A stretch of 64,000 bases of DNA. Origin: Dietzia sp. ANT_WB102 (GTDB lineage Bacteria; Actinomycetota; Actinomycetes; Mycobacteriales; Mycobacteriaceae). Where the stretch lies: positions 1,083,630 through 1,147,629 of the forward strand of contig NZ_VOBA01000001.1 of NCBI RefSeq assembly GCF_008369165.1, given 5' to 3'. Numbering within the stretch: position 1 is the first letter of the stretch; each line of letters begins with the position of its first letter. This document shows, one piece after another, positions 1 to 64,000 of the stretch. A model generated the notes under the pieces. It was given only the letters and a program-made list of their open reading frames with translations. It did not search any database and was not told the DNA's origin. A program made the translations under genes and the position numbers.

Positions 1-116
1 GTGTTCGATAGAGTAAACGCTAGCAAGACGGTCCGACACAGTCGCTCTACCTGCGGAAATGTTCCCGAAATCCGTGGCTGTCGACAGGGGTGGTAGGAGA
101 GACGGAGCTGACCGAT

Positions 117-611
117 TCAGCCACCCAGCAGCGCCCGGTAGTGGCCGGCCAGCGCGGGGTGGTAGTCGGGGGAGAAACGGAGAGCGCCCGGATCCCGGCC
201 CGCCTCGGCCTCGACCAATCGGTCCATGTAAAAGTCCCAACCTGGACCGATGTCGGACGCGGACTGGGCGTCCGCGATGTCCTGTTCCAGGGAGACGGTG
301 GCCTCGTTGTCGTCGCCCTCGATCCGCACGGTGACCACCCAGCCGCCCGAACCGATCCTGACGACGACGAGGCTCGGCGCCTCGCACCGCAGCACCTCCA
401 CCGACTCGGCGGGCGCGCCCTCTTCGGCTGACATCGTCATCTCGATGCTGCCCGACTCGGGGTCGCCGGACCACGAGCCGATCCACCGCACCGTGCGGGC
501 CGGATCGGTGATGGCCGACCACGCCGCCTCGCGGGACATGGGCAGTCGCCGGGAGAACACCACGGCACCCGAAGGGGCGAGGTATCCGGAGGCCGTGGGT
601 GTGGAGGTCAT
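117..611 (-). CDS. SRPBCC/AHSA1-like domain protein
   Basis: 164 residues. The N-terminal FSRRLPMSREAAWSAITDP segment followed by W-IGSW resembles the opening strand and helix of START/Bet v1-like (SRPBCC, AHSA1) folds, and the C-terminus ends in a long helix (DFYMDRLVEAEAGRD). Such proteins bind hydrophobic ligands or act as stress-linked accessory proteins; the ligand cannot be read from the sequence. No signal peptide, so probably cytoplasmic. The gene lies 29 bp downstream of the stop of the mycolyltransferase on the same strand and could be co-transcribed. A second SRPBCC protein is at 12619-13560. Confidence 0.75.
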   Translation of the reverse strand: MTSTPTASGYLAPSGAVVFSRRLPMSREAAWSAITDPARTVRWIGSWSGDPESGSIEMTMSAEEGAPAESVEVLRCEAPSLVVVRIGSGGWVVTVRIEGDDNEATVSLEQDIADAQSASDIGPGWDFYMDRLVEAEAGRDPGALRFSPDYHPALAGHYRALLGG

Positions 612-640
612 GGCATCTCCTCAAGTCGAGGACGCAGCGG

Positions 641-1861
641 TCAGCGCAGCGCTGGCATCAGGGTATCGCGCATCGGTGCGATGAACCGACCGAAATTATC
701 CCAGTTGTGTATGCCGGTGGGCAGGTAGTCGACTCGGGCGTCGATGCCGAGCTCGTCGAGCCGCTGGTCCATTTCCACGGTGCACGCGTGGGTCGCGATC
801 TCGAGCCCCGTGCCCTGGGTGAACCGCAGCAGATCGTGGCCGTTGCGGTCCCATTCGGTGGCGTCTGGCTGGCCGGTGGCGGTGGCGAAGTAGAGGGCCT
901 TGTCGCGCAGCTTCTCGGCGTGGAGCAGCCCATCGTTGTCCCGGTAGGCGGGGTCGGTGCGCGGACCCCACATGTTGGCGATGTTGCCGCCGCGCGTCTC
1001 GGCGACGATCTTGGCGAGGACGAACCCGAGGTCGTCGCGCGCGGAGTAGCAGCCGGCGATCGCGCCCACGGCCTCGTACAGATCGGGGCGCAGTTCGGCG
1101 ATCGTCACGGCGCTGGCGGCGCCCATCGACAGACCGGCCATGCCGCGTTTGCCGTTGAACGGGATGTCGCCGGCCTCCAGCAGCGGCGGGAGCTCCTCGG
1201 TGAGGAAGGTCTGCCACTTGTTGCGGCTCAGGACTGGGTCATCGCGCTGCCAGTCGGCGTGCAGGGAGCCGTCTGCGCGGGTCGGCATGACCAGGGTGAC
1301 GTGCTCGCCGGCGAAGGTGTTCTGGACGTTGCCGGGCAGGAGCCACCCGCTCGGGGAAGGGGAGTCCACGCCGTCGAGGAGGTACAGCATCGGTGCAGGC
1401 GCGTCGGTGGCCGGGCGCCAGATCTCCACGGGCAGTACACGGTTCATCGACTTCGACGCCACCCACCAGCGCTCGAAGCGGGAGTCGCCGCCGGCCACCA
1501 GGCGGTCGCCAACATCCACGCGCCGCACCTCGCTGACAGCGACGGGCTCGGACTCCATGCCGATCGGCGGGGTGGCGGCGGTGTTCTGCGAGCCGGTCCC
1601 CAGTGGCGGGAGGGTGCCCGAGCCGGTCAGCGACTCCGTGCCGGTGGATCCGGTGGAACCGATCGTCGCCGCGCCCGCGGCCGCGCTCGACGGGTCGACG
1701 CTGCCGCCGATCGACTCCATCGCCGACCCGACGTCCGGGGTGGACCCGGCGGGGAGAGACTGCGCCAGGGCCGGCGCCGCGGCTACACCGACCAACACCG
1801 ATGCGAGCGCGGGGGTCAGAAGTGAGAGGGCAACTTGCGAGCGGAGTCTGGGCACCGGCAT
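641..1861 (-). CDS. Secreted mycolyltransferase (antigen 85-like esterase)
   Basis: 406 residues. A Sec signal peptide (residues 1-33, cleavage near ALAQ-S) is followed by a low-complexity Ser/Gly/Thr linker (about 35-100) and an alpha/beta-hydrolase domain. Visible: nucleophile elbow GLSMG with Ser245, the antigen-85-type stretch MWGPRTDPAYRDND (about 297-310) and the C-terminal GIHNWDNF with the catalytic His385. The family transfers mycolic acids between trehalose monomycolate and arabinogalactan or another trehalose monomycolate outside the membrane. This is a major reason for placing the organism among mycolate producers. The linker is unusual compared with mycobacterial Ag85, where the catalytic domain follows the signal peptide directly. 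No strong ribosome-binding site precedes the chosen start. Confidence 0.85.
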   Translation of the reverse strand: MPVPRLRSQVALSLLTPALASVLVGVAAAPALAQSLPAGSTPDVGSAMESIGGSVDPSSAAAGAATIGSTGSTGTESLTGSGTLPPLGTGSQNTAATPPIGMESEPVAVSEVRRVDVGDRLVAGGDSRFERWWVASKSMNRVLPVEIWRPATDAPAPMLYLLDGVDSPSPSGWLLPGNVQNTFAGEHVTLVMPTRADGSLHADWQRDDPVLSRNKWQTFLTEELPPLLEAGDIPFNGKRGMAGLSMGAASAVTIAELRPDLYEAVGAIAGCYSARDDLGFVLAKIVAETRGGNIANMWGPRTDPAYRDNDGLLHAEKLRDKALYFATATGQPDATEWDRNGHDLLRFTQGTGLEIATHACTVEMDQRLDELGIDARVDYLPTGIHNWDNFGRFIAPMRDTLMPALR

Positions 1862-1892
1862 ACGATAAACCGATCGGCTCGATGACGGGGTA

Positions 1893-2768
1893 TTACTCCC
1901 GGGTGTCGCGGGGCAGGGTGGGGCCGGAGGGGTCTTCGGGTCTCGGCTGGCCGGTCGCCTCGTCCGGGTTCCGGGGCGGCTGCGGGTCTGTTTGGCCGTC
2001 TCCCTCGGTGAGTTGGCGGTCGGTGCCCGCGTCGGAGCCGGAGGTCAGGCCCATGGACGCGCGGATCTGCTCGAGCTTGCTCTTGCCCTCGGACTCGCGG
2101 GTCAACGCGGCGGCGTCGAGCTGGGCGGTCGACGGGCCACCCATCGCCTCGGCGAGCTCCTGTTTGCCGAGGGCGGTGGTGTAGCGGCCCTCGATCTTGG
2201 CGCGGATCTCTTCGAAGGTCGGGGAGTTGCCACCGCCGGCGCCCTGCAGTGAGGTCATGGACTCGGTGGTCCGGTGTTGCATCTCGGCCTGGGTGGCCTG
2301 CAGGAGCAGCTGGTCCTCCTGCGCCAAGGTTTCGCGCAGCCGGCGCTCGGATTCGGAGACCGCCTGCTTGGCCTGCTCGGCGGCCTGCACCGCCTGGCCG
2401 TGCAGTTGTTTGGTGTGGTCGAGGTCCTGCTCCAGTGCCACGAGTCGCCCGGCGAGCTGCTCGGCTTGCGCGTCAAGCTGTTGGGCTCGGGCGGTGTCGC
2501 CCTCGGTGCGGGCCTTCTCGGACGCCTGCAGGGTCTGGCGGATCTGTCCCTGCACCTCGTCGAGTTGCCGGGCCTTGGTCCCCATGGCGATCTCGAGCTG
2601 CTTGGCGTTGCCGATCACGGCGGCCGCCTGTTCGGCGACCGCCTTGTGCTGCTCCCGGGCGCCCGCCATCGCCTGGTGGACGAGGATCTTGGGATCCGCG
2701 TTGTCGTCGACCTTCTTGTCCAGTGAGGCCTTGAAGTAGTTCCAGCCCTTGGCGAAGGGGTTCGGCAT
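1893..2768 (-). CDS. PspA/IM30-family envelope stress protein
   Basis: 291 residues from the start MPNPFAKGWNYFKA, chosen over a longer frame (to 2948) because an AAGGAC-type ribosome-binding site lies just upstream and the family starts here. Nearly the whole protein is long Gln/Ala/Glu-rich helices (about 20-220), the coiled-coil ESCRT-III-like fold of PspA, IM30 and M. tuberculosis Rv2744c. These proteins polymerise on the inner face of the membrane and protect it under envelope stress. The last ~50 residues are a Pro/Asp-rich disordered tail. It sits between the mycolyltransferase and a conserved protein, all on the same strand. Confidence 0.85.
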   Translation of the reverse strand: MPNPFAKGWNYFKASLDKKVDDNADPKILVHQAMAGAREQHKAVAEQAAAVIGNAKQLEIAMGTKARQLDEVQGQIRQTLQASEKARTEGDTARAQQLDAQAEQLAGRLVALEQDLDHTKQLHGQAVQAAEQAKQAVSESERRLRETLAQEDQLLLQATQAEMQHRTTESMTSLQGAGGGNSPTFEEIRAKIEGRYTTALGKQELAEAMGGPSTAQLDAAALTRESEGKSKLEQIRASMGLTSGSDAGTDRQLTEGDGQTDPQPPRNPDEATGQPRPEDPSGPTLPRDTRE

Positions 2769-2839
2769 GGCGGCGTCCTTAGGTCTCTCGGTGTCGGCTA
2801 GGCGCGGGGCGGCGTTCGTCGACGTCCGTGCGGGTGTTC

Positions 2840-4291
2840 CTACCTCTTGACGGTACCGATCAGCGCGGCTACCGGTAGAGCGGTCCGCGGTAGATACGGC
2901 TGGCGCCACAGTCCGCCGGACGCCGCTCCGGATGACTCGTGCTGCCACTGGACGTCGACCTGGGGCCGGCCCACGTTGAGGTCGTGGACCATTAGCGCGG
3001 CGAGCAGGGCGGCCGAGGTGTCGGGGTGGAAGATCTCGATGCCGAAGGCGTAGGCGCCCTTGTAGGTGCTGGCGAGGATCTTGTTCTTGGTCACCGAGTG
3101 GGTGTCGGTGGCTGGGGCGACGTTGACTGAGACGGTGTGGCCGTCGGCGAACGCGGTGGTGGCGCGCCAGCGCTGGACGCGCTTGGCGAGGGTGTAGTTG
3201 GGACCCTGCTGGGGGACGAGGGCGTCGTGCACTGCCGGGCCGTTGCCGGCGGGGTAGTTGCGGTGGAAAACCTTGCCGCGGGTCAGCGCGCCGACGAGTC
3301 GCTTGATGTCGGTGACCTTGCGGGAGGCCAGCGCGGCGTCGGCGGCCTTACGGACGTCCTCGGGGACGACGAAGGTGTCCATCGGGGTGGCGAGGTAGGC
3401 GAGCGCGGCGGCGGTGTTGTCGCGCAGGAGGTCGACGACGAGGGCGTCTGCTGCAGAGGAGAGCTGGACGTGGGTTCCGCCGTCGGCGTAGAAGTAGCTG
3501 CCGACAGTGAGTGGGGCCGGGGCCGCGGATCTGGCCCACGCCGCGAGCTCGGGAAGCTGCGTCAACAGGTCGATTCCAGGTTGGCTATCGGGCGCGGTGG
3601 GAATGTGTAAGCGGCCTGCGAATGTCGAGGTCGCTGCCCGGAAGCGCTGCCAAGCGGGGCTCGAGGGTAGGTCGACGCCCATCACATCTGCGCCCCACTT
3701 GAGGAGGCGGCGGGCGGGTCCCATCTCCGAGCCTAGGCCCAGGACGAGCATGGCGTGGCCGGGCAGGGAAAGCCATTGGGGATTGTCTTGCACGAGCTTG
3801 AGGGCCTCGGCGCAGCTCGGTTCGATCACGCCGGCCGCGACCCACTTGTCCAAGCGGGCCCGGAGGAGTTCTCCGGTCAGTTCTTCGCCGCGGAAGGGGA
3901 TGGACAGTTCTCGGACGGGGGTCGCGGTGCCCTGGATCGTCTCGGTGCCCGGGGTTGAACGGGGTTCGACGACGGCGAGGTAATCCGACATCGGGGTTTC
4001 CACGGGTTGGCCGTCTACTTCGTGCACGCCCACCATGCGGGACTGCAGCGACTCGAGTGCGGCCCGCGCGACGCCGTCCCAGGCGGTTGGGTCGGATACC
4101 CCGACGTTGACCAGTTCGGTGAACGGCTCGATGTAACCCTTGCGCCAGTCTTTGATGCGATGGACGCGTTCGGCGGCTGCCGGGTCGACGGTGGCGAGTG
4201 CGTCCGCGACGACCTGCTTGGCTAGTTGGCCGGTCGAGCGGTTCCCGGAGGAATCGGTGGGGAAGAGGACTCCGGTGGTGCTCGGTGCCAT
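2840..4291 (-). CDS. Conserved protein with Rossmann-like methyltransferase-type motif
   Basis: 483 residues. Start placed at MAPSTTGVLF because AGGAG precedes it by four bases; the frame itself is open a further 27 bases. Residues about 182-208 (LVLGLGSEMGPARRLL ... GVDLP) look like the glycine-rich loop and following acidic strand of a Rossmann fold, as in SAM-dependent methyltransferases or dehydrogenases. The rest is not recognised. No signal peptide or membrane segment. Function unknown. Its upstream region carries a partial iron-box-like sequence at 4321-4339. Confidence 0.7.
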   Translation of the reverse strand: MAPSTTGVLFPTDSSGNRSTGQLAKQVVADALATVDPAAAERVHRIKDWRKGYIEPFTELVNVGVSDPTAWDGVARAALESLQSRMVGVHEVDGQPVETPMSDYLAVVEPRSTPGTETIQGTATPVRELSIPFRGEELTGELLRARLDKWVAAGVIEPSCAEALKLVQDNPQWLSLPGHAMLVLGLGSEMGPARRLLKWGADVMGVDLPSSPAWQRFRAATSTFAGRLHIPTAPDSQPGIDLLTQLPELAAWARSAAPAPLTVGSYFYADGGTHVQLSSAADALVVDLLRDNTAAALAYLATPMDTFVVPEDVRKAADAALASRKVTDIKRLVGALTRGKVFHRNYPAGNGPAVHDALVPQQGPNYTLAKRVQRWRATTAFADGHTVSVNVAPATDTHSVTKNKILASTYKGAYAFGIEIFHPDTSAALLAALMVHDLNVGRPQVDVQWQHESSGAASGGLWRQPYLPRTALPVAALIGTVKR

Positions 4292-4714
4292 GACGCTCCT
4301 GATAGTCGGGGACAACAATACGAGGTTAGCCTCAAGTTTTTCTCGCGGGGCAACTCCGTGTCGGATCCGCGCTGCCGATCTGCTAATTGAACAAAAAAGT
4401 GAGCAAGCTCACGATGAGGATTTTAGGAAAGCTAACTAAGGTGATGTTTATCTGCGGGTTTCTGCATAAGCCGAGGTGGGGGCTGCGGGGTGATGCAGGG
4501 AAGCGGTGAGCGAGCCTGCCTGCGCGTAGGCCAATGCGACTCGTGAGGAGTGTGGGCTGTGTCATTGAAGAGTTTCCTGTAACAAACCTGGGAATCTGCC
4601 CGATACAGTGACGACACGATCCAATGGTTAGTGGTCAACGCCACAAGCCGGGCCGGCGGCCAGGGGGAGAGACCGAGTCGCCGGGTCGTCAACATCAACA
4701 GGAAGGCAATTCCT
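4292..4714. promoter_or_regulatory. 423-bp AT-richer divergent intergenic region
   Basis: Non-coding region between the divergent genes at 4291 and 4715, visibly more AT-rich than its surroundings. It holds GTGAGCAAGCTCAC at 4399-4412, a perfect palindrome matching the CRP/GlxR pattern GTGA-N6-TCAC. It also holds two partial matches to the DtxR/IdeR iron box: AGGTTAGCCT at 4323-4332 (12 of 19 positions over 4321-4339) and TTAGGAAAGCTAACTAA at 4423-4439, which needs two gaps to align. The CRP-like site is convincing in sequence; the iron-box candidates are weak. No small reading frame with a ribosome-binding site is seen. Confidence 0.5.
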
Positions 4715-5896
4715 ATGAAGAACTCGAAGCGGATGCTCGCCGTCATCGCGGCCTCCGGACTCGCGCTCGGCTCCATGCCGGGTGTCGCCAGCGCGCAGAG
4801 TGAGGTTCTCGGCCTGAATCTCAACGTAGCCGACATCATTGGCGTTGACCTCGGCGTGGCGCTCGGCTCGCTGGATGAATCAGGCGCCCCAGCCGGTTCG
4901 CTCGAAGGTGTCAGTGGCGGTGGTTCCAGTGAGGGCGGCTCGTCTGAGGGCGGTTCCTCCGAGAGTGGTTCCAGTGAGGGTGGCTCGTCTGAGGGTGGCT
5001 CCAGTGAGGGTGGCTCGTCTGAGGGCGGTTCCTCTGAGGGTGGCTCGTCTGAGGGCGGTTCCTCTGAGGGTGGTTCCAGTGAGGGCGGTTCGTCTGAGGG
5101 TGGCTCGTCTGAGGGCGGTTCGTCCGAGGACGACGATACTTTCGGTTCACTGACCGGCATTTTTGAGGGTGGCTCGTCTGAGGATGGCTCATCCAATGAG
5201 GACAGCCCGCTTGGTTCGCTGACCGACCTCTTCGAGGGCGGCTCGTCTGAGGGTGGCTCCAGCGAGGGTGGCTCGTCTGAGGGCGGTTCCTCTGAGGGTG
5301 GCTCCAGTGAGGGCGGTTCGTCTGAGGGTGGCTCCAGTGAGGGTGGCTCCAGTGAGGGCGGTTCCTCCGAGGGTGGCTCGTCTGAGGGCGGTTCCTCCGA
5401 GGGTGGCTCGTCTGAGGGTGGCTCCAGTGAGGGCGGTTCGTCGGAGGAGGACGATACTTTCGGTTCGCTGACCGGCATTTTTGAGGGTGGCTCGTCTGAG
5501 GGTGGCTCGTCCAATGAGGACAGCCCGCTTGGTTCGCTGACCGACCTCTTCGAGGGTGGCTCCAGTGAGGGTGGCTCGTCTGAGGGCGGCTCGTCCAACA
5601 CCGGTTCTGACTCGGCCTCTTCGGATCTCGGTTCGGGCGACCTGATCCTCGGTTCGGGAGACATCATCGTTCCCGGTTCCACCGGCTCCGACGCCGGCAC
5701 CGTCCTGGCTGTCGGCTCGCTCGCCGCTGCCAGCATCGGCATCGGCCTTGCCGTCTCCGGTGGCGTCAACCTCCCGCCGCTCCCCGAGATCAACCTGGGA
5801 ATTGTCTGCAACCTCCCGCCGGAGGGCATTGACTTCCTGAAGAGCAACGGCTCCATGGAGCAGGATGAGTGCGAGCCCGAGGAGCAGCAGAACTGA
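4715..5896 (+). CDS. Secreted Gly-Ser-Ser-Glu pentapeptide repeat protein
   Basis: 393 residues. Start at MKNSKRMLAV with AGGAAGG upstream, giving a clean Sec signal peptide (cleavage after VASAQS, about residue 28). The body is two copies of a 106-residue module: 14 GGSSE pentapeptides, then a 36-residue segment containing FGSLTGIFE, SSNEDSPLGSLTDLFE. A third truncated start of the module follows (5555 on). The C-terminus has a hydrophobic stretch (about 325-350, VLAVGSLAAASIGIGLAVSG) and a tail with two cysteines (IVCNLPP, DECEPEE). It is acidic, repetitive and probably cell-surface exposed or envelope-bound. No enzymatic motif. The antisense frame is also open over the repeats, a codon-bias artefact. 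Confidence 0.85.
   Translation: MKNSKRMLAVIAASGLALGSMPGVASAQSEVLGLNLNVADIIGVDLGVALGSLDESGAPAGSLEGVSGGGSSEGGSSEGGSSESGSSEGGSSEGGSSEGGSSEGGSSEGGSSEGGSSEGGSSEGGSSEGGSSEGGSSEDDDTFGSLTGIFEGGSSEDGSSNEDSPLGSLTDLFEGGSSEGGSSEGGSSEGGSSEGGSSEGGSSEGGSSEGGSSEGGSSEGGSSEGGSSEGGSSEGGSSEGGSSEEDDTFGSLTGIFEGGSSEGGSSNEDSPLGSLTDLFEGGSSEGGSSEGGSSNTGSDSASSDLGSGDLILGSGDIIVPGSTGSDAGTVLAVGSLAAASIGIGLAVSGGVNLPPLPEINLGIVCNLPPEGIDFLKSNGSMEQDECEPEEQQN
4919..5554 (+). repeat. Two tandem 318-bp modules of 15-bp repeats
   Basis: Module 1 is 4919-5236 and module 2 is 5237-5554. Each contains exactly 14 pentapeptide codon blocks (210 bp; 4919-5128 and 5237-5446) followed by a 108-bp non-repeat segment (5129-5236 and 5447-5554). 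The 15-bp unit alternates between forms encoding GGSSE such as GGTTCCAGTGAGGGT and GGCTCGTCTGAGGGT. The identical lengths and near-identical 108-bp segments indicate a duplication of the whole module in frame. Confidence 0.95.
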
Positions 5897-5947
5897 GGTT
5901 CTGCCCCTTCCACGCTGACTGAGTCAGCGACCGGATAGCACTTCTGC

Positions 5948-5981
5948 GATCCCCCGTCGACCACACGGTCGGCGGGGGATC
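5948..5981 (+). terminator. Hairpin terminator after repeat protein
   Basis: A 15-bp stem (5948-5962 with 5967-5981, one G-T pair) and a 4-nt loop, followed by a short T run at 5986-5989. It lies 51 bp after the stop of the repeat protein. A second perfect palindrome, CGCTGACTGAGTCAGCG, is at 5913-5929. Confidence 0.75.
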
Positions 5982-6012
5982 CGCCATTTCGGCCACGGAT
6001 ACGCTCTCGGAC

Positions 6013-6510
6013 ATGGCCACCCCCGACTTCGTCATCGAACTCCGCAAGCACATCGGGACTGCTCCGCTGTGGCTCGCCGGAGCGACCGCAGTAATCCGGG
6101 CCCCCGAGAGAGCCCGCGTCCTCCTGGTCCGCCGCGCAGACAATGGCTGGTGGACACCAGTCACCGGCATCGTCGACCCCGGCGAACACCCCGCTGACAC
6201 CGCAGTCCGCGAAGCGCTCGAGGAGGCAGCAGTGAGTATCCGCGTCGACCGTGTCGCCTCCATCGGCGTCTCCCGCATGGTCACCTACTCCAACGGCGAC
6301 CAGGCGCAGTACATCGACCACACCTTTGCCTGCACCTACCTGGACGGGGACCCCCACCCCGCCGACGGCGAGAACACCGACGTCCGCTGGTTCGACGCGG
6401 ACAACCTCCCCGACATGCGGCCCCACATGCTCGCCCGGATCGAGGCCGGCCTGGCCGACGAGGAACGCGCCCGCATCGCCACCACCACCGAGGGCACGGT
6501 CGCCGGATAG
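6013..6510 (+). CDS. Nudix hydrolase
   Basis: 165 residues. The Nudix box occupies residues 52-74 (G-IVDPG-E ... REALEEAAV), with the metal-binding REALEE core intact but alanine in place of the usual late glycine. Family members hydrolyse nucleoside diphosphates linked to another moiety; the substrate cannot be assigned, though the WWTPVTGIVDPGE context resembles NTP/NADH pyrophosphatases of the small ADP-ribose-type group. Cytoplasmic. Only 32 bp separate it from the next gene on the same strand. Confidence 0.88.
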   Translation: MATPDFVIELRKHIGTAPLWLAGATAVIRAPERARVLLVRRADNGWWTPVTGIVDPGEHPADTAVREALEEAAVSIRVDRVASIGVSRMVTYSNGDQAQYIDHTFACTYLDGDPHPADGENTDVRWFDADNLPDMRPHMLARIEAGLADEERARIATTTEGTVAG

Positions 6511-6542
6511 GTCCTGTCCGAGGACCCATCTAGAATCGAGTC

Positions 6543-7193
6543 ATGTCCGCTGACCGTCTTCGCGCCGAGGTCCCGCCCGCGGTGACCGCGGTCGTGGGAA
6601 TCGTGGTGGCGCTGGTCAGCGGAGTGTTCGGCATCAGCGCCCACGGACTTGCCGCCGGCGCACTCGCCGGCCCACCCACCTCGGGCGAAATACTCATGGT
6701 GGCGGCCGCGAGCGCCGGCATCGGAGCTGTCACAGCAGCTCATGCCCGCCGCCGGACACCGGTCCTCACCGCCGCGGGCGGGCTGCTCGCCGGTCAGGGC
6801 CTCGTCCACCTCGTGCTCGCCTCCGGGCACACGCACGGCGCGGCGGGCCACGCGGCCGGTAATGTCGCCGGGGCGCTCGGCCACCACAGCGCCGACCCGG
6901 CAGCGGTCCGGGCCGCCATGGATGGAGTCGGCCTCGGCCCGGGCGCCTCCGCAGGGACACTGTTCACCCCGGCGATGCTCGGAGCCCACATGGCCGCGAT
7001 CGCCGCCACGCTCGTGCTCGTGGCGATCATCTCCGGGGCACTGTCCTGGCTGGCGGCCCGGGTCCTGCCCATGCCGGCGGTGGCGCACCTCGTCGTCGTC
7101 GCACGGCTCCTGGCCTCCTACGACGCCGACGCCCCCCGCGGACGGTACCTCCTGGCCCGCGGGGGAACCCGCGCGCCGCCCGTGGCTGTGTAA
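6543..7193 (+). CDS. His-rich multi-pass membrane protein of copper module
   Basis: 216 residues with about five hydrophobic segments (roughly 11-33, 48-67, 74-94, 143-170, and the region near 180). The loop after the third segment has His96, His98, His103, His114 and His115 (HTHGAAGH ... GHH), a plausible metal-binding patch. The C-terminus is basic. It directly precedes a PCu(A)C copper chaperone gene, so I infer a role in copper handling at the membrane. The family is not named with certainty. Confidence 0.7.
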   Translation: MSADRLRAEVPPAVTAVVGIVVALVSGVFGISAHGLAAGALAGPPTSGEILMVAAASAGIGAVTAAHARRRTPVLTAAGGLLAGQGLVHLVLASGHTHGAAGHAAGNVAGALGHHSADPAAVRAAMDGVGLGPGASAGTLFTPAMLGAHMAAIAATLVLVAIISGALSWLAARVLPMPAVAHLVVVARLLASYDADAPRGRYLLARGGTRAPPVAV

Positions 7194-7266
7194 CCACCTC
7201 CCGCACCGGTACGCGCCCCGCGCTGCCGGGCGATCACCCACACACCACACCAAGGACTCACACGCC

Positions 7267-7824
7267 ATGCGTACCCACACCCGTGCCGCTTTCGCCGCCG
7301 CCTCCGCCCTCGCGCTCGCCCTCACTGCCGCCTGCGCAACCGACGACGGCGACACCGCAACCGCCAGCACCGGCACAGAGACGACCACCGTCACCTTCAA
7401 CGACGGCTGGGCCAAGGCCACCGACACCGACATGTCCGGCGTCTTCGGCACCATCCACAATCCCGGCGACACCGAGCTGCACCTGACCGGCGTCGACAGC
7501 GACCTCGGCGGCAGCACCGAACTCCACGAGACCGTCCCCGGCGCCAGCGGAATGCTGATGCAGGAACGCGAAGAGGGCTTCATCATTCCCGCCGGTGGCG
7601 ACCTCGTCCTGGAACCCGGCGGAAACCACATCATGCTCATGGAGCTCGATAAGCCCATCACCACCGGCCAACAGATCACGCTGACGCTCGAGTTCGACGG
7701 CGCCGAGCAGGACATCACCGTCTCCGCCCGCGACTTCAAGGGCGGCGAGGAAGAGTACGTCGGCGGCGGTCACGGCGGAATGGACCACGGCGAGACAACC
7801 GGAGGTATGAATCACGATGGCTGA
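7267..7824 (+). CDS. PCu(A)C-family copper chaperone lipoprotein
   Basis: 185 residues. Start at MRTHTRAAFA (7267), inside a longer open frame, gives a lipoprotein signal with lipobox LTAAC (Cys23). The copper-binding signature is present: His87, Met98, His121 and Met123 (H-x10-M ... H-x-M). The tail GGGHGGMDHGETTGGMNHDG adds further His/Met ligands. In other bacteria these periplasmic or extracellular proteins carry Cu(I) to cytochrome oxidase assembly or buffer copper. Its last 8 bp overlap the DyP peroxidase gene, so the two are translationally coupled. Confidence 0.9.
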   Translation: MRTHTRAAFAAASALALALTAACATDDGDTATASTGTETTTVTFNDGWAKATDTDMSGVFGTIHNPGDTELHLTGVDSDLGGSTELHETVPGASGMLMQEREEGFIIPAGGDLVLEPGGNHIMLMELDKPITTGQQITLTLEFDGAEQDITVSARDFKGGEEEYVGGGHGGMDHGETTGGMNHDG

Positions 7825-9088
7825 CCAGGCCCGCCGAGGTCTGTCCAGGCGGTCGGTACTCACCGGCGGCGTCGCGGCCGTCGTGGGTGGCGGCGTCGTC
7901 GGCGGGGCTGCGGTCGGCGGCGCTGCGGGATACGTCGGGAGAGGAATCGTCGACGACGGCGAGCTGGGCGCGGACTGGAAGACCGTCGCCGACTCGCGAG
8001 TCGTTGGGGCGGCCACCGAACCGTTCCACGGCCCGCACCAGGCCGGCATCACCACGGCACCGCAATCGCACGCCGCGTTCGTGGGATTCGACATCGTACC
8101 GGGGGCGACCCGCACCGAGATCCAGGGCGTCCTGCGGGCGTGGTCCCAGGACGCCGCCCGACTCACCCAGGGTCTCGGCGGCCTCGCCGACCTCGAACCC
8201 GAACTCGCCGAAGATCCCGCACGGCTCACAGTGACGATCGGATTCGGCCCCGGGCTGTTCGACGCGATCGGGATGCCGGACAAAAAGCCCTCGTGGCTCG
8301 CACAGCTGCCGGCATTCCCGCAGATCGACAAGCTCGAGGACCGGTGGTCGGAAGGGGACCTGCTGCTGCAGATCTGCTCCGACGACCCAGTGATCGTCGC
8401 CCATGCCTCCAGGATCCTCGCCTCCGGCGTGCGCGGGGTGGCCCGGCAGAAGTGGTCGCAGCGGGGCTTCCGCAAGGCCGTCGGCACCGATCCGAGTGGG
8501 CGGACCCAACGCAACCTGTTCGGGCAGATCGATGGCACCGAAAACCCACGGCCGACCGACGTCGACTTCGACCAAGTCCTGTTCTCCGACGGTAGCGACC
8601 AACGGTGGATGCGAGGTGGCTCCTCGCTCGTCCTGCGGCGCATCCGGATGACGATGGACACCTGGGAGGAGATCGACCGCAACTCACGTGAGCTGAGTGT
8701 CGGACGGAAACTCGACACCGGCGCCCCGCTGACCGGCACGGACGAGCACGACCCGGCCGACTTCGACGCGATCGACAAGACGGGACTGCCCGTGATTCCC
8801 CCGGAATCCCACATGGCGCGAGCCCGGCAACGCCACCGCGGTGAGGCAATGCTCCGGCGGCCGTACAACTACGACGACCCGCCGGAGGGCGGAGAGATCA
8901 GCAACTCCGGTCTGCTGTTCACCGCCTACCAGGCCGACCCGGTCCGCACCTACATCCCCGTCCAACAGCGGCTCGCCGAGCAGGACGCGCTCAACACGTG
9001 GACGATCCCCATCGGATCCGCGGTGTTCGCACTCCCGCCCGGCGCGCCCGAGGGTGGCTACGTGGGGCAGGGACTGTTTGAGGGGTGA
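7817..9088 (+). CDS. Tat-exported DyP-type heme peroxidase
   Basis: 423 residues. A twin-arginine signal (RRSVLTGG, residues 11-18, then a Gly/Ala-rich hydrophobic stretch) shows export in folded form. DyP signatures: GQIDGTENPR with the catalytic Asp239, the proximal heme ligand His332 (SHMARA) and Arg347/348 nearby. The class resembles EfeB-like A-type DyP peroxidases, which oxidise dyes, phenols or porphyrin substrates with hydrogen peroxide. Encoded in an operon with a copper chaperone rather than with EfeU/EfeO iron transport genes, so a redox partnership with copper handling is inferred. Confidence 0.92.
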   Translation: MADQARRGLSRRSVLTGGVAAVVGGGVVGGAAVGGAAGYVGRGIVDDGELGADWKTVADSRVVGAATEPFHGPHQAGITTAPQSHAAFVGFDIVPGATRTEIQGVLRAWSQDAARLTQGLGGLADLEPELAEDPARLTVTIGFGPGLFDAIGMPDKKPSWLAQLPAFPQIDKLEDRWSEGDLLLQICSDDPVIVAHASRILASGVRGVARQKWSQRGFRKAVGTDPSGRTQRNLFGQIDGTENPRPTDVDFDQVLFSDGSDQRWMRGGSSLVLRRIRMTMDTWEEIDRNSRELSVGRKLDTGAPLTGTDEHDPADFDAIDKTGLPVIPPESHMARARQRHRGEAMLRRPYNYDDPPEGGEISNSGLLFTAYQADPVRTYIPVQQRLAEQDALNTWTIPIGSAVFALPPGAPEGGYVGQGLFEG

Positions 9089-9107
9089 CGCCCACACTCG
9101 ACAACAA

Positions 9108-9142
9108 AGCTGCCCGCGGCGAATGTATCGCCGCGGGCAGTT
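9108..9142. terminator. Bidirectional hairpin between convergent genes
   Basis: A perfect 15-bp stem (9108-9122 with 9128-9142; core CTGCCCGCGGCGA) and a 5-nt loop. It lies between the stops of the DyP gene and the convergent SGNH hydrolase gene. Confidence 0.85.
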
Positions 9143-9187
9143 GCGTGTGTCGATCCCGGTCAGTGGAGCCGGGGCAGATCCGCCCGG

Positions 9188-10174
9188 TCAGATCGCTGCG
9201 GTGATCGCGGCAGCCATAGCCTGCTGGCCGAGGGCAGTGGGGTGGAAAGCGGCCGTATTGTTCTGCGACCCATCAGCGAACACAACCCACCGCTCGTCCA
9301 CCGGGGCGCAGCCGCTGCGATCGGTATCCGAGACGGGCAGGACCGAGAAGTGGCCATTGCGCCGTGCAGCGGCGTCGACAGCGTCGTTGATGGCCTTCGT
9401 GATCTCGCGCGCCCACTCGAGGTTTGCGGGCCCGATCGCGGTCGTGAAGAAGCAACCATCGTCGTTTGCCGCCGGCATGAGCGGCAGGTATTGGGTCGCG
9501 ACAACGGTCGCATTGGGCGACGCCTCGTCGATCGCGGCATAGACGTCATCGACCGCGCCGTCAGCACCGAACACTAAGGCGATGTCCTGGGCGACGGCCC
9601 CGCCGATGGTCTCGCGGCAGTCAAACGGCTGCGCAGGACCGTCAGGCCGCAGATGGGCGGTGATGCAGCCGACGATGGTTCCGAAGCCCACGTCATTACC
9701 GCCGATCGACAACGTCACAAGGTCGGTGTCCGCCTCGAGGGACTCGATCTGGGGCGGCGCACCCGGGAACTGGGTCTCGACGAGGATGTCCTTCGTCTGG
9801 GCGCCACCACAGGTGGCGTCGGTGAGGGCACCGACGGCGGCGTTAGCGTCGAGTTGGTGGGGGTAGTTCGCCAGGCTTCGCGCGCAACCCGCGGGTCCGC
9901 CGGCGGGCTTAGTGTCGTCCCCGAATGCCGCGTACGAGTCACCCAGAGCCACGTATTCGGCATACGCGGGGCCTGCGAGCGAACCGAGCGACCCGGCGAC
10001 ACTGCCGGGGATCTCCGTGGTGGAGCTGAGGGAACTGACGGCGATCGCACCGTCCGCTTGGGCAGTGGACTGGGCGGCGGCGGCGGGGGATACGGCGAGG
10101 ACGACCGCCGCAGCAAGTGCGAGAGACGTGGTGAAGGCGCGGGGACCGCGAACGCGGCGACGAGGTGTGAGCAT
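9188..10174 (-). CDS. Secreted SGNH-hydrolase (GDSL lipase/esterase)
   Basis: 328 residues with a Sec signal peptide (about 1-34, AAAAQS). Block I GDSYA with nucleophile Ser80, block III SIGGNDVGF and block V AFHPTALG are all present, so the catalytic triad is intact. Paired cysteines (GCARS, TCGG, GCITA, FDC) suit an exported disulfide-bonded enzyme. The fold resembles Streptomyces and mycobacterial SGNH esterases acting on acyl esters outside the cell. The next gene upstream (10224-11306) is a paralogue on the same strand. Confidence 0.9.
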   Translation of the reverse strand: MLTPRRRVRGPRAFTTSLALAAAVVLAVSPAAAAQSTAQADGAIAVSSLSSTTEIPGSVAGSLGSLAGPAYAEYVALGDSYAAFGDDTKPAGGPAGCARSLANYPHQLDANAAVGALTDATCGGAQTKDILVETQFPGAPPQIESLEADTDLVTLSIGGNDVGFGTIVGCITAHLRPDGPAQPFDCRETIGGAVAQDIALVFGADGAVDDVYAAIDEASPNATVVATQYLPLMPAANDDGCFFTTAIGPANLEWAREITKAINDAVDAAARRNGHFSVLPVSDTDRSGCAPVDERWVVFADGSQNNTAAFHPTALGQQAMAAAITAAI

Positions 10175-10223
10175 GTGACGAGTATCACACCGCCGGTGTC
10201 GTAGTCTGCGTCTTTTGGATCTG

Positions 10224-11306
10224 TTAGGGCGCTACCGCGGCGAGCACCCTGTCGGCGACATGCGCGTGACCGGCACTCGTCGGGTGGACGGGTGCCGAGC
10301 CGGTGTCAAGGCCCGTGAGGTCGACCCAACGGGTATCGGGGGAGGTGCACATCGAGTGGCCCGGCTCGTCCGGGATCACGACCGTGGCCCCGTTGCGCTC
10401 CGCAGCAGCGCGAACCACCCGGTTGATGCTGTCCTGGAAGCCACGGACCTTGGCCCGCTCCTCCTGGCTGATCTTCATGAACGGAGCGCACGCCGGGGAG
10501 CTCCGGATGATCTCGTCGTCCTCGGGCACCGCGGCCAGATAGCCGACCGTCACGACGCGGGCCCGCGGCGCACGCTCGGCGATCCCGGCGTACACCGCGT
10601 TCATGCGCTGGTCAAGGGTCGCAAGCGCCTCGGCGGCCTGGCGGTCGATCACGTCCGAGCAACCCGCTGTGGGGTCGAAACCCTTCGACAGGTCCCCGGT
10701 CGCACCGTCGACGAGCGGCAGCAATTCCGGCGCGGTGTTGGGCCGCAGCGCACACGCTACGATCACGGCGCCGAAGCCGACGTCGTTGCCGCCGATGGTC
10801 ATCGACACCAGATCGGTGTCGGCATCCAGGGCGTCGAACTGGGGCGGTGCGCCCGTCCGCCCGACGGCCAGTAAGTCATCGGTCACCGCTCCGCCGCAGC
10901 TGGCGTTGACGAACGTTCCCACACCCAGCTCGCGAGCAACGACGGTCGGGTAGGCGTCGTCGGTGCGCACGCATGCGACAGGACCGGCGCCCCACGCGCC
11001 GGGCGCGATCCTGCCGACGGCGGCGAAGGAATCCCCGAGCGCGACGTACTTCGACAGCCCGGTGCCAGGGCCCGACAGGACGGACGGGCCCAGTCCGGTA
11101 CCGGTCACCTGACCAGCAATGTTGTCGCCCAAGGCCTGTGCGGATCCGCTGGCGAGCTCGAGCGGGGACGCCCCCGGTGCGTTCGGACCAGGGATAGCGG
11201 GCTCGGCTTCGGCAGGAGCGGCCAGCAGCGGGGACAACAGAACGGCGGTGGCAGTAGCGGCGCCGGCGACGAGGCGGCGTGCACGGCCCAGGTGAGACGT
11301 GTGCAT
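10224..11306 (-). CDS. Secreted SGNH-hydrolase (tandem paralogue)
   Basis: 360 residues from MHTSHLGRAR, chosen instead of a longer frame to 11504 because it begins directly with a Sec signal peptide (cleavage near AEAEP). Motifs: GDSFA with Ser93, TIGGNDVGFG and VHPTSAGH. It shares architecture with the neighbour at 9188-10174, including the unusual Gly/Ser-rich linker before the GDS block, pointing to a tandem duplication. The two genes are 49 bp apart and may form one transcript. Confidence 0.9.
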   Translation of the reverse strand: MHTSHLGRARRLVAGAATATAVLLSPLLAAPAEAEPAIPGPNAPGASPLELASGSAQALGDNIAGQVTGTGLGPSVLSGPGTGLSKYVALGDSFAAVGRIAPGAWGAGPVACVRTDDAYPTVVARELGVGTFVNASCGGAVTDDLLAVGRTGAPPQFDALDADTDLVSMTIGGNDVGFGAVIVACALRPNTAPELLPLVDGATGDLSKGFDPTAGCSDVIDRQAAEALATLDQRMNAVYAGIAERAPRARVVTVGYLAAVPEDDEIIRSSPACAPFMKISQEERAKVRGFQDSINRVVRAAAERNGATVVIPDEPGHSMCTSPDTRWVDLTGLDTGSAPVHPTSAGHAHVADRVLAAVAP

Positions 11307-11394
11307 GCCGATCACTTTCGCACGGAAGCATGCCCGACGGGGCGTCCCTCCCGAAATACAGGCCGTGCCGACCGGGACGGACGCGCCGGGGCCG

Positions 11395-12462
11395 TCAGTC
11401 GGCGGGCGGTGCGGCGGGGAGGCGGACCACCTGACCGGCGTAGGACAGGCCTGCGCCGAAGCCGATGCACAACGCGACGTCGCCCTGCTTGGCCTGGCCC
11501 TCACGGAGCATGGTCTCCATGGCCAGCGGGATCGAGGCGGCCGAGGTATTGCCGGTCTGCTCGATGTCGTTGGCGATAGCTACGGAGTCCGGCAGTCCGA
11601 GGTGCTTAGCCATGGCCGAGTTGATGCGGCCGTTGGCCTGGTGGGGGATGAACGCCTGGATCTGGTCGGCTGTCACCCCGGCAGCCTCCAGCGTCTGCGC
11701 ACAGACCTTGGACACCTGGACCGCGGCCCAGCGGAACACCTTGGACCCGTCCATGGTGAGGAACGGCTGGACCACGGCCTCCTCGCTGCGCGACGCGGCG
11801 GTCGAGTCAACCTCGTCCACGTACTGCTTGAAGTCCTTGGTCTGACGGATGGCGTCGCCCTTCTCGCCGTCCGAGCCCCACACCACCGGGCTGATGTCGT
11901 TGGTCTCCGACGGGCCCACCACCACGGCGCCGGCGCCGTCCCCGAAAATGAATGCGGTGTTGCGGTCGGTGTAGTCGAGGCCGTCGCTGAGCTTCTCCAC
12001 GCCCACGACCACTACGTACCGGGCGCCGCCGCCACGGATCATGTTGGTCGCCACAGCCAGGCCGTAGCCGAAGCCCGCGCACCCGGCGGTGAGGTCGAAT
12101 GCGGCGATGCCGTTTCGTCCGAGGGCGGTGGCAACCTGCGGGGCGGCGTGCGGCACCTGAGTCCAGTTAGTGGACGTGCAGACGATCATCGCGTCGATGA
12201 GTTCGGGGTCGATGCCAGCCGAGGTCACGGCCGCGCGGGCAGCCTCGATGGACATGGACACAATGCCCTCGTCCGGACCCGCGATGTGACGGTTGAGGAT
12301 GCCAGAGCGCTCGTAAATCCACTCCGAGGTGGAGTCGATCCTCTCGCAGATCTCCTCATTGCTCACCACTCGACTCGGGCGGTACGCCCCGATGCCGAGG
12401 AGGGTCGTGCCGGTGGTGCCCTCGCCGGTCGCGATGGTCACGGTCTCGTTGGAATCCGCCAT
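11395..12462 (-). CDS. fabH: Beta-ketoacyl-ACP synthase III
   Basis: 355 residues. The FabH triad is visible: Cys128 in TAGCAGF, His274 in PHQANGRI and Asn305 in NTSAAS. In mycobacteria FabH condenses long acyl-CoA from FAS-I with malonyl-AcpM to feed FAS-II and mycolate synthesis; in other bacteria it starts fatty acid synthesis from acetyl- or branched-CoA. The chain-length preference cannot be told here. Slightly longer than the usual ~335 residues owing to an N-terminal extension. Confidence 0.92.
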   Translation of the reverse strand: MADSNETVTIATGEGTTGTTLLGIGAYRPSRVVSNEEICERIDSTSEWIYERSGILNRHIAGPDEGIVSMSIEAARAAVTSAGIDPELIDAMIVCTSTNWTQVPHAAPQVATALGRNGIAAFDLTAGCAGFGYGLAVATNMIRGGGARYVVVVGVEKLSDGLDYTDRNTAFIFGDGAGAVVVGPSETNDISPVVWGSDGEKGDAIRQTKDFKQYVDEVDSTAASRSEEAVVQPFLTMDGSKVFRWAAVQVSKVCAQTLEAAGVTADQIQAFIPHQANGRINSAMAKHLGLPDSVAIANDIEQTGNTSAASIPLAMETMLREGQAKQGDVALCIGFGAGLSYAGQVVRLPAAPPAD

Positions 12463-12618
12463 TGGCGATCTCGCTCCTCGTCGGTGTACGGCGCCACCCG
12501 CGGCGCGCGCCTCATGCTCCCCGCCACCCTACTGCGGTCGTGCAGTGAGTCGTCCTACCAGTCCGCGATGTTTCACCGATCCCTCTCGCCACCCCCGGCG
12601 GGACGTCCTCGCCGCGAC

Positions 12619-13560
12619 TCAGTCGGCGAGCAGCCCCACCAGCCACGCACGCCAGCGAGGTGCATCCCAGGTCGGCGCGACATCGACCGCGGCGGCCCCG
12701 AGCGGACCCCCGTCACCCTCGGGAGCGTCCACGTACTCGAACACCCGCACCGCCAGGGCGGCGCTGCCGGCGGCGTCCTCGTGGGTTTCGCCCGCGGGGA
12801 ACGCGAACAGCTCGAGCATTCCGTCGGCCGGCGCGGACAGGATGAGCGTGCGAGAGGCCTGCGACTCGGTCACCACGATCCCGCCCACCTCGCCCGACCT
12901 GGCCACCACGGCGCCGTCCACCGGATTTCCGCCAACACCGGACGCGGGGGCGATGAGCGCACGTGTCACCCGCGCCCACAGCTCCGGCACCGTCTCCTCG
13001 ACCGGGTCCGTGGCCGCGTCGACGGTCACCACCCCGTCGGCCGGGCGATGCGTCAGCCGGTGGGCCAGCACGATCAGGGCCTGCATCCAGCCGTCGACAC
13101 TGCCGTCCACCGACTCCTCCGCCAGTTGCCCGCCGGAGCCGAACCCCGACCGCAGGGTGAGCACGCTGCCGCCCTCGCCGTCGTCGACGACCTCGCACGA
13201 CGTCTCCCACGGCGGCACCGGGACCCCCTCGCCCATCCAGTCCCGCTCCTCGTATGAGAACAGTCCAGGGACACTCCCGCTGGGCGGGGTGTACATCGTG
13301 ATCTCGCCGACCGTCGCGGTGAGCATCGCCTCGGCGGCGGCCTCCGGACCGGTCGTGGGATCGGGGGCGCCCGGGTCGGCGAACTGCACGATCCGCCCCC
13401 CGACCTGCGGCTCCAGCGCGCACGGCACGAACCAGGAGGAGATCCCCTCACCGGTGGCGACCGCGTCCCACACCACTGCAGGCGGCACCGGCAGCGGCAC
13501 GCGGCACGCCACGCGTCGGCCGCCGTCGTCGGTCTCGATCCCCGCCGTCACGTCGTACAT
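12619..13560 (-). CDS. SRPBCC-domain protein, two-part
   Basis: 313 residues. Start at MYDVTAGIET with GAGGGGAA upstream; the frame continues open to 14925 opposite the MFS gene but without coding character. Residues 15-165 match an AHSA1/SRPBCC domain (VPLPVPPAVVWDAVATGEGI, SSWFVP ... HRLTHRP). The C-terminal half (about 175-313) is less clear and may be a second related domain ending in W-RAWLVGLLAD. Ligand and role unknown. Divergent from the MFS transporter, with a short shared promoter region. Confidence 0.8.
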   Translation of the reverse strand: MYDVTAGIETDDGGRRVACRVPLPVPPAVVWDAVATGEGISSWFVPCALEPQVGGRIVQFADPGAPDPTTGPEAAAEAMLTATVGEITMYTPPSGSVPGLFSYEERDWMGEGVPVPPWETSCEVVDDGEGGSVLTLRSGFGSGGQLAEESVDGSVDGWMQALIVLAHRLTHRPADGVVTVDAATDPVEETVPELWARVTRALIAPASGVGGNPVDGAVVARSGEVGGIVVTESQASRTLILSAPADGMLELFAFPAGETHEDAAGSAALAVRVFEYVDAPEGDGGPLGAAAVDVAPTWDAPRWRAWLVGLLAD

Positions 13561-13638
13561 GACTCGATTCCCCTCACCGGTCCGCTGCTCTTGCCGCGTA
13601 ACGCTACCGGCGTGCCCACCGGACGTAGTGTGGCGGTC

Positions 13639-14946
13639 GTGAGCGCGACGATCAGGGCGGGAGACGGGGGTGGCGGCGCCCGGGCCGGCACCGTCCGCGG
13701 GCCGATCGCCGCGACCGCCCTGCTCTTCGCCGCCAACGGTGCGATTTTCGGGGCGATCGTGCCGCGACTGCCCGATCTCAAGGACGCGCTCGAGCTCGGC
13801 CCGGCCGCCTTCGGCGTGGCCATGGCCTTCTACCCGGCCGGCGCGTTGGTCGGCGGACTGCTCACCCCCGCACTGATGCGGCGTCGGTCGGACGGGGCGG
13901 TCGCCGTCGCCATGATGATCGCCGCTTCCGTGGCCGCCGCGCTCGTCGGTTTCTCGCCCGTTGTGGCCGTGTTCGCCGGTCTGTTGCTGCTGTTCGGGGT
14001 GTTCGACGCTATTACCGACGTGGCGATGAACGCCCACGGGATCCGAGTGCAGCTGCGCCGTGGCCGCTCGCTGATCAACCGGTTCCACGCGGTGTGGTCG
14101 CTCGGCGCGGTGCTCGGCGCCGCAGGCGGGTCCGTGGCGGCCGGCGCGGGCGCGCCCGTGCGGGGTCAGATGCTCGGCGCGGCCGTGATCTGCGCGGCGG
14201 CCGCGGTCGCCGCCTACCCGTCGCGGCTGGGCCCGCCCGTGGCGGAAGACAAGTTCGGCCGCGACCTCGACGCCGTTCCCGACCCGCCGCGCAATCTGGC
14301 CGCCGGCCGCCGCATCCCCGGCGGGCGCGCCCTGCTTTTGGTGGTTGCGCTCGGGTTGTTCGCGTGCTGTGCGGAACTCGTTGAGGACTTCGCGCAGACC
14401 TGGTCCGCCCTCTACCTGCGCGAGATCACGGTGGCAGGCGCCGGTCTGGCCGGGCTCGGGTTCATCTCCGTGCAGGGCGCGCAGCTCGCCGGCCGGTTCA
14501 CCGGGGACATGCTGGTGGAGCGCTTCGGCGCCGCACACGTCAGTCGCATGGGCGGGGTAGGCGTCGTGGTGGGGGTCGGCACCGCGTTCGCCGCCTCGTT
14601 CCTCCTCGACGGCCCCGTCCTGCTGACGGTGGTGCTCGCCGGATTCGCACTGGCGGGCTGGGGGATCGCGACGATCATCCCGGGCGCGATGGTCGGTGCC
14701 GACTCGGTACCCGGACTGGCCCCCGGCGCGGGACTGGCGGTGCTCAACTGGGTGATGCGCCTGGGATTCCTCGTCTCGCCGCCGCTGGTCGGTCTCGTCG
14801 CCGAGCATGCCGGGATGCGCTGGACCGTCACCCCCATGCTCGTGGGCGGGATCGTCATCGCCGCCGTGGCCGGGCCCCTGCTCGACCGTTCGGGCTGCCC
14901 CGGCCGCGACCTGCCCGCCCACCATACGAGGGAGACCGCGACGTGA
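13639..14946 (+). CDS. MFS transporter
   Basis: About 435 residues with twelve predicted membrane segments, and a conserved cytoplasmic loop after TM2 (LMRRRSDGA) as in the major facilitator superfamily. The closest visual resemblance is to the YbjJ/fucose-permease-like group (NAHGIRVQ, RFHAVWSLGA). Substrate unknown. GTG starts are possible at 13612 and 13639 and a TTG at 13591; 13639 was chosen because it begins just ahead of the first helix, but no ribosome-binding site is strong. The stop overlaps the next start by four bases (GTGA), suggesting coupled translation with the kinase gene. Confidence 0.85.
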   Translation: MSATIRAGDGGGGARAGTVRGPIAATALLFAANGAIFGAIVPRLPDLKDALELGPAAFGVAMAFYPAGALVGGLLTPALMRRRSDGAVAVAMMIAASVAAALVGFSPVVAVFAGLLLLFGVFDAITDVAMNAHGIRVQLRRGRSLINRFHAVWSLGAVLGAAGGSVAAGAGAPVRGQMLGAAVICAAAAVAAYPSRLGPPVAEDKFGRDLDAVPDPPRNLAAGRRIPGGRALLLVVALGLFACCAELVEDFAQTWSALYLREITVAGAGLAGLGFISVQGAQLAGRFTGDMLVERFGAAHVSRMGGVGVVVGVGTAFAASFLLDGPVLLTVVLAGFALAGWGIATIIPGAMVGADSVPGLAPGAGLAVLNWVMRLGFLVSPPLVGLVAEHAGMRWTVTPMLVGGIVIAAVAGPLLDRSGCPGRDLPAHHTRETAT

Positions 14947-15725
14947 GTGACCAGGTGTTCGTCAAACGCGGGTCCGGACACGGCCCCGACTTCTACCGCC
15001 ACGAGGCCGCGGGGTTGGCCTGGCTCGCCGCGGCACCCGGCGGGCCGAGGGTGGTGGAGGTGGTGGGGGTTGATGACGACGAGATCACCCTCGAGAGGAT
15101 TCCCGCAGGTCGAGCGACGACGCGAGCGGCGCTGCGGTTCGGTCGGTTGCTGGCTGCGATGCACGACGCGGGAGCGGCCGCCTGGGGCGCCCCCGCCCAC
15201 GACTGGGCAGGACGGTGCTTCATCGGCAACCGGCCCCAGGACTGCGCTCCCACCGGGTCGTGGGGCGAGTTCTACGCGGAGCAGCGGGTCCGGCCGTTCG
15301 TCCGGATCGCCGTGGACCTCGGTGTACTCGGGGGTACGGACCTGGCCGTGGTCGAGCGGGCTTGCGACCGCGTCGCCTCCGGCGACCTCGACGATCCCGA
15401 CGATGTCCCCGCCCGCATCCACGGCGACCTGTGGACCGGCAATGTGCTGTGGAGTGGATCCGGTGACCGGGCGCATGCCGTGCTCATCGACCCTGCCGCG
15501 CACGGTGGCCACCGCGAGACCGACCTGGCGATGCTGGCGCTGTTCGGAGCACCGCACCTTGCGGACATCCTGCGTGGGTACGACGAGGCCCACCCACTGC
15601 GCAAGGGCTGGCAGTACCGGGTCCCGCTGCACCAGTTGCACCCGTTGGCCACACACTCGGCCGGACACGGCGCCGGTTACGCGATCGCGCTGGCAGACGC
15701 GGCCCGGCAGGTCCTGAGGCTCTAG
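14943..15725 (+). CDS. Fructosamine/ketosamine-3-kinase family protein
   Basis: 260 residues. Kinase motifs: RIHGDLWTGNVLW (catalytic loop, Asp near 162) and LIDPAAHGGHRETDLAML (metal-binding Asp near 185), typical of fructosamine-3-kinases, which phosphorylate glycated amines for deglycation. The upstream block W-GRCFIGNRPQ fits the same family. It is translationally coupled to an MFS transporter, so uptake or efflux and phosphorylation of an amino sugar or Amadori compound is a reasonable inference. Confidence 0.88.
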   Translation: MSDQVFVKRGSGHGPDFYRHEAAGLAWLAAAPGGPRVVEVVGVDDDEITLERIPAGRATTRAALRFGRLLAAMHDAGAAAWGAPAHDWAGRCFIGNRPQDCAPTGSWGEFYAEQRVRPFVRIAVDLGVLGGTDLAVVERACDRVASGDLDDPDDVPARIHGDLWTGNVLWSGSGDRAHAVLIDPAAHGGHRETDLAMLALFGAPHLADILRGYDEAHPLRKGWQYRVPLHQLHPLATHSAGHGAGYAIALADAARQVLRL

Positions 15726-15735
15726 CGGCCGGGAG

Positions 15736-16947
15736 TTATCCGACCGCTGGGCTGATGCGCAGGACTTCGTCGTTGCCGTCGCCGTTGGAGGTGGTCACCA
15801 GCAGCGACCCGCCGGGCTCGGGCGTGATTGAGCGCAGCCGGCCGTGCTCGCCTCGCAGGATCGCCGCGGTCTCGGTGACCGATGTGCCGTCCGGGGAGAG
15901 CTTCATCAGGACGACCTGGCTGGTCTTGAGCATCGTCACCGCCAGGGCTCCGTCCCAGTCGCCCCAGGCGGGGTCATCGAGGAATGCGATCCCGCCCGGC
16001 GCGAGGGTCGGTGCTCCCGATCGCCACGAGGACTGCACCGCATCGGGGAACGCGCGGGTGTCGGTCATCGGGACGTTCTGGTTGTACGTGCCGCCCGAGT
16101 TCGGGTTCCACCCATAGTTCCGGCCCGGGATGACGAGGTTCACCTCGTCGTCGACGTCCGGCCCGTGCTCGGCGGCGATGATCTGGTCAGAGCCTGGTCG
16201 CTGGGCCAGCCCCTGCACATTGCGGTGCCCGAAGGTCAGTACCGGGGAATCTCCGATGGTGCCGTCCGCGGGCGTGCCGGTGCGGGTGATGTGCAGGATC
16301 TTGCCTGAGAGAGACGTGAGGTCCTGCGGCGCGGGGCCGGTGAAGGCATCGCCAGTGCCGATATACAGGGTGCCGTCGGAGTGGGCGAGGATGCGACACC
16401 CAGAGTGCCGTCCGCCGTCGGCCAGGGGGATGCCCTTGACGAGCACTCGCGGGGACTCGAGCCGGGACCAGTCGTCGGCGGCGTGCCAGGCGGTGACCCG
16501 GTTGTCTCCGGCGTCGGCCGAGGAATGACAGGTGTAGACCTCACGGCTGGTGGCGAAGTCGTGGGCCAGTGCCAAGCCCATCAGGCCGCTCTCGCCACCG
16601 GTGGCCAGAGTGCCGAAGTCGGCTGCGACAGTGGAGCGCCTACCATCCTCACGGATCGCATGCAGGGTGCCCGAGCCGCGCTCACCCGTGACGATGACGC
16701 CCGCGGGATCTCGGACGACGTCCCACGGGATCGTGAATCCGTCGGCGACAGTGTCCACGGCGACGGCGGGGCCGGGAGGCAGGGGCCGGTCAGGGGCCAG
16801 TGACCCGAGCGAGTCGGTGCTCGAGCCGCCGCTGGAGCCACCGCCCGGGAGGCTGCTCTGTGCGCACGCGGTGAGCGGGACGACCACGGTGACCGCTATA
16901 ACGGCGGTGATCCCTGCGAGGACGCGGGGGAAAACTGTTCTGGGCAC
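15736..16947 (-). CDS. PQQ-type sugar dehydrogenase lipoprotein
   Basis: 403 residues. Lipobox LTACA (Cys28) marks a lipid-anchored exported protein, followed by a Gly/Ser linker. The rest is a beta-propeller of the glucose/sorbosone dehydrogenase family: GFTIPWDVV, GGESGLMGLALAHDF, HSGCRI, GHRNVQGLA, EHGPDVDDEVN and GRNYGWNPNSGG match family blocks. Such enzymes oxidise aldoses with pyrroloquinoline quinone; many actinobacterial members have unproven activity. It is convergent with the kinase gene (10-bp gap). A CRP/GlxR-like site lies 43 bp upstream of its start. Confidence 0.88.
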   Translation of the reverse strand: MPRTVFPRVLAGITAVIAVTVVVPLTACAQSSLPGGGSSGGSSTDSLGSLAPDRPLPPGPAVAVDTVADGFTIPWDVVRDPAGVIVTGERGSGTLHAIREDGRRSTVAADFGTLATGGESGLMGLALAHDFATSREVYTCHSSADAGDNRVTAWHAADDWSRLESPRVLVKGIPLADGGRHSGCRILAHSDGTLYIGTGDAFTGPAPQDLTSLSGKILHITRTGTPADGTIGDSPVLTFGHRNVQGLAQRPGSDQIIAAEHGPDVDDEVNLVIPGRNYGWNPNSGGTYNQNVPMTDTRAFPDAVQSSWRSGAPTLAPGGIAFLDDPAWGDWDGALAVTMLKTSQVVLMKLSPDGTSVTETAAILRGEHGRLRSITPEPGGSLLVTTSNGDGNDEVLRISPAVG

Positions 16948-16989
16948 TGCTCCTCCTGAACGGGGTGGGGACAGGGCGGCGAGATCGCA

Positions 16990-17003
16990 GTGACCTAGAT
17001 CAC
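16990..17003. promoter_or_regulatory. CRP/GlxR-like operator
   Basis: GTGACCTAGATCAC matches the GlxR consensus TGTGA-nnTAGn-TCACA in both half sites and the TAG core. It lies 43 bp upstream of the start codon of the PQQ-type dehydrogenase, a position suited to cAMP/carbon-responsive control of that gene. Confidence 0.65.
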
Positions 17004-17074
17004 CCCACGGGTGCAGGAGACGTTATCCGACAGGTACGGCCTCCACTAGACGGCACTGCCCGCAATGACGAGAA

Positions 17075-17115
17075 CGCCCCGCACACCTGCCCGGTGGGGC
17101 GGAGTGTGCGGGGCG
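17075..17115 (-). terminator. Hairpin terminator after htdX
   Basis: A perfect 12-bp stem (17075-17086 with 17104-17115) and a 17-nt loop that is itself GC-rich, 49 bp past the htdX stop. No T run, as is common in actinobacteria. Confidence 0.75.
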
Positions 17116-17163
17116 CTCTCGCGGTGTGCCCCCGGAGGTCCCGGGGTGCGTTCGAGTCAGGGG

Positions 17164-18087
17164 TCAGAGCTCGTCGATGGTCGCCGTCGCGTGCACGGTG
17201 TCCAGTTTCTTGGGGTTGCGTACGGATAGCGACCAGACCGGATCCCCGACGCCGGTTCCCGTCGAACCGGTGCCGCGGCGGGCGTAGATACCCAACTTGG
17301 CCGGCAGGATCACGGGCTTGCCGAACTCCACCGAGTAGCGGGCCCGCTCGGGGATCCCACCCTCGACCGTGCCGAGCAGGGTGGCGGCCGTCCACATGCC
17401 GTGGGCGATGACGTTCGGGAACCCGAACGCTTTCGCGCCCACCTTGGACACGTGAATGGGATTGCGGTCCCCGGATACCGCGGCATATTCGGCGATCTGC
17501 GCCTCGGACACTGACTTCACCACGGTGGGATCGCCGATCTCGGCCGCGGTCGGCGGCGCGGGCTTCGGCGGGCGCGGGGCGTCCTTCGCGGGAGTCAGGG
17601 ACGTCCGCCGCTTCGAGAGCAGGCCCGACCGCTGCACCCAGGCGGGCTCGGCGTCGTCGCCGGTACGGATCTCGGTGACCACGTCCAGCAGCAACCCGGC
17701 GGGGTGCTCACGTAGGTTCTCCGCGTGCGCACGGATGGTCAACTCGTCGCCGACATGTAGCGCGCGGTACGAGGAGATCTCGTTGGTCAGGTGCACCGAC
17801 CCCATGGCGGGCACCGGGTAGTCCGGGTCCAGCATCAGCTGCATGCTCAGCGGGAACGCCAGAGTGAACGGGTAGGTCAGCGGCAGCTCGTCGGTCAACC
17901 GCAGGCCGCACACACGCGCGTAGGCCGCCAGGTTGGCCACGTCCACGCGCACGCCCGAGACCTCGACGCCCTTGGCGGGCATGGATTTTCCGTCGCGGGA
18001 ACCGCCCACGACGGGTAGCGCGGCCACCGCGGCCTTGCCGTACTGGGCGAGCAGGTTGGGGATGCCGGGGAGGCGGGTGTACTCCAC
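17164..18087 (-). CDS. htdX: 3-hydroxyacyl-thioester dehydratase, MaoC/HtdX type
   Basis: 307 residues with two hotdog halves. The C-terminal MaoC half carries the hydratase motif SGDRNPIHV with catalytic Asp and His, followed by AHGMW. It dehydrates 3-hydroxyacyl-thioesters. Gene order with fabG4, fadA2 and fadE5 is the same as in M. tuberculosis (Rv0241c-Rv0244c), which supports the HtdX name. Separated by 6 bp from fabG4 and so in one operon with it. Confidence 0.9.
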   Translation of the reverse strand: MEYTRLPGIPNLLAQYGKAAVAALPVVGGSRDGKSMPAKGVEVSGVRVDVANLAAYARVCGLRLTDELPLTYPFTLAFPLSMQLMLDPDYPVPAMGSVHLTNEISSYRALHVGDELTIRAHAENLREHPAGLLLDVVTEIRTGDDAEPAWVQRSGLLSKRRTSLTPAKDAPRPPKPAPPTAAEIGDPTVVKSVSEAQIAEYAAVSGDRNPIHVSKVGAKAFGFPNVIAHGMWTAATLLGTVEGGIPERARYSVEFGKPVILPAKLGIYARRGTGSTGTGVGDPVWSLSVRNPKKLDTVHATATIDEL

Positions 18088-18093
18088 GTCAGA

Positions 18094-19443
18094 TCACGCA
18101 CCCAGCAGCGACTGGCCGCACACACGGATCACGTTGTTGGTGATCGCGGAGGAGGCGGGGCTGGCGAAGTACGCGATGGTCTCGGCGACGTCGACCGGCA
18201 GACCACCCTGCTGCATGGAGTTCATGCGGCGGCCGGCCTCGCGGGTGGCGAACGGGATGGCGGCGGTCATCTGCGTCTCGATGAAGCCCGGCGCCACGGC
18301 GTTGACGGTGACGTTCTTCGAGGCCAGCTCGGCGGAGGCACCGTTGACGAATCCGATCACGCCGGCCTTGGAGGCGGCGTAGTTCGTCTGGCCACGGTTA
18401 CCGGCGATGCCGGCCATCGAGGAGACGCCCACGACGCGCGAACCCTCGCCCAGCACGCCCTTCTCGGCGAGCTCGGCGGTGATGCGCTCCGGGGCGATGA
18501 GGTTGACGGCCATGACGGAGTCCCAGCGCGCGCCGTCCATGCCAGCCAGCGTCTTGTCACGGGTGATGCCCGCGTTGTGGACGAGCACGTCGATGGTGCC
18601 GTCGTGACGCTCCTGCACATGCTTGGCCAGGACCTCGGCGGCATCGGCGGCGGTGACGTCGAGCGGCAGGGAGGTGCCGCCGACCTTGTTGGCGGTGGCC
18701 GAAAGCGACTCACCGGCGGCGGGGATGTCGCAGCAGATCACGTGCGCACCGTCGCGTGAGAGGACCGCCGCGATCTCGGCGCCGATGCCGCGGGCGGCGC
18801 CGGTGACGACGGCGAGCTTGCCCTCGAGCGGACGGTCCCACGATGCCGGGGCGGTGGCCGCACCGGCGCCCACGCGGAACACCTGCGCGTCGACGTACGC
18901 CGACTTGGCGGACAGGATGAACCGCAGGGTGGACTCGAGCCCGGAGGCTCCCGCATCGGCGTCGGGGGAGACGTACACGAGCTGGACAGTGGAGCCGCGC
19001 TTCATCTCCTTACCGAGGGAGCGGGTGAAGCCCTCGAGCGCACGCTGGGCGATGCGTTCGTCGACAGAACCGGTTTCCTCCGGGGTGGTGCCCAGCACCA
19101 CGATGCGGCCGCTGGCGGACACATTCCGTACCAGCGGGTTGAAGAACTCGAACAGCTCCTTGAGGTCCTCGGCGCGACGCAGCGAGGTGGCATCGAAGAC
19201 GAGTCCGGCGAGCTTGCCCTCGGCGTCCGCGCCGGCGAGTTCGTAGTCACCGGCAAGCATCTCGCGGACGGGCTCGACCAGGCGGCCCTCGCCACCGATG
19301 AGAACGGGACCGTGTAGGGCCGGCTGTCCGGGCTCGTAACGACGCAAGTGCTCCGGCTGCGGGAGGCCGACCTTGCCGGCGATGAACGACCCCGGGGCCG
19401 AGGTCACGAACTGCGAGTAGAGGTCGAGGTTGCCCTGTGCCAT
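18094..19443 (-). CDS. fabG4: 3-oxoacyl-thioester reductase, FabG4 type
   Basis: 449 residues from [10 protein letters not shown]; the start has AGGAG upstream and cuts 40 residues from the longest frame. The N-terminal ~200 residues are a flavodoxin-like non-catalytic domain, a hallmark of the high-molecular-weight FabG4. The C-terminal short-chain dehydrogenase has [12 protein letters not shown] (nucleotide loop), NAG, an SS-M active serine and NYAASKAG (Tyr-Lys pair). The mycobacterial protein uses NADH and acts on long acyl-CoA. Divergent from fadA2 across a 122-bp region holding a palindromic operator candidate. Confidence 0.92.
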
Positions 19444-19490
19444 GGCGATCATCTCCTGGAGAGGTGCGGAACTACGGGTCGACAAGTAAC

Positions 19491-19504
19491 TTACTGCTGA
19501 GTAA
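19491..19504. promoter_or_regulatory. Palindromic operator candidate between fabG4 and fadA2
   Basis: TTACTGCTGAGTAA (TTACT-N4-AGTAA) sits centrally in the fabG4/fadA2 divergent promoter. A close relative, with the same spacing and the same following bases (GTAACAA-AC), occurs upstream of fadE5 at 25069-25082. The form suits a TetR-family operator; the regulator is not in this window. Confidence 0.6.
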
Positions 19505-19565
19505 CAATACGTGCAGGGCCGCGCTTCGGGCCACCGGACACCGAGAACAAACGGGAGTGACACAC

Positions 19566-20879
19566 GTGACCACCAGCCCCCGCAAGGTCGCCATCGTCGG
19601 CGGCAACCGAATCCCCTTCGCGCGCTCGAACGGCAAATACGCGGACGCCTCCAACCAGGACATGTTGACCGCCGTCATCGACGGATTGGCCGCGCGATAC
19701 AACCTGCAGGGCAAGCGTCTCGGGGCCGTCGCCGCCGGCGCCGTCCTCAAGCACGCCCGCGACTTCAACCTCACGCGCGAGTCGGTCATCGGCTCGGTGC
19801 TCGACGCCTCCACTCCGGCCTACGACGTGCAGCAGGCCTGCGGCACCGGGCTGGCGACGGCCATCCAGATCGGCGACCAGATCGCGATGGGTCGAATCGA
19901 ATCCGGCATCGCCGGCGGCACCGACACCACCTCGGACGCCCCGCTCGCCGTCAACGACGACCTGCGCAAGATCCTCATCAAGCTCTCCGCGGCCAAGACC
20001 ACCGTCGATCGCCTCAAGCTCCTGGGGGAGATCCGACCGAACGCGATCGTGCCCGAGCAGCCGCAGAACGCCGAGCCGCGCACCCGCCTGTCGATGGGCG
20101 AGCACGCCGCGATCACCGCCCGCGAGATGGGCGTCACGCGCGCTGACCAGGACGCCCTGGCCGCCACCAGCCACCGCAACCTGGCAGCCTCCTACGAATC
20201 CGGCTTCCAGGACGACCTGGTCACCCCGTACCTCGGCGTGGCCCGCGACGACAACCTGCGGCCCGACTCCAGCGAGGAGAAGCTGGCCAAGCTCAAGCCG
20301 GTGTTCGGCAAACGTGACGCCGAGGCCCACGGCACCGAGGCCACGATGACGGCCGGCAACTCCACCCCGCTCACCGACGGCGCCTCCGCAGTTCTGCTGG
20401 CCAGCGAGGAATGGGCCAAGGAGAACAAGCTCCCGGTCCGCGCCTACCTGGTGGATTCGGAGACCGCCGCGGTGGACTTCATCCACGGACACGACGGTCG
20501 CACGCCCGACGGGCTGCTCATGGCCCCCACCTACGCGGTGCCGCGCCTCCTGGCACGCAACGGCCTGACCCTGCAGGACTTCGACTATTACGAGATCCAC
20601 GAGGCCTTCGCCTCACAGGTCCTGGCCACCCTGGCCGCCTGGGAGTCTGAGGAGTACTGCACCCAGCGCCTGGGCCTGGACAAGGCCCTGGGGTCGATCG
20701 ACCGCTCCAAGCTCAACGTCAACGGCTCCTCGCTGGCCGCCGGCCACCCGTTCGCCGCCACCGGCGGCCGCATCCTGGCCGCCACGGCCAAGCTGCTCGA
20801 GCAGAAGGGCTCCGGTCGGGCACTCATCTCCATCTGCGCGGCGGGCGGCCAGGGCGTCACCGCGATCGTGGAGCGCTGA
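19566..20879 (+). CDS. fadA2: Acetyl-CoA acetyltransferase (thiolase) FadA2
   Basis: 437 residues starting at GTG ([10 protein letters not shown]) behind GGGAGTGA. The thiolase residues are present: nucleophile Cys in QQACGTGL (about 95), His in GHPFAATG and the final Cys in ICAAGGQG. It cleaves or forms 3-ketoacyl-CoA. The position beside fabG4 matches fadA2 of mycobacteria. Longer than short thiolases (~390) as usual for this branch. Confidence 0.92.
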
Positions 20880-20978
20880 CCCACACCGGAATGTGACCCC
20901 GTCCGGCACGTCGCCGCCGCGGGTGGAAACGGTAAACGTATCCTCAACCGAACAGGTCACGGGGTCATCTCGTGACAC

Positions 20979-21013
20979 AGTGCAGCCCCCGCGTTCGGCG
21001 CGGGGGCTGCACT
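20979..21013 (+). terminator. Hairpin terminator after fadA2
   Basis: A perfect 15-bp stem (20979-20993 with 20999-21013; AGTGCAGCCCCCGCG on the left arm) and a 5-nt loop, 100 bp past the fadA2 stop and before the VanW gene. Confidence 0.85.
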
Positions 21014-21123
21014 CATCGGTACCGGTCGGTCATAGTGGTGCTCACAGTGGTTCGGGCGGGGACACCCCGGTTGACGGCTCGCCGGGTTCCGTCGTCCCCC
21101 GCCCGGAAGGAGGCGGATTACGC

Positions 21124-23058
21124 GTGGACGAGTCCAGGGACGACAGCACCCCGACCCGCCCCGTCGCGATCGAGGGTGTGGGCCCCCAGCCGGCCGCGTC
21201 GGACCGGCGTCGCTACCGGGTGCGATCGCGGTGGATCCACATCGGCGCGGGCGTGTTCATGGCGCTGGCGGTGCTGTACGGCTTCGACCTGGTGCACAGC
21301 ATCGGCCGGGTCCCGCGCGGCACGGAGGTATCCGGTATCCGGGTGGGCGGGATGCTCACCGCCGACGCCGAGCAGCGGCTGATCGCTGAACTCGGTCCGC
21401 GGGTCGACGACGAGGTGGACCTGCGCGCCGGGGCTGTGTCGACCTCGCTGGACCCCCGAGCGGTCGGGCTGACGGTGGACTGGCAGGGGACCCTCGACAG
21501 GGCCGGTGAACAGCCCCTCAATCCGCTGAAGCGACTGATCAGCGTGGTGTGGTCGACCGAGGTCGGCATCGCCAGTGTCATCCCCGACGCCCGGCTGACC
21601 GACTTTCTTGAGCGATTGGCTCTCCAGGCCGATTTCGAGCCGCGCGAGGGTGCCATCTGGTTCGACCGTGACCAGGTCCGCGCGACGATCCCGCTCGACG
21701 GGCAGCGACTGCAGATCGAGAACGGGCGCGACGCGGTGCTCGAACACTGGCTTGACGACGACGGCGTGGACCTGCCCGTCGACTACACGCCCACCGAGAC
21801 CGACGCCGACCAAGTACGCGCCCTCATCCGGGATGTGGCCGAGCCCGCCGCCTCTCGGGACCTGACGCTGCTGGCCTCGCGGATGCGTGACGACGGCACC
21901 GCACCGGCGGTCACCACGGTCACCACCAGGCTCCCGGCCCCACCGCCGCCACCGGGTCGCGAACGGGCCGTGCCCGCCGAACGGGAGATCGAGATGGTCA
22001 ACCCGGACGACCCGGGTGCGGTACCGGTCCTGTTCCCCCGCGACCGGATCGGTGAGTACCTGACCTTCGTCCGCGCAGGCGGTGTGCTCGAGCCGCGCTT
22101 CGACGCCGACGCGGCCAAGGGGATCCTCGAGCCGATCCTGGAGAAGACCGAGCAAGAGGGTAAGGACGCGACCTTCGAGTTCAGCGGCTCGCGCGCCACG
22201 GTCGTCCCCGCGGTGCAGGGACGCACCATCGAATGGGGGCCACTGCTCGGGGCCCTGCCGGGGCAACTCACCGACGTCGACGGCCCGCGCGTGCTGCCCG
22301 TCGGTTACGTGGGCCGGGACCCCGAGCTCACCACCGAGGAGGCCGAGAAGGCAGGCATCCGCGAGCCCGTCGGCCAGTTCACCGTGGCCGTCGGCGCGAA
22401 CGGGCGGGCACAGGCGATGATCGCCGCGCTGGCCGGGCACTTCATCCCCGCCGGCGAGAGCTTCTCCATGAACGACCTCGTCGGCACGGTCTCCGGGGGA
22501 GTGTCCACGGATGCCGTGGCAACCGCGCTGTTCAACGCGGCGTTCGAGTCCGGCGCGCAGGACCTGGTGCGCAGCTCCCGCGGCGTCGACGGCGACGCGT
22601 TCCCCGCCGGCCGGGACGCCACCGCCTCGGCCGATGTCGGGTTCCGCAACGCGCAGGGTACCGGGCTGGTGATCGATGCCTCAGGCAACGGCAACTCGGT
22701 GACCGTCCGGTTGTGGGGGACACGGGAGTACACCGTCACCGTCTCCTCGGCTCCGCGCACCGACATCCGGCGGGCTCAGACCCGGGTCGTCACCTCCGCC
22801 GACTGCACCCCCGACCCGGGAGAGGACGGGTACACCGCGCGCGTGACCCGGACCGTCCAGCGCGGCGGGGAGACCGTCAGCACCGACACGGTGTCGTCCA
22901 GCTACGCGCCGCGGGACCGGATCGAGTGCCGGGCCGTGCCGCCGGCCACGGGCGCGGAGCCCGCCCCGCCGCCGCCCCCGCCACCGCCCGGACCCGGTGA
23001 CGCTATCCGCATTCCGGGACTGCCGGAGATTCGCATCCCGGGCCTGCCAGGGAACTGA
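21124..23058 (+). CDS. Membrane-anchored VanW-domain protein
   Basis: 644 residues. The GTG start at 21124 is set by AAGGAGG ten bases upstream; the longer frame to 20893 would run through the fadA2 terminator. One N-terminal membrane helix (about 43-62, IHIGAGVFMALAVLYGFDLV) is followed by two YoaR-like putative peptidoglycan-binding repeats and a VanW domain (about 415-560: VGQFTVAVGANGRAQ, ETFSMND-like GESFSMNDLVG). The C-terminus is a Pro-rich stretch and a repeated RIPGLPEIRIPGLPGN. Role: probably envelope or peptidoglycan-associated. It interrupts the fatty-acid block, which in M. tuberculosis has fadE5 next to fadA2. Confidence 0.85.
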   Translation: MDESRDDSTPTRPVAIEGVGPQPAASDRRRYRVRSRWIHIGAGVFMALAVLYGFDLVHSIGRVPRGTEVSGIRVGGMLTADAEQRLIAELGPRVDDEVDLRAGAVSTSLDPRAVGLTVDWQGTLDRAGEQPLNPLKRLISVVWSTEVGIASVIPDARLTDFLERLALQADFEPREGAIWFDRDQVRATIPLDGQRLQIENGRDAVLEHWLDDDGVDLPVDYTPTETDADQVRALIRDVAEPAASRDLTLLASRMRDDGTAPAVTTVTTRLPAPPPPPGRERAVPAEREIEMVNPDDPGAVPVLFPRDRIGEYLTFVRAGGVLEPRFDADAAKGILEPILEKTEQEGKDATFEFSGSRATVVPAVQGRTIEWGPLLGALPGQLTDVDGPRVLPVGYVGRDPELTTEEAEKAGIREPVGQFTVAVGANGRAQAMIAALAGHFIPAGESFSMNDLVGTVSGGVSTDAVATALFNAAFESGAQDLVRSSRGVDGDAFPAGRDATASADVGFRNAQGTGLVIDASGNGNSVTVRLWGTREYTVTVSSAPRTDIRRAQTRVVTSADCTPDPGEDGYTARVTRTVQRGGETVSTDTVSSSYAPRDRIECRAVPPATGAEPAPPPPPPPPGPGDAIRIPGLPEIRIPGLPGN

Positions 23059-23075
23059 CCGCGCCCCGAAATGCG

Positions 23076-23113
23076 CGTCGATCCGCCGCCCTGGGGTGGG
23101 CGACGGATCGACG
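23076..23113. terminator. Bidirectional hairpin between VanW gene and fadE5
   Basis: A 16-bp stem with one mismatch (23076-23091 with 23098-23113) and a 6-nt loop, between convergent stops. Confidence 0.8.
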
Positions 23114-23145
23114 GGTCAGGCCAGGTGCGGCCAGTCAGGCAGGGG

Positions 23146-24984
23146 TCAGAACGCGGACTCGTCCAGCTCCATCAGGTCGTTGCCGAGACCGGCGACGATC
23201 CCGCGGGTGGCGGTGAGCAGCGGCAGCTCGTTCTTCGCGAACCACCGGGCGGCGGCGATCTTGCCGTTGTAGAAGTCCTTGTCGTCGTCGGACGCCCCGT
23301 CCAGCGCGCCGAGCGCGACCTCGGCGCCGACCAGCAGACGCCAGCCCATCATCAGGTCACCGAACGCCATGAGCACGCGCACCGAGGCGAGCCCGATCGT
23401 GTACAGGCGCTTGGGATCCTCCTGCGAGCCCATGAGGTGCTCGAAGCAGGTGCCGATCATGGCTTCGACGTCCGCGAGGGCCGTCGCCAGCAGCTCGCGC
23501 TCCGCCGCCAGCGAGCCGTTCGACGCGTCGCTCTCCAGGAACTTCTTGATCTGCGCCGACACGTGGCCCACAGCGGTGCCGCGGTCACGAGCGATCTTCC
23601 GGAAGAAGAAGTCCTGGGCCTGGATTGCCGTGGTGCCCTCGTAGAGGGAGTCGATCTTGGCGTCGCGGATGTACTGCTCGATCGGGTAGTCCTGCAGGAA
23701 GCCCGATCCACCGAACGTCTGCAGCGACTCGGTGAGCAGTTCGTAGGCACGCTCGGAGCCCACGCCCTTGACGATCGGCAGCAGCAGGTCGTTGACACGG
23801 TGGGCGAGTTCGCCGTCAGCGCCGGACACCCGCTCGGCGATCTGGACGTCCTGGTGCGCGGCCGTGTACATGTATACGGCGCGCAGGCCCTCCGCGAAGG
23901 CCTTCTGGCGGATAAGCGCACGGCGAACGTCCGGGTGGTGGGTGATTGTCACGCGCGGCGCGGTCTTGTCTGCCATCTCGGTCATGTCGCCGCCCTGGAC
24001 GCGCTCCTTGGCGAACTCCAGGGCGTTGAGGTAGCCGGTGGACAGCGTGGAGATGGCCTTGGTGCCGACCATCATGCGGGCGTGCTCGATGACGTCGAAC
24101 ATCTGGCGGATGCCCAGGTTGAGCTCGCCGTCGCCGACGATCCAGCCCTTGGCGGGAACACCGTGGCCGCCGAAGGTGAGCTCACACGTGGTGGACGCCT
24201 TGATGCCCATCTTGTGCTCGACACCGGTGACGAAGACCCCGTTGCGCTCCCCGAGCTCGTTCTTCTCGAAGTCGAAGTGGAACTTCGGCACGAAGAACAG
24301 CGACAGTCCCTTGGTGCCGGGGCCGGCGCCCTCCGGGCGGGCCAGGACCAGGTGGAAGATGTTCTCGAACATGTCGTCGGAGTCAGCCGAGGTGATGAAG
24401 CGCTTGACGCCCTCGATGTGCCAGGAGCCGTCGTCCTGCTTGATCGCCTTGGTGCGACCCGCTCCGACGTCGGAGCCGGCGTCGGGCTCGGTGAGGACCA
24501 TGGTGGCGCCCCAGCCGCGCTCGGCACAAGTGGCAGCCCACTTCTTCTGCTCGTCGTTGCCGTTCTCGTAGAGCACCGCGGCGAATGACGGGCCGGCCGC
24601 GTACATGAACACCGGAGCATTGGCGCCGAGCATCATCTCGCCGGTGGCCCACACCAGGGCGCGGGGGGCCGGCATGCCGCCGATGTCCTCGGGCAGTCCC
24701 ATGGACCAGTAGCCGGCGTCGAACCAGGCCTTGAATGACTTCTTGAAGTCCTCGGGAATCGAGACCGAGTGGGTCTCGGGGTCGAACACCGGCGGGTTGC
24801 GGTCGGCGGACGCGAATGACTCGGCGACCGGCCCCTCGGCGAGGGTGGCGACCTCGGTGAGGATGCCCTTGGCGGTGTCAGTGTCCAAGTCGCCGAACTC
24901 GCCGGCGTCGAGTGCCTCGTTCATACGAAGGACCTCGAACATGTTGAACTCGAGATCCCGGACGTTGCTCTTGTAGTGACCCAT
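23146..24984 (-). CDS. fadE5: Acyl-CoA dehydrogenase, FadE5 type
   Basis: 612 residues, the long form typical of FadE5 (classic dehydrogenases have ~380). Visible: [15 protein letters not shown] (FAD and substrate loop), the C-terminal [21 protein letters not shown] and YEGTTAIQ with the catalytic Glu region. It oxidises acyl-CoA to trans-2-enoyl-CoA with FAD; the mycobacterial enzyme accepts a wide chain-length range. The position in the htdX-fabG4-fadA2 neighbourhood supports the name. A palindromic operator candidate lies 85-98 bp upstream. Confidence 0.93.
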
Positions 24985-25068
24985 TACGGTCTTCTCCGTT
25001 CGGAGTGCGGTGTCATGGATGTGTCGCGCCCGAGGAGTCGGTGCACGTAACCTCTGGTACGCCGGAAC

Positions 25069-25082
25069 CTACTCGCCGGTAA
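25069..25082. promoter_or_regulatory. Palindromic operator candidate upstream of fadE5
   Basis: CTACTCGCCGGTAA has the same 14-bp layout as the TTACTGCTGAGTAA element at 19491-19504, and the flanking AACAA-AC is also shared, giving TACT-N5-GTAACAA-AC in both. This suggests one regulator controls both promoters. Confidence 0.55.
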
Positions 25083-25200
25083 CAAGACCGATGCTAGTGC
25101 GTTCTCAGCAAACAGTCCAAGGTGAGGAAAGGCTCTGATTCGTCTGGCAGGTCCGCTCGCACAGTCACGGGGGACGAGGCCGGTGGGGCAGAATCAGTTC

Positions 25201-26052
25201 ATGGCCGACATCCAGCTCCGTTTTCCCTCCGCATCCTCCCTGGTGGGGAGTGCGTTCCGTGTCGTGGAGTGGGAGATAAGGCTGGTCAGGGAGTGGCTGC
25301 TCCTGCCCGCCCGAGTGTTGGTCCTCCTCGACGATGCCGAGGACATAGTCCAGCGGGTTCGGGGCCTGCTCGACGAGGTCGACCGGACCGTGCGGGCGAT
25401 CGATGGGATCGTGGCCACCGCCGCCGAGACCGTCGACGGCGTACGCAACACCGTGGCCAGGGCCAACCGTGTGGTCGACGGGGTCGCCGACACCGTCTCC
25501 GCCGCCGACGGGATCGTCGGCAGGGTGGGGGCGACTGTTGACTCGGCAGATGGAGTGGTGGCGCGCGTCGGGGCGACGGTGGACACTGCGGACGACCTGG
25601 TGCTCGACGCCGGCGGGCTCATCGAACGAGTGGTGCCCCTCGTCGACTTCGCGGAGTCCGCCGTCGCTCCGATCAAGCCCGTGGTGGAGGCGCTTCTCCG
25701 GGACGCTGATCTCGACCCCGATACTGCCCGGCTCGTCGCGACTCGCCTGATCGAAGTCCTGGCGTGGGCCGACAAGATGATCCGGCTGCTGGACCCGATC
25801 GCCGATGAGGTGCTCGGGTCGGTCGACCCCGAGGAGGTCAAGGCGGTCGTGCAGTTCATCGATCACCTGCCCGAGTTGGGCCAGGCCCTCGAAAACGATG
25901 TCATGCCGGTGCTGGCCTCCCTCGACACCGTCGCCCCCGAGGTCCACCAGATCCTCGACGTGGCTCAACAGTGCTTGGAGGCGGTCGCCGGCATCCCCGG
26001 ATTCCAACTCCTGCGCCGTCGCGGCGGGGAGAACGGCAAGCCCGACAGCTGA
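25201..26052 (+). CDS. Coiled-coil/11-mer-like helical repeat protein, unknown
   Basis: 283 residues from ATG 25201 (a GTG at 25183 is an alternative). A short amphipathic N-terminus is followed by a long region (about 45-140) of repeated Val-Asp/Ala-Asp helical units such as TVDGVRNTVARAN, VVDGVADTVSAAD, IVGRVGATVDSAD and VVARVGATVDTAD. Period is about 14 residues at best, giving a long amphipathic helix with acidic and valine faces. The C-terminal third has more varied helices. No signal peptide. Not recognised as a named family; the repeats suggest a membrane- or lipid-surface-associated helix. Confidence 0.65.
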   Translation: MADIQLRFPSASSLVGSAFRVVEWEIRLVREWLLLPARVLVLLDDAEDIVQRVRGLLDEVDRTVRAIDGIVATAAETVDGVRNTVARANRVVDGVADTVSAADGIVGRVGATVDSADGVVARVGATVDTADDLVLDAGGLIERVVPLVDFAESAVAPIKPVVEALLRDADLDPDTARLVATRLIEVLAWADKMIRLLDPIADEVLGSVDPEEVKAVVQFIDHLPELGQALENDVMPVLASLDTVAPEVHQILDVAQQCLEAVAGIPGFQLLRRRGGENGKPDS

Positions 26053-26078
26053 GCCTCGGCGCCCGCGAGCACACGTGA

Positions 26079-27389
26079 TCACCCGGATGGTGTGCTGTCG
26101 TCGGGGGTCAGGACCACACTGCCCAGAAGCTGGCAGGCGGCGAGTGCCAGGTGAGTGTCCAGCCGCTTGGCCCCCGGCTCTCTTCCCAGTTCATGAGCGG
26201 CCTTGGTCAAGCGGTACTTCACCGTGTTGCGGTGAAGGAGCAGTTGGGACGCGGTCTCCGAGTAGTTCTCCGCAGACTCCAAGAACACGCGAACCGTCTC
26301 CCGTTGTCTCGACGCGTCCTCCGTATCTCTGGACAAACCGCCGAGGACCTCTCGGACCCACCGTCGGGTGGACGCGAGGTCCTCAGTCAACCGGGCTATG
26401 ACCGGGATCCCGTCGTCCGCATACGAGACAACATGTAGACCGTCGCTGGTCGATCCCTGCGCGATCGTGGCGGCCACCCTTGCCTGCGTGCGAGTCGTAC
26501 AAAACCCCTCGATCCCGGAACCGGGTGCGCCGAACGAGATCCGGACCCCGGGGGTCTGCTCGGCGACCGACGCGACGATTCGCGTATCCACCGGGTGGCG
26601 GCGGCCCTCCATGCCGAACCACGCCTCTGCAGTGGCGCGGTCGGTGCTAATCATCAGTGGCGTCCGACTGGCCCCGAGCTTCTCGGCCAGGAGTTCTACC
26701 ACACTGGCCAAGAGTCGCGACTGGTCAGCGACGGCGCCGAAGTCGTCGATCCACACCCGACAGCCGACATGCGTCTGGTTCAGTCGGTATCCCGTCACCC
26801 TCTCGAACTCGATGGGTTCGACATCCTCTTTCTCGAGGACTCGGTTGACGATCGAGTTGATCGAGCGCGCCGCCCGATCTTGGGAATAGCGCACTTCCTG
26901 CTCGTGCGCGGTGATGACGGTGCGGGTGATCTCGTCCACGTACTGATACAGCCACCCTGCAAGGTGGTGGTAAAGCGGCAGCTTTTCGTGGTCCTCGCAG
27001 TCGACCTCCTGCACTTGATCGAACACGTGGGCCAGGAGGCAGTCGGTACCGACGTGGTAGGCGCGGCGAAGTGGGGAGCTGGAGACGTTGCGTCGGGCAA
27101 GCACGACGGCGTAGTGCAGAGCGTCGGGCAGAGGGGGGAGGTCGTGTGCATCCTTGGTGCGCGAGAGCAGGTCGATGATGACCTCGACGTTGTTCGTCAC
27201 ACTGGCCTGGAGTGCGGGGCGGATGTCCTCCTCGGTGAGCTCGCCTATGGCTTTTTCGATGGCCATGGTCATGTTGTCGGCGATGGCGGCGGTCCGCGAA
27301 CTGAGCCGCAGTCCTATCCGGCGGGTCAGTTCGCGGAGACGCTCGGGGTTGTGCGGTGTGGTGCTGAGCATGTGCGCGGGCGGGGCCAC
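26079..27389 (-). CDS. PucR/CdaR-family transcriptional regulator
   Basis: 436 residues beginning with GTG (MAPPAHMLST) behind GGAGTAGGG. The N-terminal region is RsbRD-like/PucR-type (TAAIADNMTMAIEKAIGEL); the middle is a GGDEF-like CdaR domain; the C-terminal helix-turn-helix is the PucR type (FLESAENYSETASQLLLHRNTVKYRLTKAAHELG). Such regulators respond to catabolic substrates. It is the last gene of an apparent four-gene operon (acyl-CoA ligase, DUF3556, oxidoreductase, regulator), 43 bp after its upstream partner. Confidence 0.88.
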   Translation of the reverse strand: MAPPAHMLSTTPHNPERLRELTRRIGLRLSSRTAAIADNMTMAIEKAIGELTEEDIRPALQASVTNNVEVIIDLLSRTKDAHDLPPLPDALHYAVVLARRNVSSSPLRRAYHVGTDCLLAHVFDQVQEVDCEDHEKLPLYHHLAGWLYQYVDEITRTVITAHEQEVRYSQDRAARSINSIVNRVLEKEDVEPIEFERVTGYRLNQTHVGCRVWIDDFGAVADQSRLLASVVELLAEKLGASRTPLMISTDRATAEAWFGMEGRRHPVDTRIVASVAEQTPGVRISFGAPGSGIEGFCTTRTQARVAATIAQGSTSDGLHVVSYADDGIPVIARLTEDLASTRRWVREVLGGLSRDTEDASRQRETVRVFLESAENYSETASQLLLHRNTVKYRLTKAAHELGREPGAKRLDTHLALAACQLLGSVVLTPDDSTPSG

Positions 27390-27432
27390 GCCCTACTCCG
27401 GGGCGAGGACCCGCCGTATCCTTCCTGCGTGA

Positions 27433-28851
27433 TCACCGTGTGGACAGGTGGGCCAGCGCGGAACGCGCCGCGTTCCATCCGGCCATCCCGTGAGCGCCCG
27501 CACCGGGTGGGGCGGCCGCAGAACAGATGTAGACCCCGGGCACTCCGGTCGAATAGGGGTCGAGGGCGACCCTGGGCCGGAAGACCAACTGTCGAGGGTC
27601 GTTGGCACCAGTCACGATATCCCCGCCCACGTAGTTGGGGTTGTGATCCTCGATTTCCTGAGTCGAGCGCGTGTGGATTTCGTGGATGCGGTCGCGGAAC
27701 CCCGGAGCGAATCGTTCAATCTGGTCGATGATTGTCTGCGTGGCATCTCCCGTCCAGCCCGCGGGTACATGGGCGTAGGTGTCTATGGGATGGAGCCCGT
27801 TCTTCGCTCGGCCGGGGTCGGCGAGCGACTGCTGGCCGACCAGGACGAATGGCCGTTCAGGCATCTCTCCCCGGACGACTTGACGCTCGGCGGCGGCGAT
27901 CTCCGCGAATGTGCCCCCCACGTGGACGGTGCCGGCCGACCGGGACGGTTCGTGGGACCACGGTATTCCGCCTTCGACCGCGAAGGCCACCTGGAATGCG
28001 GCCGGCCCGTGGCGGAACCGGCGGTAGGCGCGGTCGACCCGTCGGGGCAGCACTCCGGTGAGGATCTGTGCAGCGGCGGAGGGCGAGGTGTCCAGCATGA
28101 CGATATCCGGGTTCCCGAGCTCGCGATGGTCGCGGACGGTTATCCCGGTTTCTATCCGGCCACCGCGGGAGGTCAGCATCGTCGCTATCGTGCTGGCGAT
28201 CGTCGCTGAGCCCCCCACGGCTACCGGCCAGCCGAACCGGTGTGCGGCGGTGCCCAGTGCGACGCCGATTGCCGAGGACATCACCGATCCGAAGGGGCGG
28301 AAGGCGTGCGCGGCGACGCCTCCGAAGAGGGCCCGTGCCTCGTCGGTGTGCCACCGGCGAGCCAGCATGCTGGCGGGTAGGGCGGCATAGGCCCCGAAGC
28401 GAGCGAGGACCAGGGGGTGGTTCGGGACGTGCAGGAGGGGCTGGAGGAATTCCTCGGCGATCTGGGGGAAGCGAGCGGTGAGTGTTCCGAACATCCGCCG
28501 ATAGGATTCCCTGTCGGTGCCGAGATGCGAGGCGGTGTGGTCCACCGACTTCCAGACCGCTGCACCCCGGCCGCCGTCTAGAGGGTGCGAGTACTGGACG
28601 TCGGGGAGTGCCCACCGTAGGCCGTGGGACTCGAGATCGAATTGGCGACTGAAACCTGTATCGACGGCCAACGGGTGGAAGCCCGAACACTGGTCGTGCA
28701 GCAGGCCCGGCGAGGTCAACTCGCCGGACCTGGTGCCGCCGCCAATGGAGTCGGATGCTTCCAGGACGGTCACATCGACTCCATCGGCGGCCAGTGTCAA
28801 CGCGGCTGCCAAACCGTTCGGCCCGCTGCCGACGATGATCGCTGATGGCAT
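27433..28851 (-). CDS. CrtI/PYROXD2-like FAD-dependent oxidoreductase
   Basis: 472 residues. The N-terminal dinucleotide fold AIIVGSGPNGLAAALTLA with VLEASDSIGGGTRS is characteristic of phytoene-desaturase-like and amine-oxidase-like flavoproteins; the C-terminal PGVYICSAAAPPGAGAHGMAGWNAA is the second FAD contact. No carotenoid genes are nearby, so a different lipid or isoprenoid substrate is likely. Only 4 bp from the DUF3556 gene, so co-transcribed with it. Confidence 0.85.
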   Translation of the reverse strand: MPSAIIVGSGPNGLAAALTLAADGVDVTVLEASDSIGGGTRSGELTSPGLLHDQCSGFHPLAVDTGFSRQFDLESHGLRWALPDVQYSHPLDGGRGAAVWKSVDHTASHLGTDRESYRRMFGTLTARFPQIAEEFLQPLLHVPNHPLVLARFGAYAALPASMLARRWHTDEARALFGGVAAHAFRPFGSVMSSAIGVALGTAAHRFGWPVAVGGSATIASTIATMLTSRGGRIETGITVRDHRELGNPDIVMLDTSPSAAAQILTGVLPRRVDRAYRRFRHGPAAFQVAFAVEGGIPWSHEPSRSAGTVHVGGTFAEIAAAERQVVRGEMPERPFVLVGQQSLADPGRAKNGLHPIDTYAHVPAGWTGDATQTIIDQIERFAPGFRDRIHEIHTRSTQEIEDHNPNYVGGDIVTGANDPRQLVFRPRVALDPYSTGVPGVYICSAAAPPGAGAHGMAGWNAARSALAHLSTR

Positions 28852-28855
28852 GAAC

Positions 28856-30736
28856 TCAGCTCGATCCGACTGTGGACTCGTCGAGACCGGTCGCAGGGGA
28901 CCTGTCAGCGAGCGGGCCTTCGGCGCCCGGCGAGGCGGGGACCGACGAAGACGCGCGCTGATCGGCCGGCAGATACTCGGGATGACGCCAGGTCACCGTG
29001 TAGGGGATGGGCCCGTTCGGCAGCCACGGCTGCTCCTTGACGACGTCCCGGACGTCGTAGTGACCACGTTCCACCACACCGAGCGCCGCGTCGATCACGC
29101 GGTATTCAATGGTCTTCTTGTGTAGCGGCTGCGACTCGGTCCACACGCTGATGAACTCTCCCGGGGCGAAGTTGCACCGCTTCTGCACGGCCGCGATAGT
29201 CCGCTCGTCGAACAGGTGGCCGTCGCCGAACTGCCAGCCCGAGAAGAAGGTGCACATGACCTCGCCCTCGCGGAACCGGTAGTTCTCCATGCTGTCCAGG
29301 TGGTCCGGGAAGATCGACATGTGGCCGCGGCCCTGGGTGTTCATCATTCGGAACGCCGTGGTCTTCTGCAGGAACATTTCCGCGCCCGCCTCCCCGAACA
29401 GGGCCGAGAGCTGGTGCTTCGGTGATGTCATGGAGGTGACGAACTCCGGATTGTCCAGTTTGGCCTCGCAGCCATTGTTGCGGAACGCCATGGTGGAGTT
29501 CGCCCAGTTTCCCGCGTACTGCCGCATCGAGATGAGGAACGAGATCTTGTCCGGGCGGAAATTGCCGATCAGCGGCCCCGTGAGCGTCAGTACCGCTGCG
29601 CCCACCACAACCCACACACTGCTGGCGTCCCAGAGGGCGTAACCGTCGCCGTTGAAGAAGCCCAGGAAGACGATCGGCGTCGCGAAGACGTAGAAGAGGT
29701 TCCATTCCTGCGGCATGGCCAGGGCGAACATGGAGTAGATGAAGACGTGGAAGCACATCATGAACGCTGCCGCCAGGACCGCGACGGTCCAGTTGGTGGT
29801 GAACAGCAGGATGATGGGGACTACGAACTCGACGATCGTGCCCAGGACGTGCGCGGCGAACCAGGCGACCTTGGTGGGCATGAGATCCTCGGGCGCGTTG
29901 CGGTAGAGCGACCGGCGCAGCGTCTTGGACTTCACCAGCGGGCCGTTGGTGAGCATCGTCTGCACTGTGGGCGTGAAGTGGACACCGATCTTGGACAGGA
30001 ACGCGCCCCACCAGACGGCGAACATCGCGATCTTGGCCACGATGATCATGTCCACGGTGCCGCCGCCGTAGAGCGTGAGGACGCCGAAGCCGAGCATGAT
30101 CACCGAGTACTGCTCCGGGCGCGAGGCCAGGAACGTCACCCGGTCACGCAGCCCCATGATCATCTGCAACGCGACATACGTGATGAACGGCCAGGCCGGG
30201 ACGAGGCCCGCCTCACTGTAGGCGGCAGCGGTCTGCTGGCCCGGCAGGACCAGGCCCAGCACGAGGGTGGCGAGCATCGCGGCGTACAACGCGACGTCGA
30301 TTCCCCGGCGCTCGTCACCCTTGGTCAACGGCACCTTGTCCGGCCACGGCGGCAGCCGCAACGTGCCGGTCCGCATCCAGTACCGGTAACCGGCGGTGTT
30401 GGGCTTGAACTTGAAGGCCAGCGGCCCCCACGATTCGTTGAACCCGGTGGCGGACCACAGGATCACCCAGATCATGGCCTTTTGATAAACGATGAGCTCG
30501 CCCCACCACGCACCGATATCGGTGAGCGGCAGGCCCGGCGTCGACAGACCGATGGCGAGCCACCCGCCGAGGAAGAAGAACAGCCCCTTGATGAGGTACA
30601 TCGAGTGCATGATCTTCGGGGCGCCGAAGCCGTATTCAACCCAGTGTTGGGCGAGGAGCTTCATCCGCTCCATTACCGGGATCGACTCGAACTTCTCCGG
30701 GTCGATATCGGGTACGTCGGCTTGGAGAAATGCCAT
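28856..30736 (-). CDS. DUF3556 multi-pass membrane protein
   Basis: 626 residues starting MAFLQADVPDIDPEKFE, a start typical of DUF3556 proteins of mycobacteria and relatives. About nine to eleven membrane segments occupy residues 45-400; a soluble C-terminal part (about 400-600) contains FREGEVMCTFFSGWQFGDGHLFDE. The biochemical role of the family is unknown to me. It lies between an acyl-CoA ligase and a flavin oxidoreductase in one operon, which suggests a membrane step in processing of a lipid or hydrophobic acid. Confidence 0.85.
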   Translation of the reverse strand: MAFLQADVPDIDPEKFESIPVMERMKLLAQHWVEYGFGAPKIMHSMYLIKGLFFFLGGWLAIGLSTPGLPLTDIGAWWGELIVYQKAMIWVILWSATGFNESWGPLAFKFKPNTAGYRYWMRTGTLRLPPWPDKVPLTKGDERRGIDVALYAAMLATLVLGLVLPGQQTAAAYSEAGLVPAWPFITYVALQMIMGLRDRVTFLASRPEQYSVIMLGFGVLTLYGGGTVDMIIVAKIAMFAVWWGAFLSKIGVHFTPTVQTMLTNGPLVKSKTLRRSLYRNAPEDLMPTKVAWFAAHVLGTIVEFVVPIILLFTTNWTVAVLAAAFMMCFHVFIYSMFALAMPQEWNLFYVFATPIVFLGFFNGDGYALWDASSVWVVVGAAVLTLTGPLIGNFRPDKISFLISMRQYAGNWANSTMAFRNNGCEAKLDNPEFVTSMTSPKHQLSALFGEAGAEMFLQKTTAFRMMNTQGRGHMSIFPDHLDSMENYRFREGEVMCTFFSGWQFGDGHLFDERTIAAVQKRCNFAPGEFISVWTESQPLHKKTIEYRVIDAALGVVERGHYDVRDVVKEQPWLPNGPIPYTVTWRHPEYLPADQRASSSVPASPGAEGPLADRSPATGLDESTVGSS

Positions 30737-30790
30737 TGGTACTCCTTCGTTTAAGTCGAGGGGTCTTGAGGGGTAGGGGACGGGTCGAGG

Positions 30791-32248
30791 TCAGGCGGCG
30801 AACGACGCCCGGAGTCCGGGCTTGTCGATCTTTCCGACCGGGTTCTTGGGTAGTTCGGGCGTGATCTCCACGTGCACGGGAACCTTCACGCGGGTGAGGT
30901 GCTCACGGCAGTGGTCGATCACGGCCTCAGGGGTCAGCTCGGCGTCGGGGTAGGGGACCACGAACGCCACGGGGACCTCGCCCATCACGTCGTCAGGTCG
31001 GCCGACTACAGCGACTTCGAGCACCCCCGGCAAACTGCCGATGGCGTTCTCGATTTCCTTGGGGTAAATGTTCTCCCCGCCGCGGATGATCATGTCCTTG
31101 AGCCGGTCGACAATACTGAGGTAGCCGTCCTCGTCGAGCCGGCCCAGGTCTCCGGTACGGACCCAGCCGTCAACGATCGTCTCTGCAGTGGCCTCCGGCA
31201 TGTTGAGGTAACCGGCCATCACTACTGGCCCGGTAATCAACACCTCCCCGGTCTGTCCGGTGGGCACGTCCTGCAGGGAGTCGTCGACGATCCTTATGCG
31301 CTGACCGGGCAGTGCCGGCCCCACTGTGCCGGGTTTGCGGGGGCCGTCGATCGGGTTGATCGAGGAGGCACATGTCGCCTCGGTCAGGCCGTACCCCTCC
31401 AGGATGGGCACGTCGAAGAATTCTTCGGCTGCGGCGAGTAGTTCTCGTGTGGCAGGTGCCGCTCCGCAGACCGCGAAGCGGAGTGAGGACATGTCCGGCC
31501 GCCTGCCCTCTGCCTTGGTGAGCAGGAGTGCGTAGATGGTGGGCACGGCGGAAAAGTATGTCGGCCGCAAGTGTTCGACGGCGTCGTAGAATTCCTGGGC
31601 GTTGAACCCGGGCATGATCGTCAACTGCGCGCCGACCTGCAGGGGAGTAAGCAGGCTCACCATCAGAGCGTTGGCGTGAAACAGCGGTAGGACTAGTAGG
31701 CAGTGGTCCTCGGCCGTCATGGCCATCGTCTCGGCCATCGTCCGGGACATGGCCGTGGTATTGGCATGGGTGATCATGACGCCCTTGGGGCGCCCGGTGG
31801 ACCCGCTGGTGTAAATGACCAAGGCGAGGTCGTCGTCGGCAAGGTCGACGGGGTCGAGTTCGGTGCCATCGCCCGACGTTCTTAGGTCATCGACGCTAAT
31901 CGTCTGGCGCCCTCCTGAGGGGGACTCAGAGCTGGAATTCACGACGAGGGCGGCCCCGGCGTCATTGATCTGGTGGGCGGCCTCGTCGTGGGTGAAGTTC
32001 GGATTGATCGGGGTGGCGGCGGCTCCGAGGTACCACGCAGCGAAAATGGAGACCACCAGCTCGCTCCGGTTGGGGAGCATCACGGCCACGACATCTCCCC
32101 TGGTGACGCCCTGGTCGCGGAACTGGGCCGCAACTGCGGTCACTTTCCTGTCAAGCTCGACGAACGACATCTGCGTCGCATCGTCGCGGATCGCGGGGGC
32201 GTCACCGAACCGTTGCGCCAGCACTCTCGGTAGGTATCCGGGTTGCAC
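30791..32248 (-). CDS. Acyl-CoA synthetase, AMP-binding
   Basis: 485 residues from GTG, with GAGGAG six bases upstream. ANL-family motifs are complete: P-loop YTSGSTGRPKGVMITH, YGLTEATC, the hinge TGDLGRLDEDGYLSIVDRLKD and RGGENIYPKEIE, and C-terminal PKNPVGKIDKPGLR with the catalytic Lys. It should activate a carboxylic acid with ATP and CoA. First gene of the operon running down to 26079, so it probably commits the substrate to the pathway. Confidence 0.9.
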   Translation of the reverse strand: MQPGYLPRVLAQRFGDAPAIRDDATQMSFVELDRKVTAVAAQFRDQGVTRGDVVAVMLPNRSELVVSIFAAWYLGAAATPINPNFTHDEAAHQINDAGAALVVNSSSESPSGGRQTISVDDLRTSGDGTELDPVDLADDDLALVIYTSGSTGRPKGVMITHANTTAMSRTMAETMAMTAEDHCLLVLPLFHANALMVSLLTPLQVGAQLTIMPGFNAQEFYDAVEHLRPTYFSAVPTIYALLLTKAEGRRPDMSSLRFAVCGAAPATRELLAAAEEFFDVPILEGYGLTEATCASSINPIDGPRKPGTVGPALPGQRIRIVDDSLQDVPTGQTGEVLITGPVVMAGYLNMPEATAETIVDGWVRTGDLGRLDEDGYLSIVDRLKDMIIRGGENIYPKEIENAIGSLPGVLEVAVVGRPDDVMGEVPVAFVVPYPDAELTPEAVIDHCREHLTRVKVPVHVEITPELPKNPVGKIDKPGLRASFAA

Positions 32249-32416
32249 ATCGACTCCTCATCGGTGGGCTTATGTGATCTTGGACACTACGCAGTGCGGA
32301 CAGTAGGTACATCGGCAGATGTGACGAAGTACACGAAGTTCGTAGTGCATCGTGCACAGTGGGGCGCGCCTAGCTCGCGGTGTGTCGCCGTGGCTGCGGG
32401 GCCATCCGGAAAGACG

Positions 32417-32453
32417 ACTGCGGGGCACCTCCGTGGTGGAGGTGCCCCGCAGT
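32417..32453 (-). terminator. Hairpin terminator downstream of tRNA-Gly
   Basis: A perfect 16-bp stem (32417-32432 with 32438-32453; core GCGGGGCACCTCC) and a 5-nt loop, 21 bp beyond the tRNA 3' end. The stretch 32249-32416 between it and the acyl-CoA ligase is otherwise only promoter-like sequence. Confidence 0.85.
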
Positions 32454-32473
32454 GGAGGGCCCGATTCGGGTAG

Positions 32474-32547
32474 TGGAGCCGATGACGGGAATCGAACCCG
32501 CGCTGTCTGCTTGGGAAGCAGAAGTTCTACCATTGAACTACATCGGC
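32474..32547 (-). tRNA. tRNA-Gly (anticodon CCC)
   Basis: On the minus strand the acceptor arms GCCGATG and CATCGGC pair fully, followed by discriminator T and an encoded CCA. The D arm has GTTCAATGGTAGAAC, the anticodon stem-loop is TCTGC-TTCCCAA-GCAGA and the T arm is GCGGGTTCGATTCCCGT. The anticodon CCC reads GGG. 74 nt including CCA. It stands alone. Confidence 0.97.
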
Positions 32548-32608
32548 AGTGCCTGCTGGAGGCCGGTTCAGATTAGCACGAGCCCCGCCAGCCGCATCGG
32601 AGGCGGGG

Positions 32609-32872
32609 TCATCTCCCGGCGGACTTGCGCTTCGCGCCGGGGGTCATGGGCCGCTTGGGCTGGGCGAGTGACGCGCGGGGGACGAAGCCGAACGCCACGC
32701 CACCAATCACCGCCACCGCGATCGCCCCGATGAGCCACGGCGTGACCGATCCCCCGCTGGTGATCCCCATCAGCGCGATGAGTACAGCGACGCCGACGCA
32801 CACCCACGACCACTGGGTCCAGCGCCAGATGTACTTCGAGGGCTCTTCCCTGAACTCGTTCATGGAACCCAT
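32609..32872 (-). CDS. Small two-helix membrane protein
   Basis: 87 residues. Two hydrophobic segments (about 21-38 WSWVCVGVAVLIALMGIT and 44-64) are followed by a basic tail (KRPMTPGAKRKSAGR). No recognised family; small actinobacterial membrane proteins of this layout are common. A second in-frame ATG three codons later is an alternative start. Confidence 0.7.
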   Translation of the reverse strand: MGSMNEFREEPSKYIWRWTQWSWVCVGVAVLIALMGITSGGSVTPWLIGAIAVAVIGGVAFGFVPRASLAQPKRPMTPGAKRKSAGR

Positions 32873-33081
32873 TTCACCACGTCAGCCGGGGTCGGCGCAT
32901 ATCTGCGGACGCTGTCGGGGGGCCCTCGCCGCGCCGGTCGGTCGGAGATGTGGCAGGTCTCACGTGGTTTCGGCGGGCGATTCGGGAACGAACGAGGCCC
33001 ATCATGCGCTGAAATGGAGAGCAGTCCGTTTTGTGCGGCCGGGCGTCCGGTCGGCGGGCGCAACCTTGCAGGAGGTGCGTG

Positions 33082-33900
33082 GTGGACGTGGATGACCTCA
33101 CGGAGCGATCAGTCGCCGAGCGGGTGCGAACAGTGCTCGCCAGAGGTGCGGCAGGGACGGTCGAGGCCGGGGTCCTCAGGCGGCCCCTGCGCTCTGCGCG
33201 GGTCCGGGACGACGGCGTCGTCGTCCTGGTAGTCGACGTGGCGGGCGTGTCTCGCGACGCTGGCAACGCCGATCGGGTCGTGGGCACTGGCGCTGCCGCG
33301 ACCGTCGAGATTGTCGACACGGTGTGCACCGGTCGGTGCCGGTCGTCCGCGTCGCGCCCATCATTCGCCCTCGACGGCCGCGCCGCGTCAGGGTCGGAAC
33401 GTGATGGGGAGTGCGACGACGAGTGCGCTGTGGCCCGGGGTGTGGTCACTCTCTCGGGTATCGTGACCGCCTCTTCTGCAGCACGCAGGCGCAGGTTGGT
33501 CACCGCCGACGGCGGCGGGGCAGGCTCGACCGGGGAGGGTGGAACTCTCCAGCTGAGCGAACTGCAGCCCCTGGAGATCACGTACCTCACGTCGGATGGG
33601 GTGCACATGGTTGCGCGTGCGGATCTCGCCGCCGCCGCGGTCGACCCGATCGGTGTGGACGAGCAGGTGTGGTTGCGCCGATTGGCGTCCGATGCCGGCC
33701 TCGCAGCTCGACTCGCGTTGCGTGCCGGGCGGCAGATCGCGGGCACGCAACCCCGCATCGTGGCGATAGATCGACGCGGGATCGATCTCATGATCGGCTC
33801 GACCGCTGGCGTGTTCGGCGAGCGTGTCCGTCTGCCGTTCGCGCAGGTCTGCAGCAATTCCGATGAGGTATTGGCCGAGCTGGCAACGCTGTCGAGCTAG
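33082..33900 (+). CDS. DUF2470-like protein
   Basis: 272 residues from a GTG six bases behind AGGAGG. The C-terminal ~75 residues (RQIAGTQPRIVAIDRRGIDL ... ERVRLPFAQ) match the DUF2470 pattern of an aliphatic strand, 'hDR-GhDh', then 'hRLPF', as found at the C-terminus of HugZ-like heme-utilisation proteins. The N-terminal part is poorly conserved and has a Cys-rich patch (CTGRCRS, CDDEC). It is clearly related to the protein encoded at 34069-34845, which lies behind an iron box. Heme or iron-linked function is inferred from family and context. Confidence 0.7.
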   Translation: MDVDDLTERSVAERVRTVLARGAAGTVEAGVLRRPLRSARVRDDGVVVLVVDVAGVSRDAGNADRVVGTGAAATVEIVDTVCTGRCRSSASRPSFALDGRAASGSERDGECDDECAVARGVVTLSGIVTASSAARRRRLVTADGGGAGSTGEGGTLQLSELQPLEITYLTSDGVHMVARADLAAAAVDPIGVDEQVWLRRLASDAGLAARLALRAGRQIAGTQPRIVAIDRRGIDLMIGSTAGVFGERVRLPFAQVCSNSDEVLAELATLSS

Positions 33901-33937
33901 GTCTGGGCGCACTAATTCCCCAAAAGCCCTTGCGTCG

Positions 33938-33956
33938 AAGGTAAGCCTTACCTAAA
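33938..33956. promoter_or_regulatory. DtxR/IdeR iron box
   Basis: GAAGGTAAGCCTTACCTAA matches 15 of 19 positions of the iron box TTAGGTTAGCCTAACCTAA and is itself a near-palindrome (AGGTAAG-CCTTACCT). It lies 113 bp upstream of the DUF2470-like gene at 34069. Iron-dependent repression of that gene is the direct reading. Confidence 0.85.
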
Positions 33957-33993
33957 TTCACTGTTGCGGGTAGTCACGTCCCCGCGTCGGTTC

Positions 33994-34036
33994 TTTCCGT
34001 TCCGGCGCCGCTGAATCACAGGCGCCGGAACGGAAA
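33994..34036 (+). other. Strong hairpin between iron box and DUF2470-like gene
   Basis: A perfect 16-bp stem (33994-34009 with 34021-34036) and an 11-nt loop. The right arm ends in GGAAAA rather than a T run on the plus strand. It sits downstream of the iron box and 32 bp before the next start codon, so it would be in the leader of an iron-box-driven transcript. It could equally be the terminator of the upstream gene. Confidence 0.75.
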
Positions 34037-34068
34037 AGACCGGGACCGCGACGACGAGAGGGTAAGGC

Positions 34069-34845
34069 ATGCGATCACTGGTGGGACCCGTTCCTGAGCC
34101 TGCCGAGCGGGCGTGCTCGGCCCTGCGGCGTTGCCCGAGGGCCACACTGGACCCGGGCACCACGACCACAATGGCTCCGGCTCCGGTCGCACTCGTGCAT
34201 CAGGTCCCGGGAACGAGCCACCTCAACCTGGTCATCCCGACGGCCGACGCCACCGCCATCGGCTCCGGGGGAGTGCGGGCGCGCCTCGAGGTCGTCGACG
34301 AGATCCTCGGAGGTGCAGCTCAGGGCCGGCGCCGCCGTTTCGCCGTCGTCGAAGGGCGAGTCGACCAGCTCAGCACGGGCGCCCAACGCCACACCGCCAC
34401 CCACATCGCGCGCGACCTCCCCGACTCGGCACTCCTGGGCGTCGGGTCCGACTCCACCCTCGTCCGGCTCCGGGCGGAACGGATCCTGCTCACCGACGAC
34501 GACGGCGTCACCGACATCGCCCCCGACGACCTCGCCACTTCCGGGCCCGACCCCTTCACCGACCTCGAGGGACACTGGCTAGACCACCTCAACGACCCGC
34601 GCTGCCAGGTGGTCCCGCGGATCGCACTGCGCGTCTGTCGCTGCCTACCCGCCGTTCGCCCCCTCCTGGTGGGCATCGACCGCGCCGGAGTCGACATCGA
34701 ACTGGTAGACCGCGAGAATCGCGTCCGTCGCGCGCGGCTGCCGTTCGCCGAGGCGTGCACGTGCGTCACCGAGCTGGGTACCCAGCTCCGTCTGCTCGCC
34801 GGGGGCTCGCGGTACCCTCAGGACCGTGCTGCTCTCCGACCGTGA
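34069..34845 (+). CDS. Iron-box-controlled DUF2470-like protein
   Basis: 258 residues from ATG behind GAGAGG. The N-terminal half resembles a pyridoxamine-oxidase-like split barrel in outline ([29 protein letters not shown]), and the C-terminal part (about 168-250: [13 protein letters not shown] ... [16 protein letters not shown] ... RARLPFAEA) is a DUF2470 domain as in HugZ-type heme-degrading or heme-binding proteins. A Cys-Val-Cys pair near the end (EACTCVTE) is notable. With the iron box upstream, a role in heme-iron use is likely but not shown. It overlaps dcd by 20 bp. Confidence 0.75.
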
Positions 34846-35389
34846 CCTTCGTGCCGAGCTCGCCGACGGGCGGCTGGGCATCGACCCGCTCGACCCCGAG
34901 CTCATCCAACCGTCGAGCATCGACGTCCGCCTGGACCGGATGTTCCGCGTCTTCAACAACTCGCGCTACACCCACATCGACCCCGCCCAGCAGCAAGACG
35001 AGCTGACCGAGCTGGTCGAGGTCGCAGACGGCGACCCCTTTGTCCTCCATCCGGGCGAGTTCGTCCTGGGTGCCACACTAGAGCGGCTACACCTGCCAAA
35101 CGACCTGGCCGGACGGCTCGAAGGCAAGTCCTCGCTCGGCCGACTCGGGCTGCTCACCCACTCCACCGCCGGGTTCATCGACCCCGGCTTCGACGGCCAC
35201 ATCACCCTGGAACTGTCGAACGTGGCGAACCTGCCCATCACCCTGTGGCCCGGGATGAAGATCGGCCAGCTATGCCTGTTCCGGCTCTCCAGCCCCGCAG
35301 AAACCCCGTACGGCAGCGCCGCAGTGGGCTCGAAATACCAGGGTCAACGCGGCCCCACCGCGTCCAAGGCGTACCTCAACTTCCAGTGA
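34826..35389 (+). CDS. dcd: dCTP deaminase
   Basis: 187 residues. Family blocks: [43 protein letters not shown] (substrate site with the catalytic Glu) and [11 protein letters not shown] at the C-terminus. It deaminates dCTP for dTMP synthesis; actinobacterial members are often bifunctional, producing dUMP directly. Start is GTG within the end of the preceding gene, so expression may be coupled to that iron-regulated gene, which would be unusual for dcd; an internal promoter is possible. Confidence 0.95.
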
Positions 35390-35429
35390 GACGGCGGTTG
35401 GTCGGAGTCCGCGCGGCTGGCCGCGACCG

Positions 35430-36683
35430 CTACTGGCGGTAGGACGACAGGAAGTTGCCGATCCGCTCGATCGCCACGCCCAGGTCGCGGGCCGGAGGCA
35501 GTGTGACGACGCGGAAGTGGTCGGGATCCGGCCAGTTGAAGCCCGTGCCCTGGGTGATGAGGATCCGCTCGCGCTCGAGCAGATCCAGGGCGAACTGCCG
35601 GTCGTCACGGATCTCGTGGACGTTCGGGTCCAGCTTGGGAAAGACGTAGAGCGCGCCCATCGGACGGACGCAGCTCACTCCCGGTATCGAGTTGAGCTTC
35701 TCCCACGCGATGCCCCGCTGCTCGTGCAATCGGCCCCCGGGCTCGATGAGCTCGTTGATCGACTGATACCCGCCGAGGGCCACCTGGATCGCATGCTGCG
35801 CCGGCACATTGGGACACAGTCGGGTGGACGCCAGCAGTTCCAGTCCCTCGAGGAACCCGGCGGCGTGCGCCTTGGGCCCTGTGATCGCCACCCAGCCCGC
35901 CCGGTACCCGGCCACCCGGTACGTCTTGGACAAGCCGTTGAAGGTGAGCACCAGCAGGTCGTGGGCGAGGGTGGCGATCGAGGTGTGCTCGGCCTCGTCG
36001 TAGATGATCCGGTCGTAGATCTCGTCCGCGAGAATGAGCAGGCTGTGTTCGCGTGCGAGGTCGACGATCCCCTGCAGGACCTCCCGCGAGTACACCGCGC
36101 CGGTCGGATTGTTGGGGTTGATCACCACTATCGCCTTGGTGCGTGGCGTGATCTTGGAGGCGATATCCTCCAGCGACGGGTTCCAGCCATCCTCCTCGTC
36201 CGAGAGGTAGTGGACGGGCTTGCCACCCGCGAGCGAGGTCATGGCCGTCCACAACGGGTAGTCGGGGGCCGGGATGAGGACCTCGTCGCCGTCGTCGAGA
36301 AGAGCCTGCATGGTCATCGTGATGAGTTCGGAGACGCCGTTGCCCAAGAAGATGTCATTGACGCTGAGGCGGGGAAAGTCGGGCACCAGCTCATAGCGGG
36401 TGAAGATCGCCCGCCGCGCCGACAGGATGCCCTTGGACTCCGAATAACCCTGCGCGTGGGGGAGTGCGGCGATCATGTCGCGCATGATCACATCCGGGGC
36501 CTCGAAACCGAACGGCGCGGGGTTTCCGATGTTCAGCTTGAGGATGCGATGCCCCTCGGCCTCGAGCTGATTGGCCCTGGCCAGCACCGGCCCGCGGATC
36601 TCGTAGAGGACGTCCTTGAGCTTCGAGGACTGATCGAGCGTGCGCGGCTGGCGGAGCGTGCGTCCCGTGGTCTCAGGCGTCAT
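35430..36683 (-). CDS. alaT: Alanine (aspartate-family) aminotransferase
   Basis: 417 residues from MTPETTGRTL; the longer frame would overlap the next gene. Class I fold-type I aminotransferase motifs: NIGNPAPFGFE, YSESKGILSARRAI, INPNNPTGAVYS, ADEIYDRIIYD and the PLP lysine in LTFNGLSKTYRVAGYRAGW. The sequence is the AlaT type (M. tuberculosis Rv0337c, annotated aspC), transferring amino groups between alanine and 2-oxoglutarate. In M. tuberculosis it neighbours Rv0338c, whose homologue lies at 39820-42990; here a GAF regulator and a monooxygenase separate the two. Confidence 0.92.
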   Translation of the reverse strand: MTPETTGRTLRQPRTLDQSSKLKDVLYEIRGPVLARANQLEAEGHRILKLNIGNPAPFGFEAPDVIMRDMIAALPHAQGYSESKGILSARRAIFTRYELVPDFPRLSVNDIFLGNGVSELITMTMQALLDDGDEVLIPAPDYPLWTAMTSLAGGKPVHYLSDEEDGWNPSLEDIASKITPRTKAIVVINPNNPTGAVYSREVLQGIVDLAREHSLLILADEIYDRIIYDEAEHTSIATLAHDLLVLTFNGLSKTYRVAGYRAGWVAITGPKAHAAGFLEGLELLASTRLCPNVPAQHAIQVALGGYQSINELIEPGGRLHEQRGIAWEKLNSIPGVSCVRPMGALYVFPKLDPNVHEIRDDRQFALDLLERERILITQGTGFNWPDPDHFRVVTLPPARDLGVAIERIGNFLSSYRQ

Positions 36684-36754
36684 ACTTTGCGATTGTGCCA
36701 CCTTGGCCTGCGTGTCCGGTGTCACGGACTGGGCTACTCGCGCCCGGCGTGCGG

Positions 36755-37819
36755 TCAGATCCCGTACCGCAGGTCGATGATCGCGGGGATCTCCGAATCT
36801 GGCAGGAGGTCGTCCGGATGTTCCACGGAAAGGTAGTCCACGCACTGCCGCTCGTGCGCGGCCAAGCAGTAGGGCTGTGATCCGATGCTTAGTCCGGTGA
36901 GCTGCCGCAGTCGGCGGACCTCTCCCCTCACGGTGGTCGTGGCGGCGCCGTCATCGTAGAGCGCCTCGGACAACGCGCGCGCGGACCACGCCTCGCGGGA
37001 GGCCAGGAGTGCGAGGAGTTCGGCCCGCCTTGGGGTGAGCGACACCGAGGTCCCATCGGCACGGATCACCGCCGGCCTCCATCCGAGGAGGCGAATCGAG
37101 GTGACAGGGTTGCTGGTCTCGGCAGGGGCCGGGTCGTCGGAGCCGGGGGTGGGGGTGCGGAGTTCGTCAGGGTTTCTCGCGGCGAGCAGCGTCTCGGCGA
37201 GCCGGACGCCGCAGCGGACCAGTGACACGGTCTCGGCGCACGAGAAGCGCAGAGGGTGGGAGACGTCGAGGACGCCAATTACCCTTCTGTGCGCATCCCT
37301 GATGGGACTGGCCGTGCATGTCCAGCCGTGGTGTGCGCGGACGTAATGTTCGCCGGCTGTGGCGTGCGTGAGCGTCCCGACGTCGAGTGCCAGCGAGATT
37401 CCGTTTGCTCCGATGCCCCGCTCGGACCAATCCGCGCCCTCGGCGAACGCAATCGAATCCGCCCGGCGAAGCGCCTGCGGACTTCCCGCTCGCCAAAGCA
37501 CCCGCCCGCGGACATCGGAAAGCACAACCAGGTGCCTTCCTGCAGCGGAGGTATCTGCGAGGCACGCTACGACGTCGTCCGCTACGTGACGGAGGGGGGT
37601 GCGGGCCCGCGCCTCCGCGATTTCATCGCGGGCCAGGACGCTCGCCGGGAGTTGCTGGTCGGGACAGATACCGGCGTCGCCGCTGCGCCTCCATGCGTGC
37701 AGGACCCGCGAATCCACATCGGTGGGCATCCCGCCGGCCAGGGCGAGCTCGTGTGCCCTGATAGAGCGTGCTGCGAACGTCCCCGGGTCGGAGAACCTCA
37801 ACTCTGCATGCAACGACAT
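36755..37819 (-). CDS. GAF-domain transcriptional regulator
   Basis: 354 residues from ATG behind a GAGGGGG site. Residues about 40-210 form an AcoR-type sensor with a GAF domain (VLSDVRGRVLWRAGS, WSERGIGANGISLALDVG, HHGWTCTASPI). The C-terminus (about 260-325) is a winged-helix-like region (VSLTPRRAELLALLASREAW, VRGEVRRLRQL). No sigma54 AAA+ domain is present. Divergent from the flavin monooxygenase gene and probably its regulator; proteins of this kind control alcohol, ketone and aldehyde catabolic genes. Confidence 0.85.
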   Translation of the reverse strand: MSLHAELRFSDPGTFAARSIRAHELALAGGMPTDVDSRVLHAWRRSGDAGICPDQQLPASVLARDEIAEARARTPLRHVADDVVACLADTSAAGRHLVVLSDVRGRVLWRAGSPQALRRADSIAFAEGADWSERGIGANGISLALDVGTLTHATAGEHYVRAHHGWTCTASPIRDAHRRVIGVLDVSHPLRFSCAETVSLVRCGVRLAETLLAARNPDELRTPTPGSDDPAPAETSNPVTSIRLLGWRPAVIRADGTSVSLTPRRAELLALLASREAWSARALSEALYDDGAATTTVRGEVRRLRQLTGLSIGSQPYCLAAHERQCVDYLSVEHPDDLLPDSEIPAIIDLRYGI

Positions 37820-37841
37820 TGCCACCCCCCTCGGAAGAAAG

Positions 37842-37857
37842 TGTGATCTACGTCATT
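37842..37857. promoter_or_regulatory. CRP/GlxR-like site in divergent promoter
   Basis: TGTGATCTACGTCATT matches TGTGA-N6-TCACA at eight of ten positions. It lies between the start codons of the GAF regulator (37819) and the monooxygenase (37888). Confidence 0.4.
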
Positions 37858-37887
37858 GCAGAATCTACAGGACGTGGAGGAGTGGAC

Positions 37888-39738
37888 ATGACCGAGACTC
37901 AGCACACGCGAGTGCCCCGGAGTCGAGAGGGTTCGACCGTCGATGCCGATCGCGCACATGCGGACACGGTGGTCGAACGGTGGTTGGCGGACTTCGACGA
38001 GGCGTTACGGGCGGGCGATCCGGAGCGGGCGGCCGAACTGTTCGACACGGACGGGTACTGGCGCGACTTCGTCGCCTTCACATGGAACCTCCGGACGCTC
38101 GAGGGACGCGATCAAATCCGCGACATGCTGGTAGCCCAACTGGCGGCGATCTCGCCCAGCGGGTGGGAACTCGACGAGCCCGCCACCGAGAGCGACGGCG
38201 TGGTAGAGGCGTGGGTGCGCTTCGAGACGGGGACGGGCCGCGGCTGGGGTCACCTCCGGCTACGGGACGGGCGGGCCTGGACTCTGCTGACGACCCTGCA
38301 AGAACTCAAGGGGCACGAAGAGAAAAAGCGTCACAGCCGTGATCAAGGCGTGGAGCATGTCATCACCCGGGGGCGGAAGACCTGGCTCGAGCAGACGACC
38401 GAACGCCGGGAGAACCTCGGGTACACCGAGCAGCCGTATACGGTCATCATCGGCGGAGGGCAGGGCGGTATCGGGCTCGCCGCGCGACTCAAACGACTCG
38501 GGGTGCCGACCATCGTCGTCGAGAAAAACGAGCGGGCGGGCGACTCGTGGCGCAAGCGCTACAAGTCCCTCCACCTCCACGACCCGGTTTGGTATGACCA
38601 CCTGCCGTACATCCCGTTCCCCGACGACTGGCCGGTGTTCCCGGCGAAAGACAAGGTCGGCGACTGGCTCGAGCACTACACCGCAATCATGGACCTCGAC
38701 TACTGGTCCGGGACGCAGTGCATAGGGGCAGTCTTCGACGAGGAATCCGGAACGTGGAGGGTCGAGGTCGACCGCCGAGGCGAGAAGGTCGTACTGCGAC
38801 CGGCCCAGCTCGTGTTCGCCCTCGGTGTATCGGGCTACCCGAACATTCCGCGGTTCGACGGGGCGGAGGACTTTGCGGGTCAACAATGGCACTCGTCCGA
38901 GTTCACGGGTGAGGGCGACGTCACGGGTAAACGCGCCGTGGTGATCGGGTCGAACAACTCTGCACACGACATCTGCGCTGCGCTCTGGGACAACGGGGCG
39001 GAGGTCACCATGGTGCAGCGATCCTCCACGCACATCTCGCGGAGTGAATCACTGATGTCTTTGGCGCTGGGGCCCCTCTACTCCGAGGAGGCGCTCGACG
39101 CCGGTGTCACCACTGAGAAGGCGGACATGCTCTTCGCCTCGTGGCCCTACAAGCTGCTTCCAGATGCGCAGATCCCCGTCTACGAGCAGATTGCGGAGAA
39201 GGACGCGTCGTTCTACCAGCAGTTACGCGAGGTGGGATTCGACCTCGACTTCGGTGAGGACGGCTCGGGCTTGTTCCTCAAGTACCTCAGGCGCGGGTCG
39301 GGCTACTACATCGACGTCGGCGCCAGCCAACTCCTGATCGATGGAGAGGTCGCGCTCGAGAGGGGACAGGTGTCGCGAATCCTGCCCGACGGCGTCGAAC
39401 TCGACCGCGACAGGGTCCTGCCGGCGGACATCATCGTGTACGCCACCGGGTACGGGTCGATGAACCAGTGGCTCGTAGATCTGGTGTCCCAGGAGGTCGC
39501 CGACCAGGTCGGAAAGGTGTGGGGTTACGGGTCGGACACAACCCGCGACCCCGGACCGTGGGAGGGGGAGCTGCGCAACATGTGGAAACCGACAAATGTC
39601 GAGCAACTCTGGATCCACGGCGGCAACCTGCACCAGTCCCGTCACTACTCGAAGTACCTCGCGCTCCAGCTCAAGGCGCGGATGGAGAACATTCCGACGC
39701 CGGTGTACTGGGTGCAGGAGGCGCACCACACCTGCTGA
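37888..39738 (+). CDS. Flavin-dependent monooxygenase with NTF2-like N-terminus
   Basis: 616 residues from ATG behind GGAGGAG. Residues about 30-140 form an NTF2/SnoaL-like domain (VVERWLADFDEALRAGD ... FDTDGYWRD). The rest is a flavin-containing monooxygenase: FAD loop VIIGGGQGGIGLAARLKRLG, NADPH loop VVIGSNNSAHDICAAL and the late ATGYGSMNQW. Such fusions in actinobacteria are annotated as NAD(P)/FAD-dependent oxidoreductases acting on ketones or other carbonyls. The divergent GAF regulator suggests induction by its substrate. Confidence 0.9.
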   Translation: MTETQHTRVPRSREGSTVDADRAHADTVVERWLADFDEALRAGDPERAAELFDTDGYWRDFVAFTWNLRTLEGRDQIRDMLVAQLAAISPSGWELDEPATESDGVVEAWVRFETGTGRGWGHLRLRDGRAWTLLTTLQELKGHEEKKRHSRDQGVEHVITRGRKTWLEQTTERRENLGYTEQPYTVIIGGGQGGIGLAARLKRLGVPTIVVEKNERAGDSWRKRYKSLHLHDPVWYDHLPYIPFPDDWPVFPAKDKVGDWLEHYTAIMDLDYWSGTQCIGAVFDEESGTWRVEVDRRGEKVVLRPAQLVFALGVSGYPNIPRFDGAEDFAGQQWHSSEFTGEGDVTGKRAVVIGSNNSAHDICAALWDNGAEVTMVQRSSTHISRSESLMSLALGPLYSEEALDAGVTTEKADMLFASWPYKLLPDAQIPVYEQIAEKDASFYQQLREVGFDLDFGEDGSGLFLKYLRRGSGYYIDVGASQLLIDGEVALERGQVSRILPDGVELDRDRVLPADIIVYATGYGSMNQWLVDLVSQEVADQVGKVWGYGSDTTRDPGPWEGELRNMWKPTNVEQLWIHGGNLHQSRHYSKYLALQLKARMENIPTPVYWVQEAHHTC

Positions 39739-39763
39739 CAGCGGGACGTGTCGGCCCCAAATG

Positions 39764-39804
39764 GCTTCGGCCCGTGATCAGGAATCCTGATCACGGGCCG
39801 AAGC
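39764..39804. terminator. Bidirectional hairpin between convergent genes
   Basis: A perfect 19-bp stem (39764-39782 with 39786-39804; GCTTCGGCCCGTGATCAGG) and a 3-nt loop, the longest stem seen in this window. Confidence 0.9.
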
Positions 39805-39819
39805 GACATCCGGAAGGGG

Positions 39820-42800
39820 TCAGCCCAATGAGAGGCCGTAGCCGCCGGACTTCTTCGAGCGGGGGATGGCCCCGCCCGTCGACGGCTTCTCCGTGGCGTC
39901 CTTCTGTGAGCCTTCATCGGACGCAGGCGCGTCGGTCGACCCGGTCTTGTCGGCGGAACCGGTAGCGGGCTCCTCTGTACCGGTCGGCGCGTTCGTCGTG
40001 GGCGCATCGGTCGCCGGTGCGGCGGCCGGGGACTTCGGAGCGCCGGGCGCCTTCGGAGCACCGGGGGCCTTGGCCCCGCCCTTCAGCCCCAACCCGACGG
40101 TCGGCTTCGCAGGCGCGGCCGGCGCGGTGTCCGTGGTGGACCCGGCGTCGACGGAATCGCTCTGCGCGGCCGCGGATTCACCCGTGGAGGGTGCGGCAGC
40201 CGCCGCCTTGGCGCCACCCGGAGCCTTGGCTCCGCCGGGCGCCTTGACGCCACCGCCGAGTGATAGCCCGCCCGACTTGGGCGCGCCTGCACTGGGCTTG
40301 GGAGCGCCGGTAGTGGATGGGGCGGCGCCCTGTGCGGCCTCGCGGGTCTCCTCGGTGCGTTCGGCGTCCTTGACCGCGGACTGCGCCTCGGTCGCGGACT
40401 CACCGCTCGCGGCGCCGCCAGGGGCCTTGGGGGCGCCGGGAGCCTTGCCGCCGCCGCCGAGCTTCAGGCCACCCGACTTGGGGGCGCCCTTCGAATCGGT
40501 GGCCGACGGGCCGGCCTCGGCGGCGCTGGCTGCACCACCGCTACCGGCGGCGGCAACCTCGGCCCCCTCGCCGCTGTCGATGACCGCGTTGTCCGGCGCG
40601 GCCTCGGCGGGGGCGGCGGGTGCGGAGGCCTTGGCGGGCTCCGGCCGGGCGGCGTCGCTCTCGGACTGCTCGGCCTCCCGCTCCGCTGCCGTCTTCTCGC
40701 GTTTGGGCTGTTCGAGCCACGCGGCCTCGCGCGGCTCGGGCAGGCCACCGTCGCGGGAGACGGACTCCAGCAACAGCTGGGCCACGTCCACGACCTCGAC
40801 CTTGCCCTCCAGCTCGGTGCCGTCGGTCTGCGCGGTGGCGCCGTCCGAGAGCATCACCCGGCAGAACGGGCAACCCGTGGCGATCTTGGTGGCCTTGGTC
40901 GACAGGGCCTCGTCGACACGGTCGATGTTGATCCGCTTGCCGACCGTCTCCTCCATCCACATGCGCGCGCCACCGGCGCCACAGCACATGGAGCGCTGCC
41001 CGTGACGGGGCATCTCCGTGAGGGTCACGCCCGAACCGTCCATGAGCTCGCGCGGGGCCTCGTAGACCTGGTTGTGGCGGCCGAGGTAGCAGGGATCGTG
41101 GTAGGTGACGCCCCCGTCGATCGGGGCGACCGGCACGAGGCGCTTCTCCCGCACCAGACGGTTGAGCAGCTGGGTGTGGTGGACCACCTGGTAGTCGCCA
41201 CCCAGCTCGCCGTACTCGTTCTTCAGGGCGTTGAGGCAGTGGGCACAGGTCACGACGACCTTGCGCTGCGTGGCCGGGACACCGTCGAACGCATTGTTCA
41301 TGGTCTCGATGTTCTGCTCGGCGAGCATCTGGAACAGGAATTCGTTGCCCGCACGGCGGGCCGAGTCACCGGTACAGGTCTCGCCCTGGCCCAGCACCGC
41401 GAACTTCACGCCAGCGGTGTGCAGCAGAGTGGCCACGGACTGGGTGGTCTTCTTGGCACGGTCCTCGAAAGCACCGGCACAACCGACCCAGAACAGGTAC
41501 TCCGTGTCGGAGAAGTCCTCGATGTCGGACCCGATGACCGGGATGTCGAAGTCGAGCGACTTCATCCAGTCGTCGCGGCCGGAGTTGTTCTGGCCCCAGG
41601 GGTTGCCCTTGTTCTCGAGGTTCTTGAACAGGCCTGCCAGCTCGGTCGGGAACTCCGACTCGATGAGCACCTGGTAGCGACGCATGTCCACGAAGTGGTC
41701 GACGTGCTCGATGTCAACGGGGCACTGCTCAACGCAGGCACCACACATGGTGCAGGACCACAGGGCTTCGGGGTCGATGATTCCGGCAGCGGTCGGGTCG
41801 TCGTTCACGTCGGCGGTGGTGGGGCCCACCAGCGGACGCTGAGCCTCGAGGCGGGCGGCCTCGGGGATCTTGGCCAGCTTCTTCTCGTCCGGGTTGCCGT
41901 CGGCGTCGACCAGTCCGACCTCCTCGCCCATGACGGTCTTGCCGCCGGCGAGCAGGTACGGAGCCTTGGCGGCGCCGTGATCGCGCAGCGACATCATCAT
42001 GAGCTTGGGACTCAGCGGCTTACCGGTGTTCCAGGCGGGGCACTGCTCCTGGCAGCGGCCACACTCGGTACAGGTGGAGAAGTCCAGCCAGCCCTTCCAT
42101 GAGAAGTCTTCGATCGCGCCGGCGCCCAGCTTCGGCTCGAAGTCCTCGTCCTCTTCGGTGAGCTCCTCGACCTTCTCCATGGTCAGCGCGACGCCGTCCA
42201 TGGTCATGGGCTTGAGGGCGCCCAGCGCGGTGCGGCCGTCGGCCTCGCGCTTGAAGTAGATGTTGAAGAACGCGGAGAAGCGGTGCCAGGCGACGCCCCA
42301 AGTGATGTTGCGGCCTACGACGTACAGCCAGATCATGCCGGTGAGCAGCTTGATCAGTGCGAAGATCGAGACCATCAATTCGTTGGCCGGCAGGATCGTC
42401 GACAGCGGGCCGGTGACCCAGTCGGTGGCCCAGTGGAAGTCGTTGCCGTCGGCGGCCTGCAGCGAGAGCTTGCCGGCCTTGACGAAGATCATGCCCAGGC
42501 CCTCGAGGAGCACGACGGCCTCGACGAAGTAGGCGGCCTTACGGTCGGAGCCGACAAAGCGGTTGAGGCCGCGGCGCTGGTTGATTTGGCGGATGATGAT
42601 CAGCACGGTGATGCCGATGACGGTGCCCAGTCCCAGGAACTCGTCGATGACGTGGTACCAGGATTGATCGGACAACCAGGGCCAGCCTCCGCGAGGGTTG
42701 AACGTCTGGATGTAGGCCTCGAACCAGACGATCGAGCCGAGCAGGAAGCCCACCATGACGAACCAGTGGAAGAAGCCCACCGAGCGTTTCCGCGCCATCC

Positions 42801-42990
42801 GGGTGTGCGCGGCGACCTCGACGATGACGTTCTTCAACCTGGGCAGGACCGGCCGGAACCGGTCGAAGCCGTCTTTCTGCCCCACGAGGATGCTGCGCAC
42901 CATCCGCGTGACGCCGCCTATGAAGGATGCCCAACAGAACAGACTGAGCAGGACGCCGATCGTCCCGAGTGTGATGGTCACGCCTGACAT
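39820..42990 (-). CDS. Membrane Fe-S reductase (Rv0338c-like, heterodisulfide-reductase type)
   Basis: 1056 residues. Five to six N-terminal membrane helices (to about 250) precede a ferredoxin-like domain with two 4Fe-4S motifs, CTECGRCQEQCP and CTMCGACVEQCP. Two CCG-type cysteine-rich domains follow (VVTCAHC, DPCYLG, MCCGAGGARMW, TGCPFC). This matches the HdrD/GlpC-like reductase family and M. tuberculosis Rv0338c; the electron donor and acceptor are unknown. The last ~280 residues are Ala/Pro/Gly/Lys-rich with repeats of SGGLxLGGGxKAPG and end in SGGYGLSLG. The upstream region has a half iron box (GGTAAGCC near 43074-43081), too weak to call. Confidence 0.9.
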   Translation of the reverse strand: MSGVTITLGTIGVLLSLFCWASFIGGVTRMVRSILVGQKDGFDRFRPVLPRLKNVIVEVAAHTRMARKRSVGFFHWFVMVGFLLGSIVWFEAYIQTFNPRGGWPWLSDQSWYHVIDEFLGLGTVIGITVLIIIRQINQRRGLNRFVGSDRKAAYFVEAVVLLEGLGMIFVKAGKLSLQAADGNDFHWATDWVTGPLSTILPANELMVSIFALIKLLTGMIWLYVVGRNITWGVAWHRFSAFFNIYFKREADGRTALGALKPMTMDGVALTMEKVEELTEEDEDFEPKLGAGAIEDFSWKGWLDFSTCTECGRCQEQCPAWNTGKPLSPKLMMMSLRDHGAAKAPYLLAGGKTVMGEEVGLVDADGNPDEKKLAKIPEAARLEAQRPLVGPTTADVNDDPTAAGIIDPEALWSCTMCGACVEQCPVDIEHVDHFVDMRRYQVLIESEFPTELAGLFKNLENKGNPWGQNNSGRDDWMKSLDFDIPVIGSDIEDFSDTEYLFWVGCAGAFEDRAKKTTQSVATLLHTAGVKFAVLGQGETCTGDSARRAGNEFLFQMLAEQNIETMNNAFDGVPATQRKVVVTCAHCLNALKNEYGELGGDYQVVHHTQLLNRLVREKRLVPVAPIDGGVTYHDPCYLGRHNQVYEAPRELMDGSGVTLTEMPRHGQRSMCCGAGGARMWMEETVGKRINIDRVDEALSTKATKIATGCPFCRVMLSDGATAQTDGTELEGKVEVVDVAQLLLESVSRDGGLPEPREAAWLEQPKREKTAAEREAEQSESDAARPEPAKASAPAAPAEAAPDNAVIDSGEGAEVAAAGSGGAASAAEAGPSATDSKGAPKSGGLKLGGGGKAPGAPKAPGGAASGESATEAQSAVKDAERTEETREAAQGAAPSTTGAPKPSAGAPKSGGLSLGGGVKAPGGAKAPGGAKAAAAAPSTGESAAAQSDSVDAGSTTDTAPAAPAKPTVGLGLKGGAKAPGAPKAPGAPKSPAAAPATDAPTTNAPTGTEEPATGSADKTGSTDAPASDEGSQKDATEKPSTGGAIPRSKKSGGYGLSLG

Positions 42991-43080
42991 GGTTCGCGGC
43001 CTTTCGTCGCACTTCTCGACGCACGAGCACTCACAGGACCCTGAGGGCGCCCGTCGACTGTGTCGAGGTCAAAGGTAAGC

Positions 43081-43153
43081 CACGCGGGCCCCGTTTGCCG
43101 AGTTGAGGCTGCCCTTACCGGAGCAGGCTCCACTGGCCGACGGGGCCCGCGTG
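43081..43153 (-). terminator. Hairpin after serine protease gene
   Basis: A perfect 14-bp stem (43081-43094 with 43140-43153; CACGCGGGCCCCGT) closing a 45-nt loop, starting 12 bp past the protease stop. Confidence 0.65.
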
Positions 43154-43164
43154 TGAAGAGATGG

Positions 43165-44793
43165 TCAGTTGGTGCGCAGCGTCAGTCCGGGGTGCGCCGC
43201 GAGCACGTCGGCGATCGGGACGGCGGAGAGGCGCGGGGTGAACCCGGCAGTACGAGCGACCGCGTCGGCGTTCGCGCAGGTACCGGTGTCGGCGACATTG
43301 GACGCGCTGGAGATTCCCAGGGCCCGGTCGCCGGAGAAGACGACGCCGCCGCTGTCGCCGGGCAGTGCGCACAGGTCGACGGTGAAGGCGTTGGAGATCG
43401 TGCGCGAGCCCGCTACGTCGATCGCGGTGCCGACCTGCGAGATCGTGCCGCAGGAGAATCCGGTCCGGAAACCTGTCTTGCAGGCCTTCTGGCCGACGAC
43501 CGGGTCCGCGGTGCCGATGATCTCCTGGGTGCTGTCCGGCCCGGAGCCCACCAGGTTGGTGCGGAACCGATCAGCGGCATCGTCGTCGATTGCGATGAGG
43601 GCGGTGTCGATGTTGTCGCGGGTGGTGCGGGTCATCGTTCCGAATTCCTCGCCGTCGGACAGGGCGGCACGGGTGCCGTCGGCGCCTGCGCAGTGGGCGG
43701 CGGTGATGACGACCGGCTTGCCGTTCAGTTCACCGTTGAATCCGGTGGAGCACTCAAGGATCCCTCCCGGGACGCCGACCTGGTAGGCGGTGCCGCCGAC
43801 GAGCGGCCCTGCCGGTGCGGGGGCCACCTGGATGGCGCGACGCTGATCTGCGGGCACGGGGGTGGCGGGATCGGACATGGTCTGGCCCATCATCCCGTCG
43901 ATGATCGACCCGGTACCGGGGGTCAGGCCGGCCAGGAGGTCGATGACCGTGCGCATGGGGCCCTCGGGGATGAGGCCGGTGTCGTTGAGCAGCGCGAGGC
44001 TCCCGAGCGAGCCCGAGTCTCCACCGCTCCCGGGCGCAGCCTGCGGCCCGGCGCCGGCACCGCCTCGGGTAGTCGCCGGTTCGAGGCCGTCCATGGTGGG
44101 CGCTCCGTCGGACTGGGTGCCGCCCTCGCTACCGAACGGGGCCGTGTCGAACGCGGGGTCGGGGGCGTCGATCATGTCGACCTCCGCCAGGTCGCGCAGG
44201 CGGGCGTCGAGGTTGCCGAGCTGCGCAGCGTCTCCGCCGTGGGTCGTGACGACGACCGTGTTGCGGCTGGGATCGACGCGGACGTCGGTGACGAGCTCGC
44301 GAAGGTCGCCGGGGAAACCGTCGACGATCTTGACGACCTGACGCTCTCGAGCCGCGAGCTCGCTCGTGGTCAGGGCCACGTCCTTGACGGTGAACCCGGC
44401 GCGGGTGGCCTCCGAGCGCAGTTCGTCGCCGGGCGCGCCCGTGACGACGCCCACCAGGCCGGTGCCCGCATCGTCGAGCCAGACGCCGCCGAACGACTCC
44501 TGGAACTGCTGCTCCCACCGCGGACGGGCCTCGGAGAGTCGCTCCCCGATCCCGGCCTGGGCCAGGAACTGCTCGGGAGTGAGTCCGAGATCACGGCGCA
44601 GTGCCTCGACGAGCGAGCTGAGTTGCGGTCCGAGCGCGTCCGTCAATGCGGGCAACGGTTGCGCGACGGCGGGCTGGGCGGCGCCGGTGGGCGGTGCCCC
44701 GGGCGTGGGGGAGGGGCTCGCGCCGGCGGGGGTCGCGGTGACCACCAGCGCCGCAGCGGCGGCGACGGCGGCGAACTTCGAGGTGATACGCAT
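43165..44793 (-). CDS. Secreted trypsin-like serine protease with pro-region
   Basis: 542 residues. Sec signal peptide (about 1-25, AGAS-P). A pro-region (about 30-220) resembles the alpha-lytic-protease prodomain type (LRRDLGLTPEQFLAQ, SFGGVWLDD, GDLRELVTDVRVD). After a Gly/Ser linker comes the S1 domain with His367 (TAAHC), Asp396 (NIDTALI) and Ser481 (PGDSGG) and paired cysteines. The protein ends soon after, so it should be secreted and self-activating. Substrate unknown. Confidence 0.92.
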   Translation of the reverse strand: MRITSKFAAVAAAAALVVTATPAGASPSPTPGAPPTGAAQPAVAQPLPALTDALGPQLSSLVEALRRDLGLTPEQFLAQAGIGERLSEARPRWEQQFQESFGGVWLDDAGTGLVGVVTGAPGDELRSEATRAGFTVKDVALTTSELAARERQVVKIVDGFPGDLRELVTDVRVDPSRNTVVVTTHGGDAAQLGNLDARLRDLAEVDMIDAPDPAFDTAPFGSEGGTQSDGAPTMDGLEPATTRGGAGAGPQAAPGSGGDSGSLGSLALLNDTGLIPEGPMRTVIDLLAGLTPGTGSIIDGMMGQTMSDPATPVPADQRRAIQVAPAPAGPLVGGTAYQVGVPGGILECSTGFNGELNGKPVVITAAHCAGADGTRAALSDGEEFGTMTRTTRDNIDTALIAIDDDAADRFRTNLVGSGPDSTQEIIGTADPVVGQKACKTGFRTGFSCGTISQVGTAIDVAGSRTISNAFTVDLCALPGDSGGVVFSGDRALGISSASNVADTGTCANADAVARTAGFTPRLSAVPIADVLAAHPGLTLRTN

Positions 44794-44795
44794 GA

Positions 44796-46403
<1,608 letters not shown>

Positions 46404-46470
46404 TCTGTTCCCGGTAGCGGCACGACTCGTCATACCCTTCCTTCCCTCGCGTGAACTCCCTCCAGTGAAG

Positions 46471-46521
46471 AGCGTTCCGGACACCACCTCGACGGGGTGG
46501 GACCGGGACGCTTTTTCTCTT
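46471..46521 (+). terminator. Rho-independent terminator after gdhA
   Basis: A 10-bp stem (46471-46480 with 46503-46512, one G-T pair) with an inner CACC/GGTG pairing and a following TTTTCTCTT. 68 bp past the gdhA stop. Confidence 0.88.
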
Positions 46522-46542
46522 CTTGAGTCGGGCTGGCTCAAT
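46522..46542. promoter_or_regulatory. HAIR operator for HspR, dnaK promoter
   Basis: CTTGAGT-CGGGCTG-GCTCAAT matches the HspR inverted repeat CTTGAGT-N7-ACTCAAG at 12 of 14 positions. HspR is encoded at the end of the same cluster, so autoregulated repression of dnaK transcription is expected. It directly abuts the gdhA terminator. Confidence 0.88.
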
Positions 46543-46608
46543 TATTGATGTGAAGTGCGCCACTCATGGAATCATTTCGACAGGGTGAGAGTTATACCGG
46601 TCGACAAA

Positions 46609-46629
46609 CCTCAGCGAGCCAGACTCAAC
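46609..46629. promoter_or_regulatory. Second, weaker HAIR-like element
   Basis: CCTCAGC-GAGCCAG-ACTCAAC matches the HAIR repeat at 10 of 14 positions, with a strong right half. It lies 109 bp upstream of dnaK. The 334-bp gap between gdhA and dnaK holds this, the first HAIR element and the gdhA terminator, and no gene. Confidence 0.5.
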
Positions 46630-46737
46630 TCAGGTTGACTTGGCGGCCTCCCGGCAGGCAGGGTGGAGCCATCGATCCGAGCCTTGAGCCGGGTCCGCTT
46701 AATGAGATCCCGCATTCGTCAGTAGAAGGAGAACACC

Positions 46738-48597
46738 ATGGGACGTGCAGTAGGTATCGACCTCGGCACCACCAACTCGGCTGTCGCCGTCCTCGAGGGC
46801 GGCGAGGCCAACGTCATCGCCAACGCCGAAGGTGCGCGCACGACCCCGTCGGTCGTTGCATTCGCCAAGAACGGCGAAGTCCTCGTCGGTCAGCCGGCGA
46901 AGAACCAGGCGGTCACCAACGTCGACCGCACGATCCGCTCGGTCAAGCGCCACATCGGCACGGACTGGAAGTCGGACTCGATCGACGACAAGACCTACAC
47001 CCCGCAGGAGATCAGCGCCCGCACGCTGCAGAAGCTGAAGAGGGACGCCGAGTCCTACCTTGGCGAGGACGTCACAGACGCCGTGATCACCGTGCCGGCG
47101 TACTTCAATGACGCCCAGCGTCAGGCGACCAAGGACGCAGGCCAGATCGCCGGTCTCAACGTCCTGCGGATCGTCAACGAGCCCACCGCGGCCGCCCTGG
47201 CCTACGGGCTCGACAAGGGTGACAAGGAACAGACCATCCTGGTCTTCGACCTCGGTGGCGGAACGTTCGACGTCTCCCTGCTCGACATCGGTGACGGAGT
47301 CGTGGAGGTTCGCGCGACCTCCGGCGACAACCACCTCGGTGGCGACGACTGGGACCAGCGGATCGTCGATTGGCTGGTCGACAAGTTCAAGGCGCAGAAC
47401 GGCATCGACCTGACCAAGGACAAGATGGCCCTGCAGCGTCTGCGTGAGGCCGCGGAAAAGGCCAAGATCGAGCTGTCCAGCGGACAGTCCACCTCGATCA
47501 ACCTGCCGTACATCACGGTCGACGCGGACAAGAACCCGCTGTTCCTGGACGAGACGCTCTCGCGCGCCGAGTTCCAGAAGATCACCCAGGATCTGCTCGA
47601 CCGGTGCCGCCAGCCGTTCCAGGCTGTAGTCAAGGACGCCGGCATCGCGGTCGGCTCGATCGACCACGTGGTGCTGGTCGGCGGCTCGACCCGTATGCCC
47701 GCCGTCACCGACCTGGTCAAGGAGCTCACCGGCGGCAAGGAGCCCAACAAGGGCGTCAACCCGGACGAGGTCGTGGCCGTGGGTGCCGCGCTGCAGGCCG
47801 GCGTGCTCCGCGGTGAGGTCAAGGACGTGCTCCTGCTCGACGTGACCCCGCTGTCGCTGGGCATCGAGACCAAGGGTGGCGTGATGACCAAGCTGATCGA
47901 GCGCAACACCACCATCCCGACCAAGCGCTCGGAGACCTTCACCACGGCCGACGACAACCAGCCGTCCGTGCAGATCCAGGTCTTCCAGGGCGAGCGCGAG
48001 ATGGCGGCGCAGAACAAGCTGCTCGGCTCGTTCGAGCTGTCCGGCATCGCCCCCGCGCCGCGCGGTGTCCCGCAGATCGAAGTCACCTTTGACATCGACG
48101 CCAACGGCATCGTCCACGTCACCGCCAAGGACAAGGGCACCGGCAAGGAGAACACGATCATCATCCAGGACGGCTCCGGCCTGTCCAAGGAAGAGATTGA
48201 CCAGATGATCAAGGACGCCGAGGAGCACGCCGCCGAGGACGCCAAGCGTCGCGAGGAGGCGGACGCCCGCAACCAGGCCGAGTCCACGATCTACCAGACG
48301 GAGAAGTTCGTCTCGGAGAACGAGGACAAGATCCCGGCCGACAAGAAGGACTCGCTCCAGGCCGCGATCGCCGAGGCCAAGACCGCCCTCGAAGGCTCGG
48401 ATGTCGACGCCATCAAGTCCGCGGTCGAGAAGGTCAACACCGAGGCCCAGGCCGTCGGACAGGCCATCTACGAGGCCTCAGCGGCCGAGGGCGCCGAGGC
48501 CGGCGACGCGTCGGGCGCGGGTTCGGCCGACGATGATGTCGTGGACGCCGAGGTAGTCGACGAGGACGATCCCGCCGGGAACGGTGAGGCCAAGTGA
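46738..48597 (+). CDS. dnaK: Hsp70 chaperone DnaK
   Basis: 619 residues. The ATPase domain opens with [18 protein letters not shown] and holds [13 protein letters not shown] and [15 protein letters not shown]; the substrate-binding domain (from about 360, [16 protein letters not shown]) is followed by the helical lid and an acidic Gly/Ala/Asp-rich tail. It folds proteins with GrpE and DnaJ. Start has AAGGAG upstream. Its stop overlaps grpE by four bases. Confidence 0.99.
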
Positions 48598-49154
48598 CCC
48601 GCCCCGAGGAGAGCGACGCCTCCGAGAAGGCCGCATGGGCCGGCGCTGACGCCGAGGCCGAACAGGCCGCCGAGGCGGTCGAGGCCGAGGTCGTCGACGA
48701 CGGCACCGCGCCTGCCGGCGACGCGCCGGCCGATGATTCGACCGCCGAATTGCAGACGCAGCTCGACGAGCGAACCGCGGACCTGCAGCGCGTGTCGGCG
48801 GAGTTCGCCAACTACCGCCGCCGCGTCGAGCGCGACCGCCAGTCGATCATCGACACCGCCAAGGGCACGGTCCTGACCGAGCTGTTGACGATCGTCGACG
48901 ACCTCGACCGGGCCGAGGCGCACGGTGACCTCGCGGAGGGGCCGCTCAAGGTCTTCGCCGACAAGGTCCGCGCGCTGCTCGCCTCCCAGGGTGTCGAGGC
49001 ATTCGGCGAGGAGGGCGACGCGTTCGACCCGGCCGTCCACGAAGCCGTGCAGGACGAGTCCGAGGGCTCCGAGCCCGTGCTGGGCACAATCCTGCGCAAG
49101 GGCTACCGCCACGGTGAGCGGACCTTGCGGACGGCGATGGTCGTCGTCCGCTGA
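48594..49154 (+). CDS. grpE: Nucleotide exchange factor GrpE
   Basis: 186 residues starting at GTG overlapping the dnaK stop. An acidic disordered N-terminus (about 1-45) leads into the long dimerisation helix ([31 protein letters not shown]) and the beta-domain ending [35 protein letters not shown], typical of GrpE. It releases ADP from DnaK. A strong hairpin follows. Confidence 0.97.
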
Positions 49155-49172
49155 GTCACCAGGCTCACCTCC

Positions 49173-49220
49173 CGGCGTGCGGGTGCCGCCCGAGAAATCT
49201 CGGGTAGCACCCGCACGCCG
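49173..49220 (+). terminator. Large hairpin between grpE and dnaJ
   Basis: A perfect 14-bp outer stem (49173-49186 with 49207-49220) and a 6-bp inner stem CCCGAG/CTCGGG with an AAAT loop. Placed 19 bp past grpE inside the chaperone cluster, so it would lower readthrough into dnaJ-hspR. Confidence 0.75.
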
Positions 49221-49313
49221 ACCCACTCCGGACGCACCGGGGAACTGAGAGACTTTTACACCTGACACGGTTCTACAACTGATACATCGAGAGAAGAAGA
49301 AGGGAGGCGTCAG

Positions 49314-50498
49314 GTGAGTCAGCGCGAATGGGTCGAGAAGGACTACTACGCCGAACTGGGCGTCTCCAAGTCCGCCACCCAGGACGACATCCGCAAGGCC
49401 TACCGCAAGCTCGCGCGGGAGAACCACCCGGACTCCAACCCGGGCAACTCGGCCGCGGAGGAAAAGTTCAAGCGGATCAGCGAGGCCAACGACGTCATCG
49501 GTGACCCGACTCGGCGCAAGGAATACGACACGTTCCGTGCCCAGGTCTCCTCCGGCGGGTTCAGCGGTTTCGCGCCCGGCGGCGGCGCCAGGTACACGTC
49601 CACCGGCGGGGACTTCGACTTGGGCGACATCTTCGGCGGCGCCGGCGGCGGAGCAGGCGGCGCCGGCGGGTTCTCGGACCTGTTCGGCGGCCTATTCAAC
49701 CAGGCCCGCCCGGGCAGCGGCGGGACTGGACGCGGCCGGGCGGAACGCTCGCGCGGAGGACAGGACGTCGAGACGGCCCTGACCCTGACCTTCCGCGAGG
49801 CAGCCCTCGGGGAGACGGTCCAGATCAAACTCTCCTCGGCCTCGCCCTGCCTGGTCTGCCACGGAAGCGGCGCCAGGCCGGGGACCAGCCCCAAGGTGTG
49901 CGGAACCTGTCACGGAGCGGGTGTCGTCCAGCGCACCCAGGGTGCGTTCGGCTTCGCCGAACCCTGCACCGACTGTGGCGGAACCGGGTCCAAGATCGAC
50001 GATCCGTGCACCGAGTGCGCAGGGAGCGGCGTCACCGAACGAGCCCGCACCATCAACGTCAAGGTCCCCGCCGGCGTCCAGGACGGCCAGCGCATCCGAC
50101 TCTCGGGTCAGGGTGAGGCGGGGTTCCGCGGGGCGCCCTCGGGAGACCTGTACGTGACGGTCACCGTCCAGAAGGACGCAGTGTTCGACCGCGACGGTTC
50201 CGACCTGCTCGTCGACCTACCGGTGTCCTATCCGGAGCTGGTTCGCGGCGCCCAGGTGTCCGTTCCCACGCTCACGGGACGAGTCACCGTGAAAATCCCG
50301 GCCGGTTCGAGGGATGGGCAGATCCTGAGGGTGCGCGGCCGCGGAATCGCCCGCAAGACCGGAACTGGTGACCTCAAGGTGACTCTCCGGGTGGCCACGC
50401 CCCCTGCCGGGATGGCCGAGACCGAGCTCGCCGCTTACGACGACGCGTTGCGCGCCGCCGGCTTCGATCCACGGTCGGGCTGGGCAGGCTCGGCATGA
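49314..50498 (+). CDS. dnaJ: Co-chaperone DnaJ
   Basis: 394 residues from GTG behind GGGAGG. J domain with the HPD motif (RENHPDSNPG), a Gly-rich region (about 75-140), four zinc-finger CxxCxGxG repeats (CLVCHGSG, CGTCHGAG, CTDCGGTG, CTECAGSG) and the C-terminal substrate domains. It stimulates DnaK ATPase. The gap of 159 bp from grpE and the hairpin in it suggest an extra promoter. The stop overlaps hspR by four bases. Confidence 0.98.
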   Translation: MSQREWVEKDYYAELGVSKSATQDDIRKAYRKLARENHPDSNPGNSAAEEKFKRISEANDVIGDPTRRKEYDTFRAQVSSGGFSGFAPGGGARYTSTGGDFDLGDIFGGAGGGAGGAGGFSDLFGGLFNQARPGSGGTGRGRAERSRGGQDVETALTLTFREAALGETVQIKLSSASPCLVCHGSGARPGTSPKVCGTCHGAGVVQRTQGAFGFAEPCTDCGGTGSKIDDPCTECAGSGVTERARTINVKVPAGVQDGQRIRLSGQGEAGFRGAPSGDLYVTVTVQKDAVFDRDGSDLLVDLPVSYPELVRGAQVSVPTLTGRVTVKIPAGSRDGQILRVRGRGIARKTGTGDLKVTLRVATPPAGMAETELAAYDDALRAAGFDPRSGWAGSA

Positions 50499-50923
50499 GC
50501 CCCCGGCGGGACGTCGGAGAGCTCGGGCCCGACGACAGCGTCCTGGTGATCTCGGTGGCCGCCGAACTCTCCGGCCTGCACGCGCAGACCCTGCGCACCT
50601 ATGACCGGCTGGGGATCGTCACCCCCGAGCGCACCAGCGGCGGCGGGCGACGCTACTCGCTGCGGGACGTGGCGATGCTCCGTGAGGTCCAGCGCCTCAG
50701 CCAGGAGGAGGGCGTCAACCTCGCCGGCATCAAGCGGATCATCGAACTGACCAATCAGGTCGATGCCCTACGCAGCCGAGTGTCAGAGCTGGTCGACGAG
50801 GTTAGCGATCTCCGGCGCCGCTCGGGAACGGCCGGGCGGGCCGGTGGTGAGCTCGTCCACGTGCCCAGATCGACGTCGGTAGTGGTGTGGAGTCCACGCC
50901 ACAGGCGCGGGGATCACGACTGA
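50495..50923 (+). CDS. hspR: Heat-shock repressor HspR (MerR family)
   Basis: 142 residues. The MerR-type helix-turn-helix is evident: VISVAAELSGLHAQTLRTYDRLGIVTPERT, then GRRYSLRDVAMLREVQRLSQEEGVNLAGIKRIIEL and a coiled coil. HspR represses the dnaK operon at HAIR repeats, with DnaK as co-repressor in Streptomyces. Two HAIR-like elements lie upstream of dnaK here. Confidence 0.96.
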   Translation: MSPRRDVGELGPDDSVLVISVAAELSGLHAQTLRTYDRLGIVTPERTSGGGRRYSLRDVAMLREVQRLSQEEGVNLAGIKRIIELTNQVDALRSRVSELVDEVSDLRRRSGTAGRAGGELVHVPRSTSVVVWSPRHRRGDHD

Positions 50924-50971
50924 TCCGGAGGGGCCGGGCACCCGGATGTGCGATGTTCCGCACACAATTAC

Positions 50972-50990
50972 TGAGGATAGGCTAACCGAT
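50972..50990. promoter_or_regulatory. DtxR/IdeR iron box
   Basis: TGAGGATAGGCTAACCGAT matches 15 of 19 positions of the iron box TTAGGTTAGGCTAACCTAA. It lies 57 bp upstream of the start of the iron-binding lipoprotein, where a repressor would cover the promoter. Confidence 0.9.
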
Positions 50991-51046
50991 GGTAAGTTGC
51001 GTGTGTTCCTGACGACGCACCATTCGTAGCCTGCTTGGAGGCCTCC

Positions 51047-52069
51047 GTGACGCTCCGTTCCCGAGCCCTCGCCGCGACGATGTCCGGAGTGCTGATCGCA
51101 TCGCTCTCGGCGTGTGGACTCTCCGGCGGCGATGACGACGCCCTGGTGGTGTACAACGCCCAACACGAGTCGCTCACGCGCGAGTGGGCCGACGCGTTCA
51201 CCGAAGAAACCGGCGTGAAGGTCGAACTTCGCAACGGCAGCGACTTCGACCTGGGTAATCAGCTGGTTGCCGAGGGCGACGCCTCGAAGGCCGATGTCTA
51301 CCTGACGGAAAACTCCCCGGCGATCTCGATGGTCGCGGACAAGGGGCTGCTTGCGCCGGTGGAGGATCAGTCCCTCGCCCAGGTCCCCGAGCAGTACCGT
51401 CCGTCGACCGGGGACTGGGTCGGGATAGCCGCCCGCTCCACGGTGTTCGTGTACAACGAGCAGGCTGTTGCCGAGGAGGACCTGCCCAAATCGTTCGCAG
51501 ATCTCGCGACCCCGCGTTGGCAGGGCAAGTGGGGTGCCGCCCCGGCGGGCGCGGACTTCCAGGCCATCGTCTCCGCGGCACTCGAACTCTCGGGGGAGCA
51601 GCAGACCCGCACGTGGCTCGAGTCGCTGCGCCGACCCGACGGGGGATTTTCCACCTACAAGGGCAACAAGCCGATTCTGGCCGCCGTCAACGCGGGCGAG
51701 ATCGACGGCGGGGTCATCTACCACTACTACTACTTCGGTGACCGCGCGGGCACCGGGGAGTCCTCGCAGAACGTCGGACAGTACTACTTCCGCAACGGTG
51801 GGCCCGAATCCTTCCTCTCGCTCTCCGGAGGGGGAGTCCTCGGCACCGCGCCGCATGCCGAGGAAGCCCAGCGCTTCCTGGCCTTCATCACCTCGCAGAA
51901 GGGCCAGGAGATCCTGCGGGACTCGTCCTTCGAATACCCGGTGGCATCAGGCGTGTCCGCTGCCCCGGAGCTCGTGCCACTGCCGGAACTCAACGCCCCG
52001 GACGTGGACCCGGCAGGATTGAACGGCCCCGCCGTGACCGACCTGCTCACCTCGATCGGTCTGGCCTGA
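51047..52069 (+). CDS. Ferric iron ABC transporter substrate-binding lipoprotein
   Basis: 340 residues from GTG, five bases behind GGAGG. Lipobox SLSACG near residue 24. The body is FbpA/FutA/Sfu-type: LVVYNAQHESLTREWADAF, YLTENSPAISMV and the Tyr-rich iron ligand site VIYHYYYFGD. It binds free or weakly chelated Fe(III) outside the membrane. First gene of an iron-box-controlled operon with the permease (8 bp later) and ATPase. Confidence 0.93.
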   Translation: MTLRSRALAATMSGVLIASLSACGLSGGDDDALVVYNAQHESLTREWADAFTEETGVKVELRNGSDFDLGNQLVAEGDASKADVYLTENSPAISMVADKGLLAPVEDQSLAQVPEQYRPSTGDWVGIAARSTVFVYNEQAVAEEDLPKSFADLATPRWQGKWGAAPAGADFQAIVSAALELSGEQQTRTWLESLRRPDGGFSTYKGNKPILAAVNAGEIDGGVIYHYYYFGDRAGTGESSQNVGQYYFRNGGPESFLSLSGGGVLGTAPHAEEAQRFLAFITSQKGQEILRDSSFEYPVASGVSAAPELVPLPELNAPDVDPAGLNGPAVTDLLTSIGLA

Positions 52070-52076
52070 TCCGCGC

Positions 52077-53702
52077 GTGACCACGCTCGCGCCCCGCCCG
52101 CCCGCGACATCGGGCGAGTCTGCCCTGCAGCCCGAGCGCGCGCCATCCCCACGCGACGGAGGCAGGCGGCGCGCAGGACGGACCGGCCGACGGGCTCCGG
52201 TGGTCCTTTTGCTCGGAGTGGCCGCGTTGACCGCGCTGTTCCTCCTGCCAATCGGCTACATCGTGTGGCTCACGATCGACATGGGGATCGACCGTGTCGG
52301 GGAACTGATCCTGCGCGAGCGTGTGCTCCACCTCCTGTCGTCCACGACTGCGCTGGTGGCCGTGACTGTGCCACTGACGGTGGTGATCGGCGTGGCCACT
52401 GCGTGGCTGGTGGAGCGGACGGCGCTGCCGGGGCGACGTGTCTGGGGAGTGCTCTTCGCCGCCCCGCTGGCTGTCCCGGCGTTCGTGACCAGCTACGCGT
52501 GGCTCGGGGTCGACCCGACGATCGGTGGGCTCAGCGGTGGAGCGCTCATCGCGGTGTCCTCGTATTTTCCGCTGGTGTACCTCCCGGCGGCGGCGACACT
52601 CCGATGGATCGACCCTGCAGAGGAGGAGGTCGCGCGTTCGCTCGGGCTGTCCCCCCTGCGGGTTGCCGCACGAGTGATGCTGCCGCAACTCCGACTGGCC
52701 GTGCTGGGCGGGGCACTGCTGGTGGCCCTGCACCTGCTGGCCGAGTATGGCGCCTTTTCCATGATCCGGTTCGACACCTTCACTACCGCCATCGTCGATC
52801 AGTATCAGTCGACGTATGCCTCCGAGGCCGGTGGGATTCTGGCCGGGGTGCTGGTGCTGCTGTGCCTGCTCTTGCTCATGGGGGAGGCCTCGGCCCGCGG
52901 GCGGGCCCGGTACGCCCGCCTGGGGTCCGGTGCGGCGCGTCGCTCTGCGCCCGTGCAGTTGGGCGCATGGACGGTGCCGGCTCTGCTGGGATGCGGCGCG
53001 GTGGTCGGGGTCTCCCTCGGAGTGCCTCTCTTCGTGGTGATCCGCTGGCTCGTCGTCGGTGGCGCCGACGTGTGGACCGACCCTCGGCTCGCCGAGGCGT
53101 TCGGCCAGTCGGTGGGGTACGGCTTCTACGGCGCCGCCGGGTGCGTGGCGCTCGCCCTGCCGGTGGCCTGGTTGACGATCCGCTACCCGGGCCCCGCGGC
53201 GCGACTCGTGGAAGCCTGCAACTACGTTGCCAGTTCACTGCCGGGGATCGTGGTGGCGTTGGCGCTCACCACCGTGTTCATCCGGGTATTGCCGCAGCTA
53301 TATCAGACCGTTGTGATGGTGCTGGCGGCATACGTTCTGCTGTTCATTCCGCGAGCGGTGGTCACGCTGCGTGCCGGTCTGGCGCAGGCACCCGAACGAC
53401 TGGAGGAGGCCGCACGGGCACTGGGGCGCCCACCACTGGTCGCGGTCTTCACGGTGACGCTGCGGAGAATGCTGCCCTCGTTCGTCGCCGCCTTCGCGTT
53501 GGTGTTCCTGGCCGTGGTCAACGAACTCACCGCGACGTTGCTGCTCTCGCCGGCCGGGACGAGCACGCTCGCGACCCGCTTCTGGTCTCTCGGACTGGAT
53601 CTGGACTACGCGGCAGCGGCACCGTTCGCGCTCATCATGATCGTGATGAGCGCCCCCATGACGTATCTGCTGCTGCGTCAGACCGCGGCGGGCAAGCCAT
53701 GA
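52077..53702 (+). CDS. Ferric iron ABC transporter permease (fused)
   Basis: 541 residues with about twelve membrane helices, two binding-protein-dependent permease domains in one chain. EAA-type loops are seen at [22 protein letters not shown] and [23 protein letters not shown]. The duplicated single-chain form is typical for FbpB/SfuB iron permeases. The ATPase start overlaps its stop by four bases. Confidence 0.93.
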
Positions 53703-54757
53703 CCCCCCGGACAGTCGGCCGGGAGTTGAGCGTCCGCGGCCTGCGCAAGTCCTTCGGGGACCGGACGATCCTTCGGGACATCAACCTCGAGGTCCCCGCG
53801 GGTGATTCGGTGGCTGTGGTCGGTCCGTCGGGATGTGGGAAGACGACGCTGCTGCGGATCATCGCCGGGTTCGAACGCCCGGACGCCGGGAGCGTCCGCC
53901 TGGGCGAGCGCGAACTCGTCGGGGCACACCGTGCCGTCCCCGCACACAAGCGTCACATCGGGTATGTCCCCCAGGATGGCGCGCTGTTCCCGCATCTCAC
54001 CGTAGGGGGCAACGTCGGATTCGGACTGCCCCGCCGGGAGCGCACGCCCGATCGGATCGCGGAACTACTCGACCGCGTCCACCTTGATCCCGCCACGGCT
54101 CGGTGGCGCCCCGATCAGCTATCGGGCGGGCAGCAGCAGCGGGTGGCCGTCGCGCGGGCGTTGGCACAGTCCCCGCACGCCGTTCTGCTGGACGAGGCGT
54201 TCTCCGCCCTGGACGCGGGCCTGCGCGCAGAGATCCGGTCCTCGGTCGCGGAGATCCTCCGCGCCGGGGGCGTGACGACCGTGCTGGTGACGCACGATCA
54301 CGAGGAAGCCTTGTCCTTCGCTGATCAGGTGGCCGTGATGCGCGACGGAAAGTTTGCCCAGGTGGGTACGCCCCGCGAGGTCTATCTGGAGCCGGTGGAC
54401 CGGGCCACCGCCGAGTTCTTCGGGGACATGGTGCGGCTGGAGGGGGATGCCCGCGACGGAGTGGCCGCCACCGCGCTTGGGCCGGTCAGGCTCGTCGGTG
54501 ACGTGGCAGATGGTCGGGTGGCGCTGTCCGTACGGGCCGAGCAGGTGCTGCTGGGCTCGGTCTATTCCTCAGCCGCCAGGGGCGTCGTGCGCGACTGCAG
54601 GTTCCTCGGCGCATCCGTGCGGTGCCTGGTCGACGTGGATGGTGCAGGGACGGTGGCGGCCCGCTGCCGACCCCAGGACGCGCCCGTGCCCGGTGACGCG
54701 GTCGGGCTCACTGTGGTCGGCCAGGGGTGGGTGGACCGACTCACTCCTGATCGGTGA
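53699..54757 (+). CDS. Ferric iron ABC transporter ATP-binding protein
   Basis: 352 residues. Walker [11 protein letters not shown]-loop [14 protein letters not shown], signature LSGGQQQR, Walker [13 protein letters not shown] and H-loop VTHDHEEAL, followed by a C-terminal TOBE-like regulatory domain (about 240-350). It is FbpC-like, driving iron import with the permease. The next gene (54831) starts 74 bp later on the same strand with no hairpin between. Confidence 0.94.
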
Positions 54758-54830
54758 GCGGCTCGACTCACCAGGTGGCCGATCGCTCGGGGGGCACTGA
54801 CGGAGCAGTGATGCCGAGGGTGGAGTTCAC

Positions 54831-57443
54831 GTGACGATGACACTGACGCAGCTGGACCGCGCACTGCGGCCGCACGCCCTTGTCTCGCTTCTTGACGGGT
54901 GGGGCAGCGCGGTCGCCGTGATCGCGGACGAACAGGCGCTCACCTACGAGCAATTGGCCCGACGTATCCGCGATCGCGCGGCGGAATTCCCGGCCGTCAC
55001 GACGGGGCGTCGGATGATCGGGGTCGTCGCCACCAACTCGGTGCCGTTCCTCATCGACTATCTCGCCGCCCTCGAGGCCGGGCACGCCGTCCTACTGCTG
55101 CCGCCCGGCGGTGCGGCCACGTCCACCCTCATCGAGTCGTGGGCTCCCGATCTCGTCGTGGGCGCCGGGGAGCGGATCCACGACTCCGGGCATGCGGCTC
55201 CGCGTCACGAGCTGCATCCCGACCTCGCGCTGCTCCTCAGCACCTCCGGCTCCACCGGCACGCCCAAACTGGTGCGGCAGTCACGCCAGGCGGTGCTGGC
55301 AAATGCCCGGTCAATCGCCCACTACCTGCACATCACCTCCGACGACCGCGCCATCACGACCCTGCCTCCGCACTACTGTTACGGGCTGTCGGTGATCCAC
55401 AGTCACCTGCTTGTCGGGGCCTCGATCGTCCTCAACGAGGCGTCGGTGTCCACTCCCGAATTCTGGGACCGGGCACTCGCCCACGACGTCACGACCTTCG
55501 CGGCGGTCCCCCACACGGTCGAGTTGCTCGAACGCGTGGGATTGGACCGGCTCGACGAGCTGCCGCTACTGCGGTACCTGACCCAGGCGGGTGGTCGACT
55601 GGCGCCCGCGGCCGTCCGCCGGCTCGCCGAACATCTCGAGTCCCGCGGCGCCCACCTGGTGGTGATGTACGGCCAGACCGAGGCGACGGCCCGCATGGGA
55701 TACCTGCCGCCGCACCTGGCGCGCACCCGCCCCGAAGCCGTGGGGGTGGCGATCCCCGGCGGATCGTTCCGGGTCGATGTTCGCGGTGACGGCGAGGAGG
55801 GGGAACTCGTTTATCGCGGTCCGAACGTGATGATGGGGTACGCCCGCTGCTCGGCCGACCTGGCCGGCGGGCCGGAACTGGAGGAACTGCGCACCGGGGA
55901 CTTGGCGCGCATCGCCGACGACGGCCTGGTGGAGATCGTCGGCCGGCTGGGGCGCGAGGCGAAGATCTTCGGCCATCGGATCGATCTCGGCCGGGTGGAG
56001 GCGTCTCTAGCCGAGAGCGGCATCGATGCCTGGTGCGTGGGGGAGTCTGATCGGCTCGTCGTGGTGATCAAGGAGTGGAACGACGGCCGGAACACGAGGG
56101 CGGCCGCGTCCCGGGCCTCCGGGCTGCCCGCGCCCACGATCGACATCCTCGAAGTGGCCGAACCGCCCCGTACGTCCGCGGGGAAGGTCGACAACGCCGC
56201 GCTGCGGGAGCTGGTCGCAGCGAGACCGCGGGCCGCCGATACCGGGTCGGCGGATCCGCCGAGCACGCTCGTGGCCCGGGCGCTCGCCCTCACCGACCCG
56301 GACCCCGCTGCCACGTTCGTCGACCTCGGTGGGGATTCGCTGACCTACGTGGTGCTGTCCACTCGGCTGGAGGAGCAGGTCCCGGGCCTCCCTCGGGACT
56401 GGCACCTGCATTCGCTGCGCGAACTCGACGCACTGGCCCGGTTGTCCGCGCCCGAGCTCGGTCGCCGATGGCTACCGTGGAGGTCTTGGCCCCGCGTCGA
56501 CATCTCGGTGGTCCTGCGTGCGGTGTTCATCCTCACCATCGTCGGCACCCACACCCGTGCGCTCGCGATCATCGGCGGCGCCCACGTGTTGATCGCACTC
56601 ACCGGGTATTCGATGGCGCGATTCCGTCTCCAATCACCCGACGCGCGGCAGCGGGCGCGGGGAGTCCTGCGCACGGCGGGGAGGATCGCGGTACCCGCCG
56701 TGCTCTGGCTGGCCGTGACCACCCCGTTCACGAGTCGCTACCACTGGTACTCACCGTTGTTGGCGACCAACATCGTCGGCCCGCACTCGTGGTGGGCGGA
56801 TCGGTGGTGGAATCCGTGGCAGATGTGGTTCATCGAGGCCGTTGTCTACGCGCTCGTGGCGGTCGCGGCGCTTATGTCGATCCCGGCCGTCACCCGGCTC
56901 GACCGGCGACTACCACTCGCGCTTCCGGCCCTCATCGTGGCCGCGGGGCTCACCGTGCGGTTCCGGGTCATCGATCTCGGGGGCGGGCCGCAAGTGTGGT
57001 ACTCCGCCGCCGCCGTCGCGTGGTTGTTCGGTTTGGGATGGGCGATCGCCCGCAGTGACCGGATGCTGACGCGCCTCGCGTGTTCGGTGGTCGCGGTGGC
57101 GTGTGTTCCCGGCTGGTTCGGTGACCCGGGGCGCGAAGCCGTGATCACGGTGGGTCTGCTGGTGCTGATCTGGATGCCCGCGGTGCGACTTCCGCGCCTG
57201 CTCGTCCGTCTGCTCACACCGCTCGCCGCCGCCTCGCTCTTCATCTACCTCACCCACTTCCTCGTCTACCCGCCGATCCGGGACGCCGGCCACCCGTGGC
57301 TGTCGATGGCGGTCTCGTTGGCTGTCGGGATGATGGCCTGGTGTCTGTGGGAACGGGGGACCCGCGCGCTGGCGTTGTGGCGGGGCGCGCGGGCTGTCGG
57401 CCCCGGGCGTCGGCTCCGGGGCGCCCCGACCCGGCACGGGTAG
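54831..57443 (+). CDS. Adenylation - carrier protein - acyltransferase-3-like membrane fusion
   Basis: 870 residues. (1) An ANL adenylation domain, residues 1-460: ATP loop LLLSTSGSTGTPKLV (137-149), YGQTEATARMG, hinge RTGDLARIADDG, and C-terminal TSAGKVDNAALRE with catalytic Lys452. (2) A thiolation domain, about 475-535, with the phosphopantetheine serine Ser503 in DLGGDSLTYVVL. (3) A membrane domain, about 560-850, with eight to ten helices. It opens like acyltransferase-3 proteins (RAVFILTIVGTH ... ALTGYSMARF; His574). No condensation or thioesterase domain. The layout implies activating an amino or hydroxy acid, loading it on the carrier and transferring it through the membrane enzyme, functionally like Dlt. 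It sits behind the iron ABC operon. The substrate and acceptor are unknown. Confidence 0.88.
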   Translation: MTMTLTQLDRALRPHALVSLLDGWGSAVAVIADEQALTYEQLARRIRDRAAEFPAVTTGRRMIGVVATNSVPFLIDYLAALEAGHAVLLLPPGGAATSTLIESWAPDLVVGAGERIHDSGHAAPRHELHPDLALLLSTSGSTGTPKLVRQSRQAVLANARSIAHYLHITSDDRAITTLPPHYCYGLSVIHSHLLVGASIVLNEASVSTPEFWDRALAHDVTTFAAVPHTVELLERVGLDRLDELPLLRYLTQAGGRLAPAAVRRLAEHLESRGAHLVVMYGQTEATARMGYLPPHLARTRPEAVGVAIPGGSFRVDVRGDGEEGELVYRGPNVMMGYARCSADLAGGPELEELRTGDLARIADDGLVEIVGRLGREAKIFGHRIDLGRVEASLAESGIDAWCVGESDRLVVVIKEWNDGRNTRAAASRASGLPAPTIDILEVAEPPRTSAGKVDNAALRELVAARPRAADTGSADPPSTLVARALALTDPDPAATFVDLGGDSLTYVVLSTRLEEQVPGLPRDWHLHSLRELDALARLSAPELGRRWLPWRSWPRVDISVVLRAVFILTIVGTHTRALAIIGGAHVLIALTGYSMARFRLQSPDARQRARGVLRTAGRIAVPAVLWLAVTTPFTSRYHWYSPLLATNIVGPHSWWADRWWNPWQMWFIEAVVYALVAVAALMSIPAVTRLDRRLPLALPALIVAAGLTVRFRVIDLGGGPQVWYSAAAVAWLFGLGWAIARSDRMLTRLACSVVAVACVPGWFGDPGREAVITVGLLVLIWMPAVRLPRLLVRLLTPLAAASLFIYLTHFLVYPPIRDAGHPWLSMAVSLAVGMMAWCLWERGTRALALWRGARAVGPGRRLRGAPTRHG

Positions 57444-57454
57444 CGTCGGGTCAC

Positions 57455-57493
57455 CGACACACGAGACCGACAGACGAGACCGACAGACGAGAC
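57455..57493 (+). repeat. Three 13-bp direct repeats before nitrilase gene
   Basis: CGACACACGAGAC (57455-57467), CGACAGACGAGAC (57468-57480) and CGACAGACGAGAC (57481-57493) are tandem and end 13 bp before the GTG of the nitrilase gene, adjacent to its ribosome-binding site GAGGGGG. A variable-number repeat here could alter expression. Confidence 0.9.
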
Positions 57494-57506
57494 GAGGGGG
57501 ACCGCC

Positions 57507-58364
57507 GTGCGCATCGCCGCCGCCCAGATCCTGACCGGACGCGATCCGAGCGACAACCTGCGGTTGGTCCGCGAATCGGTCGCCGAGGCCGCAGCCCGGG
57601 GGGCCCGCGTCGTGGTGTTCCCCGAGGCCACCATGCGCGCGTTCGGCTCGGGCCGACTGGACGAGATCGCCGAACCCCTCGATGGCCCGTGGGCGACCTC
57701 GGTGGCCGCCAGTGCACGCGAGCACGGTGTCCTCGTCGTCGTCGGCATGTTCACGCCCGGGCAGGGCGGCCGCGTCCGCAACACGCTCCTGGTCACCGGC
57801 CCTGCAGGGAGCGACGCCGCGGGCGGGCCCGAGCGCGAACTCCACCTGGGCTACGACAAGATCCACCTGTTCGACGCGTTCGGATTCGCCGAGTCCGACA
57901 CCGTCGAGCCGGGCGATGCGACGCGTGTGGTGGCCGTCGACGGCGTGGGGGTCGGCGTGAGCGTCTGTTACGACATCCGCTTCCCGGGCCAGTACACCGC
58001 CCTCGCTGCGGCCGGCGCGCGCCTCATCCTGTGCAGCGCGTCGTGGGGGGCCGGGCCCGGCAAGGTCGATCAGTGGCGGCTGCTCGCCCGGGCCCGTGCG
58101 CTGGATTCGACCACGTTCCTGCTCGCGGTGGGCCAGGCCGATCCCACGGTGGCCGGCGTCGAGGTCAAGCCCGGCGCGCCCACCGGCGTGGGGCACTCGC
58201 TGTTCGTCGGCCCGGACGGGACCGTGCGCGCCGAGGCCGGCGCCGGGTCGGAACTGCTGGTGGTGGATGTCGACGACGACGAGGTCACCGACATCCGGAA
58301 GGTGATCCCGGTACTCGCCAACGGACGGGTCACGGAAGAGTCCACCGGGGGGATCCCGCGGTGA
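57507..58364 (+). CDS. Nitrilase/carbon-nitrogen hydrolase family enzyme
   Basis: 285 residues from GTG. The Glu-Lys-Cys triad is complete: FPEAT (Glu about 39), YDKIHLFD (Lys about 117) and SVCYDIRFP (Cys about 153). The branch resembles Nit1/Nit2-like omega-amidases and deaminated-glutathione amidases (KIHLFDAFGF, ESDTVEPGD), which hydrolyse amide substrates in metabolite repair. Overlaps the next gene by four bases. Confidence 0.92.
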   Translation: MRIAAAQILTGRDPSDNLRLVRESVAEAAARGARVVVFPEATMRAFGSGRLDEIAEPLDGPWATSVAASAREHGVLVVVGMFTPGQGGRVRNTLLVTGPAGSDAAGGPERELHLGYDKIHLFDAFGFAESDTVEPGDATRVVAVDGVGVGVSVCYDIRFPGQYTALAAAGARLILCSASWGAGPGKVDQWRLLARARALDSTTFLLAVGQADPTVAGVEVKPGAPTGVGHSLFVGPDGTVRAEAGAGSELLVVDVDDDEVTDIRKVIPVLANGRVTEESTGGIPR

Positions 58365-59467
58365 CGGGGCCGGGCGATCCACGCAGGGGCGACGGGCCCG
58401 CTGACCCGGAGCACCCGAGTGACGAGGCGGTCACCGAGCCGAATCCGGCCGTCGAGCCGGGCGCCGATCCGCCGACGGAGCAGCTCCCGCCCGCCGATCC
58501 GCCGACGGAGCAGCTCCCGCCCGCCGATCCGCCGACGGAGCAGCTCCCGCCTGCCGATCCGCCGACGGAGAATCTTCCGCCGGTCGGGGCGGGGGAGGAG
58601 AGCACGGCATGGTCGCAGTACGCGGCGAGCACCGGGGCCGGGCAGAGCACTGCCGACCCCGCGGCGACCGCTGGATTACCCACTTCCGGCTTTCCCGCGG
58701 GGGACGTCCCGCCACCTGGCGACGTCCCGCCGCCCGAAAATGGTTCCTGGGATGACGGCGGCTGGGATGACGGCGGCCGGGGCGGCGGCTCGACGCCGTG
58801 GATGATCGCTGCCATCCTGCTCGCCGTGGCGCTGGTCGCGGGGCTGGTGGTGTGGCTTGCCTCCGTGGGCGGCGGGAGCGACGAGCCCGTCGCGGCCCCG
58901 ACGACATCGACGCAGACCACCACCACGCAGACCAGCCGCACTACGCGGTCGACCACCCCCACGACGACTGGCCCGCCGAGCGCTGCGGAACGCTGCAGCC
59001 CGGGATTCGTGGCCGACCAGCTTGGCGACGGCAGGACGGTACGTGAATGCGACGAGCGGTTCCTGCTGGTCACCCGTGACAGTGGTGAGATCGAGCTGCT
59101 CTCGTGGCGAGACGACACCTGGGTGTTCCTTGCCGAACCCACCTCGGACGTGTGCCGCGAACAGCTCGAGCAACTGGGCGTGCCTGACCGGTTCCGCCGC
59201 GTGTTCCAGCCCTGCGAGGTGGCCAGCAGCACGACCACGTCGCAAACCACCTCGACGAGCCCGACCACCACGACAGCAACCACGACCAGCTCAGCTGCCG
59301 CCACCCCGCCGAGCGGCGAACCCCAGGCAAGCGACGACGGCCGCGGCGCGGCGGACGGGGACGGCGAGAACGGTGACCGAGAGAACGCCGATACCGCGGC
59401 CGCCGCCGGCACCGGCGCCGAGGCCGCAGGGGCGGACGGGACAGGTGGGGCAGGCGGGACGGGGTGA
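58361..59467 (+). CDS. Pro/Thr-rich single-pass membrane protein
   Basis: 368 residues. An N-terminal cytoplasmic Pro-rich region with four PTEQLPPADP-type repeats is followed by a Gly/Asp stretch, one membrane helix (about 145-170, WMIAAILLAVALVAGLVVWL), a Thr/Ser-rich linker and a small extracellular domain with paired cysteines (CSPGF, RECDE, VCREQ, QPCEV; about 208-288). The end is low-complexity Thr/Ser then Gly/Ala/Asp. The layout resembles actinobacterial envelope or Ser/Thr-kinase-partner proteins, but no family is recognised. Start GTG overlaps the nitrilase stop. Confidence 0.75.
   Translation: MTGPGDPRRGDGPADPEHPSDEAVTEPNPAVEPGADPPTEQLPPADPPTEQLPPADPPTEQLPPADPPTENLPPVGAGEESTAWSQYAASTGAGQSTADPAATAGLPTSGFPAGDVPPPGDVPPPENGSWDDGGWDDGGRGGGSTPWMIAAILLAVALVAGLVVWLASVGGGSDEPVAAPTTSTQTTTTQTSRTTRSTTPTTTGPPSAAERCSPGFVADQLGDGRTVRECDERFLLVTRDSGEIELLSWRDDTWVFLAEPTSDVCREQLEQLGVPDRFRRVFQPCEVASSTTTSQTTSTSPTTTTATTTSSAAATPPSGEPQASDDGRGAADGDGENGDRENADTAAAAGTGAEAAGADGTGGAGGTG
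58463..58582 (+). repeat. Four 30-bp tandem repeats in coding region
   Basis: Units at 58463-58492, 58493-58522, 58523-58552 and 58553-58582, each encoding a ten-residue Asp-Pro-Pro-Thr-Glu-x-Leu-Pro-Pro type repeat. The first three are nearly identical; the fourth is diverged. Confidence 0.92.
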
Positions 59468-59679
59468 CGAGTCTCCGCGTGCGTCAGCTGGGCATTCCGA
59501 CAGCGAGAGTCCGCGCCGATGCTCTGCGGCCGTGACCTGCGCGTCCTCTGCGGTCCATAGCGCCAGCGCACCGCGGAACAAGGCGTACATACCGCCATCG
59601 CAAGCCGAAGGGGCAGCGTAAGCGGCGGCCGGGTGCCTCCAGGGCGCCGACCGGGCAGGTGATGTCAGGGGCGGCGACG

Positions 59680-60984
59680 TCAGGGGCGGTCGAAGCTGAT
59701 GTTCGCCCGGGGAGTGCCGACCGCGACCAGCCCACGGACCGTCGCACGCACCATGCCGGGAGACCCGGAGACGATGACCTGCCGGTCCGCCCACGATCCC
59801 CACTGCGTGACCGCCTCGACGAGGGTTCCGGTCTGCTGACGGTGCAGCGTCCGGGGCAGCTCCTGCCGGGGCCCGGCCCACCAGGGGTCCTCGTCCTCCT
59901 CGGCGACGGGCTGGATGGTCAACCACGGGGCGCTCGCGGCGAGGTCGACCAGCGTCGGCAGATCGTAGAGGTCGCCGGGGAAACGGGCCCCGTAGAACAG
60001 GTGCACGCGCGGGTTGTCGCCGTGGCGCATCATGTCCAGCAGCAGGCACCGCAGCGGCGCGATCCCGGTTCCGCCCCCGATCATGAGCACATCGCGGAAC
60101 GGCTCGGTCCGGTCCACCTCGAGTAGCCCGAGCGGGCGGGCGAGCACCCATCGGTCGCCCACCCCGACGCCACGGACGAGCGACCCGCTGAGCGCGCCGC
60201 CGGGCACGTCGCGGACATGGAACTCAATCTGCCCGGCCGGGTTCGATGGGATGGACGGGCTCAGCCTCCGCCACACGCCCGGCGAGTAGGGCGTGAGCGC
60301 GCTGAGGTACTGCCCCGGGTGGTAGTCGATCATCACGTCGCTGATGAGCCGCACCACCGCCACGTCGCGCGTGGGTCGCAGGACCTCCACGACGGTCGCG
60401 CCGACGCGCGCGGGCCCGTTCTCGACGGCCGCGCCCTGCTGCAGTGCGGTCGAGAGCACCTGGTAGGCGGTGCCGAGGGCGGTCTCCAGCCGATCGTCCC
60501 AGCCCCGCCCGGCGAGGTGGCGCAGGGTGTGGGCCAGCGCCTCCCCGAAGCGTTGGTGATGTCCGGGTGTCAGTTCGAGTTTGCGGTGATCGGCCCCCAG
60601 GTCGCGGGCGAATTCGACGACATTCTCGACCTTCGCCCGGTCGCCGTGCGCGTACTCGGTGGTCTCGAACGCCCACCGCATCGCGCGGACGAAGTCCCGC
60701 AGCACCGGTGTGGCGTCGCGGGGGAAGAGTTCACGGAAGTCGGGGTCGGCCGCGCGAAGGGCCCGGGCGAACAGTTCCGGGAACCGCTCGTCGGACAGTA
60801 GGTCTCGCAGCACCAGGAGCGGGGGCGCCTCCGGGGCGACGTCGACCGGCTGTTCGAGCGGGTCCGCCAACGGGTCCCTTCGCGGCCCGAGGAACGGGTC
60901 CAGGTCGATATCCGAGACGAGGCGCTCCACCTCGGAGGCACGGAACGACTCGTCGGCTGGTTCCGCCCCGGGGCCGTTGATCAC
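59680..60984 (-). CDS. Flavohemoglobin-like globin-reductase
   Basis: 434 residues. Residues about 50-185 form a globin domain (LLSDERFPELFARALRAAD, DHRKLELTPGHHQRFGEAL with the proximal His region); about 190-290 is the FAD domain (RLISDVMIDYHPGQYLSALTP, RRLSPSIPSN) and about 290-434 the NAD domain (VLMIGGGTGIAPLRCLLLDM, VIVSGSPGMVRATVRGL). This is the flavohemoglobin plan with an N-terminal extension of ~45 residues, similar to the mycobacterial Rv0385 type (type II). Nitric oxide dioxygenase activity is possible; type II members may act on other electron donors. Confidence 0.9.
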   Translation of the reverse strand: MINGPGAEPADESFRASEVERLVSDIDLDPFLGPRRDPLADPLEQPVDVAPEAPPLLVLRDLLSDERFPELFARALRAADPDFRELFPRDATPVLRDFVRAMRWAFETTEYAHGDRAKVENVVEFARDLGADHRKLELTPGHHQRFGEALAHTLRHLAGRGWDDRLETALGTAYQVLSTALQQGAAVENGPARVGATVVEVLRPTRDVAVVRLISDVMIDYHPGQYLSALTPYSPGVWRRLSPSIPSNPAGQIEFHVRDVPGGALSGSLVRGVGVGDRWVLARPLGLLEVDRTEPFRDVLMIGGGTGIAPLRCLLLDMMRHGDNPRVHLFYGARFPGDLYDLPTLVDLAASAPWLTIQPVAEEDEDPWWAGPRQELPRTLHRQQTGTLVEAVTQWGSWADRQVIVSGSPGMVRATVRGLVAVGTPRANISFDRP

Positions 60985-61074
60985 CGTCGCACGCCTCCCG
61001 TCTCGTCGTCCTGGAAACAGACCTGTCCTCGCGGTGGGATCCCGCTGTCACCCACCCTATCCGCGTGGTGCGGC

Positions 61075-61758
61075 TCAGCGCCCGAGGGTGATGTCGACCC
61101 CCGCACGTAGTTCGTCCTCGGTGTAGGTCAGCCGGCCGCGCCCGGGGAGTTCCACCATGTAGAACGAGCCGCCGGCGGGGACATCGGCGAACTCGAACGT
61201 GAACGTGCAGGAGGAGAGGTCGCCGCCGGAGTAGGCGAGCATGTCCGAGCTGATCGGCGACGTGCCGCCCTCAATGAGTGTGATGGTGGTCCCCTCGCCG
61301 ATGTCCGACAGGGTGATGGGCAGGTCGCAGCCGATGCGGTCGCCGGAGACCGGCTCGGCGGGGGTGGCCACGACGGTGAACGTCCCGTCGACGGTGAACG
61401 AGCCGGAACCGGGGGTGCGCTCCGACGGTGGGAGAGCCTGGGGGAAGAGGTCGCGGCCGGGGTCGGCACCGCGGCCAGTGTCGGACCCGGAACCGAGGAC
61501 GATCACGCCCGAGACCACGACGACGAGGGCCGCCACGCCGATGATCGCCGCAGCCGCGACCGTGCCTCGAGGGCGGCGTTCTCCCGGTGCGCCGGCCGGA
61601 AGTGGGGCGTCGCCGGGACGGCCATCCGGGGCCGCACCGGGGTCCGCGTTCAGGTCCGGGGCGTGCGGGTCCGGTCCGGGAACCGGGGAGGGCAATGGCT
61701 GTGGCGGGTCGCCGTAGCGGTAGGTGCCGTCGGCCAGGGGCGGGTAGTGCATCGGCAT
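61075..61758 (-). CDS. Pro-rich membrane-anchored extracellular protein
   Basis: 227 residues from MPMHYPPLADG, with GGGAGG upstream. A Pro-rich cytoplasmic N-terminus (1-55) is followed by one membrane helix (about 65-88, TVAAAAIIGVAALVVVVSGVIVLG) and an exported domain with two cysteines (GCDLPITL, SSCTFTFEF) ending in ELRAGVDITLGR. Architecture matches small DUF-type secreted antigens of actinobacteria (MmpS-like in outline), but the family is not identified. Divergent from the DUF368 gene. Confidence 0.75.
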   Translation of the reverse strand: MPMHYPPLADGTYRYGDPPQPLPSPVPGPDPHAPDLNADPGAAPDGRPGDAPLPAGAPGERRPRGTVAAAAIIGVAALVVVVSGVIVLGSGSDTGRGADPGRDLFPQALPPSERTPGSGSFTVDGTFTVVATPAEPVSGDRIGCDLPITLSDIGEGTTITLIEGGTSPISSDMLAYSGGDLSSCTFTFEFADVPAGGSFYMVELPGRGRLTYTEDELRAGVDITLGR

Positions 61759-61889
61759 GTCCCGACCTCCCACGCCAGCCCGGGGCACGTCGCCGGATGA
61801 CGCGCCGCTGACCCCCGAGAGTAGTCATCCCCGCCGGGCGACGGGTGCGTAGCTTGGTCCGAGCGGTCCGCTTCGGGGAAGCTGGAACG

Positions 61890-62942
61890 ATGACTACCGA
61901 TTCGTCGAGGACCGAGCACGCTCACCCCGGCCCTGTCGACCCGGGCCACGACCCGGTCGCCGACGTCGATCTCGACCCCCGGATCCCGGCGCCGACCCGC
62001 CCGGGACCGCTCGGACTGCTCGGCAACGTAGTCCGCGGCGGACTCATCGGGATGGCGGAGCTCGTCCCCGGGGTCTCGGGCGGCACGGTGGCGCTGGTGA
62101 CGGGCGTGTACCCGCGACTACTGGACTCCGGAGCGCACGTCGTCGACGGCGTTCGCTCGGCTGCCCTCGGGCCGGAGCGGCGGGCCCGTACCCGTGCGGC
62201 GTTCCGGCACGTCGACTGGTGGCTGCTGCTACCGCTCGCGCTGGGGATGCTCGTCATGGTCTTCACGCTGGCCGGGGTGCTCAAGGGGTTTGTCGAGGGT
62301 AGCCCCGAGATCTCCCGTGGGCTGTTCCTCGGAATGGTCGCGGCCAGCATCGCCGTGCCGCTGGGGATGGCGCGGTCCACCCCGGGCGGGCGCGGCTGGG
62401 CGGCGGGGCTGATCTTCGTCGTCGCGGCGGTGTTGGCGTTCGTGCTGTCCGGCCTGCCGAGCGGATCGATCGACGACCCGTCGTATCTGCTGGTGTTCGT
62501 TGCGGCGGCGGTGGCGATCTGCGCCTTGGTGCTGCCCGGCGTCTCCGGGTCGTACCTGTTGCTGGCGATGGGGCTATACGCCCCGACCCTCGGTGCCGTG
62601 GACGAGCGAAACGTCGCCTACCTGGGGGTCTTCGCGCTGGGGGCGCTCGTGGGCATCTCCCTGTTCGTCAAGGTCCTCGACCGGCTGCTCGAGAACTTCC
62701 GCAAGCCCACCCTGATGGCGATGGCGGGGCTCATGTTGGGGTCGCTGCGCGCGCTGTGGCCTTGGCAGACCGACGAGGCCGACGTCCTGGCCCCCGGTTC
62801 GGACTGGCCCGCGGTCCTGGTCGCCGTCGCGGCCGGCGTCGTCGTGGTGCTGATCGTGTTGGTGGTCGAGCGGGTCGTGGCGGCCCGGACCGCGACCGCC
62901 GGTCACAGTCCGGTCAACACCTCCGCCTCCAGCCTCCGGTAA
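61890..62942 (+). CDS. DUF368 membrane protein, polyprenyl-phosphate translocase type
   Basis: 350 residues from ATG behind GGAAGCTGGA. The family-defining GGLIGMAELVPGVSGGTVALVTG and a second VLPGVSGSYLLLAMGLY repeat are present, with about eight to ten membrane segments. DUF368 proteins (PopT type) recycle undecaprenyl or decaprenyl phosphate across the membrane for cell-wall synthesis. A ~45-residue hydrophilic N-terminal extension precedes the first helix. Confidence 0.92.
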   Translation: MTTDSSRTEHAHPGPVDPGHDPVADVDLDPRIPAPTRPGPLGLLGNVVRGGLIGMAELVPGVSGGTVALVTGVYPRLLDSGAHVVDGVRSAALGPERRARTRAAFRHVDWWLLLPLALGMLVMVFTLAGVLKGFVEGSPEISRGLFLGMVAASIAVPLGMARSTPGGRGWAAGLIFVVAAVLAFVLSGLPSGSIDDPSYLLVFVAAAVAICALVLPGVSGSYLLLAMGLYAPTLGAVDERNVAYLGVFALGALVGISLFVKVLDRLLENFRKPTLMAMAGLMLGSLRALWPWQTDEADVLAPGSDWPAVLVAVAAGVVVVLIVLVVERVVAARTATAGHSPVNTSASSLR

Positions 62943-63054
62943 CCGGCCTCCATCCCGTCGACCATGCTGGACTGTGCCCGCCGGATCGGCCAGACCCGTC
63001 CGGTGCTGGTCTAACGGATGCTCGCCTCGGCCGGACCCGGCCGGGGGCTCCGGC

Positions 63055-63846
63055 TCAGCGCAGCTCCGGCAACGCCAGTCCAGCGGCCACCGCCGCACCG
63101 AACAGGGCGGTATCCCGCGATGGCGAAAAGACCACCCGCGGCGTGGCCACGGAAATCGGCAGTGACTGCAGCTGCTCGGCGACCGGGACGTGGAGAGCCT
63201 CACCCAGGCCCACGACGATCCCCCCGGTGAGCAGTACTGTCCGCGGGCGGAAGAGCTGCACGGCATCCACGAGGAACGAACCGAGCCGGTAGGCGTAGAT
63301 CTCGGCGGCGCCGTCCCCGTGCTCACGCTCGAGGTCGTACAGTCCGTGACCGCCCAGGCCCCACCAGGCCTCGGTGTTGGCGCCGTCCCCGACGATGCGC
63401 CAATGCCCGAGATCCCACCCGGTGCGGCCGCACGGGTGAATGAGAGCTCCGTGGCGATTAAGTGCACCGAACGCCAGGGAAGAGCCGAGTGAGATGGCGA
63501 TCCCGCCGAACTCGACTTCCGGCAATCGCGTCAACGCGAGCGCGTGGGCGTCGCCGTCGCCGATGACGGAAACGGGAGCGTCGACCAGCGACACGAGCTC
63601 GGTGCGCAGCTCACCCTCCGCCCAGGCGGCGGCCCGCGAGGACACCACCCGGCCTCGGTCGGCGTCGACGTGGCCGCTGAGGGATACGCCCACGCCGGCT
63701 GGCGAGTCATCGACGGTAAGGACCGCAGTGGCGAGGTCCTCGGCCGTGGCCACCTCGACCGCGTGGACCCCAATCACGTGGCCGTCGACGACGGCGCCGA
63801 TGCGCGTACCACTGCCGCCGATATCGACCACGACGCCGTTCCTCAT
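63055..63846 (-). CDS. ROK/ASKHA-family kinase-like protein
   Basis: 263 residues from ATG behind GGAGG. The phosphate-1 loop VVDIGGSGTRIGAVVDG and the later AISLGSSLAFGALN and VLLTGGIVVGLGEAL are actin-like ATPase (ROK sugar kinase or BadF-like) signatures. Shorter than typical ROK kinases (~300), and the usual Zn-binding Cys motif of ROK proteins is not visible. Substrate unknown; N-acetylglucosamine or glucose kinase activity is a guess. Confidence 0.75.
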   Translation of the reverse strand: MRNGVVVDIGGSGTRIGAVVDGHVIGVHAVEVATAEDLATAVLTVDDSPAGVGVSLSGHVDADRGRVVSSRAAAWAEGELRTELVSLVDAPVSVIGDGDAHALALTRLPEVEFGGIAISLGSSLAFGALNRHGALIHPCGRTGWDLGHWRIVGDGANTEAWWGLGGHGLYDLEREHGDGAAEIYAYRLGSFLVDAVQLFRPRTVLLTGGIVVGLGEALHVPVAEQLQSLPISVATPRVVFSPSRDTALFGAAVAAGLALPELR

Positions 63847-63962
63847 CGGTTACCCTCCGGTTCTCCCGTCACCATTGTCACCACTACTTCGTAGCGACCG
63901 CGCGGCGGGCTGGGTGCTGCTTGCGACGGCATGGGGTACGCGCGGCACGAGTCGGCGCGGGA

Positions 63963-64000
63963 TCATCCGGTGCGGGCGTCGGGGACCATGTCGCGGGCGA
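63963..64000 (-). CDS. Possible C-terminus of a gene leaving the window
   Basis: The last 36 bases of one minus-strand frame read ARDMVPDARTG and then TGA at 63965-63963. The composition fits coding sequence but is too short to identify. The region 63847-63962 between it and the ROK-like gene shows no other feature. Confidence 0.3.
   Translation of the reverse strand, partial: ARDMVPDARTG

Follow-up and report, generated by a model that had tools for sequence, protein, structure and literature searches.

We found that an 870-residue protein joining an ANL adenylation domain, a phosphopantetheine carrier and an acyltransferase-3 (AT3) membrane domain is tied to Fe(III) import by gene order, by iron boxes of its own and by co-occurrence across genomes. 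The fusion may activate a small acid, carry it on Ser503 and acylate an acceptor outside the cell through its AT3 domain, the product gathering Fe(III) for an SfuABC importer; we hold this reading tentatively, at somewhat less than even weight. The Dietzia locus lies in a 64-kb stretch of DNA analysed as a whole (the window) and is laid out as follows.

50972..50990, + strand: DtxR/IdeR-type iron box, 15/19, against the consensus in the accessible text of PMC1382209
51035..52069, + strand: Fe(III)-binding lipoprotein, SfuA/YfuA-like by match to SfuA/YfuA, lipobox LSAC
52077..53702, + strand: iron(III) ABC transporter permease, double, with two BPD_transp_1 stretches in one chain (Pfam)
53699..54757, + strand: iron(III) ABC transporter ATPase with a TOBE domain (Pfam)
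54758..54830, + strand: intergenic gap of 73 bases, ATPase to fusion
54831..57443, + strand: adenylation-carrier-AT3 fusion, 870 residues (open reading frame, Pfam)
54831..56222, + strand: ANL adenylation domain, approximately residues 1-464 (TSGSTGTPK, Cys183, Arg288, Lys452)
56265..56378, + strand: phosphopantetheine carrier domain, residues 479-516, Ser503 (Pfam)
56472..57440, + strand: AT3 membrane domain, residues 548-870 modelled by themselves (Arg563, His574)

The sequence at 50972-50990, TGAGGATAGGCTAACCGAT, is identical to TTAGGTTAGGCTAACCTAA at 15 of 19 positions, as the initial annotation had claimed, and matches of at least 13/19 occur at two places in the window, 50972 and 33937. 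A scan allowing up to three mismatches returned no iron box in the window, and the 50972 box was absent from the output of a genome-wide search with a degenerate pattern at up to two mismatches. Judged by its sequence, it is a weak, not a strong, DtxR/IdeR-type site, with counterparts conserved in relatives. We infer that an iron-loaded DtxR-type regulator represses the operon through this predicted box. The order lipoprotein, permease and ATPase downstream of it was borne out. The start codon of the lipoprotein gene is TTG 51035 or GTG 51047, the ribosome-binding site favouring the latter; the protein matches SfuA (1xvy, E 2.9e-113) and YfuA (1xvx, E 1.9e-111), and its adjacent iron-binding tyrosines, Tyr231-Tyr232, are kept in 46/46 linked relatives. 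SfuA/YfuA-type proteins bind the bare ion rather than siderophores. The permease stop is overlapped by the ATPase ATG. The gap before the fusion, initially given as 74 bp, measures 73 bases, and the earlier observation that it lacks a hairpin stands: it holds neither a terminator-like site nor a sigma-70-like promoter, features named beforehand as refuting iron control of the fusion. Across 54700-54850 no iron-box match exceeds 9/19, i.e. there is no second box ahead of the fusion. A promoter or terminator of the fusion's own in the window was therefore rejected, and the fusion is likely co-transcribed with the transporter genes.

The initial annotation had also proposed that a recurring neighbourhood with iron uptake be sought in relatives. 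Among 394 sampled genomes of the class, 63 carry the fusion and 331 do not; of the 138 genera sampled, 26 have the domain combination. In 46/61 loci the fusion has the lipoprotein gene within 7 kb, the arrangements falling into four layouts, and 56/61 loci have a box of at least 13/19 ahead of the fusion or the lipoprotein (control starts, 2/405). A lipoprotein gene of SfuA type is found in 62/63 fusion genomes versus 51/331 genomes without the fusion, as raw genome counts. The iron link is thus stronger and wider than the letters alone could show, with the neighbourhood recurring and the fusion having iron boxes of its own. However, all 12 Nocardia loci lack both an iron box and an adjoining transporter, and other such relatives exist. 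Across relatives, sequence comparison indicates that the link between fusion and iron is general. Since the lipoprotein is near-constant in fusion genomes and 51 lipoprotein genomes are fusion-free, the dependence appears one-way, and the fusion looks like an accessory supplying the transporter.

Neighbouring genes were compared over 80 loci, with heuristic open reading frames. The downstream carbon-nitrogen hydrolase was rejected as a part of the system, as it stands beside the fusion only in Dietzia loci (6/80). The listed neighbour clusters contain no dedicated gene for a substrate or acceptor, and none was found on reading the neighbours of unlinked loci (a 20-locus set minus four). The transporter and the open reading frames antisense to it aside, the listed clusters that reach 9 to 12 loci all reflect Nocardia synteny. 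Because no substrate-making gene was seen to travel with the fusion, both the acid and its acceptor probably come from common metabolism or from the envelope.

Pfam upheld the three-part architecture first read from the letters, placing AMP-binding at residues 124-337, PP-binding at 479-516 and Acyl_transf_3 at 561-839, all above curated cut-offs; the carrier Ser503 sits in a GGDSL motif. No condensation or thioesterase domain was matched in the fusion at E up to 0.1. The membrane domain scores 42.1 bits for PF01757 (curated cut-off 31), and all 62 relatives (62/62) match Acyl_transf_3 with E no higher than 0.01. Arg563 and His574, eleven residues apart and corresponding to OafB Arg14 and His25, are invariant in the same 62. 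The predicted model of the domain has a TmAT fold resembling HGSNAT; Foldseek against the PDB gave HGSNAT at E 1.0 and no match with E below 0.1. Pfam found no MBOAT family match in the membrane domain of the window protein or the 62 relatives. The identity of this domain, a point on which the earlier proposal could have failed, therefore holds, and an MBOAT or a transporter was rejected on the PF01757 match and the HGSNAT-like fold. The carrier domain would then be the acyl donor to the AT3 domain, with a predicted passage of the acyl group across the membrane to an outside acceptor. Two side observations concern the same domain: against viral models, Foldseek returned a single match (A0A345N001, E 1.6e-4), and weak extra matches to YphA, MFS_1 and DUF6056 occurred in one member each among the 62 AT3 regions.

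The adenylation domain has the ANL P-loop TSGSTGTPK at residues 138-146, fitting TSGSTGxPK, and the catalytic lysine of the C-terminal lobe is Lys452 in SAGK, an invariant column among relatives. The position of the aspartate that would hold an amino group is taken by Cys183 in the alignment to VinN or by Gly185 in that to LgrA; the aspartate is absent. Aminoacylation, suggested initially as the reaction of the fusion, is thus unsupported. A Dlt-like scheme, with D-alanine, glycine or another amino acid loaded and then added by the AT3 domain to an envelope polymer, would follow the same sequence of steps as DltA-DltC-DltB (activation, carriage, transfer at the membrane), but given Cys183 or Gly185 and a membrane domain that is AT3, not MBOAT, we regard it as very unlikely. 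Arg288 of the adenylation domain is invariant and, together with the missing aspartate, weakly favours a non-amino acid. In VinN, Arg331 holds a carboxylate. By that likeness, Arg288 might hold a second acidic group on the acid. The portion of a review available to us calls VinN Lys330 and Arg331 key residues.

Arg288 is also found in 9/9 stand-alone adenylation relatives examined, of which six lie in sugar-acylation-like clusters, three of these with a discrete carrier gene called. Assigning the substrate by analogy with these relatives was rejected: they stand mostly in a different cluster that is not known to have an assigned product, so no substrate follows from them. The sugar-acylation-like clusters would suit a role in envelope remodelling, in which the enzyme acylates a wall glycan or glycolipid as part of a general iron-starvation response, without itself binding iron, and AT3 enzymes mostly acylate surface sugars (PMC9558356, from the text available). 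However, such a general role does not predict one type of Fe(III) lipoprotein in 62/63 genomes, and we consider it improbable.

An iron-control site or an importer of this kind near the fusion in most actinomycete relatives examined argues for a role in helping to gather iron, and iron capture is the likely purpose of the fusion. Iron starvation would turn on the transporter and the fusion; the adenylation domain would activate a small acid with ATP and load it on the Ser503 pantetheine of the carrier; the AT3 domain would move the acyl group across the membrane to an acceptor outside; and the acylated product would gather Fe(III) for the adjoining SfuABC importer. In one form of this proposal, possible but doubtful, the chelator is cell-bound: the single-chain enzyme would build Fe(III) ligands on the outer face by acylation after export, to be harvested by SfuABC. 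Alternatively, the AT3 domain may condense the acid with a soluble partner, be it a polyol, an amine or a hydroxy acid, to give a diffusible chelator whose Fe(III) complex passes to SfuA, making the fusion a one-module siderophore synthetase with AT3 as the releasing step. The link to iron and the transporter fits this equally, an IucA/IucC match is absent from the genome of the window, and a similar Microbacterium architecture is termed a siderophore-type NRPS (PMC7438953, in the part accessible). Nevertheless, the fusion lacks condensation and thioesterase domains, the listed neighbours show no exporter or tailoring gene shared by several genera, and SfuA is of a bare-ion-binding type; we therefore judge a diffusible product unlikely. 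If the chelator is indeed cell-bound, this would be a new bacterial iron-uptake route. Two questions become open to experiment: whether a carrier fused to an AT3 enzyme can serve as its source of acyl groups, and what the soluble iron source of siderophore-independent Fe(III) importers in Gram-positive bacteria is. Some antiSMASH 'NRPS-like' matches may also be AT3-fusion enzymes outside peptide synthesis.

The earlier statement that this combination has no described function holds for the literature searched, yet an earlier listing of the architecture apparently exists. In Microbacterium, genes of an antiSMASH 'other' type A NRPS, with adenylation, carrier and terminal acyltransferase, are considered siderophore related and are reported to adjoin an aminopeptidase N gene; the accessible part of that paper mentions no iron transporter, box, AT3 or membrane transfer (PMC7438953). 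'AMP-binding' does not occur in the available text of PMC12161575, on the Streptomyces iron regulon, or of PMC1382209. The AT3 literature searched, as far as accessible, makes no mention of a fusion to AMP-binding or carrier proteins. OafB, OatA and HGSNAT (AT3/TmAT) share with the fusion PF01757, the first-helix Arg and His eleven apart and the predicted HGSNAT-type fold, but the fusion has its own adenylation and carrier domains and no SGNH domain. The Dietzia importer resembles SfuABC/FbpABC in its lipoprotein, double permease, ATPase and Tyr-Tyr iron ligands and differs in being coupled to an acyltransferase fusion, a coupling absent from the literature searched. NRPS siderophore synthetases share adenylation and carrier domains with the fusion, which lacks their condensation and thioesterase domains. 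DltA-DltC-DltB likewise combines ANL activation, phosphopantetheine carriage and transfer by a membrane enzyme in D-alanylation, whereas the fusion is one chain, AT3 rather than MBOAT, without the amino-acid aspartate and with iron boxes. Finally, epsilon-poly-L-lysine synthetase (Pls) is also a single polypeptide in which adenylation and carrier domains are fused to a membrane region; that region, however, carries condensation-like domains, polymerises lysine and is not AT3.

All parts of the iron-box operon named in the initial annotation are present in the window: an iron box of the DtxR/IdeR type, the lipoprotein, permease and ATPase genes of an SfuABC-type Fe(III) importer, and an 870-residue reading frame. 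The positions needed here are:

50972, iron box matching 15 of 19 consensus positions
54831-57443, plus strand, fusion of an adenylation domain, a carrier (phosphopantetheine site Ser503) and an AT3 domain
33937-33955, minus strand, another 15/19 iron box

The 50972 box is weak, with four mismatches, and a scan of the window allowing up to three mismatches found no iron box; only two places in the window reach 13/19, this box among them. Within the 73 bases that separate the ATPase gene from the fusion, neither a terminator nor a sigma-70 promoter could be recognized, and no second box was found there (best match 9/19). Across the 3.28-Mb genome a degenerate box pattern gave only a slight excess (11 and 11 versus 7 and 8 for the backwards control). 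The 33937 box is flanked by two genes whose DUF2470 matches are weak and fall under the curated cut-off (33031-33900 and 34069-34845); a dCTP deaminase gene lies downstream of it at 34826.

Among the matches listed, the named proteins nearest to the fusion come from Dietzia, at 66-72% identity, plus one carrying a Rhodococcus label, at 72%; one further relative there is 81% identical. The best 120 of 6124 protein matches (E up to 0.001) are mostly full-length, with a few partial rows, and carry AMP-binding plus, where scored, PP-binding and AT3 domains; their genera include Dietzia, Rhodococcus, Arthrobacter, Microbacterium, Brevibacterium, Kineococcus and Catellatospora. The fusion occurs in 63 of 394 genomes sampled from the class (E up to 1e-100; 26/138 genera) and in 16 of 396 from the phylum (1e-80), and its distribution is therefore patchy rather than universal.

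A lipoprotein of SfuA/YfuA type (E up to 1e-35) was found in 113/394 class genomes, namely in 62/63 with the fusion versus 51/331 others (Fisher one-sided test, P-value 1.5e-39, not corrected for kinship). The lone exception, genome G353, has a three-domain protein whose AT3 match scores 28.8 against a Pfam cut-off of 31 bits. Within one genus (g2) the two genes come and go together: the fusion is in 10/12 genomes with the lipoprotein and 0/13 listed genomes without it (P-value 2.0e-5; unlisted genomes uncounted). We also checked 26 genomes drawn from a first set, which comprised the 80 named loci with the highest similarity; in the DNA examined, these 26 had no lipoprotein or permease match close to the fusion. 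In 24 of them the lipoprotein gene is present somewhere in the genome, including 4/4 Nocardia, 4/4 Dietzia and 5/5 Cryobacterium; it was not found in the genomes of loci L085 and L107. In all four Nocardia genomes the distant lipoprotein is a close SfuA relative. The dependence is one-sided: the importer occurs without the fusion, while a fusion without the importer is rare.

Gene order was compared in 61 of the 63 class loci, a sample not picked by neighbourhood. In 46/61, no more than about 7 kb separates the lipoprotein gene from the fusion; these loci span 16/25 genera and 11/16 families and fall into four layouts (same-strand upstream 17, same-strand downstream 8, divergent 10, convergent 11). 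The pair has been kept together through repeated rearrangement, which points to a joint function. In the first set a lipoprotein or permease match was within the DNA examined at 44/80 loci and at none of the other 36, partly owing to contig ends. The link is weaker outside the class, where the lipoprotein is nearby in 2/9 loci and the fusion has a box of at least 13/19 in 4/9 (two of the nine are cut by a contig end or partial). In Dietzia, the transporter lies between hspR, a heat-shock regulator gene, and the fusion in the window and loci L039, L042 and L043; in L038, L040, L041 and L048 the transporter is missing there, hspR is followed directly by a fusion with its own 13-14/19 box, and a lipoprotein of the other of two subgroups is located elsewhere in the genome.

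A box of at least 13/19 stands at the fusion or lipoprotein start in 56/61 class loci, versus 2/405 control starts drawn from those loci after masking of the fusion and the transporter (both in L192). When the lipoprotein is upstream on the same strand, the box is at its start in 15/17 loci and at the fusion start in 4/17; otherwise a box stands at the fusion start itself in 39/44, including 11/11 convergent loci and 13/15 without a lipoprotein nearby. This pattern fits operon logic. The two genes can share one box where they are divergent (10 loci), and in the eight fusion-first same-strand loci each start has a box in five. In the first set, the fusion start reaches 13 in 44/80 loci and the lipoprotein start in 35/42 (28/930 for an earlier, less-masked control). 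Five class loci lack a box at either start (L133, L137, L146, L151, L179). None of the 12 Nocardia loci in the first set has a box (at least 13, within 350 bases) or a transporter in the DNA examined, and L082, L085, L107 and L114 likewise lack both. The boxless Nocardia loci (L077, L078, L080, L087-L089, L091, L096, L099, L100, L104, L112) share a conserved local neighbourhood.

The window lipoprotein belongs to the SfuA/YfuA group (E 2.9e-113 to SfuA, 1.9e-111 to YfuA). All 46 lipoproteins linked to a fusion in the class sample retain the Tyr-Tyr pair (231-232). The N-terminal His is conserved in 33 of them; at the Glu of LTEN, 32 have Glu and 13 have Gln. Judged by sequence, the transport partner is therefore of the Fe(III)-ion type. 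Two lipoprotein subgroups occur near fusions: one shares about 45-62% identity with the window lipoprotein, the other about 30-39%.

The adenylation domain is an ANL enzyme by sequence and fold, with PltF, VinN, HitB, oxalyl-CoA synthetase and MenE among the close structures (VinN aligns along 328 residues at 27% identity, with an rmsd of 2.8). Enzymes activating amino acids hold the amino group with an Asp (VinN Asp230, GrsA Asp235; PMC11253843). Aligned to VinN, this position falls on Cys183; aligned to LgrA, it falls on Gly185; neither is an Asp. Across 77 aligned sequences the column of Cys183 holds Cys in at least 90%, and that of Gly185 is always Gly. Dlt-like aminoacylation, which ranks behind the main alternative discussed below, was tested for this aspartate and for an MBOAT domain, and neither was found. 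VinN Arg331 aligns with Arg288, which is invariant in 77/77 fusions (numbered 286 in that alignment, where P0001 begins two residues further on) and kept in 9/9 stand-alone adenylation relatives. Our guess, by analogy with VinN, is that Arg288 might hold a second acidic group of the acid, whose type is likewise guessed. Two phosphopantetheinyl transferase matches in the window's genome mean that the carrier could be activated. Six of the nine stand-alone relatives (about 38-42% identical) lie in another recurring cluster (L119-L122, L124, L126; e.g. L121:8050-10458, L122:7819-10305, L124:6829-11564). By names read from sequence, it has a short-chain dehydrogenase and a LuxE-like protein in six, a LuxC-like protein in four and a discrete acyl carrier in three, amid sugar-modifying genes.

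For the parts, boxes and linkage observed, we propose an activate-carry-export acylation, presumably under iron control. Ser503 would be loaded with a small acid at the expense of ATP, the carrier arm would pass it through the AT3 domain, a fold obtained by structure prediction, onto an acceptor outside, and the product would raise the Fe(III) supply to SfuABC. One predicted viral protein (A0A345N001, 637 residues) matches the AT3 model fold among viral models (E 1.6e-4). Among neighbour clusters of the first-set loci only the transporter was seen to recur across genera, the larger clusters (9 to 12 loci each) all being Nocardia synteny; this suggests that acid and acceptor may be ordinary cell components. 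The main alternative is that the same chemistry yields a diffusible chelator; IucA/IucC had no match in the window's genome. Envelope remodelling without iron binding ranks after it.

We found no description of an adenylation-carrier-AT3/importer system in the open-licence literature searched, and one may exist elsewhere in print. In Microbacterium, antiSMASH clusters that combine an adenylation domain with a carrier and a terminal acyltransferase domain have been classed as siderophore-related NRPS type A (PMC7438953). These genes are probably of the same family as the fusion; the section describing them does not give the importer link. The proposed activate-carry-export acylation would make the fusion work like a one-chain version of the Dlt system. 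However, the missing MBOAT and amino-acid aspartate set it apart from Dlt members, and by the features tested it is a member of the AT3/TmAT group.
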